Source: Buttiauxella sp. B2 (GTDB lineage: Bacteria; Pseudomonadota; Gammaproteobacteria; Enterobacterales; Enterobacteriaceae). From it: a DNA stretch of 48,190 nt. The stretch covers positions 1 to 48,190 of the forward strand of contig NZ_VEXQ01000025.1 in assembly GCF_006376615.1 (NCBI RefSeq), read 5' to 3'. The position numbers and the translations under genes are program-made. Positions within the stretch are counted from its first letter, which is position 1; the number at the start of each line of letters is the position of its first letter. This document shows, piece by piece, positions 1 to 48,190 of the stretch. The notes beneath the pieces are model-generated. The model had not been told where the DNA came from and did no database searches. It worked only from the letters and a program-made list of their open reading frames with translations.

Positions 1-14
1 CTTTCCTCTTTCAG

Positions 15-20
15 AGTCAA
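15..20 (-). promoter_or_regulatory. rRNA operon P2 promoter, -35 element only
   Basis: On the minus strand TTGACT lies inside CGCTTGACTCTG, which resembles the -35 region of enterobacterial rrn P2 promoters. The matching -10 would lie beyond the left edge of the window. It follows P1 at the spacing expected of tandem rrn promoters. Confidence 0.6.
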
Positions 21-82
21 GCGTTTATTTTCGCTTTTCATCTGGCTGACGGGCCGGTTTGTAAGCCGTTGTGCCGTGTCAG

Positions 83-119
83 TGGAGCCGCAGTATAGGG
101 ATTTTCTGGAAGCTGACAA
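83..119 (-). promoter_or_regulatory. rRNA operon P1 promoter
   Basis: The minus strand reads TTGTCA (119-114), a 16-base spacer, TATACT (97-92), a GC-rich discriminator GCGGCTCC, then a start A at about 83 followed by CTGACACGG. This is the layout of rrn P1 promoters, including the 16-base spacer and the GC-rich discriminator that makes them sensitive to ppGpp/DksA. The upstream DNA (120-180) is A/T-rich, as expected for an UP element and Fis region. In E. coli hemG is followed by rrnA, so the rRNA operon probably starts just outside the window. Confidence 0.85.
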
Positions 120-180
120 GCGTTTATTGCAAAAAAATGACAATTCACGCTTTTTTTCATCAAAGTGGATGTTTTAGACA

Positions 181-714
181 CTATTTGCTGTTTAAGTGCA
201 CAATTTCCTGGGCGAAACGCGCCACTTGCGGCCAATCGGTATAGACAACTTCTTTACTGATATCTGTTTCGCCACCTGTCATCTTCATAATCAAACGGAT
301 CATAACGCGGTCGTACCAGTGATAACGTGGATAACGAAGCGCTCCAGCGAATACTGCACAATGATTTGGCTGCCATGGAGAGGTCAGCAAAAACTTACGT
401 GTATAAGAGTTGGTTTGTGGAGAACGTTTCTCAGGCTTACGCGCGACCAGGTTTACTGAAAAGAAAGCACTTGGGATCTTATTCAATGCTTGCTGGTGCT
501 TCTTCACAAATGCAGCAACCGAGGAATGGAAGTGTCCATAACGAATAGATGCACCAATAACAACGCGCTCGTAATTTTCCCAGGCAATATCTTCACTGCG
601 ATGCAAGTTAACGACATCACTCTCAACGCCCAGCTCGTTAAGCTCAGATGCTATATAAGAAGCGATCTCACGGGTTTGCCCATCGCGGGTTGAAAATAGA
701 ATCAAAGTTCTCAC
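181..714 (-). CDS. hemG: protoporphyrinogen IX dehydrogenase (menaquinone-dependent), HemG
   Basis: Oxidises protoporphyrinogen IX to protoporphyrin IX, the penultimate haem step, and passes electrons to the quinone pool at the inner membrane. The 177-residue protein has a flavodoxin-like fold. The N-terminal strand [13 protein letters not shown] is followed by a helix and forms the FMN phosphate-binding loop. The length is close to the E. coli protein (about 181). The start codon is GTG at 714, as I recall for E. coli hemG. It lies 12 bases after trkH on the same strand, so it is probably co-transcribed with trkH, and it directly precedes the rRNA operon promoters. Confidence 0.95.
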
Positions 715-726
715 TACAGGCTCCGG

Positions 727-2178
727 TTACTCTCGCCAGAAAGTTGGCGTAAACAATACGAGTAAAGTAAATACTTCAAGACGGCCAAACAACATGTTGG
801 CTATCAATATCCATTTCGCCACTGGATTCATGCTGGCGAAGTTATCTGCCACAACCCCTAAACCAGGGCCAAGGTTATTCAGCGTTGCCGCAACGGAAGC
901 AAAAGCCGAAAAATCATCCACACCCGTCGCAATGATGGCGAGCATGCTGATAATAAAGACCAGCGCATAGGCAGAGAAAAATCCCCAAACCGCTTCGAGA
1001 ATACGTTCAGGTAGCGCGCGGTTCCCAAGCTTGATGCTATATACCGCGTTAGGGTGCACAAGACGTTTAAGTTCTCGGTTACCCTGTTTGAACAATAGAA
1101 GGATACGGATGACCTTCAGCCCACCACCGGTTGAACCCGCACAACCGCCTATAAAAGCAGAACAGAGCAATAACACCGGTAAGAATAATGGCCAACGCGC
1201 AATACTATCTGTGGTGAACCCTGCCGTCGTCGCCATCGAGACAACCTGGAAGAATGCCTGGTTCACCGTTAGCAACGCCGACTGGTAAGTGTTGTGAAAC
1301 CACAGTACCAGAGTGCAGATAATCACCAGAGTCAACTGCACACCAATAAACATGCGGAACTCTGGGTCACGCCAGTAAACTTTTAAATTGCGCCCGCTTA
1401 ATAAAGAGAAGTGCAGGCCATAGTTACAACCAGAGATCAGCAGGAAGATGGCGATAATCGTATTAATCGTTGGGCTATCGAAATAACCGATGCTGGCGTC
1501 ATGAGTAGAAAATCCACCAATCGCAATCGTCGCAAAGCTGTGGCCTATCGCATCAAACGCTGGCATACCGGCAAACCAAAGAGCCAACGCGCATGCAACA
1601 GTTAGCAAAACATAGATTAGCCATAGGGTTTTAGCTGTATCAGCAATGCGTGGACGCATTTTATTGTCTTTAAGGGGTCCCGGCATTTCCGCTCGATATA
1701 ACTGCATCCCGCCTACACCCAAAATCGGCAAAATGGCCACCGCCAGCACAATGATCCCCATGCCGCCAAACCACTGCAACATTTGCCGATAAAACAGAAT
1801 GGCATGAGGAAGCGTATCCAACCCAACAAGGGTCGTCGCGCCCGTAGTCGTTAAACCTGAAAACGACTCAAAAAATGCATCGGTGATAGTCAGGTTCGGC
1901 TGTTCCGCGAAGATAAAGGGTAACGCCCCCACACTCCCCAGCACCGTCCAGAACAATACGACGATTAAAAATCCTTCCCGTGGTTTGAGTTCACTCTTTT
2001 GCCGCCGATTAGGCCACCACAGAAACGAACCAATGAGCAATGCGACGAAGAAAGTCTGGGTAAAAGCACGGCCAGCACCATCGCGATAAATTAAAGCTAC
2101 TAACCCTGGGATAATCATGGTCACGGAAAAAAGAATGACTAACAGACCAACGATTCGGGTTATGGCGCGAAAATGCAT
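727..2178 (-). CDS. trkH: Trk potassium uptake membrane subunit TrkH
   Basis: Potassium-translocating subunit of the Trk system, working in the inner membrane with the regulator TrkA. The 483-residue protein is very hydrophobic and begins MHFRAITRIVGLL. It contains the repeated pore-loop pattern of the family (for example SFSGLTTTGATT and SMATTAGFTT) with glycines of the selectivity filter. An in-frame TTG at 2202 would add eight residues. I prefer the ATG at 2178 because AAGGAAG lies eight bases upstream and this start gives the 483-residue family length. hemG follows after 12 bases. Confidence 0.96.
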   Translation of the reverse strand: MHFRAITRIVGLLVILFSVTMIIPGLVALIYRDGAGRAFTQTFFVALLIGSFLWWPNRRQKSELKPREGFLIVVLFWTVLGSVGALPFIFAEQPNLTITDAFFESFSGLTTTGATTLVGLDTLPHAILFYRQMLQWFGGMGIIVLAVAILPILGVGGMQLYRAEMPGPLKDNKMRPRIADTAKTLWLIYVLLTVACALALWFAGMPAFDAIGHSFATIAIGGFSTHDASIGYFDSPTINTIIAIFLLISGCNYGLHFSLLSGRNLKVYWRDPEFRMFIGVQLTLVIICTLVLWFHNTYQSALLTVNQAFFQVVSMATTAGFTTDSIARWPLFLPVLLLCSAFIGGCAGSTGGGLKVIRILLLFKQGNRELKRLVHPNAVYSIKLGNRALPERILEAVWGFFSAYALVFIISMLAIIATGVDDFSAFASVAATLNNLGPGLGVVADNFASMNPVAKWILIANMLFGRLEVFTLLVLFTPTFWRE

Positions 2179-2219
2179 TTCAGCCGCTTCCTTAACTATC
2201 AATAAATAACGAGAGGGAA

Positions 2220-2834
2220 TTATTGTTCAGCCGGCAATAAATGCAATGCACCGCGGCTAAAATCAGCAAGTCTGACTGAAAAGTCAGCGAGTTTCGCGTG
2301 TGGTAGCGCGATACGTAATGATACAAACGCTTGAAAATCACTTTGCATGAGAACGCCATTGCACTGTTTGAGCAACGCTTCAATTCCCGCAAGCTGCGCA
2401 TAGTCACACTGCAAAGTATATTCGGTTAACGGCACTTTGAGCACCGTAGGCAATTGATTTAATGCTGTCTGCACTCCACCACCATAGGCTTTCACCAGGC
2501 CACCCGTTCCGAGTTTGATCCCCCCAGAGTAGCGCACCACTATAGCGGTAATTTCACCAATACCACTTCCCATAAGCTGGGCAAGCATTGGCTTTCCGGC
2601 AGTTCCTGCGGGCTCACCATCATCAGAAAATCCTAATTGCTGCGAGTCGTCTGGCGCACCAGCCACCCAAGCCCAGCAATGATGCCGGGCAGCAGGGTGT
2701 TCAGAACGCACTTTCTCAAGAAACTCTTTCGCCGCTACTACGCCAGTCGTATGAGCAACCAGCGTAATAAAGCGACTTTTTTTGATTTCCTCACTGACCG
2801 TGACAGATTCAGCAGGGATCAGCCAACTGTCCAT
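2220..2834 (-). CDS. yigZ: IMPACT-family protein YigZ
   Basis: Conserved protein of the IMPACT/YigZ family, 204 residues, the usual length. The N-terminal domain carries KKSRF and the signature around GFSDDGEPAGTAGKPML and VVRYSGGIKLGTGGLVKAYGG. The C-terminal part is a ferredoxin-like domain similar to an EF-G domain. The biochemical role is not established; nucleic-acid or ribosome-related functions have been suggested for relatives. Its ATG overlaps the pepQ stop by one base (TAATG), so translation is probably coupled to pepQ. Confidence 0.9.
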   Translation of the reverse strand: MDSWLIPAESVTVSEEIKKSRFITLVAHTTGVVAAKEFLEKVRSEHPAARHHCWAWVAGAPDDSQQLGFSDDGEPAGTAGKPMLAQLMGSGIGEITAIVVRYSGGIKLGTGGLVKAYGGGVQTALNQLPTVLKVPLTEYTLQCDYAQLAGIEALLKQCNGVLMQSDFQAFVSLRIALPHAKLADFSVRLADFSRGALHLLPAEQ

Positions 2835-4165
2835 TACGCCAGTTTCAGGTCACGCGTCATATTTTCAATGCTGTTTTCATGAACAATCACATTGTCTTCA
2901 ATACGAACACCACCGAAAGGTTTCATTGCTTCAATGCGTTGCCAGTCAAAGTGTTTGCTGTACTGCCCTTCGCGCCACGGTGCAAGCAAAGATTCAATGA
3001 AATAAATGCCCGGCTCGATGGTCAGAACCATACGCGGCTCCAGAATACGAGTGCAGCGCAGGTATGGATATTGAGAAGGCGCTGCAAGGTGCGTACCAGT
3101 ATCATCTTGCATAAAACCTGCAACATCATGTACCTGTAAGCCCAATGGGTGGCCCAAGCCGTGAGGCATGAATGGCCCGGTAATACCGGTTTCAACCATC
3201 GCCTCTTCGCTAATGCCCGTTACCAGATTATGGCGGTTCAACAGCTTCGCAATGCGCTGATGGAACTGGATGTGGTAATCGGTATAGCGCACGCCCGCTT
3301 TCAGGGTATCAATCAGCGCAAGTTGCTCGGTGTTAACGTCTTTCACCAATTGAGCATAATCGTTGTCACTATTGGCCGACCAGGTACGTGTTAAATCAGC
3401 CGCGTAACCGTTGTATTCCGCACCAGCATCCAAAAGGAAACTGCGTATTTCGGCAGGCGCACGGTTATCAAGTTTGGTGTAATGCAGAACTGCTGCGTGC
3501 TCGTTGAGTGCCACAATATTGCCGTATGGCACGTCGGTATCGCGGTGGCCGGTTGCAGTCAGATAAGCTTGGTTAATATCAAATTCGCTCATTCCAGACA
3601 GAAATGCTTCGTGAGCAGCCTGATGGCCAACTACGGCAGTTTTCTGTGCTTCACGCATGCATGCCAGTTCATAATCAGTTTTATAGGCACGATGATAATG
3701 CAGATAATCAATCACCCCTTTCGGGTTGATATTTGCACCCTGGATTTCAAGCTGCACAGCACGCTCTGGCACCGGGCCGATGTAGCCAATATTGCCGCGC
3801 GCAGCAGGCAGTTGGCTGCCAATACCGTCGGCTTTTGGCAAAGCAATAACATCTATTTCGTCAGTCCAGAAGGATTCTGGTAGCGGTTCCACGTTGTGCC
3901 AGTAATCAACAGGCAGGTAGAACCATAATTTCGGTTCGTTCACGCCATCGACCAGCAACCAGCAATTTGGCACTTGCGTCACCGGAACCCAGGCTTTGAA
4001 TTGTGGGTTAACTTTGAACGGATATGGATGATCATCGAGGAAAACGTTGAACAGCTCGCCCGAGTGAATCAACAGCGCGTCAAGGTTGAAGCGCGCCAGA
4101 ACATTGCGGGTACGTTCCTGCAAAGTTGCCACATGATCTTTATAAAGTGAGGCCAGTGAATCCAT
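2834..4165 (-). CDS. pepQ: Xaa-Pro dipeptidase (prolidase) PepQ
   Basis: Cytosolic metallopeptidase that cleaves X-Pro dipeptides. At 443 residues it has the full family length. All five dinuclear-metal ligands of the pita-bread fold can be placed: Asp246 and Asp257 in [19 protein letters not shown], His339 in HGLGHPLG, Glu in LTIEPGIYF and Glu in GGVRIEDNV. The gene is divergent from fadB; the 193-base spacer carries the FadR operator nearer to fadB. yigZ overlaps its 3' end by one base. Confidence 0.97.
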
Positions 4166-4315
4166 GATTTACCCTTCTGTTTTTTTAGAAACTGAACGCC
4201 ACGCATCTTAGCACACCGCAAAGTTCTCGAACTTATTTCCAGCGGCTGTGATCATCTTTGCAAATATTTAAAGAGTTATTTGCATTTCATTAACATCAAT
4301 TCCACACTCCTTCCC

Positions 4316-4332
4316 ATCTGGTACGACCAGAT
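4316..4332 (+). promoter_or_regulatory. FadR operator upstream of fadBA
   Basis: ATCTGGTACGACCAGAT is a near-perfect palindrome that, as I recall, is identical to the FadR operator of E. coli fadB. It lies 27-43 bases before the fadB start codon. FadR represses fad genes and is released by long-chain acyl-CoA. The site is read directly; repression is inferred from the family. Confidence 0.9.
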
Positions 4333-4358
4333 CCCATTGCTGGATTCAGGAGACTGAC

Positions 4359-6548
4359 ATGCTCTACCAAGGTGAAACCTTACATCTCGACTGGCTGGAA
4401 GATGGCATCGCAGAATTGGTATTCGATGCGCCCGGTTCAGTGAACAAACTCGACACCGCGACCGTAGCCAGTCTCGGTCATGCGCTGGATGTGCTGGAAA
4501 AACAGCCCAACCTGAAAGGCCTGTTGCTGAGTTCCAACAAAGCCGCATTTATCGTCGGGGCTGACATTACCGAGTTCCTGTCACTGTTCCTTGTTCCTGC
4601 GGAGCAACTGACTCACTGGCTGCAATTTGCCAACAGCGTATTCAATCGACTGGAAGATCTCCCGGTCCCAACCATTGCTGCCGTAAATGGTTACGCCCTT
4701 GGCGGCGGTTGCGAATGTGTACTGGCAACAGATTACCGCCTGGCTACACCGGATACCCGTATTGGCCTGCCAGAAACCAAACTGGGTATTATGCCTGGCT
4801 TCGGCGGTTCCGTGCGTCTTCCGCGTTTGCTGGGTGCAGATAGCGCTCTGGAGATCATCACTGCCGGGAAAGATGTCAGTGCGGTTGAAGCACAAAAAAT
4901 CGGTTTGGTTGATGGCATTGTTAAAACTGAAAAATTACGTGATGGCGCATTGATGGTACTGCGCCAGGCGATAAACGGCGATCTGGACTGGAAAGCCAAA
5001 CGCGCACCGAAACTGCAACCTCTGAAGCTGAACAAGACTGAAGCCACCATGAGCTTCACGATTGCGAAAAGCATGGTGATGCAGATAGCGGGCAAGCACT
5101 ACCCTGCCCCAATGACAGCGGTAAAAACTATCGAAGCTGCGGCAAGAATGGGCCGCGACGAAGCATTACAACTGGAGACTCAAAGTTTCGTGCCGTTGGC
5201 GCGTTCCAATGAAGCCCGTGCGCTGGTCGGGATTTTCCTTAACGACCAATACATAAAAGGTCAGGCGAAAAAGCTGACCAAAAATACCGAAACCCCGAAA
5301 CAGGCCGCCGTTCTTGGTGCTGGGATCATGGGGGGAGGTATTGCTTACCAGTCAGCCTGGAAAGGCGTGCCGGTATTAATGAAGGATATTAATGAGAAGT
5401 CGCTGGAACTGGGTATTAATGAAGCCAGCAAGCTACTGAACAAACAGCTGGAACGCGGCAAGATCGATGGCATGAAGCTGGCCAGCGTGATTGCCACTAT
5501 TCATCCAACGCTGGATTACGCCGGTTTTGAGCGTGTCGACGTAGTCGTTGAAGCAGTTGTTGAAAACCCGAAAGTGAAGAAAGCAGTTCTGGCAGAAGTG
5601 GAAGATAAAGTACGTCCAGACACGGTACTGGCATCAAACACATCGACCATTCCCATCGGCGAACTGGCAAATAGCCTGAAACGCCCAGAAAACTTCTGCG
5701 GTATGCACTTCTTTAACCCAGTGCATCGTATGCCTCTGGTCGAAGTGATTCGCGGCGAGAAAACGTCTGAGCAAACTATCGCAAAAGTCGTGGCGTGGGC
5801 CAGCAAAATGGGCAAAACGCCAATCGTGGTAAACGACTGCCCAGGCTTCTTTGTGAACCGCGTACTGTTCCCGTACTTTGCAGGTTTTAGCCAGCTGATG
5901 CGTGACGGTGCCGATTTCCGACAGATCGACAAAGTGATGGAAAAGCAATTTGGCTGGCCAATGGGACCTGCGTATCTACTCGACGTTGTCGGCATTGATA
6001 CAGCACACCACGCCCAGGCAGTAATGGCCGCTGGTTTCCCACAACGTATGCAGAAAGATTATCGTGATGTAGTTGATGCGATGTTCGATGCAGGACGCTA
6101 CGGCCAGAAAACTCAACAGGGTTTCTATCGCTACAAACAAGACAGCAAAGGCAAACCGCGCAAAGAGCAAGATGAAGCCACTGATGGCCTGCTTGCTGAT
6201 GTTAGCAAACCGCACCACAACTTCAGCGACGAAGAAATCATCACTCGTATGATGATTCCGATGGTCAACGAAGTTGTGCGTTGCCTGGAAGAAGGCATTA
6301 TTGCAAGCCCAGCAGAAGCAGATATGGCACTGGTTTACGGTCTGGGATTCCCTCCGTTCCACGGCGGCGCATTCCGCTGGTTAGATACCATCGGCAGCGC
6401 AAAATATCTCGATATGGCTCAGCAGTACGAACACCTGGGCCCGCTCTATCAAGTGCCGGACGGTTTGCGTGCGAAAGCGTCCCGTAACGAACCTTACTAT
6501 CCACCGGTTGAGCCAGCACGCCCATCCAGTGACCTGAAAAGTGCCTGA
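4359..6548 (+). CDS. fadB: fatty acid oxidation complex alpha subunit FadB
   Basis: Multifunctional beta-oxidation enzyme with enoyl-CoA hydratase/isomerase and L-3-hydroxyacyl-CoA dehydrogenase activities, assembled with FadA. At 729 residues it has the family length. The N-terminal crotonase domain (about 1-190) carries Glu119 in GYALGGGCE and Glu139 in LPETKLG, the two catalytic acids. The NAD-binding Rossmann motif [13 protein letters not shown] is at about 318-330. The dehydrogenase His450 is in [16 protein letters not shown] precedes the ATG. fadA starts nine bases after the stop, forming the fadBA operon under the FadR site at 4316. Confidence 0.98.
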
Positions 6549-7721
<1,173 letters not shown>

Positions 7722-7732
7722 TTGCTGTTGTT

Positions 7733-7758
7733 CCCGCCTGTCAGGGGCGGGTTTTTTT
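7733..7758 (+). terminator. intrinsic terminator of fadBA
   Basis: CCCGCC (7733-7738) pairs with GGCGGG (7746-7751) around a seven-base loop, followed by seven T residues. It is 11 bases downstream of the fadA stop. Confidence 0.85.
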
Positions 7759-7770
7759 ATCTATTTCGCT

Positions 7771-7801
7771 CAAAAACAAAAGCCACCGACTATGCGGTGG
7801 C
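7771..7801 (-). terminator. intrinsic terminator of fre
   Basis: On the minus strand GCCACCG (7801-7795) pairs with CGGTGGC (7788-7782) around a six-base loop and is followed by the T-rich tract TTTTGTTTTTG. It lies 19 bases after the fre stop, so the fadA/fre convergent junction has one terminator for each direction. Confidence 0.8.
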
Positions 7802-7820
7802 CTGTATGCTCGATTCGCTC

Positions 7821-8522
7821 TCAAATAAACGCGAAAGCATCACCGAACATGCGATCGACGTTCGCACCACGTTCATTACAGAACAGGTCACGCGCAATCT
7901 TCGCCATTTCAAAACGCCCAGCAATATAGATGTCATGTCCGGCAAGCGTTCCGTAATCCTGCATTACAGCAGTTAACACGGTGCCAGTACGGCCACGCCA
8001 GCCTGTTTCTGGTTGTTCCACAACTGCCTCAACGCGCAGGTTTGGATGAACCACAGACAGCGCTTCTAGCTCAGACAGATCATAAAGATGTTTATCTTCA
8101 CGGCCGCCCCAGTAAATTGCGATTTCACGTTGTGGATTACGCGCCAACGCAGTCAGCAAAATCGAACGCACATATGAGAAACCTGTACCGCCCGCAATCA
8201 GAATCAGTGGACGTTCTTCGTCATCACGCAACCAGGCATCGCCATGGGGAATATCAACAACGATTTCTTTTTCTTTCAGAATTCGGTCCATCACCGCCAT
8301 GGCGTACAGATTGATATCTGACGCTCCAATATGCAGTTCTATAAACTCATGGTCGCTCGGCGTGGATGCCATGGAGAACGGGCGTTTGTCGCGCTCATCC
8401 ATCACCACCATCAAATACTGCCCGGCCTGAAAGGAAAATTTCGCTTCCGGCAGTAATCGAACGCGATACACCGTGTCGGTTATCGCTTCTACCGAGGTCA
8501 CTTTACAGCTTAAGGTTGTCAT
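7821..8522 (-). CDS. fre: NAD(P)H-flavin reductase Fre
   Basis: Reduces free flavins (FMN, riboflavin) with NAD(P)H; the reduced flavin serves cytosolic partners, and in the UbiD/UbiX context FMN chemistry is relevant. The 233-residue protein has the ferredoxin-reductase fold, with the flavin-binding motif KRPFSMAS and the nicotinamide-binding [10 protein letters not shown]. The ATG at 8522 is chosen because GAGGGGAAG precedes it and the sequence [10 protein letters not shown] matches the family start. An upstream ATG in frame would add seven residues. It follows ubiD on the same strand with a 47-base gap. Confidence 0.96.
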
Positions 8523-8569
8523 GCTTCCCCTCTGTCGGGTCAATAATGCAAAACGGTAAAATCCACCCC

Positions 8570-10054
8570 TCAGGCGTTTTTACTGTCATCGAAAATAGCC
8601 AGTTCATCCCAAATAGCATCAATACGTGCGCATACTTCCGCATCTTTCTTGATAGGACGACCCCACTCGCGCTGAGTTTCCCCTGGCCATTTATTAGTGG
8701 CATCCAGTCCCATTTTTGAACCAAGGCCGGAAACCGGCGAGGCAAAATCCAGGTAATCAATCGGTGTGTTTTCTACCAGTACAGTATCGCGCGCCGGGTC
8801 CATTCGCGTGGTGATGGCCCAAATCACATCGTTCCAGTCACGCGCGTTGATATCGTCATCGCACACGATAACAAACTTGGTGTACATAAACTGCCGCAGG
8901 AAAGACCAGACGCCCATCATCACGCGTTTAGCGTGGCCGGCATATTGCTTCTTGATGGTGACAACCGCAAGGCGATAGGAACAGCCTTCCGGCGGCAGAT
9001 AAAAATCAACAATTTCTGGGAATTGCTTCTGCAAAATTGGCACGAACACTTCATTGAGTGCAACACCGAGAACCGCTGGTTCATCCGGTGGGCGCCCGGT
9101 ATAGGTTGAATGATAAATCGCATTCTGACGCTGAGTAATATGCGTAACGGTAAATACCGGGAAATCATCTACTTCATTGTAGTAGCCCGTATGGTCACCA
9201 TATGGGCCTTCCGGTGCCATTTCTCCCGGTTCGATATACCCTTCCAGTACAATTTCTGCGCTGGCTGGCACTTCGAGATCGTTAGAAATACACTTCACCA
9301 CTTCCGTTTTCGTACCGCGTAATAACCCCGCGAAAGCATATTCAGAAAGGGTATCAGGTACTGGTGTTACCGCGCCGAGAATAGTTGCAGGGTCAGCACC
9401 CAACGCAACAGAAACAGGGAAACGTTCACCCGGATGTTCCGCACACCATTCCTGGAAATCAAGCGCGCCGCCACGATGCGACAGCCAACGCATAATCAGT
9501 TTGTTTTTACCGATAAGTTGTTGGCGATAAATACCAAGATTCTGCCGCTCTTTGTGCGGCCCACGCGTTACCGTAAGACCCCAGGTAATCAGCGGAGCGG
9601 CATCTTCAGGCCAGCATTGCATGATAGGGATGCGGGATAAATCGACTTCATCACCTTCCCAGATTTGCTCCTGGCAAGGGGCATTACGTAACCGCTTAGT
9701 GGGCATATTCAGGACTTGTTTAAACTGTGGCAGTTTATCGAACAAATCGCGGAAACCCTTTGGTGGTTCAGGTTCTTTCAGGAAAGCCAAAAGCTTGCCG
9801 ACTTCGCGTAGTGCAGAAACATCTTCCTGTCCCATTCCCATGGCAACACGTTTCGGAGTGCCGAACAGGTTGCAAAGCACTGGCATATCGTACCCTTTCG
9901 GGTTCTCAAACAGCAGGGCTGGGCCATTAGCTCGTAAAGTACGATCGGCAATTTCAGTCATTTCCAGATATGGATCGACGGGCATTGCGATACGCTTTAG
10001 CTCACCGCGTTGTTCGAGTAGTTCCAGGAAATCGCGTAGGTCGTGGTATTTCAT
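8570..10054 (-). CDS. ubiD: 3-octaprenyl-4-hydroxybenzoate carboxy-lyase UbiD
   Basis: Prenylated-FMN-dependent decarboxylase of ubiquinone biosynthesis, acting after UbiA on octaprenyl-hydroxybenzoate and requiring the prFMN made by UbiX. The 494-residue sequence is typical UbiD, with conserved blocks such as [18 protein letters not shown] (cofactor and metal region), [14 protein letters not shown] and the catalytic-domain segment [10 protein letters not shown]. The gene starts at an ATG 185 bases from the divergent rfaH and is followed by fre. Confidence 0.97.
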
Positions 10055-10146
10055 GCAATTAATCGTAGTCAGGATTTTGCGGTCATTATACGGGCTTCAT
10101 GCACTGCATGCTGTATTTTTGTTAATAACGCGTAAATGCTTATCTG

Positions 10147-10169
10147 ATAACCAATCGGTGATTGGTTAT
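10147..10169. promoter_or_regulatory. perfect 10-bp inverted repeat in the ubiD/rfaH divergent region
   Basis: ATAACCAATC (10147-10156), a three-base centre GGT, and GATTGGTTAT (10160-10169) form an uninterrupted palindrome. Its right arm overlaps TATACT (10167-10172), a plausible -10 for rfaH with a weak -35 (TGATAA) 16 bases upstream. The arrangement looks like a repressor operator, but I do not recognise the cognate regulator. Confidence 0.5.
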
Positions 10170-10239
10170 ACTTGCGCTGTCTATCCCTAATAACGACCTT
10201 TTGCTATCCTTCATCGGTTAATTAGGAAAAAGAGATTTT

Positions 10240-10728
10240 ATGGAATCCTGGTATCTGTTGTACTGCAAGCGGGGCCAAATACTGCGGGCGCAAGAGCATC
10301 TTGAGCGCCAGGAAGTGAATTGCCTCACCCCGATGATCAAAATCGAAAAAATCGTTCGAGGCAAACGCACTGCGGTCGATGAGCCCTTGTTCCCGAATTA
10401 CATGTTCGTCAAATTTGATCCTGAATCAATTCATACCACGACAATAAATTCAACACGTGGCGTCAGCCATTTCGTGCGTTTCGGCAGTCTTCCTGCCACC
10501 GTGCCGGGTGACGTGATTGAACAACTCATCAGCCACAAACCAGAGAATATCACCGACCCAGATACGCCTTACGCTGGCGATCGTGTGGTGATAACTGAAG
10601 GGGCATTCGAAGGTCTGGAAGCTATTTTTAGCGAGCCAGACGGTGAAGCCCGCTCCATGCTGCTGCTTAATCTCTTGAATAAACAAGTGATGCAGAGTGT
10701 GAAGAATACCGATTTCAAAAAGACATAA
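10240..10728 (+). CDS. rfaH: transcription/translation factor RfaH
   Basis: NusG paralogue that is recruited to RNA polymerase at ops-containing operons (LPS core, capsule, conjugation, haemolysin-type operons), suppresses Rho termination and later recruits the ribosome. The 162-residue protein has the N-terminal NGN domain (about 1-100, [33 protein letters not shown]) and a C-terminal KOW-type domain ([15 protein letters not shown]) that refolds in E. coli. The ATG is preceded by AGGAAAAAG. It is divergent from ubiD and converges on hemB, sharing a symmetrical hairpin. Confidence 0.97.
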
Positions 10729-10732
10729 AAAA

Positions 10733-10752
10733 AGGCCAGCAATTGCTGGCCT
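10733..10752. terminator. hairpin between convergent rfaH and hemB
   Basis: AGGCCAGC-AATT-GCTGGCCT is a perfect 8-bp stem with a four-base loop. On the minus strand it is followed by seven T residues, a strong terminator for the tat-hemB transcript. On the plus strand the tail CTCATTTT is weaker but may serve rfaH. Confidence 0.85.
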
Positions 10753-10769
10753 CTCATTTTATTCAGCAC

Positions 10770-11807
<1,038 letters not shown>

Positions 11808-12587
11808 TTAAGCCAGCCGGAAAAGGCGGCGGGCATTGTCATCTATTACTTGCGCAAGCCAGGTGGGGTCTTCCCCACGCCATTCGGCTACCTTACTCAG
11901 GATATGAGGCAAGTAGCAGGGTTCGTTCCGACGAGAGGCAGGTTTTGGTTTAAGATCACGTGGTAGCAAATAAGGGGCATCTGTTTCCAGCAACAACTGA
12001 TGCGCTGGAATCATCGATAGCAACTCACGTAATTCAAGGCCACGGCGTTCATCACATACCCAGCCCGTTATGCCGATAAAAAGCCCGCGCGCCAAACATT
12101 CTCGGGCTTCATTTTCTGTTCCGGTAAAACAGTGCAGAACCACACCCGGTAATTTATCGAGCCAAGGATCAAGCAGCGCAATAAAGCGTTCGTGGGCCTC
12201 ACGGCAGTGCAAAAATACCGGCATCATCAGGTCAGCCGCAAGGGCCAGTTGTGCGGTAAAAGCTCGTTCCTGTTCGGCGGGCGTTGAGAAGTTACGGTTG
12301 AAATCCAGCCCACACTCACCTATCGCCACCACTTCAGAGGCACCCGCAAGCGCACGAATGGCATCTGCCATTTCGTCTTGCCACTGGCTGGCATCATGAG
12401 GGTGAACACCTGCCGTGGACCAGCACCCTTGATACTGTTGAGCAAGTAAAAGTGCCTGCTGACTTTCGTGGAGGTTAGTTCCTGTCAACAACATGCCGGT
12501 GACTCCCACAAGCTTTGCGCGAGCGACAACATCTGCATGGTCTTTAGCAAACTGAGAGCTGGTAAGATTTACACCGATATCAAACAT
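11808..12587 (-). CDS. tatD: TatD family 3'-5' DNase
   Basis: Metal-dependent TIM-barrel nuclease encoded with tatABC but not needed for Tat export; linked to DNA repair and degradation. The 259-residue protein begins [13 protein letters not shown] and has the family metal-binding patterns: GVHPHD, GECGLDF, HCR, HCFTG and [11 protein letters not shown]. The ATG at 12587 has GGAAG five bases upstream; a TTG four codons earlier is less likely. A hairpin separates it from tatC, and hemB follows after 15 bases. Confidence 0.95.
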
Positions 12588-12604
12588 AGCGTCTTCCAAA
12601 CAAC

Positions 12605-12624
12605 GACCGCCCTGATGGGCGGTC
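12605..12624 (-). terminator. hairpin between tatC and tatD (partial terminator or attenuator)
   Basis: GACCGCCC and GGGCGGTC form a perfect 8-bp stem around a four-base loop. The following minus-strand tail is GTTGTTTGG, T-rich but interrupted. It could reduce read-through from tatABC into tatD and hemB. Confidence 0.55.
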
Positions 12625-12629
12625 TGAAA

Positions 12630-13421
12630 TTATGACTCTTTATGAGAGGTTTCGTCTTCTGCTTCTGGAGCGACTTCCGGATCTTCCTCACCTCTTCTGC
12701 GGCCTTTACCGACATAGAAGCGTGAGAAAAATACACCGACTTCGAACAGGCAGTACATCGGAATCGCCAGCAGCGTTTGCGAGAATACGTCAGGCGGGGT
12801 TAACAACATGCCAACGACAAACGCACCAACCAGAATGTATGGCCGTTTTTTCTTGAGGGCTTCTGGGCTTGTGACACCCATCCAGCACAATAGAATAATC
12901 GCCACCGGCACTTCAAATGCCACACCAAACGCCATAAACAATGCCATGACAAAATCGAGGTACTTGGTGATGTCTGTCGACATCACAACCCCTATCGGCG
13001 CTGTTTTGGTCAAGAAACCGAATGCTAATGGGAAAACAACAAAATAGGCAAAAGCGATACCGATATAAAACAGCAGCGTGCTGGAGAACAGCAGCGGCAT
13101 CACTAGTTTGCGCTCATGTTTATAAAGCGCAGGCGCGATAAACGCCCAGATTTGATAAAGAATGACCGGTGCAGACAAGAACACCGAGACATAAATCGTC
13201 AGTTTAATTGGAGCAAAAAACGGTGACGCCACATCGGTGGCAATCATCGTTGAGCCAATCGGCATCTGTTTAATCAGCGGTGCTGAAACTATCTGATAAA
13301 TGTCATTGGCAAAGTAAACCAGTGCCAGGAAAATCACCAGCACAGCGATAATGCTATTTAACAGTCGCTTGCGCAGCTCTATCAGATGGCTGATAAGCGG
13401 TTGGGTATCTTCAACGGCCAT
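12630..13421 (-). CDS. tatC: Sec-independent protein translocase subunit TatC
   Basis: Core six-helix membrane subunit of the twin-arginine translocase; it binds twin-arginine signal peptides and docks TatB and TatA. The 263-residue protein has the conserved N-terminal cytoplasmic segment [10 protein letters not shown], the first periplasmic loop with SPFFAPIK, and [15 protein letters not shown] near helix five. The tail after YVGKGRRR is acidic and variable. It begins two bases after the tatB stop. Confidence 0.97.
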
Positions 13422-13423
13422 GT

Positions 13424-13981
13424 TTACTGTTTATCACTCGAAGGTTGAGGAGAAGCTGGAGTTTTGACTGGCTCTGCTACGGGTTTAATCTGAGGCTGAA
13501 TTAACTCTTCAGAGCCCTCTGTGGATGTAGCAACAGGAACTGTTTCTGTTTCAGCTTCAGGAGCCTTGCCAGGCGCACTTGCTTGATGCGCCGCCGTTGC
13601 TGGCGTCACGCCATCATGGCTTTCCTGGGCATCTTTCACCAGCGGATTATGAATGGTATGCGCCTCGTCATTCGCCTTTTCAGGTTCTTGAGTGTATGAA
13701 CGCTTCATTGATTCTGCTGCCTGACGCAGCTCATCCATTGATGCTTTCAGCTCCGGAGTGAGGTTATCCATGCTCGCCTTTTCAACCTTCTTCAGGCTGT
13801 CTTGCAGCTCCTGGATTTTCAGCTCCTGAACCAGTTCATTTTGCACGGTCGCTGCAAGTGAGCGTAAGGCACGCACCCAACCAACAACCGTTTTAACAGC
13901 CACAGGCAAACGCTGTGGCCCGAGAACAATCAGGCCAATCACGAATACCAGTAGCAGTTCACTGAAACCAATATCGAACAC
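13424..13981 (-). CDS. tatB: Sec-independent protein translocase subunit TatB
   Basis: Receptor-complex partner of TatC for twin-arginine substrates. The 185-residue protein has an N-terminal transmembrane helix ([21 protein letters not shown]), an amphipathic helix beginning [11 protein letters not shown], a charged helical region, and a long Pro/Glu/Ala-rich tail that is poorly conserved and somewhat longer than in E. coli (171). It is three bases downstream of tatA. Confidence 0.96.
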
Positions 13982-13984
13982 GGT

Positions 13985-14245
13985 TTACACCTGCTCTTTA
14001 TCGTTGCTCTTTGCTTCGTCTTTCTTCACATCGGCTGGTTGCTTATCTGCCAGCGTTTTCGCCGTGAAATCAGCATCCTGAACGGATTTATCTTTCTCTT
14101 TGTCTTCATCGTCACCCATCGCTTTTTTAAAGCCTTTGATGGATGCGCCTAAATCAGAACCGATAGAACCCAGTTTCTTAGTGCCGAAAAGCAGAACCAC
14201 GATGACAGCAATGATCACTAATTGCCAAATACTGATACCACCCAT
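13985..14245 (-). CDS. tatA: Sec-independent protein translocase subunit TatA
   Basis: Pore-forming or membrane-weakening subunit of the Tat system. The 86-residue protein has a transmembrane helix at about 4-22 ([18 protein letters not shown]), the hinge FGTKKL and an amphipathic helix [18 protein letters not shown], followed by a charged tail. First gene of tatABC, 83 bases after the ubiB stop, so a promoter in 14246-14328 is likely though none was assigned. Confidence 0.97.
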
Positions 14246-14328
14246 AATGTTGCCTCAAATCACAGTGATGAATAGATAACGGCCTGTATTGTACCGCACG
14301 TTGTCCGTTAAAAACGATTAAAAACGAC

Positions 14329-15969
14329 TCAGGCCGAGCGCCGCCAGCCGATCAACCAGGTGACAATGCCACCTGCCATTAACCAGGCGGGCATAAATTC
14401 CCATTCTGACTTATTAATCAACAGCAAAGTACCGCTTAACAGCAGTGTGGCGCCAATGCCGAACAGATAACGTGATTGCGCCTGACGCACCTGATTTCGT
14501 TGTAAATCACGGGTTATTTTATCAACACTGTGCTGCAATTGTTTACCCTGGCGCAAACTGTCGTACATCAGTTCCGGAAGTTCTGGCATTTTTTCTATCC
14601 AGAACGGCGCTTTTTCTTTGAAAGAACGTATAAGCGCAGGAATACCAACCTGATCTTTGATCCAATCCTCCAGGAAAGGTTTGGCTGTTTTCCACAAATC
14701 TAACTGCGGATAAAGCTGCCTTCCAAGGCCTTCAACGTAAAGTAGTGTTTTTTGCAGCAAAACTAGCTGCGGCTGCACTTCCATATTAAAGCGTCGCGCC
14801 GTGTTAAACAGATTCAGTAATACATGGCCAAAAGAAATTTCCGCCAGTGGTTTTTCAAAAATTGGTTCGCACACAGTACGAATGGCGAACTCAAAATCTT
14901 CAACATTCGTATCCGGTGGCACCCAGCCTGAATCAACGTGCAGCTCAGCTACTTTGCGATAGTCGCGGTTAAAGAAGGCGATAAAATTTTCTGCCAGATA
15001 GCGCTTATCTTCTTTATTGAGCGAACCAACAATACCGCAGTCGATGCCAATGTATTGCGGATCTTCTGGGTGTTCGAAGCTGACAAAAATATTGCCCGGG
15101 TGCATGTCTGCATGGAAGAAACTGTCGCGAAAGACCTGAGTGAAGAACACCTGCACGCCGCGCTCTGCCAACAGTTTCATGTTGGTGCCCTGCTTATGAA
15201 GCATCGCAATATCAGAAACCGGAATACCGTAGATTCGCTCCATAACCATCATGTCCTGGCTGCAATAATCAGAGAATACTTCAGGCACATATAGCATTGG
15301 GCTATCTTCAAAATTGCGGCGTAACTGGATGGCATTTGCTGATTCACGCAGCAGGTTCAGCTCGTCAATTAACGTCTTTTCATATTCCCGCACCACTTCT
15401 AGTGGACGTAAACGACGGCCATCTGGCATCAAGCGTGGCACCCATCGTGCGAGACGATAAATGAGTTTCATATCCGCTTTGATGATGGGCAAAATATCCG
15501 GACGAATAACCTTGATAACCACCTCTCGCCCATTTTCTTTCAGGCGAGCGGTATGAACCTGAGCAATTGAAGCCGATGCCAACGGTTGGATTTCGAAATC
15601 GTCAAACCAGGCTTCGACGGACAATCCGCCCATCGCTTGTTCAATTTGTTTCTTAGCTAACGCACCGTCAAAAGGAGCTACACGGTCCTGCAACATCGCT
15701 AGTTGATCGGCAATTTGCGGTGGGAACAGGTCACGGCGTGTTGAGAGCATTTGCCCAAACTTAATCCATACCGGTCCTAGTTCCTGCAATGCCAGACGTA
15801 AACGTTCACCAAGGGGTTTTTCTTTATGGCGGTTTGGCATCCAGAAAAGCATGCGCCGCCAGATGCGTAATGGCAGCGTAATACGAACCCGAGGGATCAA
15901 CTCATCCAGACCATAGCTGAGAAAAGTGCGGATAATGAAATAGAGGCGACGAATTTCTCCAGGCGTCAT
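14329..15969 (-). CDS. ubiB: ubiquinone biosynthesis protein kinase-like UbiB
   Basis: Atypical ADCK/UbiB kinase-like ATPase needed for ubiquinone synthesis. The 546-residue protein has the diagnostic KxGQ motif (Lys70-Phe-Gly-Gln, in [14 protein letters not shown]) and the alanine-rich nucleotide loop ASASIAQVH. It also has an [10 protein letters not shown] catalytic segment and two C-terminal transmembrane helices ([18 protein letters not shown] and [14 protein letters not shown]). Its ATG overlaps the ubiJ stop by four bases (ATGA), implying translational coupling in ubiE-ubiJ-ubiB. Confidence 0.97.
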
Positions 15970-16571
15970 TTGTTCTCCAGTTTGTCCAGTCGCGCAACCA
16001 GTGCGTCAACCTTGCGTTCGACTGCTGCCGTTTCCTCGGCAAACCACGCTACTTCAAGCGAACCTGGTGCCATCTTCCACTCTTCAGTAATTGCTTCTGA
16101 CAAGTATTGCTGGTTACGGGCAAAGCCTTTTTTGAACAACTTTCCGCTACCACGAATTACCTTGCTGATGCCTTCAGCGGCAATATCTCCGATATACGGA
16201 GCTAACAATTCGGCAGGATCAAATTCGGCAAGATCCATCAAGGCAACCCAATTCTGAACCACCTGCAGATCGCCTTGTACTTCTAATTCACCGCTGCGAA
16301 TAAGCGCCGTAAGCTGCTGCCTGTCACGCAATTTTGGCAATGTGCCAAGCCCTGTCGTTACCAGACAATCAGCTTCACCTTCCCACTGGGCTAACACATC
16401 AAGTTGCTGTTCGCTAAAGACCAAAACGATTGGCGAAGAAAATTCTTTGAGTTCAACACGCAATACCTTACCCACTAAGCGCTGACGCGCCGCTTTCAAA
16501 CCTCGGTCACGCCAGAGAAATGTATTAAGGATATTTTCTATTCCGGCAGTCATCAGCGGTGTAAATGGCAT
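15966..16571 (-). CDS. ubiJ: ubiquinone biosynthesis accessory factor UbiJ (formerly YigP)
   Basis: Lipid-binding accessory subunit, with an SCP2-type domain, of the soluble ubiquinone-biosynthetic complex; it partners UbiK. The start chosen is ATG 16571 ([15 protein letters not shown]), preceded by GGGAG, giving 201 residues as in E. coli; an upstream start 14 codons earlier runs into ubiE and lacks support. The C-terminal part is a short coiled coil ([20 protein letters not shown]). In E. coli the 3' half of this gene also encodes the small RNA EsrE; I did not try to delimit it here. Confidence 0.94.
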
Positions 16572-16584
16572 CACGAACTCCCTG

Positions 16585-17340
16585 TCAGAATTTATAGCCA
16601 CGGTGCAGCGCAACTACGCCCGCAGTCAGGTTGAAGTAGGTCGTATTTTCAAAACCTGCATCTTCCATCATCGCTTTCAACGTGTCTTGATCAGGGTGCA
16701 TACGAATAGATTCAGCCAGATAACGATAGCTTTCAGCATCCTGCGCAACAAACTCACCAATACGCGGCAGAATGTGGAATGAGTACGCGTCGTATGCCTT
16801 GCTCAGTGGTTCGATAATCGGTTTGGAGAATTCCAGAACCAGCAAGCGACCACCTGGCTTTAATACGCGATACATTGAGCGCAGCGCTTTCTCTTTATCC
16901 GTCACGTTACGCAGACCGAAAGAAATAGTGATGCAATCGAAGAAGTTATCCGGGAAAGGCAGGGCTTCGGCGTTAGCCTGAACATAGTTCACGTTACCCA
17001 CCACGCCAATGTTGCGTAGTTTTTCGCGCCCCATTTTCAGCATTGAATCGTTGATGTCAGCCAGAACCACTTCACCCGTTTCGCCAACTAGTCGGGAGAA
17101 TTTAGCCGTTAAATCACCAGTGCCTCCCGCTAAGTCCAGCACTCGCTGACCACGACGAACACCACTGCAATCAATAGTGAAACGTTTCCATAAACGATGG
17201 ATGCCGAATGACATCAGGTCATTCATCACGTCGTATTTTGCGGCCACAGAGTGGAACACATGAGCGACCATATCGGCCTTTTGTTCCTTCGCTACAGTGC
17301 GGAAGCCAAAGTGTGTTGTTTCCTGGGATTCTTCAACCAT
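16585..17340 (-). CDS. ubiE: ubiquinone/menaquinone C-methyltransferase UbiE
   Basis: SAM-dependent methyltransferase acting in both ubiquinone and menaquinone synthesis. The 251-residue protein has SAM motif [13 protein letters not shown], the UbiE signatures [18 protein letters not shown] and [25 protein letters not shown], and the typical end HRGYKF. First gene of ubiEJB; 13 bases separate it from ubiJ. The 92 bases upstream to rmuC hold no assigned promoter. Confidence 0.98.
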
Positions 17341-17432
17341 CTCAATGCCTGCTTATCGAAAAAATGTTCGTGAAGTGTAACAGAATGAGGCCTAAAGCCC
17401 TATGCTTCAAGCTCGCGAGCGTTGACCAATGC

Positions 17433-18866
17433 TTAACGCTCACCGACGATACGTCGGTTTTCTAAACTGCTGCTCGTATTATTATCTTCGTCATTTTCAT
17501 GATCCTGGCGCTCGATATTCTCATCATCTTCAAGCCTGGCCTGCTCGACTAAATCTGGATTAATCTCACGTTTAACTTCGACACCCAGGCTACGAAACGC
17601 ATCGGCCAGGATGAGAATATTGCCGCGCCCCGAAGAAAGCTTTTTCATTGCCTGTCGGTAGTTATCCTGCGCCTTATCCAGGCTTTGACCCATCGCCGAC
17701 ATATCATCAACAAAGAGGCGCATTTTGTCATACAGTCGACTGGCGCGTTCGGCAATTTGTTGCGCATTTCGGCTCTGGTGCTCATAACGCCACAAATTGG
17801 CAACCGTCCTTAAGGCCACCAGCAATGTAGTAGGGCTAACCAGCATGATGTTATTTCTGAGTGCTTCACTGATCAATTCTGGCTGTCGGTCGATAGCCAA
17901 TAAAAAAGCGGGTTCGACGGGGATAAACATTAATACGTAATCAAGGGAACGAAGCCCTGGTAACTGCTGATAATCTTTGCGACCCAGCATTCTGATGTGG
18001 TTACGCACAGCCGCAATATGTTCGTTGAGCGCACTTTCGCGGGTCAACTCATCATCACTATTGTAATAACGCTCATAAGCCACCAGCGTCATTTTGGCGT
18101 CGATAACGACATCTTTCCCCTGCGGCAAACGTACGATGACATCAGGCTGCATGCGGCTATTATTTTCGAGCTGGATATTCACCTGCGTTTCGTATTCATA
18201 GCCTTCGCGCAAACCAGATGCTTCCAGCACCCGCGTTAAAACAACCTCACCCCAGTTACCCTGCGTTTTGTTATCCCCTTTCAGGGCTTTGGTGAGATTC
18301 AGAGCCTCTTGAGCCATTTGGGCATTTAGCTGCTGAAGATTACGAATTTCGTGAGTTAGGGTGTGTCGCTCACGCGCTTCCTGGCCAAAGCTTTCCTGCA
18401 CCTGCCGGCGAAAACCATCAAGTTGTTCACGCAAAGGGGATAGCAAACCGTTCAGACTTTGGCGGTTTTGTTCTTCAACTTTGCGGCCACTTTGTTCAAA
18501 GATTCGGTTGGCGAGGTTTTCAAACTGTTCACTTAGACGCTGTTCACTGTTGAGCATCTGGCGATGTTTGTCATCGGCATTAAGGCGGGTTTGCTCCAGC
18601 AGCGTGGATAATTCGCGGATATCCGCTTCCTGCGCGCTGTTAATCTCAAGTTGCGTGCGCAATTCACGATTAAGCTGCTCGCACTCTTCTTTCCAGTGTT
18701 GGTTTTGCTGCAACTCCTGCCGAGTGGCAGTCAGTTCGCCGTAGATTTCTCGTTGTTCTTCATACAGTGCGGATTGCCGCTGCGCTGCCCGCAAACTTGC
18801 CAGCAACCAGCCAGTCAGAACACCAATCAGTGCAATACCGATTCCGAATAAAATAGAAAGATCCAC
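17433..18866 (-). CDS. rmuC: RmuC family DNA recombination protein
   Basis: Putative nuclease-fold protein that limits recombination at inverted repeats. It has an N-terminal membrane anchor (about 1-25), a long glutamine- and arginine-rich coiled coil (about 25-160) and the RmuC domain (GNWGEVVLTRVLEASGL, DVVIDAKMTLVAYERY). The C-terminal 45 residues are acidic and variable. Two GTG codons compete; I prefer 18866 (477 residues, MDLSILFGIG), because AGGAG lies five bases upstream and it matches the E. coli start MDFSI. The GTG two codons earlier sits too close to that sequence. Confidence 0.9.
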   Translation of the reverse strand: MDLSILFGIGIALIGVLTGWLLASLRAAQRQSALYEEQREIYGELTATRQELQQNQHWKEECEQLNRELRTQLEINSAQEADIRELSTLLEQTRLNADDKHRQMLNSEQRLSEQFENLANRIFEQSGRKVEEQNRQSLNGLLSPLREQLDGFRRQVQESFGQEARERHTLTHEIRNLQQLNAQMAQEALNLTKALKGDNKTQGNWGEVVLTRVLEASGLREGYEYETQVNIQLENNSRMQPDVIVRLPQGKDVVIDAKMTLVAYERYYNSDDELTRESALNEHIAAVRNHIRMLGRKDYQQLPGLRSLDYVLMFIPVEPAFLLAIDRQPELISEALRNNIMLVSPTTLLVALRTVANLWRYEHQSRNAQQIAERASRLYDKMRLFVDDMSAMGQSLDKAQDNYRQAMKKLSSGRGNILILADAFRSLGVEVKREINPDLVEQARLEDDENIERQDHENDEDNNTSSSLENRRIVGER

Positions 18867-18963
18867 AGTCACTCCTGCAAGCCATGCTAAACATCAGCAA
18901 AATAAAATTCTGCTGTATAAATGTCCAGATGAAAAGGGATTTCCTGCGAGGCGTTACGCAAAG

Positions 18964-18995
18964 CGTAAAAATTAAGCCGGTTTACACCGGCTTAA
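18964..18995 (-). terminator. intrinsic terminator of udp
   Basis: On the minus strand TTAAGCCGG (18995-18987) pairs with CCGGCTTAA (18980-18972) around a six-base loop and is followed by TTTTT. It begins seven bases after the udp stop and isolates udp from rmuC. Confidence 0.85.
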
Positions 18996-19001
18996 GGGGG
19001 A

Positions 19002-19763
19002 TTAGATTAAGCGACGAGCCGCTTCCACAACGATTTGTACCGCATGGCTTTCTGTTTTCTTCATGGTTTCAGCATTCGGAATTTCTTGCTGAGTGCGGTT
19101 TACAATCACACCGGCAACCATGCCCGCACGCAGACCCTGGCTTGCGCACATAGTCAGAAGTGTGGCGGATTCCATCTCATAGTTCATCACGCCCATCTGC
19201 TGCCACTCTTCCATTGAACCTTTATAGCGGCTAACTACGCGGCCTGAGAAGGTGTCATAACGCTCCTGGCCTGGATAGAAAGTATCAGAAGATGCTGTCA
19301 CACCAATGTGGGTGGTCGCGCCGATAGATTTAGCGGCTTCCACCAACGCAGTGGTACACGCAAAATCAGCAACCGCAGGATATTCTAACGGTGCGAAGTG
19401 CAGGCTGGCACCATCAAGGCGCACAGAAGCAGTGGTCACCAGAACATCACCAACATTGATATGTGGTTGAATCGCACCGGTCGTCCCGATACGCAGGAAA
19501 GTACGAATACCCAACTGTGCCAATTCTTCCACGGCTATAGAAGTAGACGGGCCACCAATACCGGTAGAGCACACGATAACTGGTTTGCCGTCTAGCTCAG
19601 CACGCCAGGTGGTAAATTCACGGTGGGCAGCCAGTTTGACCGGCTTGTCCATCAGCACAGCGATTTTTTCAACTCGCTCAGGATCACCAGGAACAATGGC
19701 AAGTGTTGCCCCCTGTAGATCGCTTTTAGTGAGGCCGAGGTGAAAAACATCAGACTTGGACAT
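19002..19763 (-). CDS. udp: uridine phosphorylase Udp
   Basis: Phosphorolyses uridine to uracil and ribose-1-phosphate in pyrimidine salvage. At 253 residues it has the family length. Landmarks are the N-terminal [29 protein letters not shown] (phosphate binding), the [16 protein letters not shown] signature, RIGTTGAIQ and the ribose/base region [22 protein letters not shown] precedes the ATG. The upstream region has two CRP-like sites at the spacing expected for CRP/CytR control. Confidence 0.97.
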
Positions 19764-19807
19764 AACAGACTCCTCTGTTTAATGGGTTGCTGGGATGGCA
19801 AAGTGGT

Positions 19808-19813
19808 ACTTTA
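19808..19813 (-). promoter_or_regulatory. udp promoter -10 element (candidate)
   Basis: The minus strand has TAAAGT here. If the start is at about 19801, the proximal CRP site is centred at -41.5, the class II position. No good -35 was seen, which fits a CRP-dependent promoter. Confidence 0.55.
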
Positions 19814-19832
19814 CAGAACCCCCGCAAAAAAT

Positions 19833-19852
19833 TTCGTGACGTATTTCACTTT
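19833..19852 (-). promoter_or_regulatory. proximal CRP site of udp
   Basis: CGTGA-N6-TCACT centred near 19842.5. One half-site is GTGA and the other TCAC with six bases between them, the CRP pattern. Confidence 0.7.
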
Positions 19853-19883
19853 GAATGAAACAAATTACATTGCCTCAACATTA

Positions 19884-19905
19884 ATTAGTGACAAATATCA
19901 CATTA
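19884..19905 (-). promoter_or_regulatory. distal CRP site of udp
   Basis: TAGTGA-N6-TCACAT centred near 19894.5, exactly 52 bases from the proximal site. In E. coli udp the two CRP sites are, as I recall, at -41.5 and -93.5, the same 52-base spacing, with CytR bound between them. Confidence 0.75.
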
Positions 19906-20018
19906 AATGAAGCGTCTGAGCATTTTTCACTCACCGCGAACATTTTCTACTCTATGGAGCTGTGGTTAATCCTGGCTATAGTTATCGCACTGCGCTAATT
20001 CTGGTAAGGAGATTGCCA

Positions 20019-20846
20019 ATGAAAGAAGAACAACCTACAAGTAAATTGCCGGGCTTGACTTTTGCGCCAGCGGCATCCCCTCTAGCTTCAACAGTACTGC
20101 ATACACCAGACGACGCAATTTTAGCGGGAGAAACATCGATACCTACGCAGGGTGAAAACATGCCTGCTTATCACGCGCGACCAAAAAACGTTGAAGGTTC
20201 CTTGCCTATCGTATTAGTAGTGCAGGAAATTTTCGGCGTACATGAACATATTCGCGATATTTGCCGCCGGTTGGCGCTTGAAGGATACCTGGCAATCGCA
20301 CCAGAGCTCTATTTCCGTCAGGGCGATCCGAATGATTTTGCTGATATCCCTACTCTATTCAGCGAATTGGTGTCGAAAGTTCCCGATGCACAAGTTCTTG
20401 CGGATCTGGACCACGTAGCCAATTGGGCGGCAAGAAACGGCGGTGATGCACATCGACTAATGATGACTGGCTTTTGTTGGGGCGGGCGAATTACCTGGCT
20501 GTACGCAGCACATAATCCGCAGTTGAAAGCAGCGGTGGCCTGGTACGGCAAACTGGTGGGGGAGAAATCTCTAAACTCCCCACGTCATCCTGTCGATATT
20601 GCCATCAATCTGAATGCGCCAGTACTTGGGCTTTATGGCGGACAAGATACGGGGATTTCACTGGAAAGCGTGGAAACTATGCGCCATGCGCTGCGCGCTG
20701 CGAATGCCAACGCGGATATCATTGTCTACCCGGAAGCAGGCCACGCATTTAATGCAGATTACCGCCCGAGCTATCATGCAGATTCAGCCAGAGATGGCTG
20801 GCAACGGATGCTGGCCTGGTTTGAGCGGTTTGCAGCCAAGAAATAA
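20019..20846 (+). CDS. dlhH: dienelactone hydrolase family protein (DlhH/YsgA)
   Basis: Alpha/beta hydrolase of the dienelactone hydrolase family; the physiological substrate is not established. The start chosen is ATG 20019 with AAGGAG upstream, giving 275 residues. The triad can be placed: Cys153 in TGFCWGGR, Asp210 in YGGQDTG and His242 in EAGHAFNAD. The GTG start 19 codons upstream would extend into the regulatory region and is unlikely. It is divergent from udp and convergent with metE. Confidence 0.92.
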   Translation: MKEEQPTSKLPGLTFAPAASPLASTVLHTPDDAILAGETSIPTQGENMPAYHARPKNVEGSLPIVLVVQEIFGVHEHIRDICRRLALEGYLAIAPELYFRQGDPNDFADIPTLFSELVSKVPDAQVLADLDHVANWAARNGGDAHRLMMTGFCWGGRITWLYAAHNPQLKAAVAWYGKLVGEKSLNSPRHPVDIAINLNAPVLGLYGGQDTGISLESVETMRHALRAANANADIIVYPEAGHAFNADYRPSYHADSARDGWQRMLAWFERFAAKK

Positions 20847-20871
20847 CGTTCACACTTGAGCAATGATAAAG

Positions 20872-20926
20872 CCAGCCAGGCTCACAATATGACGACAATT
20901 TTTTCGTTACCGGCTGGTTTTTACAT
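20872..20926 (+). terminator. possible terminator after dlhH
   Basis: GCCAGCC near 20872 can pair with GGCTGGT near 20913, followed by TTTT, but the loop is over 30 bases long. Weak candidate; nothing better was found in the 143-base dlhH/metE gap. Confidence 0.3.
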
Positions 20927-20989
20927 CAATTTTTTGCAGTAACACCACCGTACTCTTGCCCTCCCCTTTTCTGGGAGAGGGCCAAAAAA

Positions 20990-23251
20990 TTAAGCGTTAC
21001 GCAAATTCTGTGCAGCTTTAACCATGTTAGCCAAAGCCTGTCGGGTTTCTGGCCAGCCGCGAGTTTTCAGGCCGCAGTCTGGATTTACCCACAAACGATC
21101 TGCCGGAACACTTTCTGCTGCTTTCTTTAAAAGCGCTTCAATCCATTCCACACTCGGTACGTTCGGCGAGTGGATGTCATACACGCCCGGCCCGATTTCG
21201 TTTGGATATTCAAACTCTTTAAACGACTCCAGCAAGTCCATATCCGAACGTGAGGTTTCGATGGTGATCACGTCTGCATCCAGAGCAGCGATGGAATCCA
21301 TGATGTCGTTGAATTCGCAATAACACATGTGGGTGTGGATCTGTGTGTCATCGCGCACTACGGCGGCGTTCAGGCGAAAGGCTTCCACACCCCATTCCAG
21401 GTACGCTTGCCAGTCGGAACGGCGCAGTGGTAAACCTTCGCGCAGGGCAGGTTCGTCTATCTGAATGATACCGATGCCAGCTGCTTCCAGATCTGCCACT
21501 TCATCACGCAACGCCAGAGCAATTTGCTTAGCGATAGTTTCGCGGCTCACATCTTCACGCGGGAATGACCAGCACAGAATCGTGACCGGGCCTGTCAGCA
21601 TGCCTTTGACTGGTTTGTCAGTCAGGGATTGCGCGTATTTCGCCCATTCCACCGTAATCGCTTCCGGGCGGCTGATGTCACCAATAACAACCGGTGGTTT
21701 CACGCAGCGAGAACCGTAACTCTGTACCCAGCCATTTTGGGTAAAGACGAAACCATCGAGGTGTTCACCGAAGTATTCCACCATGTCGTTACGCTCAGCT
21801 TCACCGTGAACCAGCACGTCCAGCCCCAGACGTTCCTGCTCAACAACAGCCTGCTTGATATGCTCAGCGATGCCAGTGCGATAGTTATTGACGTCCAGAT
21901 TGCCCTTTTTGAAGTCCAGCCGCAGGCCGCGGATTTCGGTGGTTTGCGGGAATGAGCCAATGGTGGTGGTCGGCCATGCTGGTAGGTTAAAACGTTGGCG
22001 CTGGGCGTTGGCACGTTCGGTGTAAGCACTCAGGCGTTGGCTGTCTTGCGCAGTGATAGTCGCCAGGCGCTTACCGACTGCCTCGTTATGCACTCGTTGC
22101 GAGTGGCGACGTGCCTGAATAGGTGCGCTCCATTCAACCAGTTTCTCAATATTGCTGCTGTTTAACGCCTCGGTCAGCAAAGACAACTCGGCACATTTTT
22201 GCAACGCGAAGGCAAACCAGCTCTTCACTTCTGTATCCAGACGGGTTTCCACACTCAGGTCAATTGGGCTGTGCAGCAATGAGCAAGAAGACGCCACCCA
22301 TAAATCACGTTTACCAACCAAGTCTTTAAGCTGAGCATATTTCTCAGTCAGGTCAGCACGCCAAACGTTACGACCGTTAATCACACCCGCTGACAGCAGC
22401 CAGTTAGCGGGAAGTTGCTGATGCAGCGCGTTGATATCATCTTTACCGTGTACGAAGTCAACATGCAGCCCCTGTACTGGCAGTGCTGTGATGGTGTTCA
22501 GGTTTGGCGTCACGCCTTCAAAATAAGTTGTCAGCAGCAGTTTAACGTTGCCAGCAAGCGCTTCGTAAGCCGGTTTAAACGCATCCAGCCATTCCTGTGG
22601 CAACTCCAGCACCAGTACAGGCTCGTCGATTTGTACCCACTCGATACCGCGGTTAGCCAGTTCAGCCAGCACCTGCTGGTAAACCGGAAGAATGTCTTTG
22701 AGCAAGCTCAGGCGGTCAAACTGCTTACCTTTGACTTTGCCAAGCCAGAGATAAGTTATTGGGCCAAGCAGGACAGGTTTCACGGTGTGGCCTAGTGCCA
22801 ACGCTTCGTCCACTTCATCCAGAAGCTGCGTCCAGGTCAGTTTGAACTGCTGGCCTTTAGTGAATTCCGGCACCATGTAGTGATAGTTGGTGTTAAACCA
22901 TTTAGTCATTTCAGCAGCTGCGGCTGGTTCGCCGGTTGGTGCACGGCCACGGCCAATACGGAACAGAGTATCAATGTCCACACTTGCGTCCGCGTTCTGA
23001 TGACGAGCCGGCACATTGCCAAGCAGCAAGCTGGTGGTCAGAACGTGATCATACCAGGCGAAATCACCCACTGGCAGTAATTCAACGCCAGCCTGTTTTT
23101 GTTGGTCCCAGTGGCGAGCACGCAGTTCGCGGCCTACCGCCAGTAATTCTTCCTGAGAGGAGCTGCCTGCCCAGTAACTTTCTTGCGCTTTTTTCAGTTC
23201 GCGACGCAGGCCAACACGAGGGAAACCGAGGGTATGATTTTTAATAGTCAT
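20990..23251 (-). CDS. metE: cobalamin-independent methionine synthase MetE
   Basis: Transfers a methyl group from 5-methyltetrahydropteroyl-triglutamate to homocysteine. At 753 residues it has the E. coli length and the double-barrel architecture. The zinc ligands are visible: His and Cys in HTHMCYC (about 641 and 643) and Cys in [11 protein letters not shown] (about 726). The substrate-binding N-terminal block reads [24 protein letters not shown] precedes the ATG. It is divergent from its activator metR across 126 bases. Confidence 0.98.
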
Positions 23252-23280
23252 TTTTTCTGCCTCTTTAATTTATGAGATCC

Positions 23281-23314
23281 AGAGGTATCTAGCCATCCAG
23301 ATGTTTACACATCT
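23281..23314. promoter_or_regulatory. MetJ-type met boxes in the metE/metR region
   Basis: Tandem eight-base units AGCCATCC (23291), AGATGTTT (23299) and ACACATCT (23307), with AGAGGTAT just before, resemble degenerate repeats of the met box AGACGTCT. MetJ with SAM binds such arrays cooperatively. Position between metE and metR fits repression of both. Confidence 0.55.
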
Positions 23315-23365
23315 ATAATCAGCAGGTACTGTATATTCCTCAAGCGCAATTTGTTCATGCCGAAG

Positions 23366-23378
23366 TGAAGGACTTTCA
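23366..23378. promoter_or_regulatory. MetR-like site TGAA-N5-TTCA at the metR start
   Basis: TGAAGGACTTTCA matches the MetR consensus TGAANNNNNTTCA exactly. It overlaps the metR ribosome binding site and start codon, so it may be a genuine autoregulatory site or a coincidence of the GAAGGA sequence. Confidence 0.45.
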
Positions 23379-24331
23379 TGATCGAGATAAAACACCTGCG
23401 GACGCTACAGGCGTTACGAAATTGCGGCTCATTAGCCGCCGCTGCCGCCGCGTTGCATCAAACCCAATCTGCCCTCTCCCATCAGTTCAGCGATCTGGAG
23501 CAACGGCTTGGGTTCCGCCTGTTTGTCCGTAAAAGTCAGCCGCTGCGCTTTACTCCACAGGGCGAAGTGCTGTTACAACTGGCGGAACAAGTACTGCCAC
23601 AGATAACCCGCGCGCTTCAGGCCTGCAACGAACCGCATCAGACCACGTTGCGCATCGCCATCGAATGCCATAGCTGTATTCAGTGGCTAACCCCGGCACT
23701 TGAAAACTTTCACAAAACCTGGCCGCAGGTCGATCTGGATTTCAAATCTGGCGTGACGTTCGACCCGCAGCCCGCGTTGCAGCAAAGTGAGCTGGATATC
23801 GTGTTGACCTCCGACATTCTGCCGCGCAGCAGTTTGCACTATTCACCGATGTTTGATTATGAAGTGCGCCTGGTGCTGGCAACGGACCATCCGTTAGCGA
23901 ACAAAACACGGATTGATCCGGAAGATTTGAGCAGCGAAACATTGTTGATTTATCCGGTACAGCGCCAGCGCCTGGATATCTGGCGTCACTTCTTGCAACC
24001 GGCAGGTGTGAGCCCGTCGCTGAAAAGTGTGGATAACACGTTGCTGTTGATTCAGATGGTGTCGGCACGCATGGGAATTGCCGCGCTGCCGCATTGGGTA
24101 GTAGAGAATGTTGAGCGCCAGGGTCTGGTCGTCACAAAAACCCTGGGCGAAGGGTTGTGGAGCCGGCTGTACGCTGCGGTGCGCGATGGCGAGCAGCGCC
24201 AACCGGTGACGGAAGCGTTTATTCGTTCGACGCGTTCACACGCTTGCGAGCATCTACCGTTTGTGAAGAACGCGGAGCGACCCAACGGCGATGCACCCAT
24301 AACGAGGCCACTATCACAGTCCCACCAATGA
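23378..24331 (+). CDS. metR: LysR-type regulator of methionine genes MetR
   Basis: Homocysteine-responsive LysR activator of metE and related genes. The 317-residue protein has the N-terminal winged helix-turn-helix ([36 protein letters not shown]) and a type 2 periplasmic-binding-protein-like effector domain. It is divergent from metE. Its last 113 bases overlap the 3' end of the convergent bioP, so the two messages are complementary there. Confidence 0.97.
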
Positions 24332-25118
24332 TGAAACTCGGCCAGTGGGGCTGCTCTTGCCAGATGGCGAGATTAACCAGCAGCCCCGCCGGAACATGCA
24401 TGTTGTTCATGATACCAAGCGTTCCCGCATCCACCTGCGTTGCGCCATAGTTCCACATGAAGTAACCCAGCCCGGAAGCCACTACGCCAAGCCACACCAG
24501 AATTCCCCATTGCAGGTTGGTCGTCGGAAGTTTTTGCGGATTTCCCAGCGCAAACCAGGCAGTTAGTGCCACGATTAATGCGCCGAGATAAAACCATGAA
24601 AATGCGCAATGCTGCGGCATCGGGCGCGTTTCCATCAGGCGCTTGTAACCCACCATGCCGATGGCAAAACAGATATTTGCCGCTTGCACCAGCAGCAGGC
24701 CAATCCAGAAGTGATCGCTGACTTTGTCGTAACGAATAATTGCCGCACCAATCACCGCCAGCCCCGCGCTTAATGCATAACCCCAGCGCAGTTTATTGCC
24801 GCTCAGCAGGTCGTAAATCAACGTGACGTACAGGGGCGTCATCACCGTGAACAGCAGGAATTCCGACACCGTCAGGTAGAGGTACGCCTGGAAGCTAAAC
24901 AGGTACATCACGCCAAGTTGCAATGCGCCCACCAACATATACAGCAGCAATGTTTTTAGGCTGTAGCCTTTAAAACGCAGGAACGGTAGGAACACCAGTG
25001 CCGCTAATCCCACGCGCATCAGCACGGAAAAATAGCTGTCCACATGGCCGGCAAGGTATTCGCCAATCAGGCTAAAAGAGAATGCCCACAGAATAGTGGT
25101 GATAATAAGTAACGGCAC
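24219..25118 (-). CDS. bioP: biotin transporter BioP (YigM)
   Basis: EamA/CAR-family inner-membrane protein identified in E. coli as the biotin importer. The 299-residue protein has about ten transmembrane segments (for example [16 protein letters not shown] and [19 protein letters not shown]). Its terminal 35-40 residues are hydrophilic and are read from DNA that also encodes the metR C-terminus. It follows yigL with a 112-base gap containing a hairpin. Confidence 0.9.
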
Positions 25119-25195
25119 GATGAGATCTCTACAACAGGCAATTTATTCACCATTGTAGCGAAGGTGGTTGGCAGGAGTTTATTTATTTGGTTGAC

Positions 25196-25218
25196 GAGTG
25201 GCGATTTATTCGCCACTC
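25196..25218 (-). other. hairpin between yigL and bioP
   Basis: GAGTGGCGA and TCGCCACTC form a perfect 9-bp stem around TTTAT. It starts 13 bases after the yigL stop but has no T-tract on either strand, so it may protect the 3' end of the pldB-yigL message rather than terminate it alone. Confidence 0.5.
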
Positions 25219-25230
25219 AATGACAGGAAA

Positions 25231-26037
25231 TTAATCTTTGCCGAGGAACATTTTACGCAAGTAATGCGGAACGGCGTTATCAGCGTTACTGCCAATCACT
25301 TCCAGCTCTGGCAACAGGTCTTTCAGGCGCTGATGGGCATTCTCCATGATGCAGCCTTTGCCGGCCATGGACAGCATTTCCTGGTCGTTCATACCGTCGC
25401 CAAATGCGATGCATTCTTTCAGGCTATAGCCCATCGCTTTTGATACCGCTTCCAGCGCGTGGCCTTTGGACACACCACCCGCCATAACTTCCAGGCAGGT
25501 AAGCGTTGAGAAACTAACGTTCACACGATCACCCCAACGGGCGATTAACGCTTGCTCCAGCGGCAGCAATTTTTCGTGGGAATCACAGGTGAAGAAGACT
25601 TTGCTGACGCCATCGGCTTCCAGCAGACCGGGTTCAAAAAGGCTGTAATTAAACACCGCCTCCTTGAAATATTTCATTTCTTCAGGGCGGTGACGGTTCA
25701 TAAACCATTGGTCGCCGCGATAGACGTTGGTCACGATATCCTGGCTGGAATGCACCACACCAAACAGGTCCTGGGCGATGTCATGATCAAGGTCGTGACT
25801 AAATACCAGGTTGCCATCAGTATCATGTACACGCGCACCGTTAGAAGTGATCATGTAGGCTTTGATTTCGAGATTATCGCGGATTTGCCCCACATCAATA
25901 TGATGGCGTCCTGTTGCGAAAACGAAGTGAACACCTTCGGCTGTGAGCAGTTTCAGCGTTTCTTTAGCGTACGGAGTAAGAAGGTGATCGGGGGACAGCA
26001 ACGTGCCATCTAAGTCAGACGCAACGACATGGTACAT
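25231..26037 (-). CDS. yigL: HAD-family sugar/pyridoxal phosphate phosphatase YigL
   Basis: Cytosolic Cof-type HAD phosphatase; in E. coli it dephosphorylates sugar phosphates during glucose-phosphate stress and also acts on pyridoxal phosphate. The 268-residue protein has HAD motif I ASDLDGTLL, motif II TSNGARV and motif III/IV GDGMNDQEML, with a C2-type cap. It lies 32 bases after pldB. In E. coli and Salmonella the dicistronic pldB-yigL mRNA is stabilised by the small RNA SgrS; that is known of the family, not shown here. Confidence 0.94.
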   Translation of the reverse strand: MYHVVASDLDGTLLSPDHLLTPYAKETLKLLTAEGVHFVFATGRHHIDVGQIRDNLEIKAYMITSNGARVHDTDGNLVFSHDLDHDIAQDLFGVVHSSQDIVTNVYRGDQWFMNRHRPEEMKYFKEAVFNYSLFEPGLLEADGVSKVFFTCDSHEKLLPLEQALIARWGDRVNVSFSTLTCLEVMAGGVSKGHALEAVSKAMGYSLKECIAFGDGMNDQEMLSMAGKGCIMENAHQRLKDLLPELEVIGSNADNAVPHYLRKMFLGKD

Positions 26038-26069
26038 AGGATTTGTAAACCTCTGGTGTTGAATTCAGA

Positions 26070-27062
26070 TTAATTATGCCTATCAAAAAATGTGATGACG
26101 GCATTCAGCGCTTCGGTTCGCATATCGTCCTTTTCGAACAGGATCTCATGATACGCACCGTTTATGACGTAAGGTTTTTCCCCCTCACAAGGGTTGCCCG
26201 CCGCGGCTCTAAGTTCGCAGAATTGGTCATGTGCGCGATTATCAACAACACGTTCTTCTTCTGCTTGCAGGATAAATATCGGCGTGGTGATAGCAGTGGC
26301 CCCGGCTATTACCTGTTCTCCTGCGAGTATCCCTTCTCTTACCCAGTGATTCGTTGGCCCGCCCACCCGCAATGCTGGCTCGTCAGCATAAAAACGCAGG
26401 TTGCGCCGGTAACGTTCACGGCTATGGGTCAGGACATTAACGCTAAATGGTAATGCGCGCCAGCGGCCTGTTCCGATTGCATATCCTTCGCGAAAACGTT
26501 GATGACCTTCTGCCCAATCAAGAATATGGCGAACCATCCAGTCCGGCCAACGCAAGGCAATACCAAACATCGGTGCGCACAGCGCAACCGCATCAAAGCA
26601 TTGTGAATTTTTCTCAAGCCACAGAGTGATGATTGCACCACCCATGGAATGCGCTAATGCGTAGCGTTTTCTCCATGGGCCGTTTGCGACTTCGTGCTGG
26701 TAAAAGCGGTCAAAATCGTCCACGTAGTCGCTAAATCTTGCCACATGGCCACGGTGCGTATCTGAAAGCATTCGGCCTGAACGCCCTTGCCCACGGTGAT
26801 CGATAATTAAAATGTCGAATCCGCAATGGAACAAGTCATACGCCAATTCAGCATATTTAACGTAGCTTTCGATACGACCTGGGCAAACAACAATAACCCT
26901 GTCGTGATTTTGCGAGCGAAACCGTACGTAGCGTACCGGCACTTCGTCGACGCCTGAAAATTCACACTCTTCGCGCTGACGCCAGAAGTCCATCAATGGG
27001 CCTGTGGTGAAGGCAGCAAAGGCATTTTCCCTGTTTAACCATCCATTTTTATGCTGAGTCAT
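26070..27062 (-). CDS. pldB: lysophospholipase L2 PldB
   Basis: Inner-membrane-associated alpha/beta hydrolase that removes the remaining acyl chain from lysophospholipids. The nucleophile elbow is LAHSMGGA, and the acidic and histidine members fall in LQAEEERVVDN and NGAYHEIL. The start chosen is ATG 27062 (MTQHKNGWLNRENAFAAF, 330 residues), because homology to E. coli PldB begins here. The open frame continues 26 codons upstream, and no start has a strong ribosome binding site. It is divergent from rhtB. Confidence 0.92.
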   Translation of the reverse strand: MTQHKNGWLNRENAFAAFTTGPLMDFWRQREECEFSGVDEVPVRYVRFRSQNHDRVIVVCPGRIESYVKYAELAYDLFHCGFDILIIDHRGQGRSGRMLSDTHRGHVARFSDYVDDFDRFYQHEVANGPWRKRYALAHSMGGAIITLWLEKNSQCFDAVALCAPMFGIALRWPDWMVRHILDWAEGHQRFREGYAIGTGRWRALPFSVNVLTHSRERYRRNLRFYADEPALRVGGPTNHWVREGILAGEQVIAGATAITTPIFILQAEEERVVDNRAHDQFCELRAAAGNPCEGEKPYVINGAYHEILFEKDDMRTEALNAVITFFDRHN

Positions 27063-27140
27063 ATCGCTTTTTGTGATTCGTAGCACGCTCATCAACAATA
27101 GCGTATTGTGGCATAAAAGTGTTCGATCAGGGAATTTCAC

Positions 27141-27761
27141 ATGAGCGTTGAGTGGTGGCTAACCTATCTCGTAACCACAATAATTCTGAGTCTCTCACCC
27201 GGTTCCGGGGCAATTAATACCATGACCACCGCTATCAGCCATGGCTATCGGGGTGCTGCCGCATCTATTGCCGGGCTACAAACCGGGCTGGCGATTCATA
27301 TCGTACTGGTGGGAATTGGTCTGGGCGCACTGTTTTCAAGCTCGTTGCTGGCTTTTGAAATTCTGAAATGGGCGGGTGTTGCGTACCTTATCTGGCTGGG
27401 TATTCAACAATGGCGTGCCGCTGGTGCAATTGATTTAAACACGCTTGCCACCAGTCAACCGCGTAGCCGCCTATTTAAACGCGCGGTTTTTGTGAATCTC
27501 ACCAATCCCAAAAGCATTGTCTTTCTGGCAGCACTTTTCCCACAGTTTATCGCACCGCATCAGCCACAGGCTGCGCAGTATTTAGTGCTCGGTGTCACGA
27601 CGGTAGTGGTAGATATTATTGTTATGATTGGCTATGCAACGCTGGCGACGCGGATAGCAGGCTGGATTAAAGGGCCACGTCAGATGAAAGCACTGAACCG
27701 CATTTTTGGTTCACTGTTTATGTTGGTAGGCGCACTCCTTGCTGGAGCACGCCAGGCGTGA
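27141..27761 (+). CDS. rhtB: homoserine/homoserine lactone efflux protein RhtB
   Basis: LysE-family inner-membrane exporter of homoserine and its lactone. The 206-residue protein has six predicted transmembrane segments and the family N-terminal motif [23 protein letters not shown], with the repeat-like [19 protein letters not shown] in the second half. It lies between pldB and rhtC on the opposite strand. RhtB and RhtC are paralogues, as the shared NLxNPKxIxF motif shows. Confidence 0.95.
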
Positions 27762-27776
27762 TTTTTGAGCGAAAAG

Positions 27777-28400
27777 TTAGCGGGAAATGATCAGGTGGAT
27801 GCCGAATCCGGCAAACAAAGCACCTGCTACACCGTCAATCCACTTAGCAAGGCGCTGATAACCTCGGCGCATTTGCGGTAATGCGAACAAGCTGGCTACG
27901 ACGGTGAACCAGGCAAAGGTTTCCAGGGCAATCATTACAAATAACCCCCAACGCTCGGCGCTGCCAACATCATTACTGACAAACAGTGAAAACACGCTGC
28001 CGAAATAAATAATGGCTTTAGGATTCGAGAGGTTAGTCAGCAGGCCCTTCAGGAAGCTACGCCCGCCGCGAGCCAGTTCAACACTGACCTCTTCTGTCGG
28101 CTTAGCCGTTTCTTTTTTCAACGCACTACGCAGCATTTGGTAACCCATCCAGCACAGATACAGGCCGCCACCGACCATAATAATGTTGTGCAGCCACGCC
28201 ATTTTTTCGAGGATCAGGTTAAGGCCGAGTAGCGCCACACCGGACCAGACCATCACGCCACCGGTAATACCCAGCACACCCATCATGGCTTCTTTACGGG
28301 AACGGCTTACAGCTGTCTGCGAGACAAAAAAGAAATCCGGGCCAGGGGTAATCAGTGCGACGATATGCAGAACCGCCACCGTGAGGAATAGCATCAACAT
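27777..28400 (-). CDS. rhtC: threonine efflux protein RhtC
   Basis: LysE-family exporter of threonine. The 207-residue protein has six transmembrane segments, an N-terminal TPGPDFFFVSQTAVSRSRKEA motif and TNLSNPKAIIYFGSVFSLF. It converges on rhtB with only 15 bases between the stop codons and lies 67 bases downstream of recQ on the same strand. Confidence 0.95.
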   Translation of the reverse strand: MLMLFLTVAVLHIVALITPGPDFFFVSQTAVSRSRKEAMMGVLGITGGVMVWSGVALLGLNLILEKMAWLHNIIMVGGGLYLCWMGYQMLRSALKKETAKPTEEVSVELARGGRSFLKGLLTNLSNPKAIIYFGSVFSLFVSNDVGSAERWGLFVMIALETFAWFTVVASLFALPQMRRGYQRLAKWIDGVAGALFAGFGIHLIISR

Positions 28401-28467
28401 AGTAAATAACTCGCGGGATAATTATTCAGTGAACTTTCATCCTGCCACGTTCGGGCAGGACTGGCTA

Positions 28468-30297
28468 CTACTCATCTTCGCCATCGACATGGCTGCGAAT
28501 TAGTGCCATAAACTCGCGTCCAAAACGTTCCAGTTTGCGCGTGCCAACACCGTTAACGCCCAGCATTTCTCCCGGCGACAGCGGCATTTGTTCGGCCATT
28601 TCAATCAGCGTGGCATCGTTAAACACCACATAGGGTGGAATGTTTTCTTCATCGGCAATGGCTTTACGCAGCTTGCGCAGTTTGGCAAACAGCTTGCGGT
28701 CATAATTGCCGCCGAACGCTTTCTGGCTGGTACTGCGCGATTTAATGGCCACCACTCGCGGCACCGCGAGCATTAAAGGTTCTTCACCACGCAAGAACGG
28801 ACGAGCGGCTTCAGTGAGCTGCAATGCGGAGTGTTGGGCAATGTTTTGCGTCACTACGCCGAGGTGGATCAACTGGCGGATGACGCTGACCCAATGCTCG
28901 TGTGTCTGGTCGCGGCCAATGCCGTAGACGGGTAATTTGTCGTGCTGCAAATCGCGAATACGTTGATTATTGGCGCCCCGCAGCACTTCCACAACATAAC
29001 CCATGCCAAAGCGCTGATTGACGCGATAGATGCAGGACAATGCTTTTTGCGCATCCACCAGTCCATCATAGCGGCGCGGCGGATCGAGGCAAATATCACA
29101 GTTGCTGCAAGATTGTTGGCGACCCTCACCGAAGTAATTCAGTAATACCAGGCGGCGACAGGTTTGCGCTTCTGCAAACGCGCCCATCGCATTGAGTTTG
29201 TGGCGTTCGATATCCTGCAATTGCCCGACCGGTTTTTCCTCGAGACATTTACGCAACCACGCCATATCAGCCGGATCGTAAAATAACATTGCTTCCGCAG
29301 GCAGGCCGTCACGCCCCGCACGCCCTGTTTCCTGGTAGTAAGATTCGATATTACGCGGGATATCGAAGTGCGCCACAAAACGGACGTTGGGTTTGTTGAT
29401 ACCCATACCGAAGGCTACTGTCGCAACGACAATTTGCAAATCATCGCGCTGGAATTTTTCTTGTACTTCGGCACGCACCTGGTGCTCAAGCCCGGCGTGA
29501 TAAGCTCCGGCGCTGATACCTTTACTTTGCAGGCGCGCAGCAGTGTCTTCCACTTTGGCGCGGCTGTTGCAGTAAATAATGCCGGATTTCCCACGCTGTT
29601 CTTGCACGTAACGCATCAGCTGATCGAGAGGTTTAAACTTCTCCATCAGCATGTAGCGAATATTCGGGCGATCAAAGCTGCTGACCTGGATTAACGGGTC
29701 TTGCAAACCTAAAAGGCGAGCAATATCAGCACGAGTGGTGTCATCTGCCGTCGCAGTAAGCGCGATAAACGGAACCGCAGGTAGGCGTTGGCGCAGTTGG
29801 CCAAGCGCTGCGTATTCGGGACGGAAATCGTGGCCCCATTGAGAAATGCAGTGCGCCTCATCAACAGCCACCATCGAAAGATGCCAGTGGCTGATTTGAT
29901 CGATGAAGTTATCCATCATCAATCGTTCAGGGGCGATATAAAGCAGGCGAATTTGGCCGGTACGGCAACCCGCAAGCACTTCTTGCTGCTGCTCACGGCT
30001 TTGTGTCGAGTTAAGACATGCCGCCGCAACACCGTTTGCGAGCAGTTGATCAACCTGGTCTTTCATCAGGGAAATCAGCGGCGAGACAACAACCGTCAAC
30101 CCACCAAATACCAGAGCTGGAATTTGATAGCACAGTGATTTGCCACCGCCAGTCGGCATGACAACCAGGCAGTCACGCCCTTCCAGCACCGTGTCGATGA
30201 TGGTTTCCTGACCCGGGCGGAACTGTTGATAGCCAAAGGTATCTTGCAAAATCTGTCTGGCCAGCACTGCCTGATTAATGACTTCCGCCTGTGTCAC
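28468..30297 (-). CDS. recQ: ATP-dependent DNA helicase RecQ
   Basis: 3'-5' helicase of the RecF recombination pathway that also suppresses illegitimate recombination. The 609-residue protein has Walker A MPTGGGKSLCYQ, the Walker B box VAVDEAHCISQWGHDFRPEY with the aromatic-rich loop, helicase motif VI QETGRAGRDG, and an RQC zinc site formed by the cysteine in TCRRL and those in SCSNCDIC. A C-terminal HRDC domain follows (LFAKLRKLRKAIADEENIPPYVVF). It lies 30 bases after pldA on the same strand. Confidence 0.98.
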   Translation of the reverse strand: MTQAEVINQAVLARQILQDTFGYQQFRPGQETIIDTVLEGRDCLVVMPTGGGKSLCYQIPALVFGGLTVVVSPLISLMKDQVDQLLANGVAAACLNSTQSREQQQEVLAGCRTGQIRLLYIAPERLMMDNFIDQISHWHLSMVAVDEAHCISQWGHDFRPEYAALGQLRQRLPAVPFIALTATADDTTRADIARLLGLQDPLIQVSSFDRPNIRYMLMEKFKPLDQLMRYVQEQRGKSGIIYCNSRAKVEDTAARLQSKGISAGAYHAGLEHQVRAEVQEKFQRDDLQIVVATVAFGMGINKPNVRFVAHFDIPRNIESYYQETGRAGRDGLPAEAMLFYDPADMAWLRKCLEEKPVGQLQDIERHKLNAMGAFAEAQTCRRLVLLNYFGEGRQQSCSNCDICLDPPRRYDGLVDAQKALSCIYRVNQRFGMGYVVEVLRGANNQRIRDLQHDKLPVYGIGRDQTHEHWVSVIRQLIHLGVVTQNIAQHSALQLTEAARPFLRGEEPLMLAVPRVVAIKSRSTSQKAFGGNYDRKLFAKLRKLRKAIADEENIPPYVVFNDATLIEMAEQMPLSPGEMLGVNGVGTRKLERFGREFMALIRSHVDGEDE

Positions 30298-30327
30298 GCT
30301 TTTCCCACCACTAAAACCACCAATTTC

Positions 30328-31197
30328 TTAAAACAGATCGTTAAGCATAACGCCGACACCAAAGCGTGTCTGGTTAAAGTTGTAATCAATTAATGACTCA
30401 CCATAACCGCTGTAAAGCTGGGTATAAAGGCGTACATGTTTAGTGACCGGATAACTAAAGCCTAATTCAGCGCCACCGTAACCTGTATTCCAGTTGTACT
30501 GCCCTTTCATACTCAAAATTGCATCGCCAAACTCATAGCCGACTCGCAACTGGTAATAACCCATGTATTTGGTGATATCCGGATTGTCATCGGTACTGCC
30601 CAGCACATACCACGGCTTCACTTCAACCATCCAGTTTCCGTGTTCTGCCATCAAACGCGTGTATAAGCGGTTCCAACTGCGGGAAGTGGGGTCTGATCGG
30701 CCGTTGGAGTCATGGTTATAACCGAACTCAACATCGCGTAATGTCCAACCAGCGAAGCTTTCATCGGTGGCAAAGCCAAGGAAGAGCTGTGGCTCATAGT
30801 TAGTTTCACGGAACGGGGCGGATTCACCGCTATTAGAAAGCTGCCACCAGGATTTTTGAGTATACGAACCGCCCAATACGGAATTCGGCCCTAAAATACC
30901 GCGCCACAACGGAAACGCGAGACTAAGCTGAAACTTCACTTCATCTTTGCGGGCATTATCAGACCAGTTATAAGAACTGATCGCTTCTTTGTTCAGGTCG
31001 TCAGTCACCGTATAAATCACATAGTTGGTTTCATACGGATAGAGGGTGAACGGGTTGTCATGTTCCAGAAGCATATTGGCGATGATACTACCGCGAACCG
31101 CCGGTTTATCATGTACTTCTTTAATTGTGGCTTCCTGTGCGTAAGCAGTCAGAGGCAACAGTCCTGCCGCCACTAACCATCCCAGAAACTTGCGCAT
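30328..31197 (-). CDS. pldA: outer membrane phospholipase A PldA
   Basis: Calcium-dependent, dimerisation-activated outer-membrane beta-barrel that hydrolyses misplaced phospholipids. The start chosen is ATG 31197, giving 289 residues as in E. coli. A signal peptide (MRKFLGWLVAAGLLPLTAYA) is cleaved before QEATIKEV. The catalytic His and Ser lie in GYNHDSNGRSDPTSRSWNR. The final strand ends in Phe, as outer-membrane barrels do. An open frame extends 25 codons upstream without homology. It is divergent from yigI. Confidence 0.96.
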   Translation of the reverse strand: MRKFLGWLVAAGLLPLTAYAQEATIKEVHDKPAVRGSIIANMLLEHDNPFTLYPYETNYVIYTVTDDLNKEAISSYNWSDNARKDEVKFQLSLAFPLWRGILGPNSVLGGSYTQKSWWQLSNSGESAPFRETNYEPQLFLGFATDESFAGWTLRDVEFGYNHDSNGRSDPTSRSWNRLYTRLMAEHGNWMVEVKPWYVLGSTDDNPDITKYMGYYQLRVGYEFGDAILSMKGQYNWNTGYGGAELGFSYPVTKHVRLYTQLYSGYGESLIDYNFNQTRFGVGVMLNDLF

Positions 31198-31369
31198 TGG
31201 CAACATTCTCCTGAACAAAAAAGGTTTCAAATTATTATTACGGACACATTCTACATAGTTCTGAATGTGCACGCTCGGTCAACCTTTCTTAAAGTGGCAA
31301 TCAACGGTTACGAAGCATAAAATAAACAATTGCTTAACATTGTGATTTTGTTTTGATCGAGGATGATCC

Positions 31370-31840
31370 ATGTCTACCCCATTTTTGACCCCTGAAGCCG
31401 CTCTACAACTGGTCGGTGAAATTTTTGTCTATCATATGCCATTCAACCGTGCGCTGGGTCTGGAGCTTATCCGGTATGAGAAAAACTACGCCGAGCTCAG
31501 TTTTAATAATCAGCCAATGATGGTGGGGAACTGGGCGCAGAGTATTTTGCACGGTGGTGTGATTGCCTCTTCGCTGGATGTCGCTGCGGGGTTGGTTTGC
31601 GTAGGGAGTACGCTCACTCGCCACGACAGTATTAGCGAAGAAGAGCTGCGCCAGCGGTTATCGAAAATGGGTACTATCGATTTACGAGTTGATTATCTGC
31701 GACCTGGTCGTGGGCAGCGTTTTACCGCTAGCAGCAGCCTCTTACGCGCAGGGAACAAAGTGGCGGTTGCTCGCGTGGAATTACACAACGAAGAACAACT
31801 GCATATCGCCAGCGCGACAGCGACCTACATGGTGGGGTGA
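31370..31840 (+). CDS. yigI: acyl-CoA thioesterase YigI
   Basis: Hot-dog-fold protein of the PaaI/YigI group, described as a medium- and long-chain acyl-CoA thioesterase. The 156-residue protein carries the hot-dog helix [16 protein letters not shown] and the strand motif [12 protein letters not shown]. First gene of a plus-strand pair with rarD, 51 bases upstream of it. Confidence 0.9.
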
Positions 31841-31891
31841 AGTCGTTATAGCTGATACAATTAGGACACTATTCATCAACGAGTTCTTTTC

Positions 31892-32806
31892 ATGGATGCG
31901 AAACAGACCCGCCAGGGCGTATTACTTGCGCTGGCGGCGTATTTTATTTGGGGCATCGCGCCTGCATATTTCAAATTAATCCACTACGTTCCAGCTGATG
32001 AAATTCTGACTCACCGCGTGATTTGGTCATTCTTCTTTATGGTGGTGCTGATTAGCCTGAGCCGTCAGTGGCCACAGGTGAAAAAAGCCTGTAAGAACCG
32101 CAAAAAGGTTTTTGCCATGGCGCTTTCGGCGGTACTGATTGGCGGTAACTGGCTGCTATTTATCTGGGCGGTGAATAACAATCACATGCTGGAAGCAAGC
32201 CTGGGCTATTTTATCAACCCGCTTGTTAACGTAGTCTTGGGGATGATTTTCCTCGGCGAGCGATTCCGCAGAATGCAGTGGGTCGCCGTAGCACTCGCAG
32301 CCTGTGGCGTTTTGGTTCAGCTGTGGACATTCGGCTCGCTGCCAATCATCGCCCTCGGCCTGGCATTCAGTTTTGCGTTTTACGGGCTGGTGCGTAAGAA
32401 AATTGCTGTCGATGCGCAAACCGGCATGTTGGTTGAAACGCTGTGGCTACTGCCGATTGCCGCTATCTACTTATTTGGCATTGCAGACAGTTCGACCAGC
32501 CATATGGGGCAAAACCCAATGTCGCTGAACTTGATGTTAATTGCCGCAGGTGTTGTAACAACCATTCCACTGTTATGCTTCACCGCAGCAGCGACACGCT
32601 TGCGCCTCTCGACGCTGGGTTTCTTCCAGTATATTGGCCCTACGTTAATGTTCCTGCTGGCCGTGACGTTCTACGGAGAAGTGGTGGGCAAAGATAAGCT
32701 GCTGACCTTCGGGTTTATCTGGGCCGCACTGGCATTGTTTATTTTGGATGCGGTTTATACGCAACGTAATTCGCGAATTGCTGCGCGAACGGCGATAACT
32801 AAATAA
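31892..32806 (+). CDS. rarD: EamA family transporter RarD
   Basis: Ten-transmembrane-segment drug/metabolite superfamily protein; named for a chloramphenicol-related phenotype, true substrate unknown. The 304-residue sequence starts MDAKQTRQGVLLALAAYFIWGIAPAYFKL. It contains two EamA repeats (LEASLGYFINPLVNVVLGMIFLGE and LSTLGFFQYIGPTLMFLLAVTFYGE). It converges on corA, with a shared hairpin between. Confidence 0.92.
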   Translation: MDAKQTRQGVLLALAAYFIWGIAPAYFKLIHYVPADEILTHRVIWSFFFMVVLISLSRQWPQVKKACKNRKKVFAMALSAVLIGGNWLLFIWAVNNNHMLEASLGYFINPLVNVVLGMIFLGERFRRMQWVAVALAACGVLVQLWTFGSLPIIALGLAFSFAFYGLVRKKIAVDAQTGMLVETLWLLPIAAIYLFGIADSSTSHMGQNPMSLNLMLIAAGVVTTIPLLCFTAAATRLRLSTLGFFQYIGPTLMFLLAVTFYGEVVGKDKLLTFGFIWAALALFILDAVYTQRNSRIAARTAITK

Positions 32807-32810
32807 CAAA

Positions 32811-32832
32811 AAGGGAGCCATTGGGCTCCCTT
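32811..32832. terminator. hairpin between rarD and corA
   Basis: AAGGGAGCC-ATTG-GGCTCCCTT is a perfect 9-bp stem. On the minus strand it is followed by TTTGTTATTT, continuing the two T residues of the stem, so it terminates corA. The plus-strand tail CTCATTTC is weak for rarD. It begins four bases after the rarD stop. Confidence 0.85.
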
Positions 32833-32843
32833 CTCATTTCATC

Positions 32844-33794
32844 TCACAACCAATTCTTACGCTTGAAGTAAAGATATGGCGCAAGCCCGGCAAGAATCAT
32901 CACGATAATCGCGGCAGGATAGCCGAAGCTCAGTTTCAGTTCAGGCATAAACTCGAAGTTCATACCGTAGCTGGAAGCCACAAGCGTTGGCGGCAGGAAC
33001 ACAACCGATACCACCGAGAAGATCTTGATGATGCGGTTCTGCTCGATGTTGATAAAGCCCATCGCTGCCTGCATCAGGAAGTTTACTTTCTGGAACAGTG
33101 ATTCGTTATGTGGCAGCAGGGACTCGATATCTCGCAGGATTTCACGTGCCTGCTCAAGCTGCCCACTCGGCAAACGTGCTTTGCGTACCAGGAAGTTCAG
33201 TGCACGTTGGGTATCCATCAAACACAAGCGGACTTTCCAACCGATATCTTCAAGTTCAGCAAGTGTGGAAAGTGCTGCGTCATATTCATCGCCCTGATGC
33301 CCTTCCATGATCACACGGCTGAGTTTTTCCAGGTCGCTATAGATGTTTTCGATTTCGTCTGCCAGCTGTTCGATTTTGGTTTCAAACAGGTCGAGCAGTA
33401 ATTCGTAGGCGTTGCCGTCCACCATGTTCTGGCTGCGGGCGCGCATACGATAGAGGCGAAACGCCGGTAATTCACGTTCACGTAGCGTAAACAGGCGGCC
33501 TTCACGAATGGTGAATGCCACGGTGCTGTTACCCGCGTGATCGTCGGCGTCTTCATAAAAGAAAAATGAGTGAATGTGCAAACCGTCTTCGTCTTCAAAG
33601 AAACGCGCGGATGCTTCGATGTCTTCCAGTTCCGGGCGGGTTGCCAGGCTTTGGCCAAGTTCCGTTTGCACGCGCTGCCGCTCGCTCTCTTCAGGCTCGA
33701 CCAAATCAACCCAGACGGAATTGCTAAGGTTATCGGCCTCATCTAGTTCGAGACGGCACAGACGATTGTTTTCCAGTTGAAATGCGCTCAGCAT
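32844..33794 (-). CDS. corA: magnesium/cobalt/nickel transporter CorA
   Basis: Homopentameric inner-membrane channel that is the main constitutive magnesium importer. The start chosen is ATG 33794 ([12 protein letters not shown]), preceded by GGGAG, giving 316 residues as in E. coli; an in-frame start five codons upstream overlaps that ribosome binding site. The signature Gly-Met-Asn filter is at 277-279 ([13 protein letters not shown]), between the two C-terminal transmembrane helices. A leader of about 245 bases with a small ORF precedes it. Confidence 0.97.
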
Positions 33795-33932
33795 GACCGG
33801 TACTCCCAATGCAAAAAAATATCAGGGACAGTTCGGTTGGCACACAGACAGAAACGATACAGGTTTCAGACCATTAAAAAGTCTGACTCATTGCGACGGG
33901 ATATACGAGATATGAGGTCGCCGACAACCACT

Positions 33933-33960
33933 AAGGCTATCAGCATAAGAGGATAGCCTT
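33933..33960 (-). promoter_or_regulatory. corA leader hairpin with alternative pairing to the upstream ORF's ribosome binding site
   Basis: AAGGCTATC (33960-33952) and GATAGCCTT (33941-33933) form a perfect 9-bp stem with a ten-base loop, starting at the stop codon of the leader ORF. TCCTCTTA (33953-33946), spanning the stem/loop edge, is the exact complement of TAAGAGGA (34031-34024), which holds the leader ORF's ribosome binding site. The two pairings are mutually exclusive. Confidence 0.7.
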
Positions 33961-34015
33961 AGAAGTTGTACCTGGATGACAGGTAATTGAGCCAGTATTT
34001 ACTGGGTGTGTCCAA
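33959..34015 (-). CDS. corL: corA leader peptide CorL
   Basis: An 18-codon ORF in the corA leader starts at TTG 34015, with AGAGGA eight bases upstream, and encodes MDTPSKYWLNYLSSRYNF. In Salmonella the corA leader is known to contain a translated short ORF, corL, whose translation governs Rho-dependent termination before corA. Position, size and the overlapping alternative hairpins here fit that mechanism. The UUG start is inferred; no ATG or GTG is in frame. Confidence 0.75.
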   Translation of the reverse strand: MDTPSKYWLNYLSSRYNF

Positions 34016-34040
34016 GGCGAGTGTCCTCTTAGCGTAATCG

Positions 34041-34076
34041 TGCGCGCATGTTACGCCACCACCTATATGGCGTCAA
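34041..34076 (-). promoter_or_regulatory. corA promoter
   Basis: TTGACG (34076-34071), a 17-base spacer and TAACAT (34053-34048) make a good sigma-70 promoter, with a start near 34041. It gives a leader of roughly 245 bases before the corA ATG, including corL and the hairpin. Confidence 0.7.
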
Positions 34077-34125
34077 CACGCAACGGGACACCATGGACTA
34101 ATAAATTCCCGTGATGTTTGTAGTG

Positions 34126-34146
34126 GAAAAAACTCTAAGTTTTTTC
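34126..34146. terminator. A/T-rich hairpin downstream of uvrD
   Basis: GAAAAAACT-CTA-AGTTTTTTC is a perfect 9-bp inverted repeat ending in a T-run on either strand, starting seven bases after the uvrD stop. The low GC content makes it a weak intrinsic terminator candidate. Confidence 0.4.
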
Positions 34147-34152
34147 TATGAG

Positions 34153-36315
34153 TTACACCGTTTCAAGGCGTGCATAAGCGGCAACTAACCACTTAATTCC
34201 CTGGCCCGGAAATGCCACCTGAACTCGACTATGTTCCCCGCTACCTTCCAGATTAACAACCGTACCTTCACCAAATTTTTCATGGCGAACACGCTGCCCA
34301 AGTTTAAAGCCAGAATCATTCTCGGAGATAGGAGTGCCCATTCGTTGATGGCTCACCGGGCGGCTGATACTCGCTCGTAAACGGACTTCTTCCACACAGT
34401 TCTCAGGCAGTTCGCCAATGAAACGAGACGGACGGTGATAAACCTCTTTACCGTACAAGCGACGCGTTTCTGCGTAAGTGAGCGTGAGTTTTTGCATCGC
34501 GCGCGTAACACCGACGTATGCCAGACGGCGCTCTTCCTCCAGGCGCCCACCTTCATCAAGCGACATCTGGCTTGGGAACATGCCTTCCTCCATTCCGACA
34601 ATAAAGACTTGTGGGAATTCCAGCCCTTTTGCTGAGTGCAGTGTCATCAGTTGCACCGCATCTTGCCAGGTATCCGCTTGCCCCTCACCCGCTTCAAGAG
34701 CCGCATGAGACAAAAATGCTTGCAGAGGCATTAGATCTTCATCTTCATCCTGATAGCTAAACTGGCGCGTTGCCGTGACCAGTTCTTCTAAGTTCTCTAT
34801 ACGCGTCTGGCCTTTCTCGCCTTTTTCCTGCTCATACATCATCATCAAGCCTGAGTCTTTGATAACCCGGTCGGTTTGTACGTGCAGCGGCATATCGATG
34901 GTTTCGTGTGCCAGCGCGTCGATAAGTTCCATAAAGCGTTGCAGTGCAGATGCCGCACGCCCTGCCAGCGCTTTTTCCTGAAGTAGCAAACGACAGGCTT
35001 GCCACAATGTCAGTTGTTTGTCGCGGGAGGTCTGACGTACCACATCTAATGTGCGATCGCCGATACCACGCGTTGGCGTGTTGACGACACGTTCAAACGC
35101 CGCGTCATCATTACGGTTGGCAATCAGGCGCAAATACGAAAGCGCATCTTTGATTTCCTGGCGTTCGAAGAAGCGCATACCACCGTAAATACGGTACGGC
35201 ATACTGACCTGCAATAATGCTTCTTCCAGCACACGTGATTGGGCGTTGCTGCGATACAAAATGGCGCATTGCTCAAGCGCACCGCCATTTTCCTGCCACG
35301 TTTTGATGCGATTAACCACGAAGCGCGCTTCGTCCAGCTCGTTAAAAGCACAATAAAGTGAGATGGGCTCGCCATCACTGCCGTCAGTCCAAAGCTCTTT
35401 ACCCAGGCGGCCTGAGTTATTTGCGATCAGGGCGTTGGCAGCATTCAAAATGTTGTTGGTTGAGCGGTAGTTTTGCTCAAGGCGGATAGTTTGCGCGCCA
35501 GGGAAATCCGTCAGGAATCGTTGAATGTTCTCGACCTGCGCACCGCGCCAGCCATAAATTGACTGGTCATCGTCGCCCACGATCATCACTTTGCCGGTAT
35601 CGCCCGCCAGCATACGAATCCACGCATACTGAATGCTGTTGGTATCCTGGAATTCGTCCACCAGGATATTGGTAAAACGTTCGCGGTAGTGATTCAGAAT
35701 ATGGGGTTTGTTCAGCCAGAGTTCATGGGCGCGCAGCAGCAGCTCGGCAAAATCCAACAAACCCGCCCGGTCACACGCTTCTTGATAGGCCTGATAAACT
35801 TTTTGCCAGGTTTGCTCTACTGGATTGCCATAACTTTCAATGTGATGCGGACGCAACCCTTCGTCTTTCTTGCCGTTGATAAACCACATTGCCTGGCGCG
35901 CTGGCCACTGTTTCTCGTCGAGATTCATGGCTTTAATCAGACGCTTTAACAAGCGCAGCTGATCTTCACTGTCGAGGATTTGAAAATCCTGCGGCAAGTT
36001 AGCGTCCATATGGTGCGCACGCAGCAAGCGGTGTGCGAGACCATGGAAAGTACCAACCCACATGCCACCCTGGCTAGTCCCCATCAACTGGCTGATACGA
36101 TGGCGCATTTCTGCCGCCGCTTTGTTGGTAAACGTCACCGCCATAATGGAGTACGGTGAGCAGTTTTCCACGCTAATCAACCACGCTATGCGATGTACCA
36201 AAACGCGTGTTTTACCGCTGCCTGCCCCTGCCAGCACCAGCATGTTGCTGCGCGTGGCCGCGACGGCTTCGCGCTGTTTATCATTGAGGCTATCGAGCAG
36301 GTAAGAAACGTCCAT
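34153..36315 (-). CDS. uvrD: DNA helicase II UvrD
   Basis: Superfamily 1 3'-5' helicase for nucleotide excision repair and methyl-directed mismatch repair. The start chosen is ATG 36315 (MDVSYLLDSLNDKQREAV), giving 720 residues as in E. coli; a GTG two codons upstream is possible. Motifs are Walker A LAGAGSGKT, VTFTNKAAAEMRHR, the Walker B box VDEFQDTN, GDDDQSIYGWRGA, TLHSAKGLEF and YVGVTRAM. The C-terminal Tudor-like domain is GQRVRHEKFGEGTVV. A LexA box lies upstream. Confidence 0.98.
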   Translation of the reverse strand: MDVSYLLDSLNDKQREAVAATRSNMLVLAGAGSGKTRVLVHRIAWLISVENCSPYSIMAVTFTNKAAAEMRHRISQLMGTSQGGMWVGTFHGLAHRLLRAHHMDANLPQDFQILDSEDQLRLLKRLIKAMNLDEKQWPARQAMWFINGKKDEGLRPHHIESYGNPVEQTWQKVYQAYQEACDRAGLLDFAELLLRAHELWLNKPHILNHYRERFTNILVDEFQDTNSIQYAWIRMLAGDTGKVMIVGDDDQSIYGWRGAQVENIQRFLTDFPGAQTIRLEQNYRSTNNILNAANALIANNSGRLGKELWTDGSDGEPISLYCAFNELDEARFVVNRIKTWQENGGALEQCAILYRSNAQSRVLEEALLQVSMPYRIYGGMRFFERQEIKDALSYLRLIANRNDDAAFERVVNTPTRGIGDRTLDVVRQTSRDKQLTLWQACRLLLQEKALAGRAASALQRFMELIDALAHETIDMPLHVQTDRVIKDSGLMMMYEQEKGEKGQTRIENLEELVTATRQFSYQDEDEDLMPLQAFLSHAALEAGEGQADTWQDAVQLMTLHSAKGLEFPQVFIVGMEEGMFPSQMSLDEGGRLEEERRLAYVGVTRAMQKLTLTYAETRRLYGKEVYHRPSRFIGELPENCVEEVRLRASISRPVSHQRMGTPISENDSGFKLGQRVRHEKFGEGTVVNLEGSGEHSRVQVAFPGQGIKWLVAAYARLETV

Positions 36316-36346
36316 TGGCACCGCCGCGTGAGGAGATAAAAATATA

Positions 36347-36362
36347 CTGTGGTTTTATACAG
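36347..36362 (-). promoter_or_regulatory. LexA (SOS) box of uvrD
   Basis: CTGTGGTTTTATACAG matches CTGT-N8-ACAG with an A/T-rich centre. It lies 31-47 bases upstream of the uvrD start, within the A/T-rich promoter region between yigB and uvrD. uvrD is an SOS gene in E. coli. Confidence 0.8.
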
Positions 36363-36373
36363 AACTATTCAGA

Positions 36374-37090
36374 TTATATCAGCGCGGTGAGAGATGCCAA
36401 CCGCGAAATTTCCAGATGTGGCAATAAACGGCTGTCATCAATGTGCATCAGGTCGCCATCGCGCAGGTTTATCCAGCAAGCTTGCAACCCGCAGCGAACT
36501 GCCCCTGCAACATCGGTCGTCAGATCATCACCAATGTGCAGGATATGTTCGCGCGGAACATCCAGTTTCTCTGCTGCCAGATGATACATGTCGTTAAATG
36601 GCTTAGATCGCCCATGAGGGCCAGCACGCAGTACAAATTTAAAGTATTTATCGAGGCCAAAAAGGTGCGGTTCGGCGTTACCGTTGGTAATCGCCACCAG
36701 CGGCCATTTTTCAGCAAGAGCCGCTAATGTGTCGTGAGTTTCTTGCGGCACCACGATTTGGCTGCGCCAGTGAGCGAAATTCGCCATCGAAGCTTGTGCG
36801 CCAGCCGCTGCTTCTTCCGCTGATAAACCCACGTCTAACATGGCCTGCTCAACTGCACGGCGGCGCCATTCGGTGACATCATGGTAAATTTCAGGTTCTG
36901 CGAGGCGCAAGGCATGTCGAATACGCAAAAAATCAGGACGTTGCAGGTGATTAAGCTTCGAATGGTAATTCTGCACAAAACTCATTGATTCGCGTTCGGT
37001 GCGTATAATCACCTCACGGTTGTCGTACAACGTATCGTCGAGATCAAACGTGAGTGCGGCAATAGGCCCAAGCGGGCGGTAAAAATGCAT
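36374..37090 (-). CDS. yigB: HAD phosphatase YigB (FMN / 5-amino-6-ribitylamino-uracil phosphate phosphatase)
   Basis: HAD-like hydrolase that in E. coli dephosphorylates the riboflavin-pathway intermediate 5-amino-6-(5-phosphoribitylamino)uracil and FMN. The 238-residue protein has motif [13 protein letters not shown], motif II AITNGN, motif III lysine in RSKPFNDMY and motif [15 protein letters not shown]. Its ATG overlaps the xerC stop by one base. Confidence 0.94.
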
Positions 37091-37995
37091 TACGATTTCC
37101 CTCGTTTAGCGCGCGGATGCGCAGCATCATAAACTGAGGCTAAGTGTTGGAAGTCGAGATGGGTATAGATTTGCGTCGTGGAAAGGTTGGCATGGCCTAA
37201 TAATTCCTGCACACCGCGTAGATCCCCGCTGGACTCCAGCATGTGCGTGGCAAATGAGTGACGCAGTTTGTGTGGATGAACATGGCTGTTTAGCCCCTGT
37301 TTTATCCCCCACTCGCTAAAACGTTTTTGGACATTACGCGTAGAAATACGCTTCCCTTGTTTTGAGAGAAACAGCGCGTCGTCGTCCGGGCCAAAAAGTT
37401 CGCGTAAGTCGAGCCAATGCTCAACCCAGGTGACAGCAGATTTCCCAACTGGCACTCGGCGCTCTTTACTACCTTTACCCATCACCCACACTTCGCCTGT
37501 CGACAGGTCGATGTGGCGACAATCCATATTAACCAGTTCGGAAAGACGCAGCCCGGCACCATACATCACTTCAAGCATCGCACGGTCACGCACAGCAAGC
37601 GGGTCGTTAATGTCGATATCCAGTAAACGATTGACGTCGTCAACGTCGATATTTTTTGGCAGGTGGCGACCGGCTTTCGGTGTTGTAATACCTTTTGCGG
37701 GGTTGGCTTTGAGTTCGCCCTGGCTGACACACCAGTCAAAAAAACTTCGTAGTGCAGAAAGACGCAGTGCAAGGCTGGATGGCCCAAGGCCAGCCTTACG
37801 GCTACGAACGGTAATAGAGCGAACCGCTGCGGCATCACATTGCTGCCAGGAGCTCAATTTCATCTCACCTGCAAGACCAATTATCGCACTAAGCTGGCGA
37901 TTATAATTGAGCAATGTCAGCGGGCTTAACTGGCGCTCCACCTTCAGATAGCGCAAAAAGCCATCCACTAAGGTTTGCAGCGTCAAGGTTGTCAT
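37090..37995 (-). CDS. xerC: site-specific tyrosine recombinase XerC
   Basis: With XerD resolves chromosome dimers at dif under FtsK control. The 301-residue protein has an N-terminal SAM-like core-binding domain (about 1-105). The catalytic domain contains Arg150 (GAGLRLSEL), Lys174 (GKGSKERR), His242 and Arg245 ([12 protein letters not shown]), His268 ([11 protein letters not shown]) and the nucleophile Tyr277 (IYTHL). It overlaps yigA by four bases and yigB by one, so dapF-yigA-xerC-yigB is translationally coupled. Confidence 0.98.
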
Positions 37996-38696
37996 ACTCG
38001 TTCTACCCAGCGCTCCAGCAGGTCTGGCAGCATCAGTGCCAGTTCGTGCAGTAATTGCGTGCCCTGGCCTTCCTGGTAATGCTGAGCGTCACGGCTACTG
38101 AAGACAAGAACACCTAAATCCGCATCACTCCCCATCAGAGAAAGTGCAACTGAACCAATGGCTTTAGCCTGGGGTAAAACAACCAGTAGTTCAGGGCCAT
38201 TTAGCGGCCCCAGATAATGTTGTCTGTCACCTAAGCGTTGAATGCGTAGCGGCTCGAAAGCCTGGCAGTTCAGCGCCAGATGCGTGAAATCTGAAGGCGC
38301 ACCAATCCGCCAACGATCGGCAAAAAGGCGCACATTCGCGCCAGCCAGCCCCATTTCACGCGCCCAGCGGTGCAGGCGATTCAACATTTCCTGCAAACTG
38401 GTGGCAGAAGCCAAGCGACCTTGCAACTTCAGCAAACGGTAGAACAACCCTTCGTTAACACTCGCCTGTTCCATCAACAGAGTCATGTTTTCTTCAAGAA
38501 AATTGATATGGTTACGGCTACGCGCCATATGCCACTCAACCAACGAAACCGTGCCACGTATCGGATGCGGGACTTGCATCTGTTCTACATGCTGGGCGTT
38601 CCGAATAAAGAAATCGGGATGACGTAGCAGATATTCCGCCACCATGCGGTCATCCAGTTCCAGTACGGCTTCTTGCTGTTCTTCGGCGTTCTTCAT
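37992..38696 (-). CDS. yigA: DUF484 family protein YigA
   Basis: Conserved 234-residue protein of the DUF484 family, GAF-like in its C-terminal half ([10 protein letters not shown] to [12 protein letters not shown]). Function unknown. The N-terminal segment ([19 protein letters not shown]) is the family signature. It overlaps dapF and xerC by four bases each; the fixed position between dapF and xerC is conserved in enterobacteria. Confidence 0.92.
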
Positions 38697-39517
38697 AGAT
38701 GTATAAATCCATCATAGACGTGGGCCGCCGGGCCGGTCATAAATAGCGGGTTTCCGGGCCCTTTCCAGGCGATATCAAGACGGCCACCAGGCAGCTCTAC
38801 GCGAACCTGTTCCGCAAGTATTCCTTGCAAGATACCCACGGCAACCGCGCCACAAGCGCCACTGCCACAAGCTTGAGTTTCCCCGGCACCTCGTTCATAA
38901 ACGCGCAGGCGGATATGTTCTTTGGTAACGACCTGCATAAAACCAATGTTCGCACGTTCAGGGAAACGATCATGGTTTTCCATTACTGGCCCTAGCATTT
39001 CCACATCGGCCGTTGCCACATCATCAACCTGAATAACGCAATGTGGGTTACCCATCGACACGACGCCACACATAATGGTCTGTTCAGCGGCACGCATAAT
39101 ATAGGTCTTTTCCGCTTTGTTTGCGCGGAACGGCACTGCAGATGGCTCGAAATTCGGTTCGCCCATGTTCACGCATACCAGCTCATCTTCCGTCACGCTG
39201 AGAACCATGCGGCCATTAGCGGTGCTGACGCGAATATCGCGTTTGTTGGTCAACCCTTTCAGACGCACAAAGCGCGCAAAGCAACGCGCGCCATTGCCAC
39301 ATTGGGAAACTTCGCTGCCATCGGCGTTGAAAATACGGTAATGGAAATCCAGATCGGGGTCGTAAGGGGGTTCTACTACCAGCAATTGGTCGAAACCCAC
39401 TCCCAAATGCCTGTCGGCCAGGCGGCGGATAAGCTCAGGGGAGAAATAGACGTTTTGAGTCACCGCGTCGACGACCATAAAGTCATTGCCAAGGCCATGC
39501 ATCTTCGAAAACTGCAT
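38693..39517 (-). CDS. dapF: diaminopimelate epimerase DapF
   Basis: Cofactor-independent racemase converting LL- to meso-diaminopimelate for lysine and peptidoglycan. The start chosen is ATG 39517 ([13 protein letters not shown]), with GGAG six bases upstream, giving 274 residues; an ATG four codons earlier is in frame but lacks support. The two catalytic cysteines are in [12 protein letters not shown] and [12 protein letters not shown]. It lies 38 bases after lptM. Confidence 0.97.
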
Positions 39518-39555
39518 CTTCTGCTCCATATACGCGGCTACTTATCGATAATTTG

Positions 39556-39765
39556 CTAGTAGATAACCTGAGTCGGTGCGTTATCAGTTCCACGGTTGTT
39601 GCGATCCGGCGTGGCTGATTGCGGCTTTTTCTCAGGCGTCACGCTCTGAGTTGTAGGCGTCGTTTTGCCATCGGCTGGAGGAAAATACAAAGGCCCTTTA
39701 AGGCCGCAGCCAGAAAGGCTGAAAAGTGCCAACATAAGTGCTAATGGGCAGAAAATTTTCTTCAT
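39556..39765 (-). CDS. lptM: small lipoprotein LptM (YifL)
   Basis: A 69-residue lipoprotein with a signal peptide and lipobox ending LFSLSGC, the lipidated Cys at position 20, followed by the conserved GLKGPLYFPPAD and a Pro/Thr-rich tail. In E. coli it assists maturation of the LptD/LptE lipopolysaccharide translocon. First gene of the dapF cluster, divergent from cyaY. Confidence 0.9.
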   Translation of the reverse strand: MKKIFCPLALMLALFSLSGCGLKGPLYFPPADGKTTPTTQSVTPEKKPQSATPDRNNRGTDNAPTQVIY

Positions 39766-39893
39766 TATTGAGATGCCTGTAATCCAATATTCTACCGTCT
39801 ATCATCGCAGGTGATCCCTGAAAAGCAATACTCTTTTCTATTCGCGGGTGTTGCTTTTATACTGCCGTGAAGACGAACAACTGAGAAAAAGAT

Positions 39894-40214
39894 ATGAACG
39901 ACAGTGAATTTCATCGCATCTGTGACGGCTTGTGGTCAACAATCGAAGAACGCCTGGATGACTGGGATGGTGACAGCGATATTGACTGCGAAATCAATGG
40001 CGGTGTGCTGAGCCTGAGCTTTGAGAACCGCAGCAAGATTATTATCAATCGCCAGGAGCCTTTGCATCAGGTCTGGCTTGCTACCAAAAGTGGCGGTTAC
40101 CATTTTAACCTGAAAGGAGATAAATGGATTTGTGATCGTAGTGATGCGGAGTTCTGGCAATTACTTGAAGAAGCCTGCACACAGCAAGCTGGTGAGCCGG
40201 TTAGCTTCCGTTAA
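39894..40214 (+). CDS. cyaY: frataxin-like iron-sulfur assembly protein CyaY
   Basis: Iron-binding regulator of IscS-dependent Fe-S assembly. The 106-residue frataxin fold has an acidic first helix ([23 protein letters not shown]) and the beta-sheet core [29 protein letters not shown]. Its stop codon overlaps the cyaA stop region by four bases on the opposite strand. Confidence 0.96.
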
Positions 40215-42763
40215 CTGTTGCTGTACTGCTGAAGTAGCGGCGTACTGCTATCGTCATGATTAGCTGGCGTCGCTGCTGTGATAGTTTGGGTGCGGAACGG
40301 GATAACCTGCGAGCGCCCATCAACTTTCACAATCTGATAGAACTGCGGCAGGTTGAAGTTGATAAAGCTTGAACCATAAGTAAAGCGGTCGTGCGAAGAC
40401 GAGTAGAAACGGCTGACATCACGTACCAGATCTTCTTTGCTTCCTTCACAGTGGTGATATACCTCTGCCCGGTTAGTCTCATCCAGAATATAGATGTTGA
40501 ACCCCTGGTCCTCGTTCGCTTCTTCAAAGAAGAATTGAATGATGCCTTCGCTGGCGAAACCATCTACCACTGACGGAAGTTGAACCTGATTGGTTTCAAC
40601 CTGCACTGACAAACCGTGCAGTTTGTTATGCGAAATTGCACCGTAGAACTCAACCGCATTCTCCAGTTTCTGCACTGATACGCTCAGGCGCTCAAAGAAC
40701 AGCCCCCACGTTTGGCCAGAAATTCGCAGCGCTTTAAAGCGACCCGGTTCTTGGCGAGTGCTGGACAAACGGAAGTCGATACATTCGGAAACCAGTTGCT
40801 GAACTCGGGTGCGAATAAGACCACGCAAATGCTGGCTATAGCAGAAAACTTCAACGCTATCAGGTGGCGCGGCATCCTGGTGCATTTTACCCAGAATCGT
40901 TTTAAGCGCTTCAATCATTGATTGTTCGCCGTTGAAATGCAAAGTACGCACTTCATTCCAGGAGTTGCGGTAAAGCAAGTCAACGCTTCCTACCAGGCAC
41001 TGCTGCTGCTGCCCGAAGCTGAACACATCCAGCTTACGGAAATCGAAGTGAACGACCTGATTGCGGAATGCCGCCGTCGGGTCGTATTCAAGGTTCACGA
41101 TGATAGACAGATGGCGAATTTCACATGGGCTATACAACGCTTTTGCGGTTGGCGCAGGCAAACGCAGCGGGAAGTGGTGCGAAACATCAGCAACCATTTC
41201 CTGCAATTTTGGTAAATCACAAATACCGTTGCCCTTAATAAACAGGCGGGTGCGCGAGGTCAGTAGGCCGTTGAAGTAGGCCCATGCCACCAGCTTATTA
41301 AGATAACGGTTATATTCCAGCGGTTGATGGCTGATGATGGAATCCATGTTTGGCGCACGGTTGTAGAGATACCAACCTGAACGGTTGGCACGGCCCGGCG
41401 GAACATAGATAAAGGTCAGATTAGGTTCTGACAAATCAGGAGAAATCTGCGGGTTAACCAACGTAACTTTGCCAGGCAGTGCTTCAAACGCCGCGTACAG
41501 TTTACGGGTCAAAACACCGATATCTTGCGGGCTTGCGCTAACGCTCAAGTTATTGCGGCGAGCAAAACGAATCAGGTTGCGATAGCTTTGCATCATCGCA
41601 TCAAGAAGTTCGTTGTGCGCATCGCGAACCTGGTCAATTTTCCAGTTGGCACGGTTATCCAGCATAGCCAGACGTGGTTCATCCCAGCCCCAATCTTTGA
41701 CCAATTGGCTTAATACTTCACGACGCCAGCCTACACAGGCGCGTTCACGGGAAAGTTTTTCGCAGACTTTGAGATAGAAGCAACGACGTACTAAATCCAG
41801 TCGCGCGATATCTTCGATTTGCGTGAGGTAGTGAGTCACACGCTCCAGCATCATGCAGTACGGATCAAGCCCAAAAGAGACTATCTCACCATCATGCAAA
41901 CGCTGTTTAATATCTTTTGCCAGTAAGCGAGTGTTCGGATATTCCCAGGAATAGGCTTCTAGCAGCAGAGTTTTCAATACGGCTTTATAAGGCGAATCGA
42001 TACTTTTATAGAGCTGCCACAGGCTGGCTCCAAAGTATTCTTCCGCTGACAGTGAGCTTAGACCACCGAGATCCAACCATTCGTTAGGCGTGAGCACACC
42101 TTGTGCATAAAGTGTCATCACATAATCGTCGTAATGATCTTCTTCATCACCTGGCACCATACTCCACAGAATACGTTTACCGGCCAGGCGCACAGCGGAG
42201 CGATAAAATTCATCCAACAGCAGGATGTGTTGGGTAGAACCACAATCTTCGCCGCCCAGACTGCCGCTTTCATTATGACGGAAGCGGTTTTCGTCGATCA
42301 GGAAGAAGCTGACCTCAACGCCAAGCGAAGCAGCCCAGCTTTCCAGCACGCTGCATTTACGTTGCAGCAGTTGACGCTCGTCGTTATCGAGCCATGACTG
42401 GTGACAAACCCAAATATCCAAATCGGATGAACAACTCTGCCCAACAGAAGAGGTACTTCCCATGGAATAGAGGCCAGTAATCGGCAATTCACCTGGATCT
42501 GTTTTTTGCGGCGGCATGCCGCGCATCAATTCGAGTTCGTTAAGATAGTGACGTTGTGTTTCATCAGGCGTGTAGATGCAAATGCCATGTGGAACGTTAC
42601 CCTCAAGGTAACCTGGCATCAGCGGGTGATGATAATGTAACAATGTTGGCAGAAGACTGTAGACCTGTTGAAAAGCAGGCCCCATGGCAGCAAGTGCGCG
42701 ATCTACACGCAGTTGGTTAATGGCATCCAGTCTCTGTTTAAGAGTCTCAATATAGAGGTACAA
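40211..42763 (-). CDS. cyaA: class I adenylate cyclase CyaA
   Basis: Makes cyclic AMP for CRP. The 850-residue protein has the catalytic N-terminal half with a nucleotidyltransferase motif ([19 protein letters not shown]) and a C-terminal regulatory half linked to EIIA-Glc. The start is the rare TTG at 42763 ([12 protein letters not shown]) with a weak ribosome binding site. E. coli cyaA also uses UUG, which keeps expression low. A CRP site lies about 90 bases upstream. It is divergent from hemC. Confidence 0.97.
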
Positions 42764-42852
42764 GACATATCGCCTGATGGTTTCAGTATTTCGAAAAAAC
42801 CCGTTTCCCGGTTGTTGCCTCTATTATAAACGACAAGGCAAAGAATTGCTGG

Positions 42853-42874
42853 AAACGTGATCAATTTAACACCT
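42853..42874 (-). promoter_or_regulatory. CRP site of the cyaA promoter
   Basis: On the minus strand it reads AGGTGTTAAATTGATCACG followed by TTT, matching my memory of the CRP site that represses the E. coli cyaA P2 promoter. TATAAT at 42828-42823 is a candidate -10 downstream of it. It provides feedback of cAMP-CRP on cAMP synthesis. Confidence 0.75.
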
Positions 42875-43044
42875 TGCTGGTTGACCGTAAAGAAAGATGC
42901 GCTACTCAACAACTTCCGCTACGCCTACCCGCTTTATCTTCCATAATACGAAACATGTCCCTCTTTTCCGCAAAACCGTTGAAACTGACAGCCTTCCGTG
43001 AAGAGTGGTAGGATGGTCAGGGACGATAATTACGGTAACAAGCA

Positions 43045-43986
43045 ATGTTAGACAATGTATTAAGAATTGCCACTCGCCAAAGTCCATTAGCACTTTGGCA
43101 AGCACATTATGTCAAACAGCGCCTGGAGGCGTGCCATCCCCAGCTCACGGTTGAACTGGTGCCCATGGTTACGCGTGGCGACATCATTCTTGATACACCG
43201 TTGGCGAAAGTCGGTGGCAAGGGATTGTTTGTCAAAGAGTTAGAACTCGCCCTTCTTGAAGGACGAGCAGATATCGCCGTGCATTCCATGAAAGATGTGC
43301 CGGTAGAGTTTCCTGAAGGCCTGGGCCTGGTGACTATTTGCGAGCGTGACGATCCGCGCGATGCTTTTGTCTCCAACAATTTCGCAAGCCTGGATGATTT
43401 GCCAGCAGGCAGCGTAGTAGGCACATCAAGCCTCCGCCGCCAGTGCCAGATTGCTGAGCGTCGCCCGGACCTTGTCATTCGATCATTGCGTGGCAACGTT
43501 GGCACCCGTTTGGGCAAGCTCGATAACGGTGACTACGACGCGATAATTCTCGCTGTTGCCGGACTTAACCGTCTTGGTTTGCAAGAGCGCATACGTTTCG
43601 CCCTACCCGCAGAAGTTTCTTTGCCAGCAGTAGGCCAGGGTGCTGTGGGAATCGAGTGCCGTCTTGACGACGAACAAACTCAAGCATTGCTCGCTTCGCT
43701 TAACCATGACGAAACAGCAATCCGTGTTAGCGCCGAACGCGCCATGAATATGCGTCTTGAAGGTGGATGCCAGGTGCCGATCGGCAGCTATGCGGAGCTG
43801 AATAATGGCGAACTGTGGCTACGCGCATTAGTCGGGGCACCAGATGGTTCTGTTCTGGTTCGCGGTGAGCGTCGGGGTAAACCAGAAAATGCAGTCAGTA
43901 TGGGTATTTCCCTTGCTGAAGAGCTTTTAGATAAAGGCGCTCGTGAAATTCTGGCTGCGGTTTATGACGGGGATGCTCCGGCATGA
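43045..43986 (+). CDS. hemC: porphobilinogen deaminase HemC
   Basis: Polymerises four porphobilinogens to hydroxymethylbilane. The 313-residue protein has the family start [15 protein letters not shown], the catalytic Asp in [11 protein letters not shown] and the cofactor-binding Cys in [15 protein letters not shown], which carries the dipyrromethane. Divergent from cyaA. First gene of hemCDXY, and it overlaps hemD by four bases. Confidence 0.98.
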
Positions 43987-44723
43987 CCATACTTGTCACC
44001 CGTCCTTCCCCAGCAGGAGATGAATTAGTGAGCAGACTACGCGCACTAGGACAGGTGGCGTATAGTTTCCCACTCATTGAGTTTTCCCCCGGTAGGCAGT
44101 TGGACAAACTGCCTCAGATGCTGACAAGCCTATCTGAAGGCGATCTGGTATTCGTGCTATCGCAGCACGTCATACATTATGCCCACCCGCAATTAAAACA
44201 GAATGGTATAGCCTGGCCTGCTAATCTTGCCTGGTTTGCTATTGGGCGTACAACTGCATTAGCGTTTCACACAGTAAGCCATATTCCGATTCTCTATCCA
44301 CAAGATCGGGAAACCACTGAAGTCTTGCTACAATTACCTGAATTACAGAAAGTTGCCGGGAAACGAGCCCTCATTTTGCGCGGCAATGGTGGCCGTGAAC
44401 TGTTAGGAGAAACTCTGGCAGAACGCGGTGCTGACGTGACTTTCTGTGAATGCTATCAAAGAAGTGCCAGAATTTATGATGGTGCAGAAGAAGCTTTTCG
44501 CTGGCGCGAGCGTGGAGTTTCAACGCTGGTTGTAACGAGTGGCGAAATGCTGCAACAACTTTATGCACTCATTCCTGAATGGTACCGCAAAAACTGGTTA
44601 CTCCACTGCCAGCTTCTGGTTGTCAGTGAGCGTCTGGCAGACTTGGCCCGGGATTTGGGCTGGCAGCATATTCGGATCGCCGATAACGCAGACAATGACG
44701 CGCTGCTTCGCGCGTTACAATAA
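43983..44723 (+). CDS. hemD: uroporphyrinogen-III synthase HemD
   Basis: Cyclises hydroxymethylbilane with inversion of ring D. The 246-residue protein has two similar alpha/beta domains, starting [17 protein letters not shown], with the conserved [11 protein letters not shown] and [11 protein letters not shown]. The four-base overlap with hemC couples their translation. An ERIC repeat begins just after its stop. Confidence 0.96.
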
Positions 44724-44727
44724 ACTT

Positions 44728-44852
44728 TGACCCAAAATAATTCGAGTTGCAGGAAGGCGGCGACGCAATGAATCCCCTGGAGCTTACTCAAGTAAGTGAC
44801 TGGGGTGAATGAGCAAGCCAATGCACATGCGGCATGAAGTATGAAGGGTATA
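44728..44852. repeat. ERIC element (enterobacterial repetitive intergenic consensus)
   Basis: About 125 bases containing AATAATTCGAGTTGCAGGAA at the left, a central palindrome GAATCCCCTGGAGCTTACTC / AAGTAAGTGACTGGGGTGAA, and CACATGCGGC...GAAGTATGAAGGGTATA at the right. These correspond to the conserved ERIC core, including both classical ERIC primer sites. Ends are approximate. It lies between hemD and hemX and ends 17 bases before the hemX ATG. Confidence 0.92.
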
Positions 44853-44869
44853 CAATATGGGATGCCACA

Positions 44870-46045
44870 ATGACGGAACAAAAGAACACCTCCGCCATGG
44901 TTGAAGAGACCACACCAGCAGTGGAAAGCGCACCGCTTCCAGAACAACCACCACAAAAAAATCGTAGTGGCATTGCCGGAATTGCACTGGGTGCGATAGC
45001 CATTGCTATTGCTCTTGCGTTAGGTGGCGGTCTTTACAGTTATGGTAAGCATCAGGTGGCAGTGCAAAACACCACCAGCGAAGCATTGGCAACGCAGTTA
45101 ACGGCTTTACACAAACAGCAAGAACAACAGCAAATTGCCCTCGAAACGACCATCAAGCAGCAAGCAACCGCTCTGGATGAATCAAATCGTCAACAGGCGA
45201 ATCTGGCACGTGAGCTCGATGAAGTGCAGCAAAAAGTCGCTACCATTTCCGGTAGTGATTCGAAAACCTGGTTGTTGTCTCAGTCCGATTTTCTGGTGAA
45301 ATTGGCCGGGCGAAAATTGTGGAGCGATCAGGATGTCACTACAGCTGCAGCACTTCTGAAAAGTGCTGATGCCAGCCTTGCAGATATGAACGACCCGAGC
45401 TTGCTTCCCGTTCGCCGTGCACTGACAGATGATATTTCTGCACTATCCGCCATTACTCAGGTCGACTACGACGGGATTATCCTCAAGCTCAATCAGCTTT
45501 CTAGTCAAGTTGATAATCTTCGCCTTGCGGATAACAACAGCGATGACACACCAATGGATTCCGACGATAGCGAGCTGTCCGGCACCGTTACTGAATGGCG
45601 TCAAAACCTGACCAAAAGCTGGCACAACTTTATGGATAGTTTCATTACTATCCGTCGCCGTGATGAAACTGCGGTTCCGCTTCTGGCACCGAATCAGGAT
45701 GTATATCTACGTGAGAATATCCGTTCGCGTCTGCTGGTTGCCGCGCAAGCGGTTCCGCGCCATCAAAACGAAACCTATAAGCAATCGCTGGAGAATGTTT
45801 CCACTTGGGTCCGCGCTTATTACGACACTAACGACAGCGTAACCAAAGCATTCCTTGATGAACTGGATTCTCTCAGCCAGCAAAGCATCAATATGGATGT
45901 TCCGCAGACACTGGAAAGCCAACCTCTGCTGGAAAAACTGATGCAAACCCGAGTTCGCAATTTGCTCGCTCAACCGGCAGCAAGCGCCAACCCCCCAGCT
46001 GAAACCGCGCCTGAACAGGCTCCAGCAGCGACTCAAGGAGAATAA
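44870..46045 (+). CDS. hemX: HemX (uroporphyrinogen-III C-methyltransferase-like membrane protein)
   Basis: Operon partner of hemD, of unproven enzymatic role. The 391-residue protein has a cytoplasmic Pro/Glu-rich start, one transmembrane helix at about 34-58, a glutamine-rich coiled coil (about 75-130), a conserved globular domain ([25 protein letters not shown]) and a Pro/Ala-rich tail. The start chosen is ATG 44870 ([10 protein letters not shown]), which matches E. coli. The open frame extends 12 codons into the ERIC element. The ribosome binding site is poor. Confidence 0.92.
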
Positions 46046-46047
46046 GC

Positions 46048-47244
46048 ATGATTAAAGTCTTATTGCTCTTTCTGTTGTTGATCGCCGGGATCGTCCTTGG
46101 GCCGATGCTTGCCGGGCATCAGGGTTATGTTTTGATTCAGACCGATAACTACAATGTCGAAACCAGCGTCACAGGCCTTGTGATCATTCTGATCCTGACC
46201 ATGGTGGTGTTGTTTGCCATTGAATGGGTACTGCGCCGAATTTTCCGCACAGGTGCTCGTACTCGTGGCTGGTTTGTTGGGCGTAAAAGCAGCCGTGCAC
46301 GTAAGCAGACTAAAGCTGCTTTGCTAAAACTGGCTGAAGGCGATTACCAACAAGTTGAGAAACTGATGCTGAAGAATGCCGATCATGCAGAACAGCCGGT
46401 AGTGAACTATCTATTAGCCGCCGAAGCGGCCCAGCAGCGCGGTGACGAAATTCGTGCCAACCAGCATCTGGAACGCGCTGCCGAGCTGGCAGATAACGAT
46501 CAGTTACCGGTTGAGATTACCCGCGTGCGTTTGCAACTTGCCCGTAACGAAAACCATGCAGCGCGCCACGGCGTGGATAAGCTACTAGAAACCTCACCAC
46601 GTCACCCGGAAGTGCTGCGTCTTGCAGAAATGGCATATGTACGCACCGGGGCATGGGGATCGCTACTCGATATTTTACCTGCAATGGACAAAGTGCAGGT
46701 TGGCGATGAAGCCCACCGTGCGGAGCTTCAGCAGCAAGCCTGGATTGGTCTGATGGATCAGGCGATGGCGAATCAAGGTAATGATGGGCTGAAAACCTGG
46801 TGGAAGAATCAAAGCCGTAAAACGCGACATGAGACTGTGCTACAGGTCGCCATGGCGGAGCATCTTATTGAATGTGCCGATCATGATGCCGCTCAGGAAA
46901 TTATTCTGGATGGTCTGAAACGCCAGTACGATGAGCGTTTGATATTGCTGATGCCACGTTTGAAATCAGGTAATCCGGAGCAACTCGAGAAAGCCCTGCG
47001 CCAGCAGATTAAAACACAAGGTGATCGTCCGTTGTTGCATAGCACACTCGGCCAGTTACTGATGAAGCATGGCGAATGGCAGCAAGCAGGCGAAGCTTTC
47101 CGCGAAGCCATCAAACAACGTCCTGATGCCTTTGATTACGCATGGCTGGCTGACTGTCTGGATCGGCTCCATCAACCAGAAGAAGCGGCTTTAATGCGCC
47201 GTGATGGTCTGCTGTTAACCCTGCAAAACAATCCTAACCCGTAA
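46048..47244 (+). CDS. hemY: HemY (TPR-containing haem-operon membrane protein)
   Basis: Inner-membrane protein with two N-terminal transmembrane helices (about 1-22 and 40-62) and a cytoplasmic HemY_N/TPR region of repeated helix pairs (ALLKLAEGDYQQVEKLML, HSTLGQLLMKHGEWQQAGEAFREAI). The 398-residue length equals E. coli. Thought to support the haem pathway at the membrane; unrelated to Bacillus HemY oxidase. Two bases separate it from hemX, and a terminator follows. Confidence 0.94.
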   Translation: MIKVLLLFLLLIAGIVLGPMLAGHQGYVLIQTDNYNVETSVTGLVIILILTMVVLFAIEWVLRRIFRTGARTRGWFVGRKSSRARKQTKAALLKLAEGDYQQVEKLMLKNADHAEQPVVNYLLAAEAAQQRGDEIRANQHLERAAELADNDQLPVEITRVRLQLARNENHAARHGVDKLLETSPRHPEVLRLAEMAYVRTGAWGSLLDILPAMDKVQVGDEAHRAELQQQAWIGLMDQAMANQGNDGLKTWWKNQSRKTRHETVLQVAMAEHLIECADHDAAQEIILDGLKRQYDERLILLMPRLKSGNPEQLEKALRQQIKTQGDRPLLHSTLGQLLMKHGEWQQAGEAFREAIKQRPDAFDYAWLADCLDRLHQPEEAALMRRDGLLLTLQNNPNP

Positions 47245-47250
47245 TACCCC

Positions 47251-47274
47251 AGGGCGATATCCTTCGCCCTTTTT
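47251..47274 (+). terminator. intrinsic terminator of hemCDXY
   Basis: AGGGCGA pairs with TCGCCCT around a six-base loop, followed by TTTT. It begins six bases after the hemY stop. Confidence 0.85.
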
Positions 47275-47285
47275 CCTTCCTCAAT

Positions 47286-47492
47286 ACAAAAAAAAACACC
47301 TGCCAAACGGCAGGTGTTAAAACAGGTCTGTAAGACAACTAAGTGGTGCTTCACTCAACGTTATGTCCATGGTGTTGGATGAGGTCTGAAAGACGACATC
47401 TGTCGGTGGACGATAAGCACCGTAATCGGCTCTGCCGTCATTCCTGGGTTTATGAAGCCTAAGCAAACATAAGAAGTGGAATGAGCATCTAC
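47286..47492 (-). ncRNA. glmZ: small regulatory RNA GlmZ
   Basis: The minus strand starting GTAGATGCTCATTCCACTTC matches E. coli GlmZ along its length. Matching blocks include ACGGTGCTTATCGTCCACCG, ACAGATGTCG, CACCATGGACATAACGTTGA and GTGAAGCACCACTTAGTTGT, and the ACAGACCTGTTTTAAC 3' region. It ends in a strong terminator, a 10-bp stem AACACCTGCC/GGCAGGTGTT with an AAAC/GTTT loop and nine T residues (47318-47286). The predicted full length of about 207 bases equals GlmZ. GlmZ activates glmS translation with Hfq and is inactivated by RapZ/RNase E unless GlmY competes. Confidence 0.92.
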
Positions 47493-47503
47493 AGATATAT
47501 TAT

Positions 47504-47519
47504 TGCACGATGTGTGCCA
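47504..47519 (-). promoter_or_regulatory. sigma-54-type promoter of glmZ
   Basis: TGGCACACATCGTGCA has GG and GC separated by ten bases, the invariant -24/-12 geometry, with one mismatch to the TTGCA half. The GlmZ 5' end at 47492 is about 13 bases downstream of the GC, as expected. An overlapping sigma-70 -10 (TAATAT, 47502-47497) is possible, but its -35 is poor. Confidence 0.7.
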
Positions 47520-47583
47520 GCTTTGAATTCATTCTTCCACGGAATAAATAATTGCACAAAATACATAACGTTAGATGTTCCGC

Positions 47584-47712
47584 TGTCGGCAAAATTTGAT
47601 TCTTCCCACTACTATAAATAAAGCGATGCAATGTCTCTTATTGGCGACACATAAACACTATTTATTATTTTAATATTATTATCATGTAGTTATAAGTCTC
47701 CCAATGGCGACA
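47584..47712. promoter_or_regulatory. GlrR-like activator sites upstream of glmZ
   Basis: TGTC-N10-GACA occurs exactly at 47632-47649. A near match AGTC-N10-GACA is at 47695-47712 and a half match TGTC-N10-GATT at 47584-47601. The GlrR response regulator recognises TGTC-N10-GACA upstream of glmY/glmZ. The sites are about 100, 148 and 211 bases upstream of the GlmZ start, suitable for a sigma-54 enhancer. Confidence 0.65.
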
Positions 47713-47787
47713 ATAAAATTCTAAAAGGCGCAAAGAAGAGACAAAGCAGTAATGAAAGAGTATTGAGATGTTCAAAATATAAATGCA
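47713..47787. other. A/T-rich stretch with no recognised gene
   Basis: Between the outermost GlrR-like site and the distal tRNA-side terminator the sequence is A/T-rich and I see no convincing ORF or structured RNA. It is most simply the far upstream part of the glmZ control region. Confidence 0.5.
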
Positions 47788-47815
47788 AAAAGGCCAATCC
47801 GAAGATTGGCCTTTT
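47783..47815 (-). terminator. distal intrinsic terminator downstream of the tRNA genes
   Basis: On the minus strand AAAAGGCCAATC-TTCG-GATTGGCCTTTT is a perfect 12-bp stem closed by the very stable C(UUCG)G tetraloop, followed by TGCATTT. It lies about 175 bases beyond tRNA-Pro. Confidence 0.85.
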
Positions 47816-47958
47816 CTAATGTGGTTGGAGAGGGAAGATAACTCGTCGTTACTGCGTGACGTCCCTCTACGGGTCGTTGCTACAGCAATGCTGTCTCGCT
47901 GCGCTCGGCTCAAACCTCCCACCCGGAGCTTCTTCACCTAATAAACTCCAGATGCAAA
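47816..47958 (-). other. unexplained, comparatively GC-rich stretch between two terminators
   Basis: This stretch is flanked on both sides by minus-strand terminators. It contains short inverted repeats (AGAGGGA/TCCCTCT; ACAGC-ATT-GCTGT). A segment GGCTCAAACCTCCCACCC (47907-47924, plus strand) resembles the T-arm region of the neighbouring tRNA-Pro gene. The open frames through it look spurious. It could be a trailer, a small RNA or a decayed tRNA/attachment remnant. Confidence 0.4.
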
Positions 47959-47982
47959 AAAGCCCGCGAATAAGCGGGCTTT
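47955..47982 (-). terminator. proximal terminator after tRNA-Pro
   Basis: On the minus strand AAAGCCCGC-TTATTC-GCGGGCTTT is followed by further T residues (TTTGC). It starts nine bases after the tRNA-Pro CCA end. Confidence 0.85.
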
Positions 47983-47990
47983 CTTTAAAT

Positions 47991-48067
47991 TGGTCGGCGA
48001 GAGAGGATTCGAACCTCCGACCCACTGGTCCCAAACCAGTTGCGCTACCAAGCTGCGCTACTCGCCG
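47991..48067 (-). tRNA. proM: tRNA-Pro (anticodon TGG)
   Basis: A 77-base cloverleaf on the minus strand. The acceptor arm starts CGGCGAG and ends CTCGCCG-A-CCA. The D-arm contains AGCTTGGTAGC, the anticodon loop is TTTGGGA (anticodon TGG), and the T-arm contains GGTTCGAATCC. CCA is encoded. In E. coli proM is the last gene of argX-hisR-leuT-proM, the same order and orientation as here. Confidence 0.96.
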
Positions 48068-48104
48068 AAATACTGCTTTTACTTCTTATTACTTAACCTA
48101 GAGA

Positions 48105-48190
48105 TGGTGCGAAGAGAGGGACTTGAACCCTCACGTCCGTAAGAACACTAACACCTGAAGCTAGCGCGTCTACCAATTCCGCCACCTTCG
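48105..48190 (-). tRNA. leuT: tRNA-Leu (anticodon CAG), cut by the window edge
   Basis: The minus strand reads CGAAGGTGGCGGAATTGGTA and continues with the D-arm, the anticodon loop region GCTTCAGGTGT (anticodon CAG), a long type II variable arm (GTTCTTACGGACGT), T-arm GGGTTCAAGTCCC and an encoded CCA. Comparison with the 87-base E. coli gene shows only the first G lies beyond the window. It is 37 bases upstream of tRNA-Pro and co-transcribed. Confidence 0.95.

Follow-up and report, generated by a model that had tools for sequence, protein, structure and literature searches.

The locus described here raises the question whether the main magnesium channel of Buttiauxella sp. B2 is produced constitutively or under the control of a translated leader. 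The window, a stretch of 48,190 nt of contig NZ_VEXQ01000025.1, carries corA on the minus strand. Upstream of it a first-pass annotation had described a promoter, an 18-codon UUG-start ORF and mutually exclusive RNA pairings, and had matched them to the corL system of Salmonella corA. The right system had been named: by place, peptide family, promoter and alternative stems the ORF is the Buttiauxella orthologue of corL. The feature belongs to a family that has been published and annotated, and is known biology. Based on orthology, position and the hairpin called stem D below, we are highly confident in identifying the region as the corL-corA leader, at which Rho attenuates expression of the CorA channel. 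The coordinates of all features are summarized in Table 1.

Table 1. Features of corA and its leader in the window.
Feature	Position	Strand	Basis
corA, magnesium/cobalt channel, 316 aa	32844..33794	minus	TIGR00383, 365.5 bits, cut-off 200.75
Hairpin TCAGAC/GTCTGA	33866..33886	minus	read in the sequence
Stem B (OFF-state hairpin), 33944-33935 with 33929-33920	33920..33944	minus	99.0% of cells paired, 2 pairs changed on both sides
Stem D, the hairpin of the ON state, arms 33968-33952 and 33941-33925, incompatible with stems A and B	33925..33968	minus	95.2% of cells paired
TCCTCTTA, 3' strand of stem A outer helix (anti-Shine-Dalgarno)	33946..33953	minus	2 of 8 pairs changed on both sides, no more than in shuffles
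CUAAGGC, shared arm: stem A inner 3' strand, part of stem D 5' strand, corL stop	33956..33962	minus	stem counts of 68 leaders; stop in arm in 111/111
corL (ysgD), 18 codons, UUG start, UAA stop, LDTPSKYWLNYLSSRYNF	33959..34015	minus	NF041266, position, relatives
Hairpin inside corL, codons 11-16 (UACCUG/CAGGUA)	33969..33985	minus	82.3% of cells paired; one pair altered on both sides in 16 of 68 sequences
Hairpin inside corL, codons 4-8 (CCAGU/ACUGG)	33992..34005	minus	paired in 100% of cells, 4 of 5 pairs invariant
GCCUUGG, 5' strand of stem A inner helix, holds start codon	34012..34018	minus	99.4% of cells paired, 68 leaders
TAAGAGGA with corL ribosome binding site (GAGGA 34028-34024), 5' strand of stem A outer helix	34024..34031	minus	complementarity
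Transcription start (GAU), predicted	34039	minus	GAU primer of E. coli corA transcription (PMC11552253, accessible part) and aligned GAT
corA promoter: -35 TTGACG 34076-34071, 17-nt spacer, -10 TAACAT 34053-34048	34048..34076	minus	site scan; spacing kept in relatives

corA, its promoter and corL in the Enterobacterales

The neighbours of corA are uvrD (34153 and up, minus strand) and rarD (31892-32806, plus strand), both scoring above their NCBIfam cut-offs. The CorA proteins of Buttiauxella noackiae and B. agrestis matched the window CorA by 100% over 316 residues, three Buttiauxella loci were the nearest in the corA tree, and the leader was found as a single copy in the genome. The promoter TTGACG-17-TAACAT proposed by the first-pass annotation was confirmed at 34076-34048. 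The promoter scan yielded one such site and shuffled sequences 0.8, and the match taken alone is not beyond chance. TAACAT was located 36-40 nt ahead of corL in 113 of 113 leaders with the ORF found by pattern, and at a distance of 37-38 nt in the 79 pattern-found loci of 80 selected by CorA. According to the accessible part of PMC11552253, in vitro transcription of E. coli corA was primed with GAU. The aligned GAT would place the start here at 34039, not downstream of 33959, which would have spoken against the earlier reading, and the leader would then comprise 245 nt. Between the -10 box and this predicted start, 5 of the 8 positions of GCGCGCAC (34047-34040) were invariant and 2 more were conserved to at least 90% over 68 leaders. 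A long G+C-rich discriminator of this kind is reminiscent of ppGpp-restrained promoters.

The ORF extends from the TTG at 34015 to the TAA at 33961-33959, with GAGGA 8 nt upstream of the TTG, and is situated between the corA promoter and corA, where the ORF of an attenuator is placed. Its description as an 18-codon TTG ORF with a good ribosome binding site held: it scored 42.5 bits with the NCBIfam equivalog model NF041266 (YsgD_CorL; cut-off 30, profile positions 2-18 of 18) and is a member of that family. Frame-breaking indels, which would have counted against the earlier reading, were seen in none of 11 leaders of the genus, and GAGGA preceded the TTG by 8 nt in 105 of the 111 leaders with a located stop arm (see below). 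The corL leaders of Salmonella enterica and E. coli are alike in position, promoter, UUG start, the DTPS(R/K)YWL core, the putative stem A around the ORF, the competing stems and corA downstream. They differ from the window in residue 6, which is Lys (AAA) in 11 of 11 distinct leaders of the genus and mostly Arg elsewhere, and in the C-terminal residues, which vary along with the RNA hairpin. The statement that such small ORFs are normally missed is out of date. In E. coli K-12 MC4100 ysgD is annotated immediately ahead of corA, the same order is found in a Salmonella Senftenberg record and on plasmid R27, and ysgD/CorL appears in the E. coli, Salmonella, Enterobacter and Citrobacter rows inspected, with some plasmid rows lacking it. 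A further ORF of 26 codons with an ATG start (MLIALVVVGDLISRISRRNESDFLMV, 33866-33946, minus strand) begins within the loop of stem D.

The distribution of corL was followed through several samples. In the E. coli collection the leader region was matched in 5377 of 5426 genomes. Among the best 80 of 584 loci collected by CorA similarity, a UUG-start corL was recognized by one pattern in 79, and in all 80 once the pattern was widened to permit Ala at position 3. All 117 distinct leaders contained corL (113 by pattern; L022, L023, L112 and L150 by eye), in a set that was mostly chosen by leader or peptide similarity and is biased accordingly; two of its 150 loci (L148, L149) had been dropped, having no corA. 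UUG was the start in each of the 113 pattern-found leaders, with any NTG permitted. The usual frame and stop were lost in L094, where the frame extends to 22 codons, and L026 has a short ORF without the arm. A further sample comprised 2 genomes of the window's own family and 22 of other families within the GTDB order; a CorA at E 1e-60 was present in 9 of the 24. Upstream of corA, corL was present in two of these nine loci (L264, L265) and was not seen in the other seven (L263, L266-L271). Scanning the order with NF041266 gave 30 of 394 genomes at E 0.001, fewer than the DNA search of the family (243 of 392), and was therefore not used as a distribution.

Several single loci deserve mention. 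L263 (genome G023, same GTDB family) retains the promoter TTGACAG-17-TAACAT and lacks leader and corL, with the corA ATG 46 nt past the -10 box; judged from this arrangement it should be a natural leader deletion with constitutive corA. L265 (G039, 2.5 Mb) carries, by eye, a corL with LDIPGRYWL upstream of corA and scored 41.9 bits with the enteric model, and may bridge the enteric and Pasteurellaceae forms of corL. Matches to the corA leader were also found in 66 plasmid records, 46 of them typed conjugative. R27 (L030, NC_002305.1) has ysgD and corA amid plasmid genes and a YsgD protein accession identical to that of K-12; other plasmid records (e.g., L029, yigB-uvrD-corA-rarD) resemble chromosomal pieces. 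Sub-threshold matches to RF02564 (naRNA4; cut-off 59.5) near the leader, at L071:274-342 (41.1 bits) and L066:315-364 (27.0 bits), are possibly REP-type repeats, which is a guess.

Competing RNA structures of the enteric leader

Two exclusive structures were scored over 68 leaders, using 500 shuffles and slid versions of each structure as controls. For E. coli, the accessible part of PMC11552253 describes an OFF state of stems A and B and an ON state of stems C and D. In structure one, stems A and B form and stem A encloses two hairpins inside corL, in agreement with the three-way junction reported for the E. coli leader in the same source. Structure two consists of stem D, in which CAACU.CUAAGGCUAUC pairs with GAUAGCCUUAG.GGUUG. 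The first-pass annotation had seen a 9-bp hairpin at the ORF's stop; the hairpin exists and is longer, as the window pairs CTAAGGCTATC with GATAGCCTTAG over 11 bp, lengthened by CAACT/GGTTG to 16 pairs.

The covariation score of stem D, 0.060, was reached by 0 of 500 shuffles (slid maximum 0.023), 3 pairs were changed on both sides, and the whole ON structure likewise scored higher on covariation than 500 of 500 shuffles and every slid control. Both stem D and the ORF hairpins of the ON state are conserved, as in an attenuator. The hairpin of codons 11-16 covaries, with columns 65/82 reading AU in 37 and UA in 16 of 68 leaders; the C-terminal residues of CorL therefore track RNA pairing.

For stem A the picture is different. 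The pairing of TAAGAGGA (34031-34024) with TCCTCTTA (33953-33946), proposed earlier as sequestering the ribosome site, is indeed a perfect complement in the window, but it makes up just the outer part of stem A; conservation is found in the inner half, GCCUUGG/CUAAGGC. The outer half is loosely conserved, with 76.3% of cells paired over 68 leaders; its three pairs closest to the start form in 66, 68 and 65 of the 68, and the perfect 8-nt complement is kept in 4 of 11 distinct leaders of the genus and missing in 7. In the inner helix 5 of 7 pairs never vary, leaving no covariation to judge. Stem A as a whole had 87.1% of cells paired versus 40.2-61.8% when slid. Its covariation score of 0.088 was reached by 31 of 500 shuffles and equalled or exceeded by the slid versions (0.088 at -1, 0.089 at +1), and it had fewer both-side-changed pairs than any shuffle (500 of 500 as high). 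Enteric stem A covariation is thus not convincing. The joint score of A and B was reached by 0 of 500 shuffles, yet 296 of 500 matched its both-side-changed pairs and 474 of 500 its pair types. As stem A alone fails, the joint signal stems from the ORF hairpin and stem B. The covariation check suggested for both pairings was therefore passed by the hairpin and not convincingly by the Shine-Dalgarno pairing.

These results bear on the reading that the ORF and its complementarity arose by chance in an ordinary 5' UTR. It would fit that one promoter match is expected at random, that 7 of 11 congeners lack the perfect 8-nt complement and that stem A does not covary. The family-model score, the conserved position and the covarying stem D speak against it, and its ORF part is refuted by the NF041266 score and the CorA-selected loci, so that we give this reading a negligible chance.

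The orthologous leader has a further property of note. The inner helix pairs the start codon (34015-34013) with the stop codon (33959-33961) by U-A, U-A and G-U. In the accessible text of PMC11552253 the term "stop codon" has 0 occurrences and a start-stop pairing is not mentioned. The stop codon lies within the shared arm in 111 of 111 leaders with a located arm, the arm missing in 2 of 113 (L094, L026). Start and stop are 51, 54 or 57 nt apart, always in frame, in all 111, and the spacers on both sides of corL occur in all three phases.

Minimum free energy folds of 7 leaders, with some promoter bases included, gave state D in 2, among them the window, and A+B in 5. A helix of GAGG...CGCC with GGCGACCUC in the window fold was rejected (covariation reached by 186 and paired cells by 428 of 500 shuffles), as was a pseudoknot of the ribosome site with the stem D loop, which is unneeded since stem A accounts for the same pairing. 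The hairpin TCAGAC/GTCTGA is probably the published stem E.

RF02899 and the corA leader of the Pasteurellaceae

In a permissive Rfam scan of the window, positions 33929-34056 matched the full model of RF02899 (AaHKsRNA54, "Aggregatibacter sRNA 54"). The score of 21.9 bits falls short of the gathering score of 37. The consensus of the model reads AgAggacAcAcACuUuGGACA, resembling the ribosome site and start of corL, and its type in Rfam is "Gene; sRNA" instead of a leader. Over the class, RF02899 was found in 1 of 369 genomes, probably because few Pasteurellaceae were drawn, and over the family of that match in 93 of 101, 72 of them above the cut-off. We take this family to be the Pasteurellaceae from the name of the Rfam model and from AAAGTGCGGTCA, presumably the Pasteurellaceae uptake signal, with 350 copies in the 2.1-Mb genome G736 versus a single copy in the window's genome. 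It was counted in seven genomes of the family, of which four had 191 to 447 copies and three fewer than 10. Scanning 20 leader sources with cmscan at E up to 1 returned RF02899 for one (L077, 29.4 bits, E 0.26). With RF02899 so rare among these sources and the window score below gathering, the Rfam model alone is weak evidence of kinship.

The loci themselves were more informative. Of the 93 matching loci 86 were read, and all 86 had corA directly downstream of RF02899 and an ORF of the LDSHSRY type with a UUG start (85 by script; L299 by eye, with a longer frame), comprising 10-14 codons in 85. In the 8 genomes without an RF02899 match, LDSHSRY was present in 3 and a variant LDSHRD..., read by eye, in 4, and no ORF of this type was seen in L334. 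A strict TTGAC...TAACAT-like promoter was present in 58 of the 86, the other 28 having mostly TTGAC with a variant -10 box, e.g., TACCAT. The ORF sits like corL but outside NF041266: 0 of 20 Pasteurellaceae genomes gave a match above the cut-off of 30 bits, and 3 of 3 peptides matched 0 families. RF02899 is thus like the enteric leader in its place upstream of corA, the GAGGA-like box, the UUG-GAC start and competing stems after the ORF, and differs in the peptide (LDSHSRY...) and in a stem A that uses GAUUUAG upstream of the ribosome site.

Stems were counted in 47 of 79 distinct Pasteurellaceae leaders, the most diverged being left out of the alignment. Stems A (GAUUUAG/CUAAAUC) and B together had 86.3% of cells paired and a covariation score of 0.218 (0 of 500 shuffles, slid maximum 0.114), stem D 88.5% and 0.327 (0 of 500, slid maximum 0.133), and stem A alone 73.9% and 0.233 (0 of 500, slid maximum 0.141). 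Further pair types did not exceed the controls, with 134, 106 and 257 of 500 shuffles as high for A+B, D and A alone, and neither did the both-side-changed pairs of D and A alone (145 and 136 of 500). In a free stem search the best stem after the start codon began at most 5 nt past the first base of the stop in 23 of 47 leaders; the stop is thus placed at the switch arm in about half of them, a looser rule than in the Enterobacterales. R1, a covariance model of the enteric leader, was run over 35 sources at E up to 10 and gave 12 matches, all at corA leaders: the window, itself part of the training set, L264, L265 and, from 24 Pasteurellaceae loci, 9, of which only 4 had E <0.01. The other 15 Pasteurellaceae loci, the mgtA leader and the seven corA loci without corL were not matched by R1.

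In every recognized leader of both lineages corL starts with UUG followed by GAC, rarely GAT. NTG starts were permitted only in the one Enterobacterales search mentioned above; the later patterns required TTG, and other starts would score as missing, which in the Pasteurellaceae concerns only L334. UUG could be kept in the Enterobacterales through its pairing with the stop codon. As the A helix of the Pasteurellaceae lies upstream of the ribosome site, this pairing would not be the sole reason for UUG. A cause shared by both lineages would most simply be weak initiation, in line with the E. coli AUG mutant described below. The residues common to both peptides are L-D-x-x-S-R-Y/C, with no fixed proline; 85 of 86 Pasteurellaceae copies have His in place of the enteric core proline.

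From this comparison the Pasteurellaceae ORF probably works like corL. It appears likely that RF02899 is the Pasteurellaceae corA leader with a divergent, unannotated CorL and not a free sRNA, that corL-type control predates the split of Enterobacterales and Pasteurellaceae, that weak UUG initiation is selected, and that the free "sRNA" is the Rho-terminated leader. We found no publication linking corL or RF02899 to Pasteurellaceae corA in a search covering few subscription-journal papers. The literature match for RF02899 concerns RF02898 in the part accessible, and corA is not mentioned in the accessible parts of PMC4986893 and PMC10708910. The Pasteurellaceae branch is a probable new variant of corA control.

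Mode of action and meaning for magnesium uptake

The mechanism is known from E. coli and Salmonella. According to the accessible part of PMC11552253, the E. coli leader makes corA respond to intracellular Mg2+ with Rho terminating inside the leader, the Rho R66S variant has more RNA polymerase in the corL ORF, and corA expression goes up when the corL UUG is changed to AGG and down when it is changed to AUG. The two structures and the inverse expression of corL and corA were shown in these two organisms, and in that text Rho-dependent termination ahead of corA is reported for them only (PMC11552253). By analogy the Buttiauxella leader would behave in the same way. RNA polymerase would start near 34039, and a ribosome would already be loaded on corL when the 3' strand of stem A is transcribed. 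At high Mg2+ with efficient translation, the ribosome at the UAA would cover CUAAGGC, so that stem D is blocked and stem B forms; RNA for Rho loading would then be exposed and transcription stop ahead of corA. We infer the ribosome terminating at the UAA to be the physical block of the stem D arm. On early failure of elongation CUAAGGC would be free, stem D would hide the Rho site and corA would be made. With no ribosome loaded, stem A would fold the ribosome site and start codon onto the anti-Shine-Dalgarno and stop codon. That stem A hides the ribosome site in the state of efficient translation is in tension with the model, as is also noted in the accessible part of PMC11552253 (2024).

Codon changes were counted by parsimony. 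The synonymous bias suggested earlier as a check was not borne out in the Enterobacterales, where codons 2-9 of corL showed 6 synonymous versus 16 non-synonymous changes on a corA tree of 81 sequences. Codon 7 alternated between TAC and TGC in at least 11 changes, turning a U-A into a U-G pair and leaving the hairpin whole. Both results mean that the enteric nucleotide pattern alone argues for the RNA, and the case for corL translation is drawn from the frame, the position and the published mutants. In the Pasteurellaceae codons 2-7 showed 18 synonymous versus 6 non-synonymous changes (corA tree of 86 sequences), and 19 of the 24 changes were at third positions. As 15 of these 19 fall on one site (CAC/CAT), the bias leans largely on that site.

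The enteric pattern would fit an RNA that itself senses Mg2+ as a classic riboswitch, with corL translation incidental: changes preserve RNA pairs over amino acids, at codon 7 and at the covarying codons 11 and 16. This reading is nevertheless very unlikely, since the E. coli start-codon mutants alter corA expression (PMC11552253, accessible part), the length from start to stop is always in frame and the Pasteurellaceae peptide shows a synonymous bias. We also consider it unlikely that Rho acts at a fixed level, leaving corA effectively constitutive here. The accessible part of PMC11552253 states that corA has been regarded as constitutive, and the regulation in E. coli is modest, with 2.8-fold for the wild type in the structure test; however, two exclusive structures and a leader ORF are kept in both Enterobacterales and Pasteurellaceae, suggesting selected regulation.

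The attenuator reading preferred here has a parallel in the mgtL leader of mgtA (RF01056), which according to the literature also combines a leader ORF, exclusive stems and a Mg2+ transporter. It differs in its proline- and acid-rich, AUG-start peptide and in a PhoP-controlled promoter (PMC11552253, accessible part), and is a different family. The Rfam scan found no RF01056 match in the corA leader of the window. The genome's only match lies elsewhere, in an mgtA leader (43.5 bits) with an mgtL-like ORF MEPDPSPKTVMTGIIR, read by eye at L231:1516-1566 (G000:C75).

It is very likely that the main Mg2+ channel of this organism has an attenuator of the E. coli/Salmonella type and is not constitutive. 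If the Pasteurellaceae leader works alike, two lineages with different peptides and stems would share one logic of a weak UUG, a stop near the switch arm and exclusive hairpins. If true, three questions could be put to the test: selection for weak initiation, a role of proline in CorL like that in MgtL, and what is required of the ribosome to trigger Rho. One Rfam entry would then be corrected, and a missing small protein would be added to the annotation of the Pasteurellaceae.
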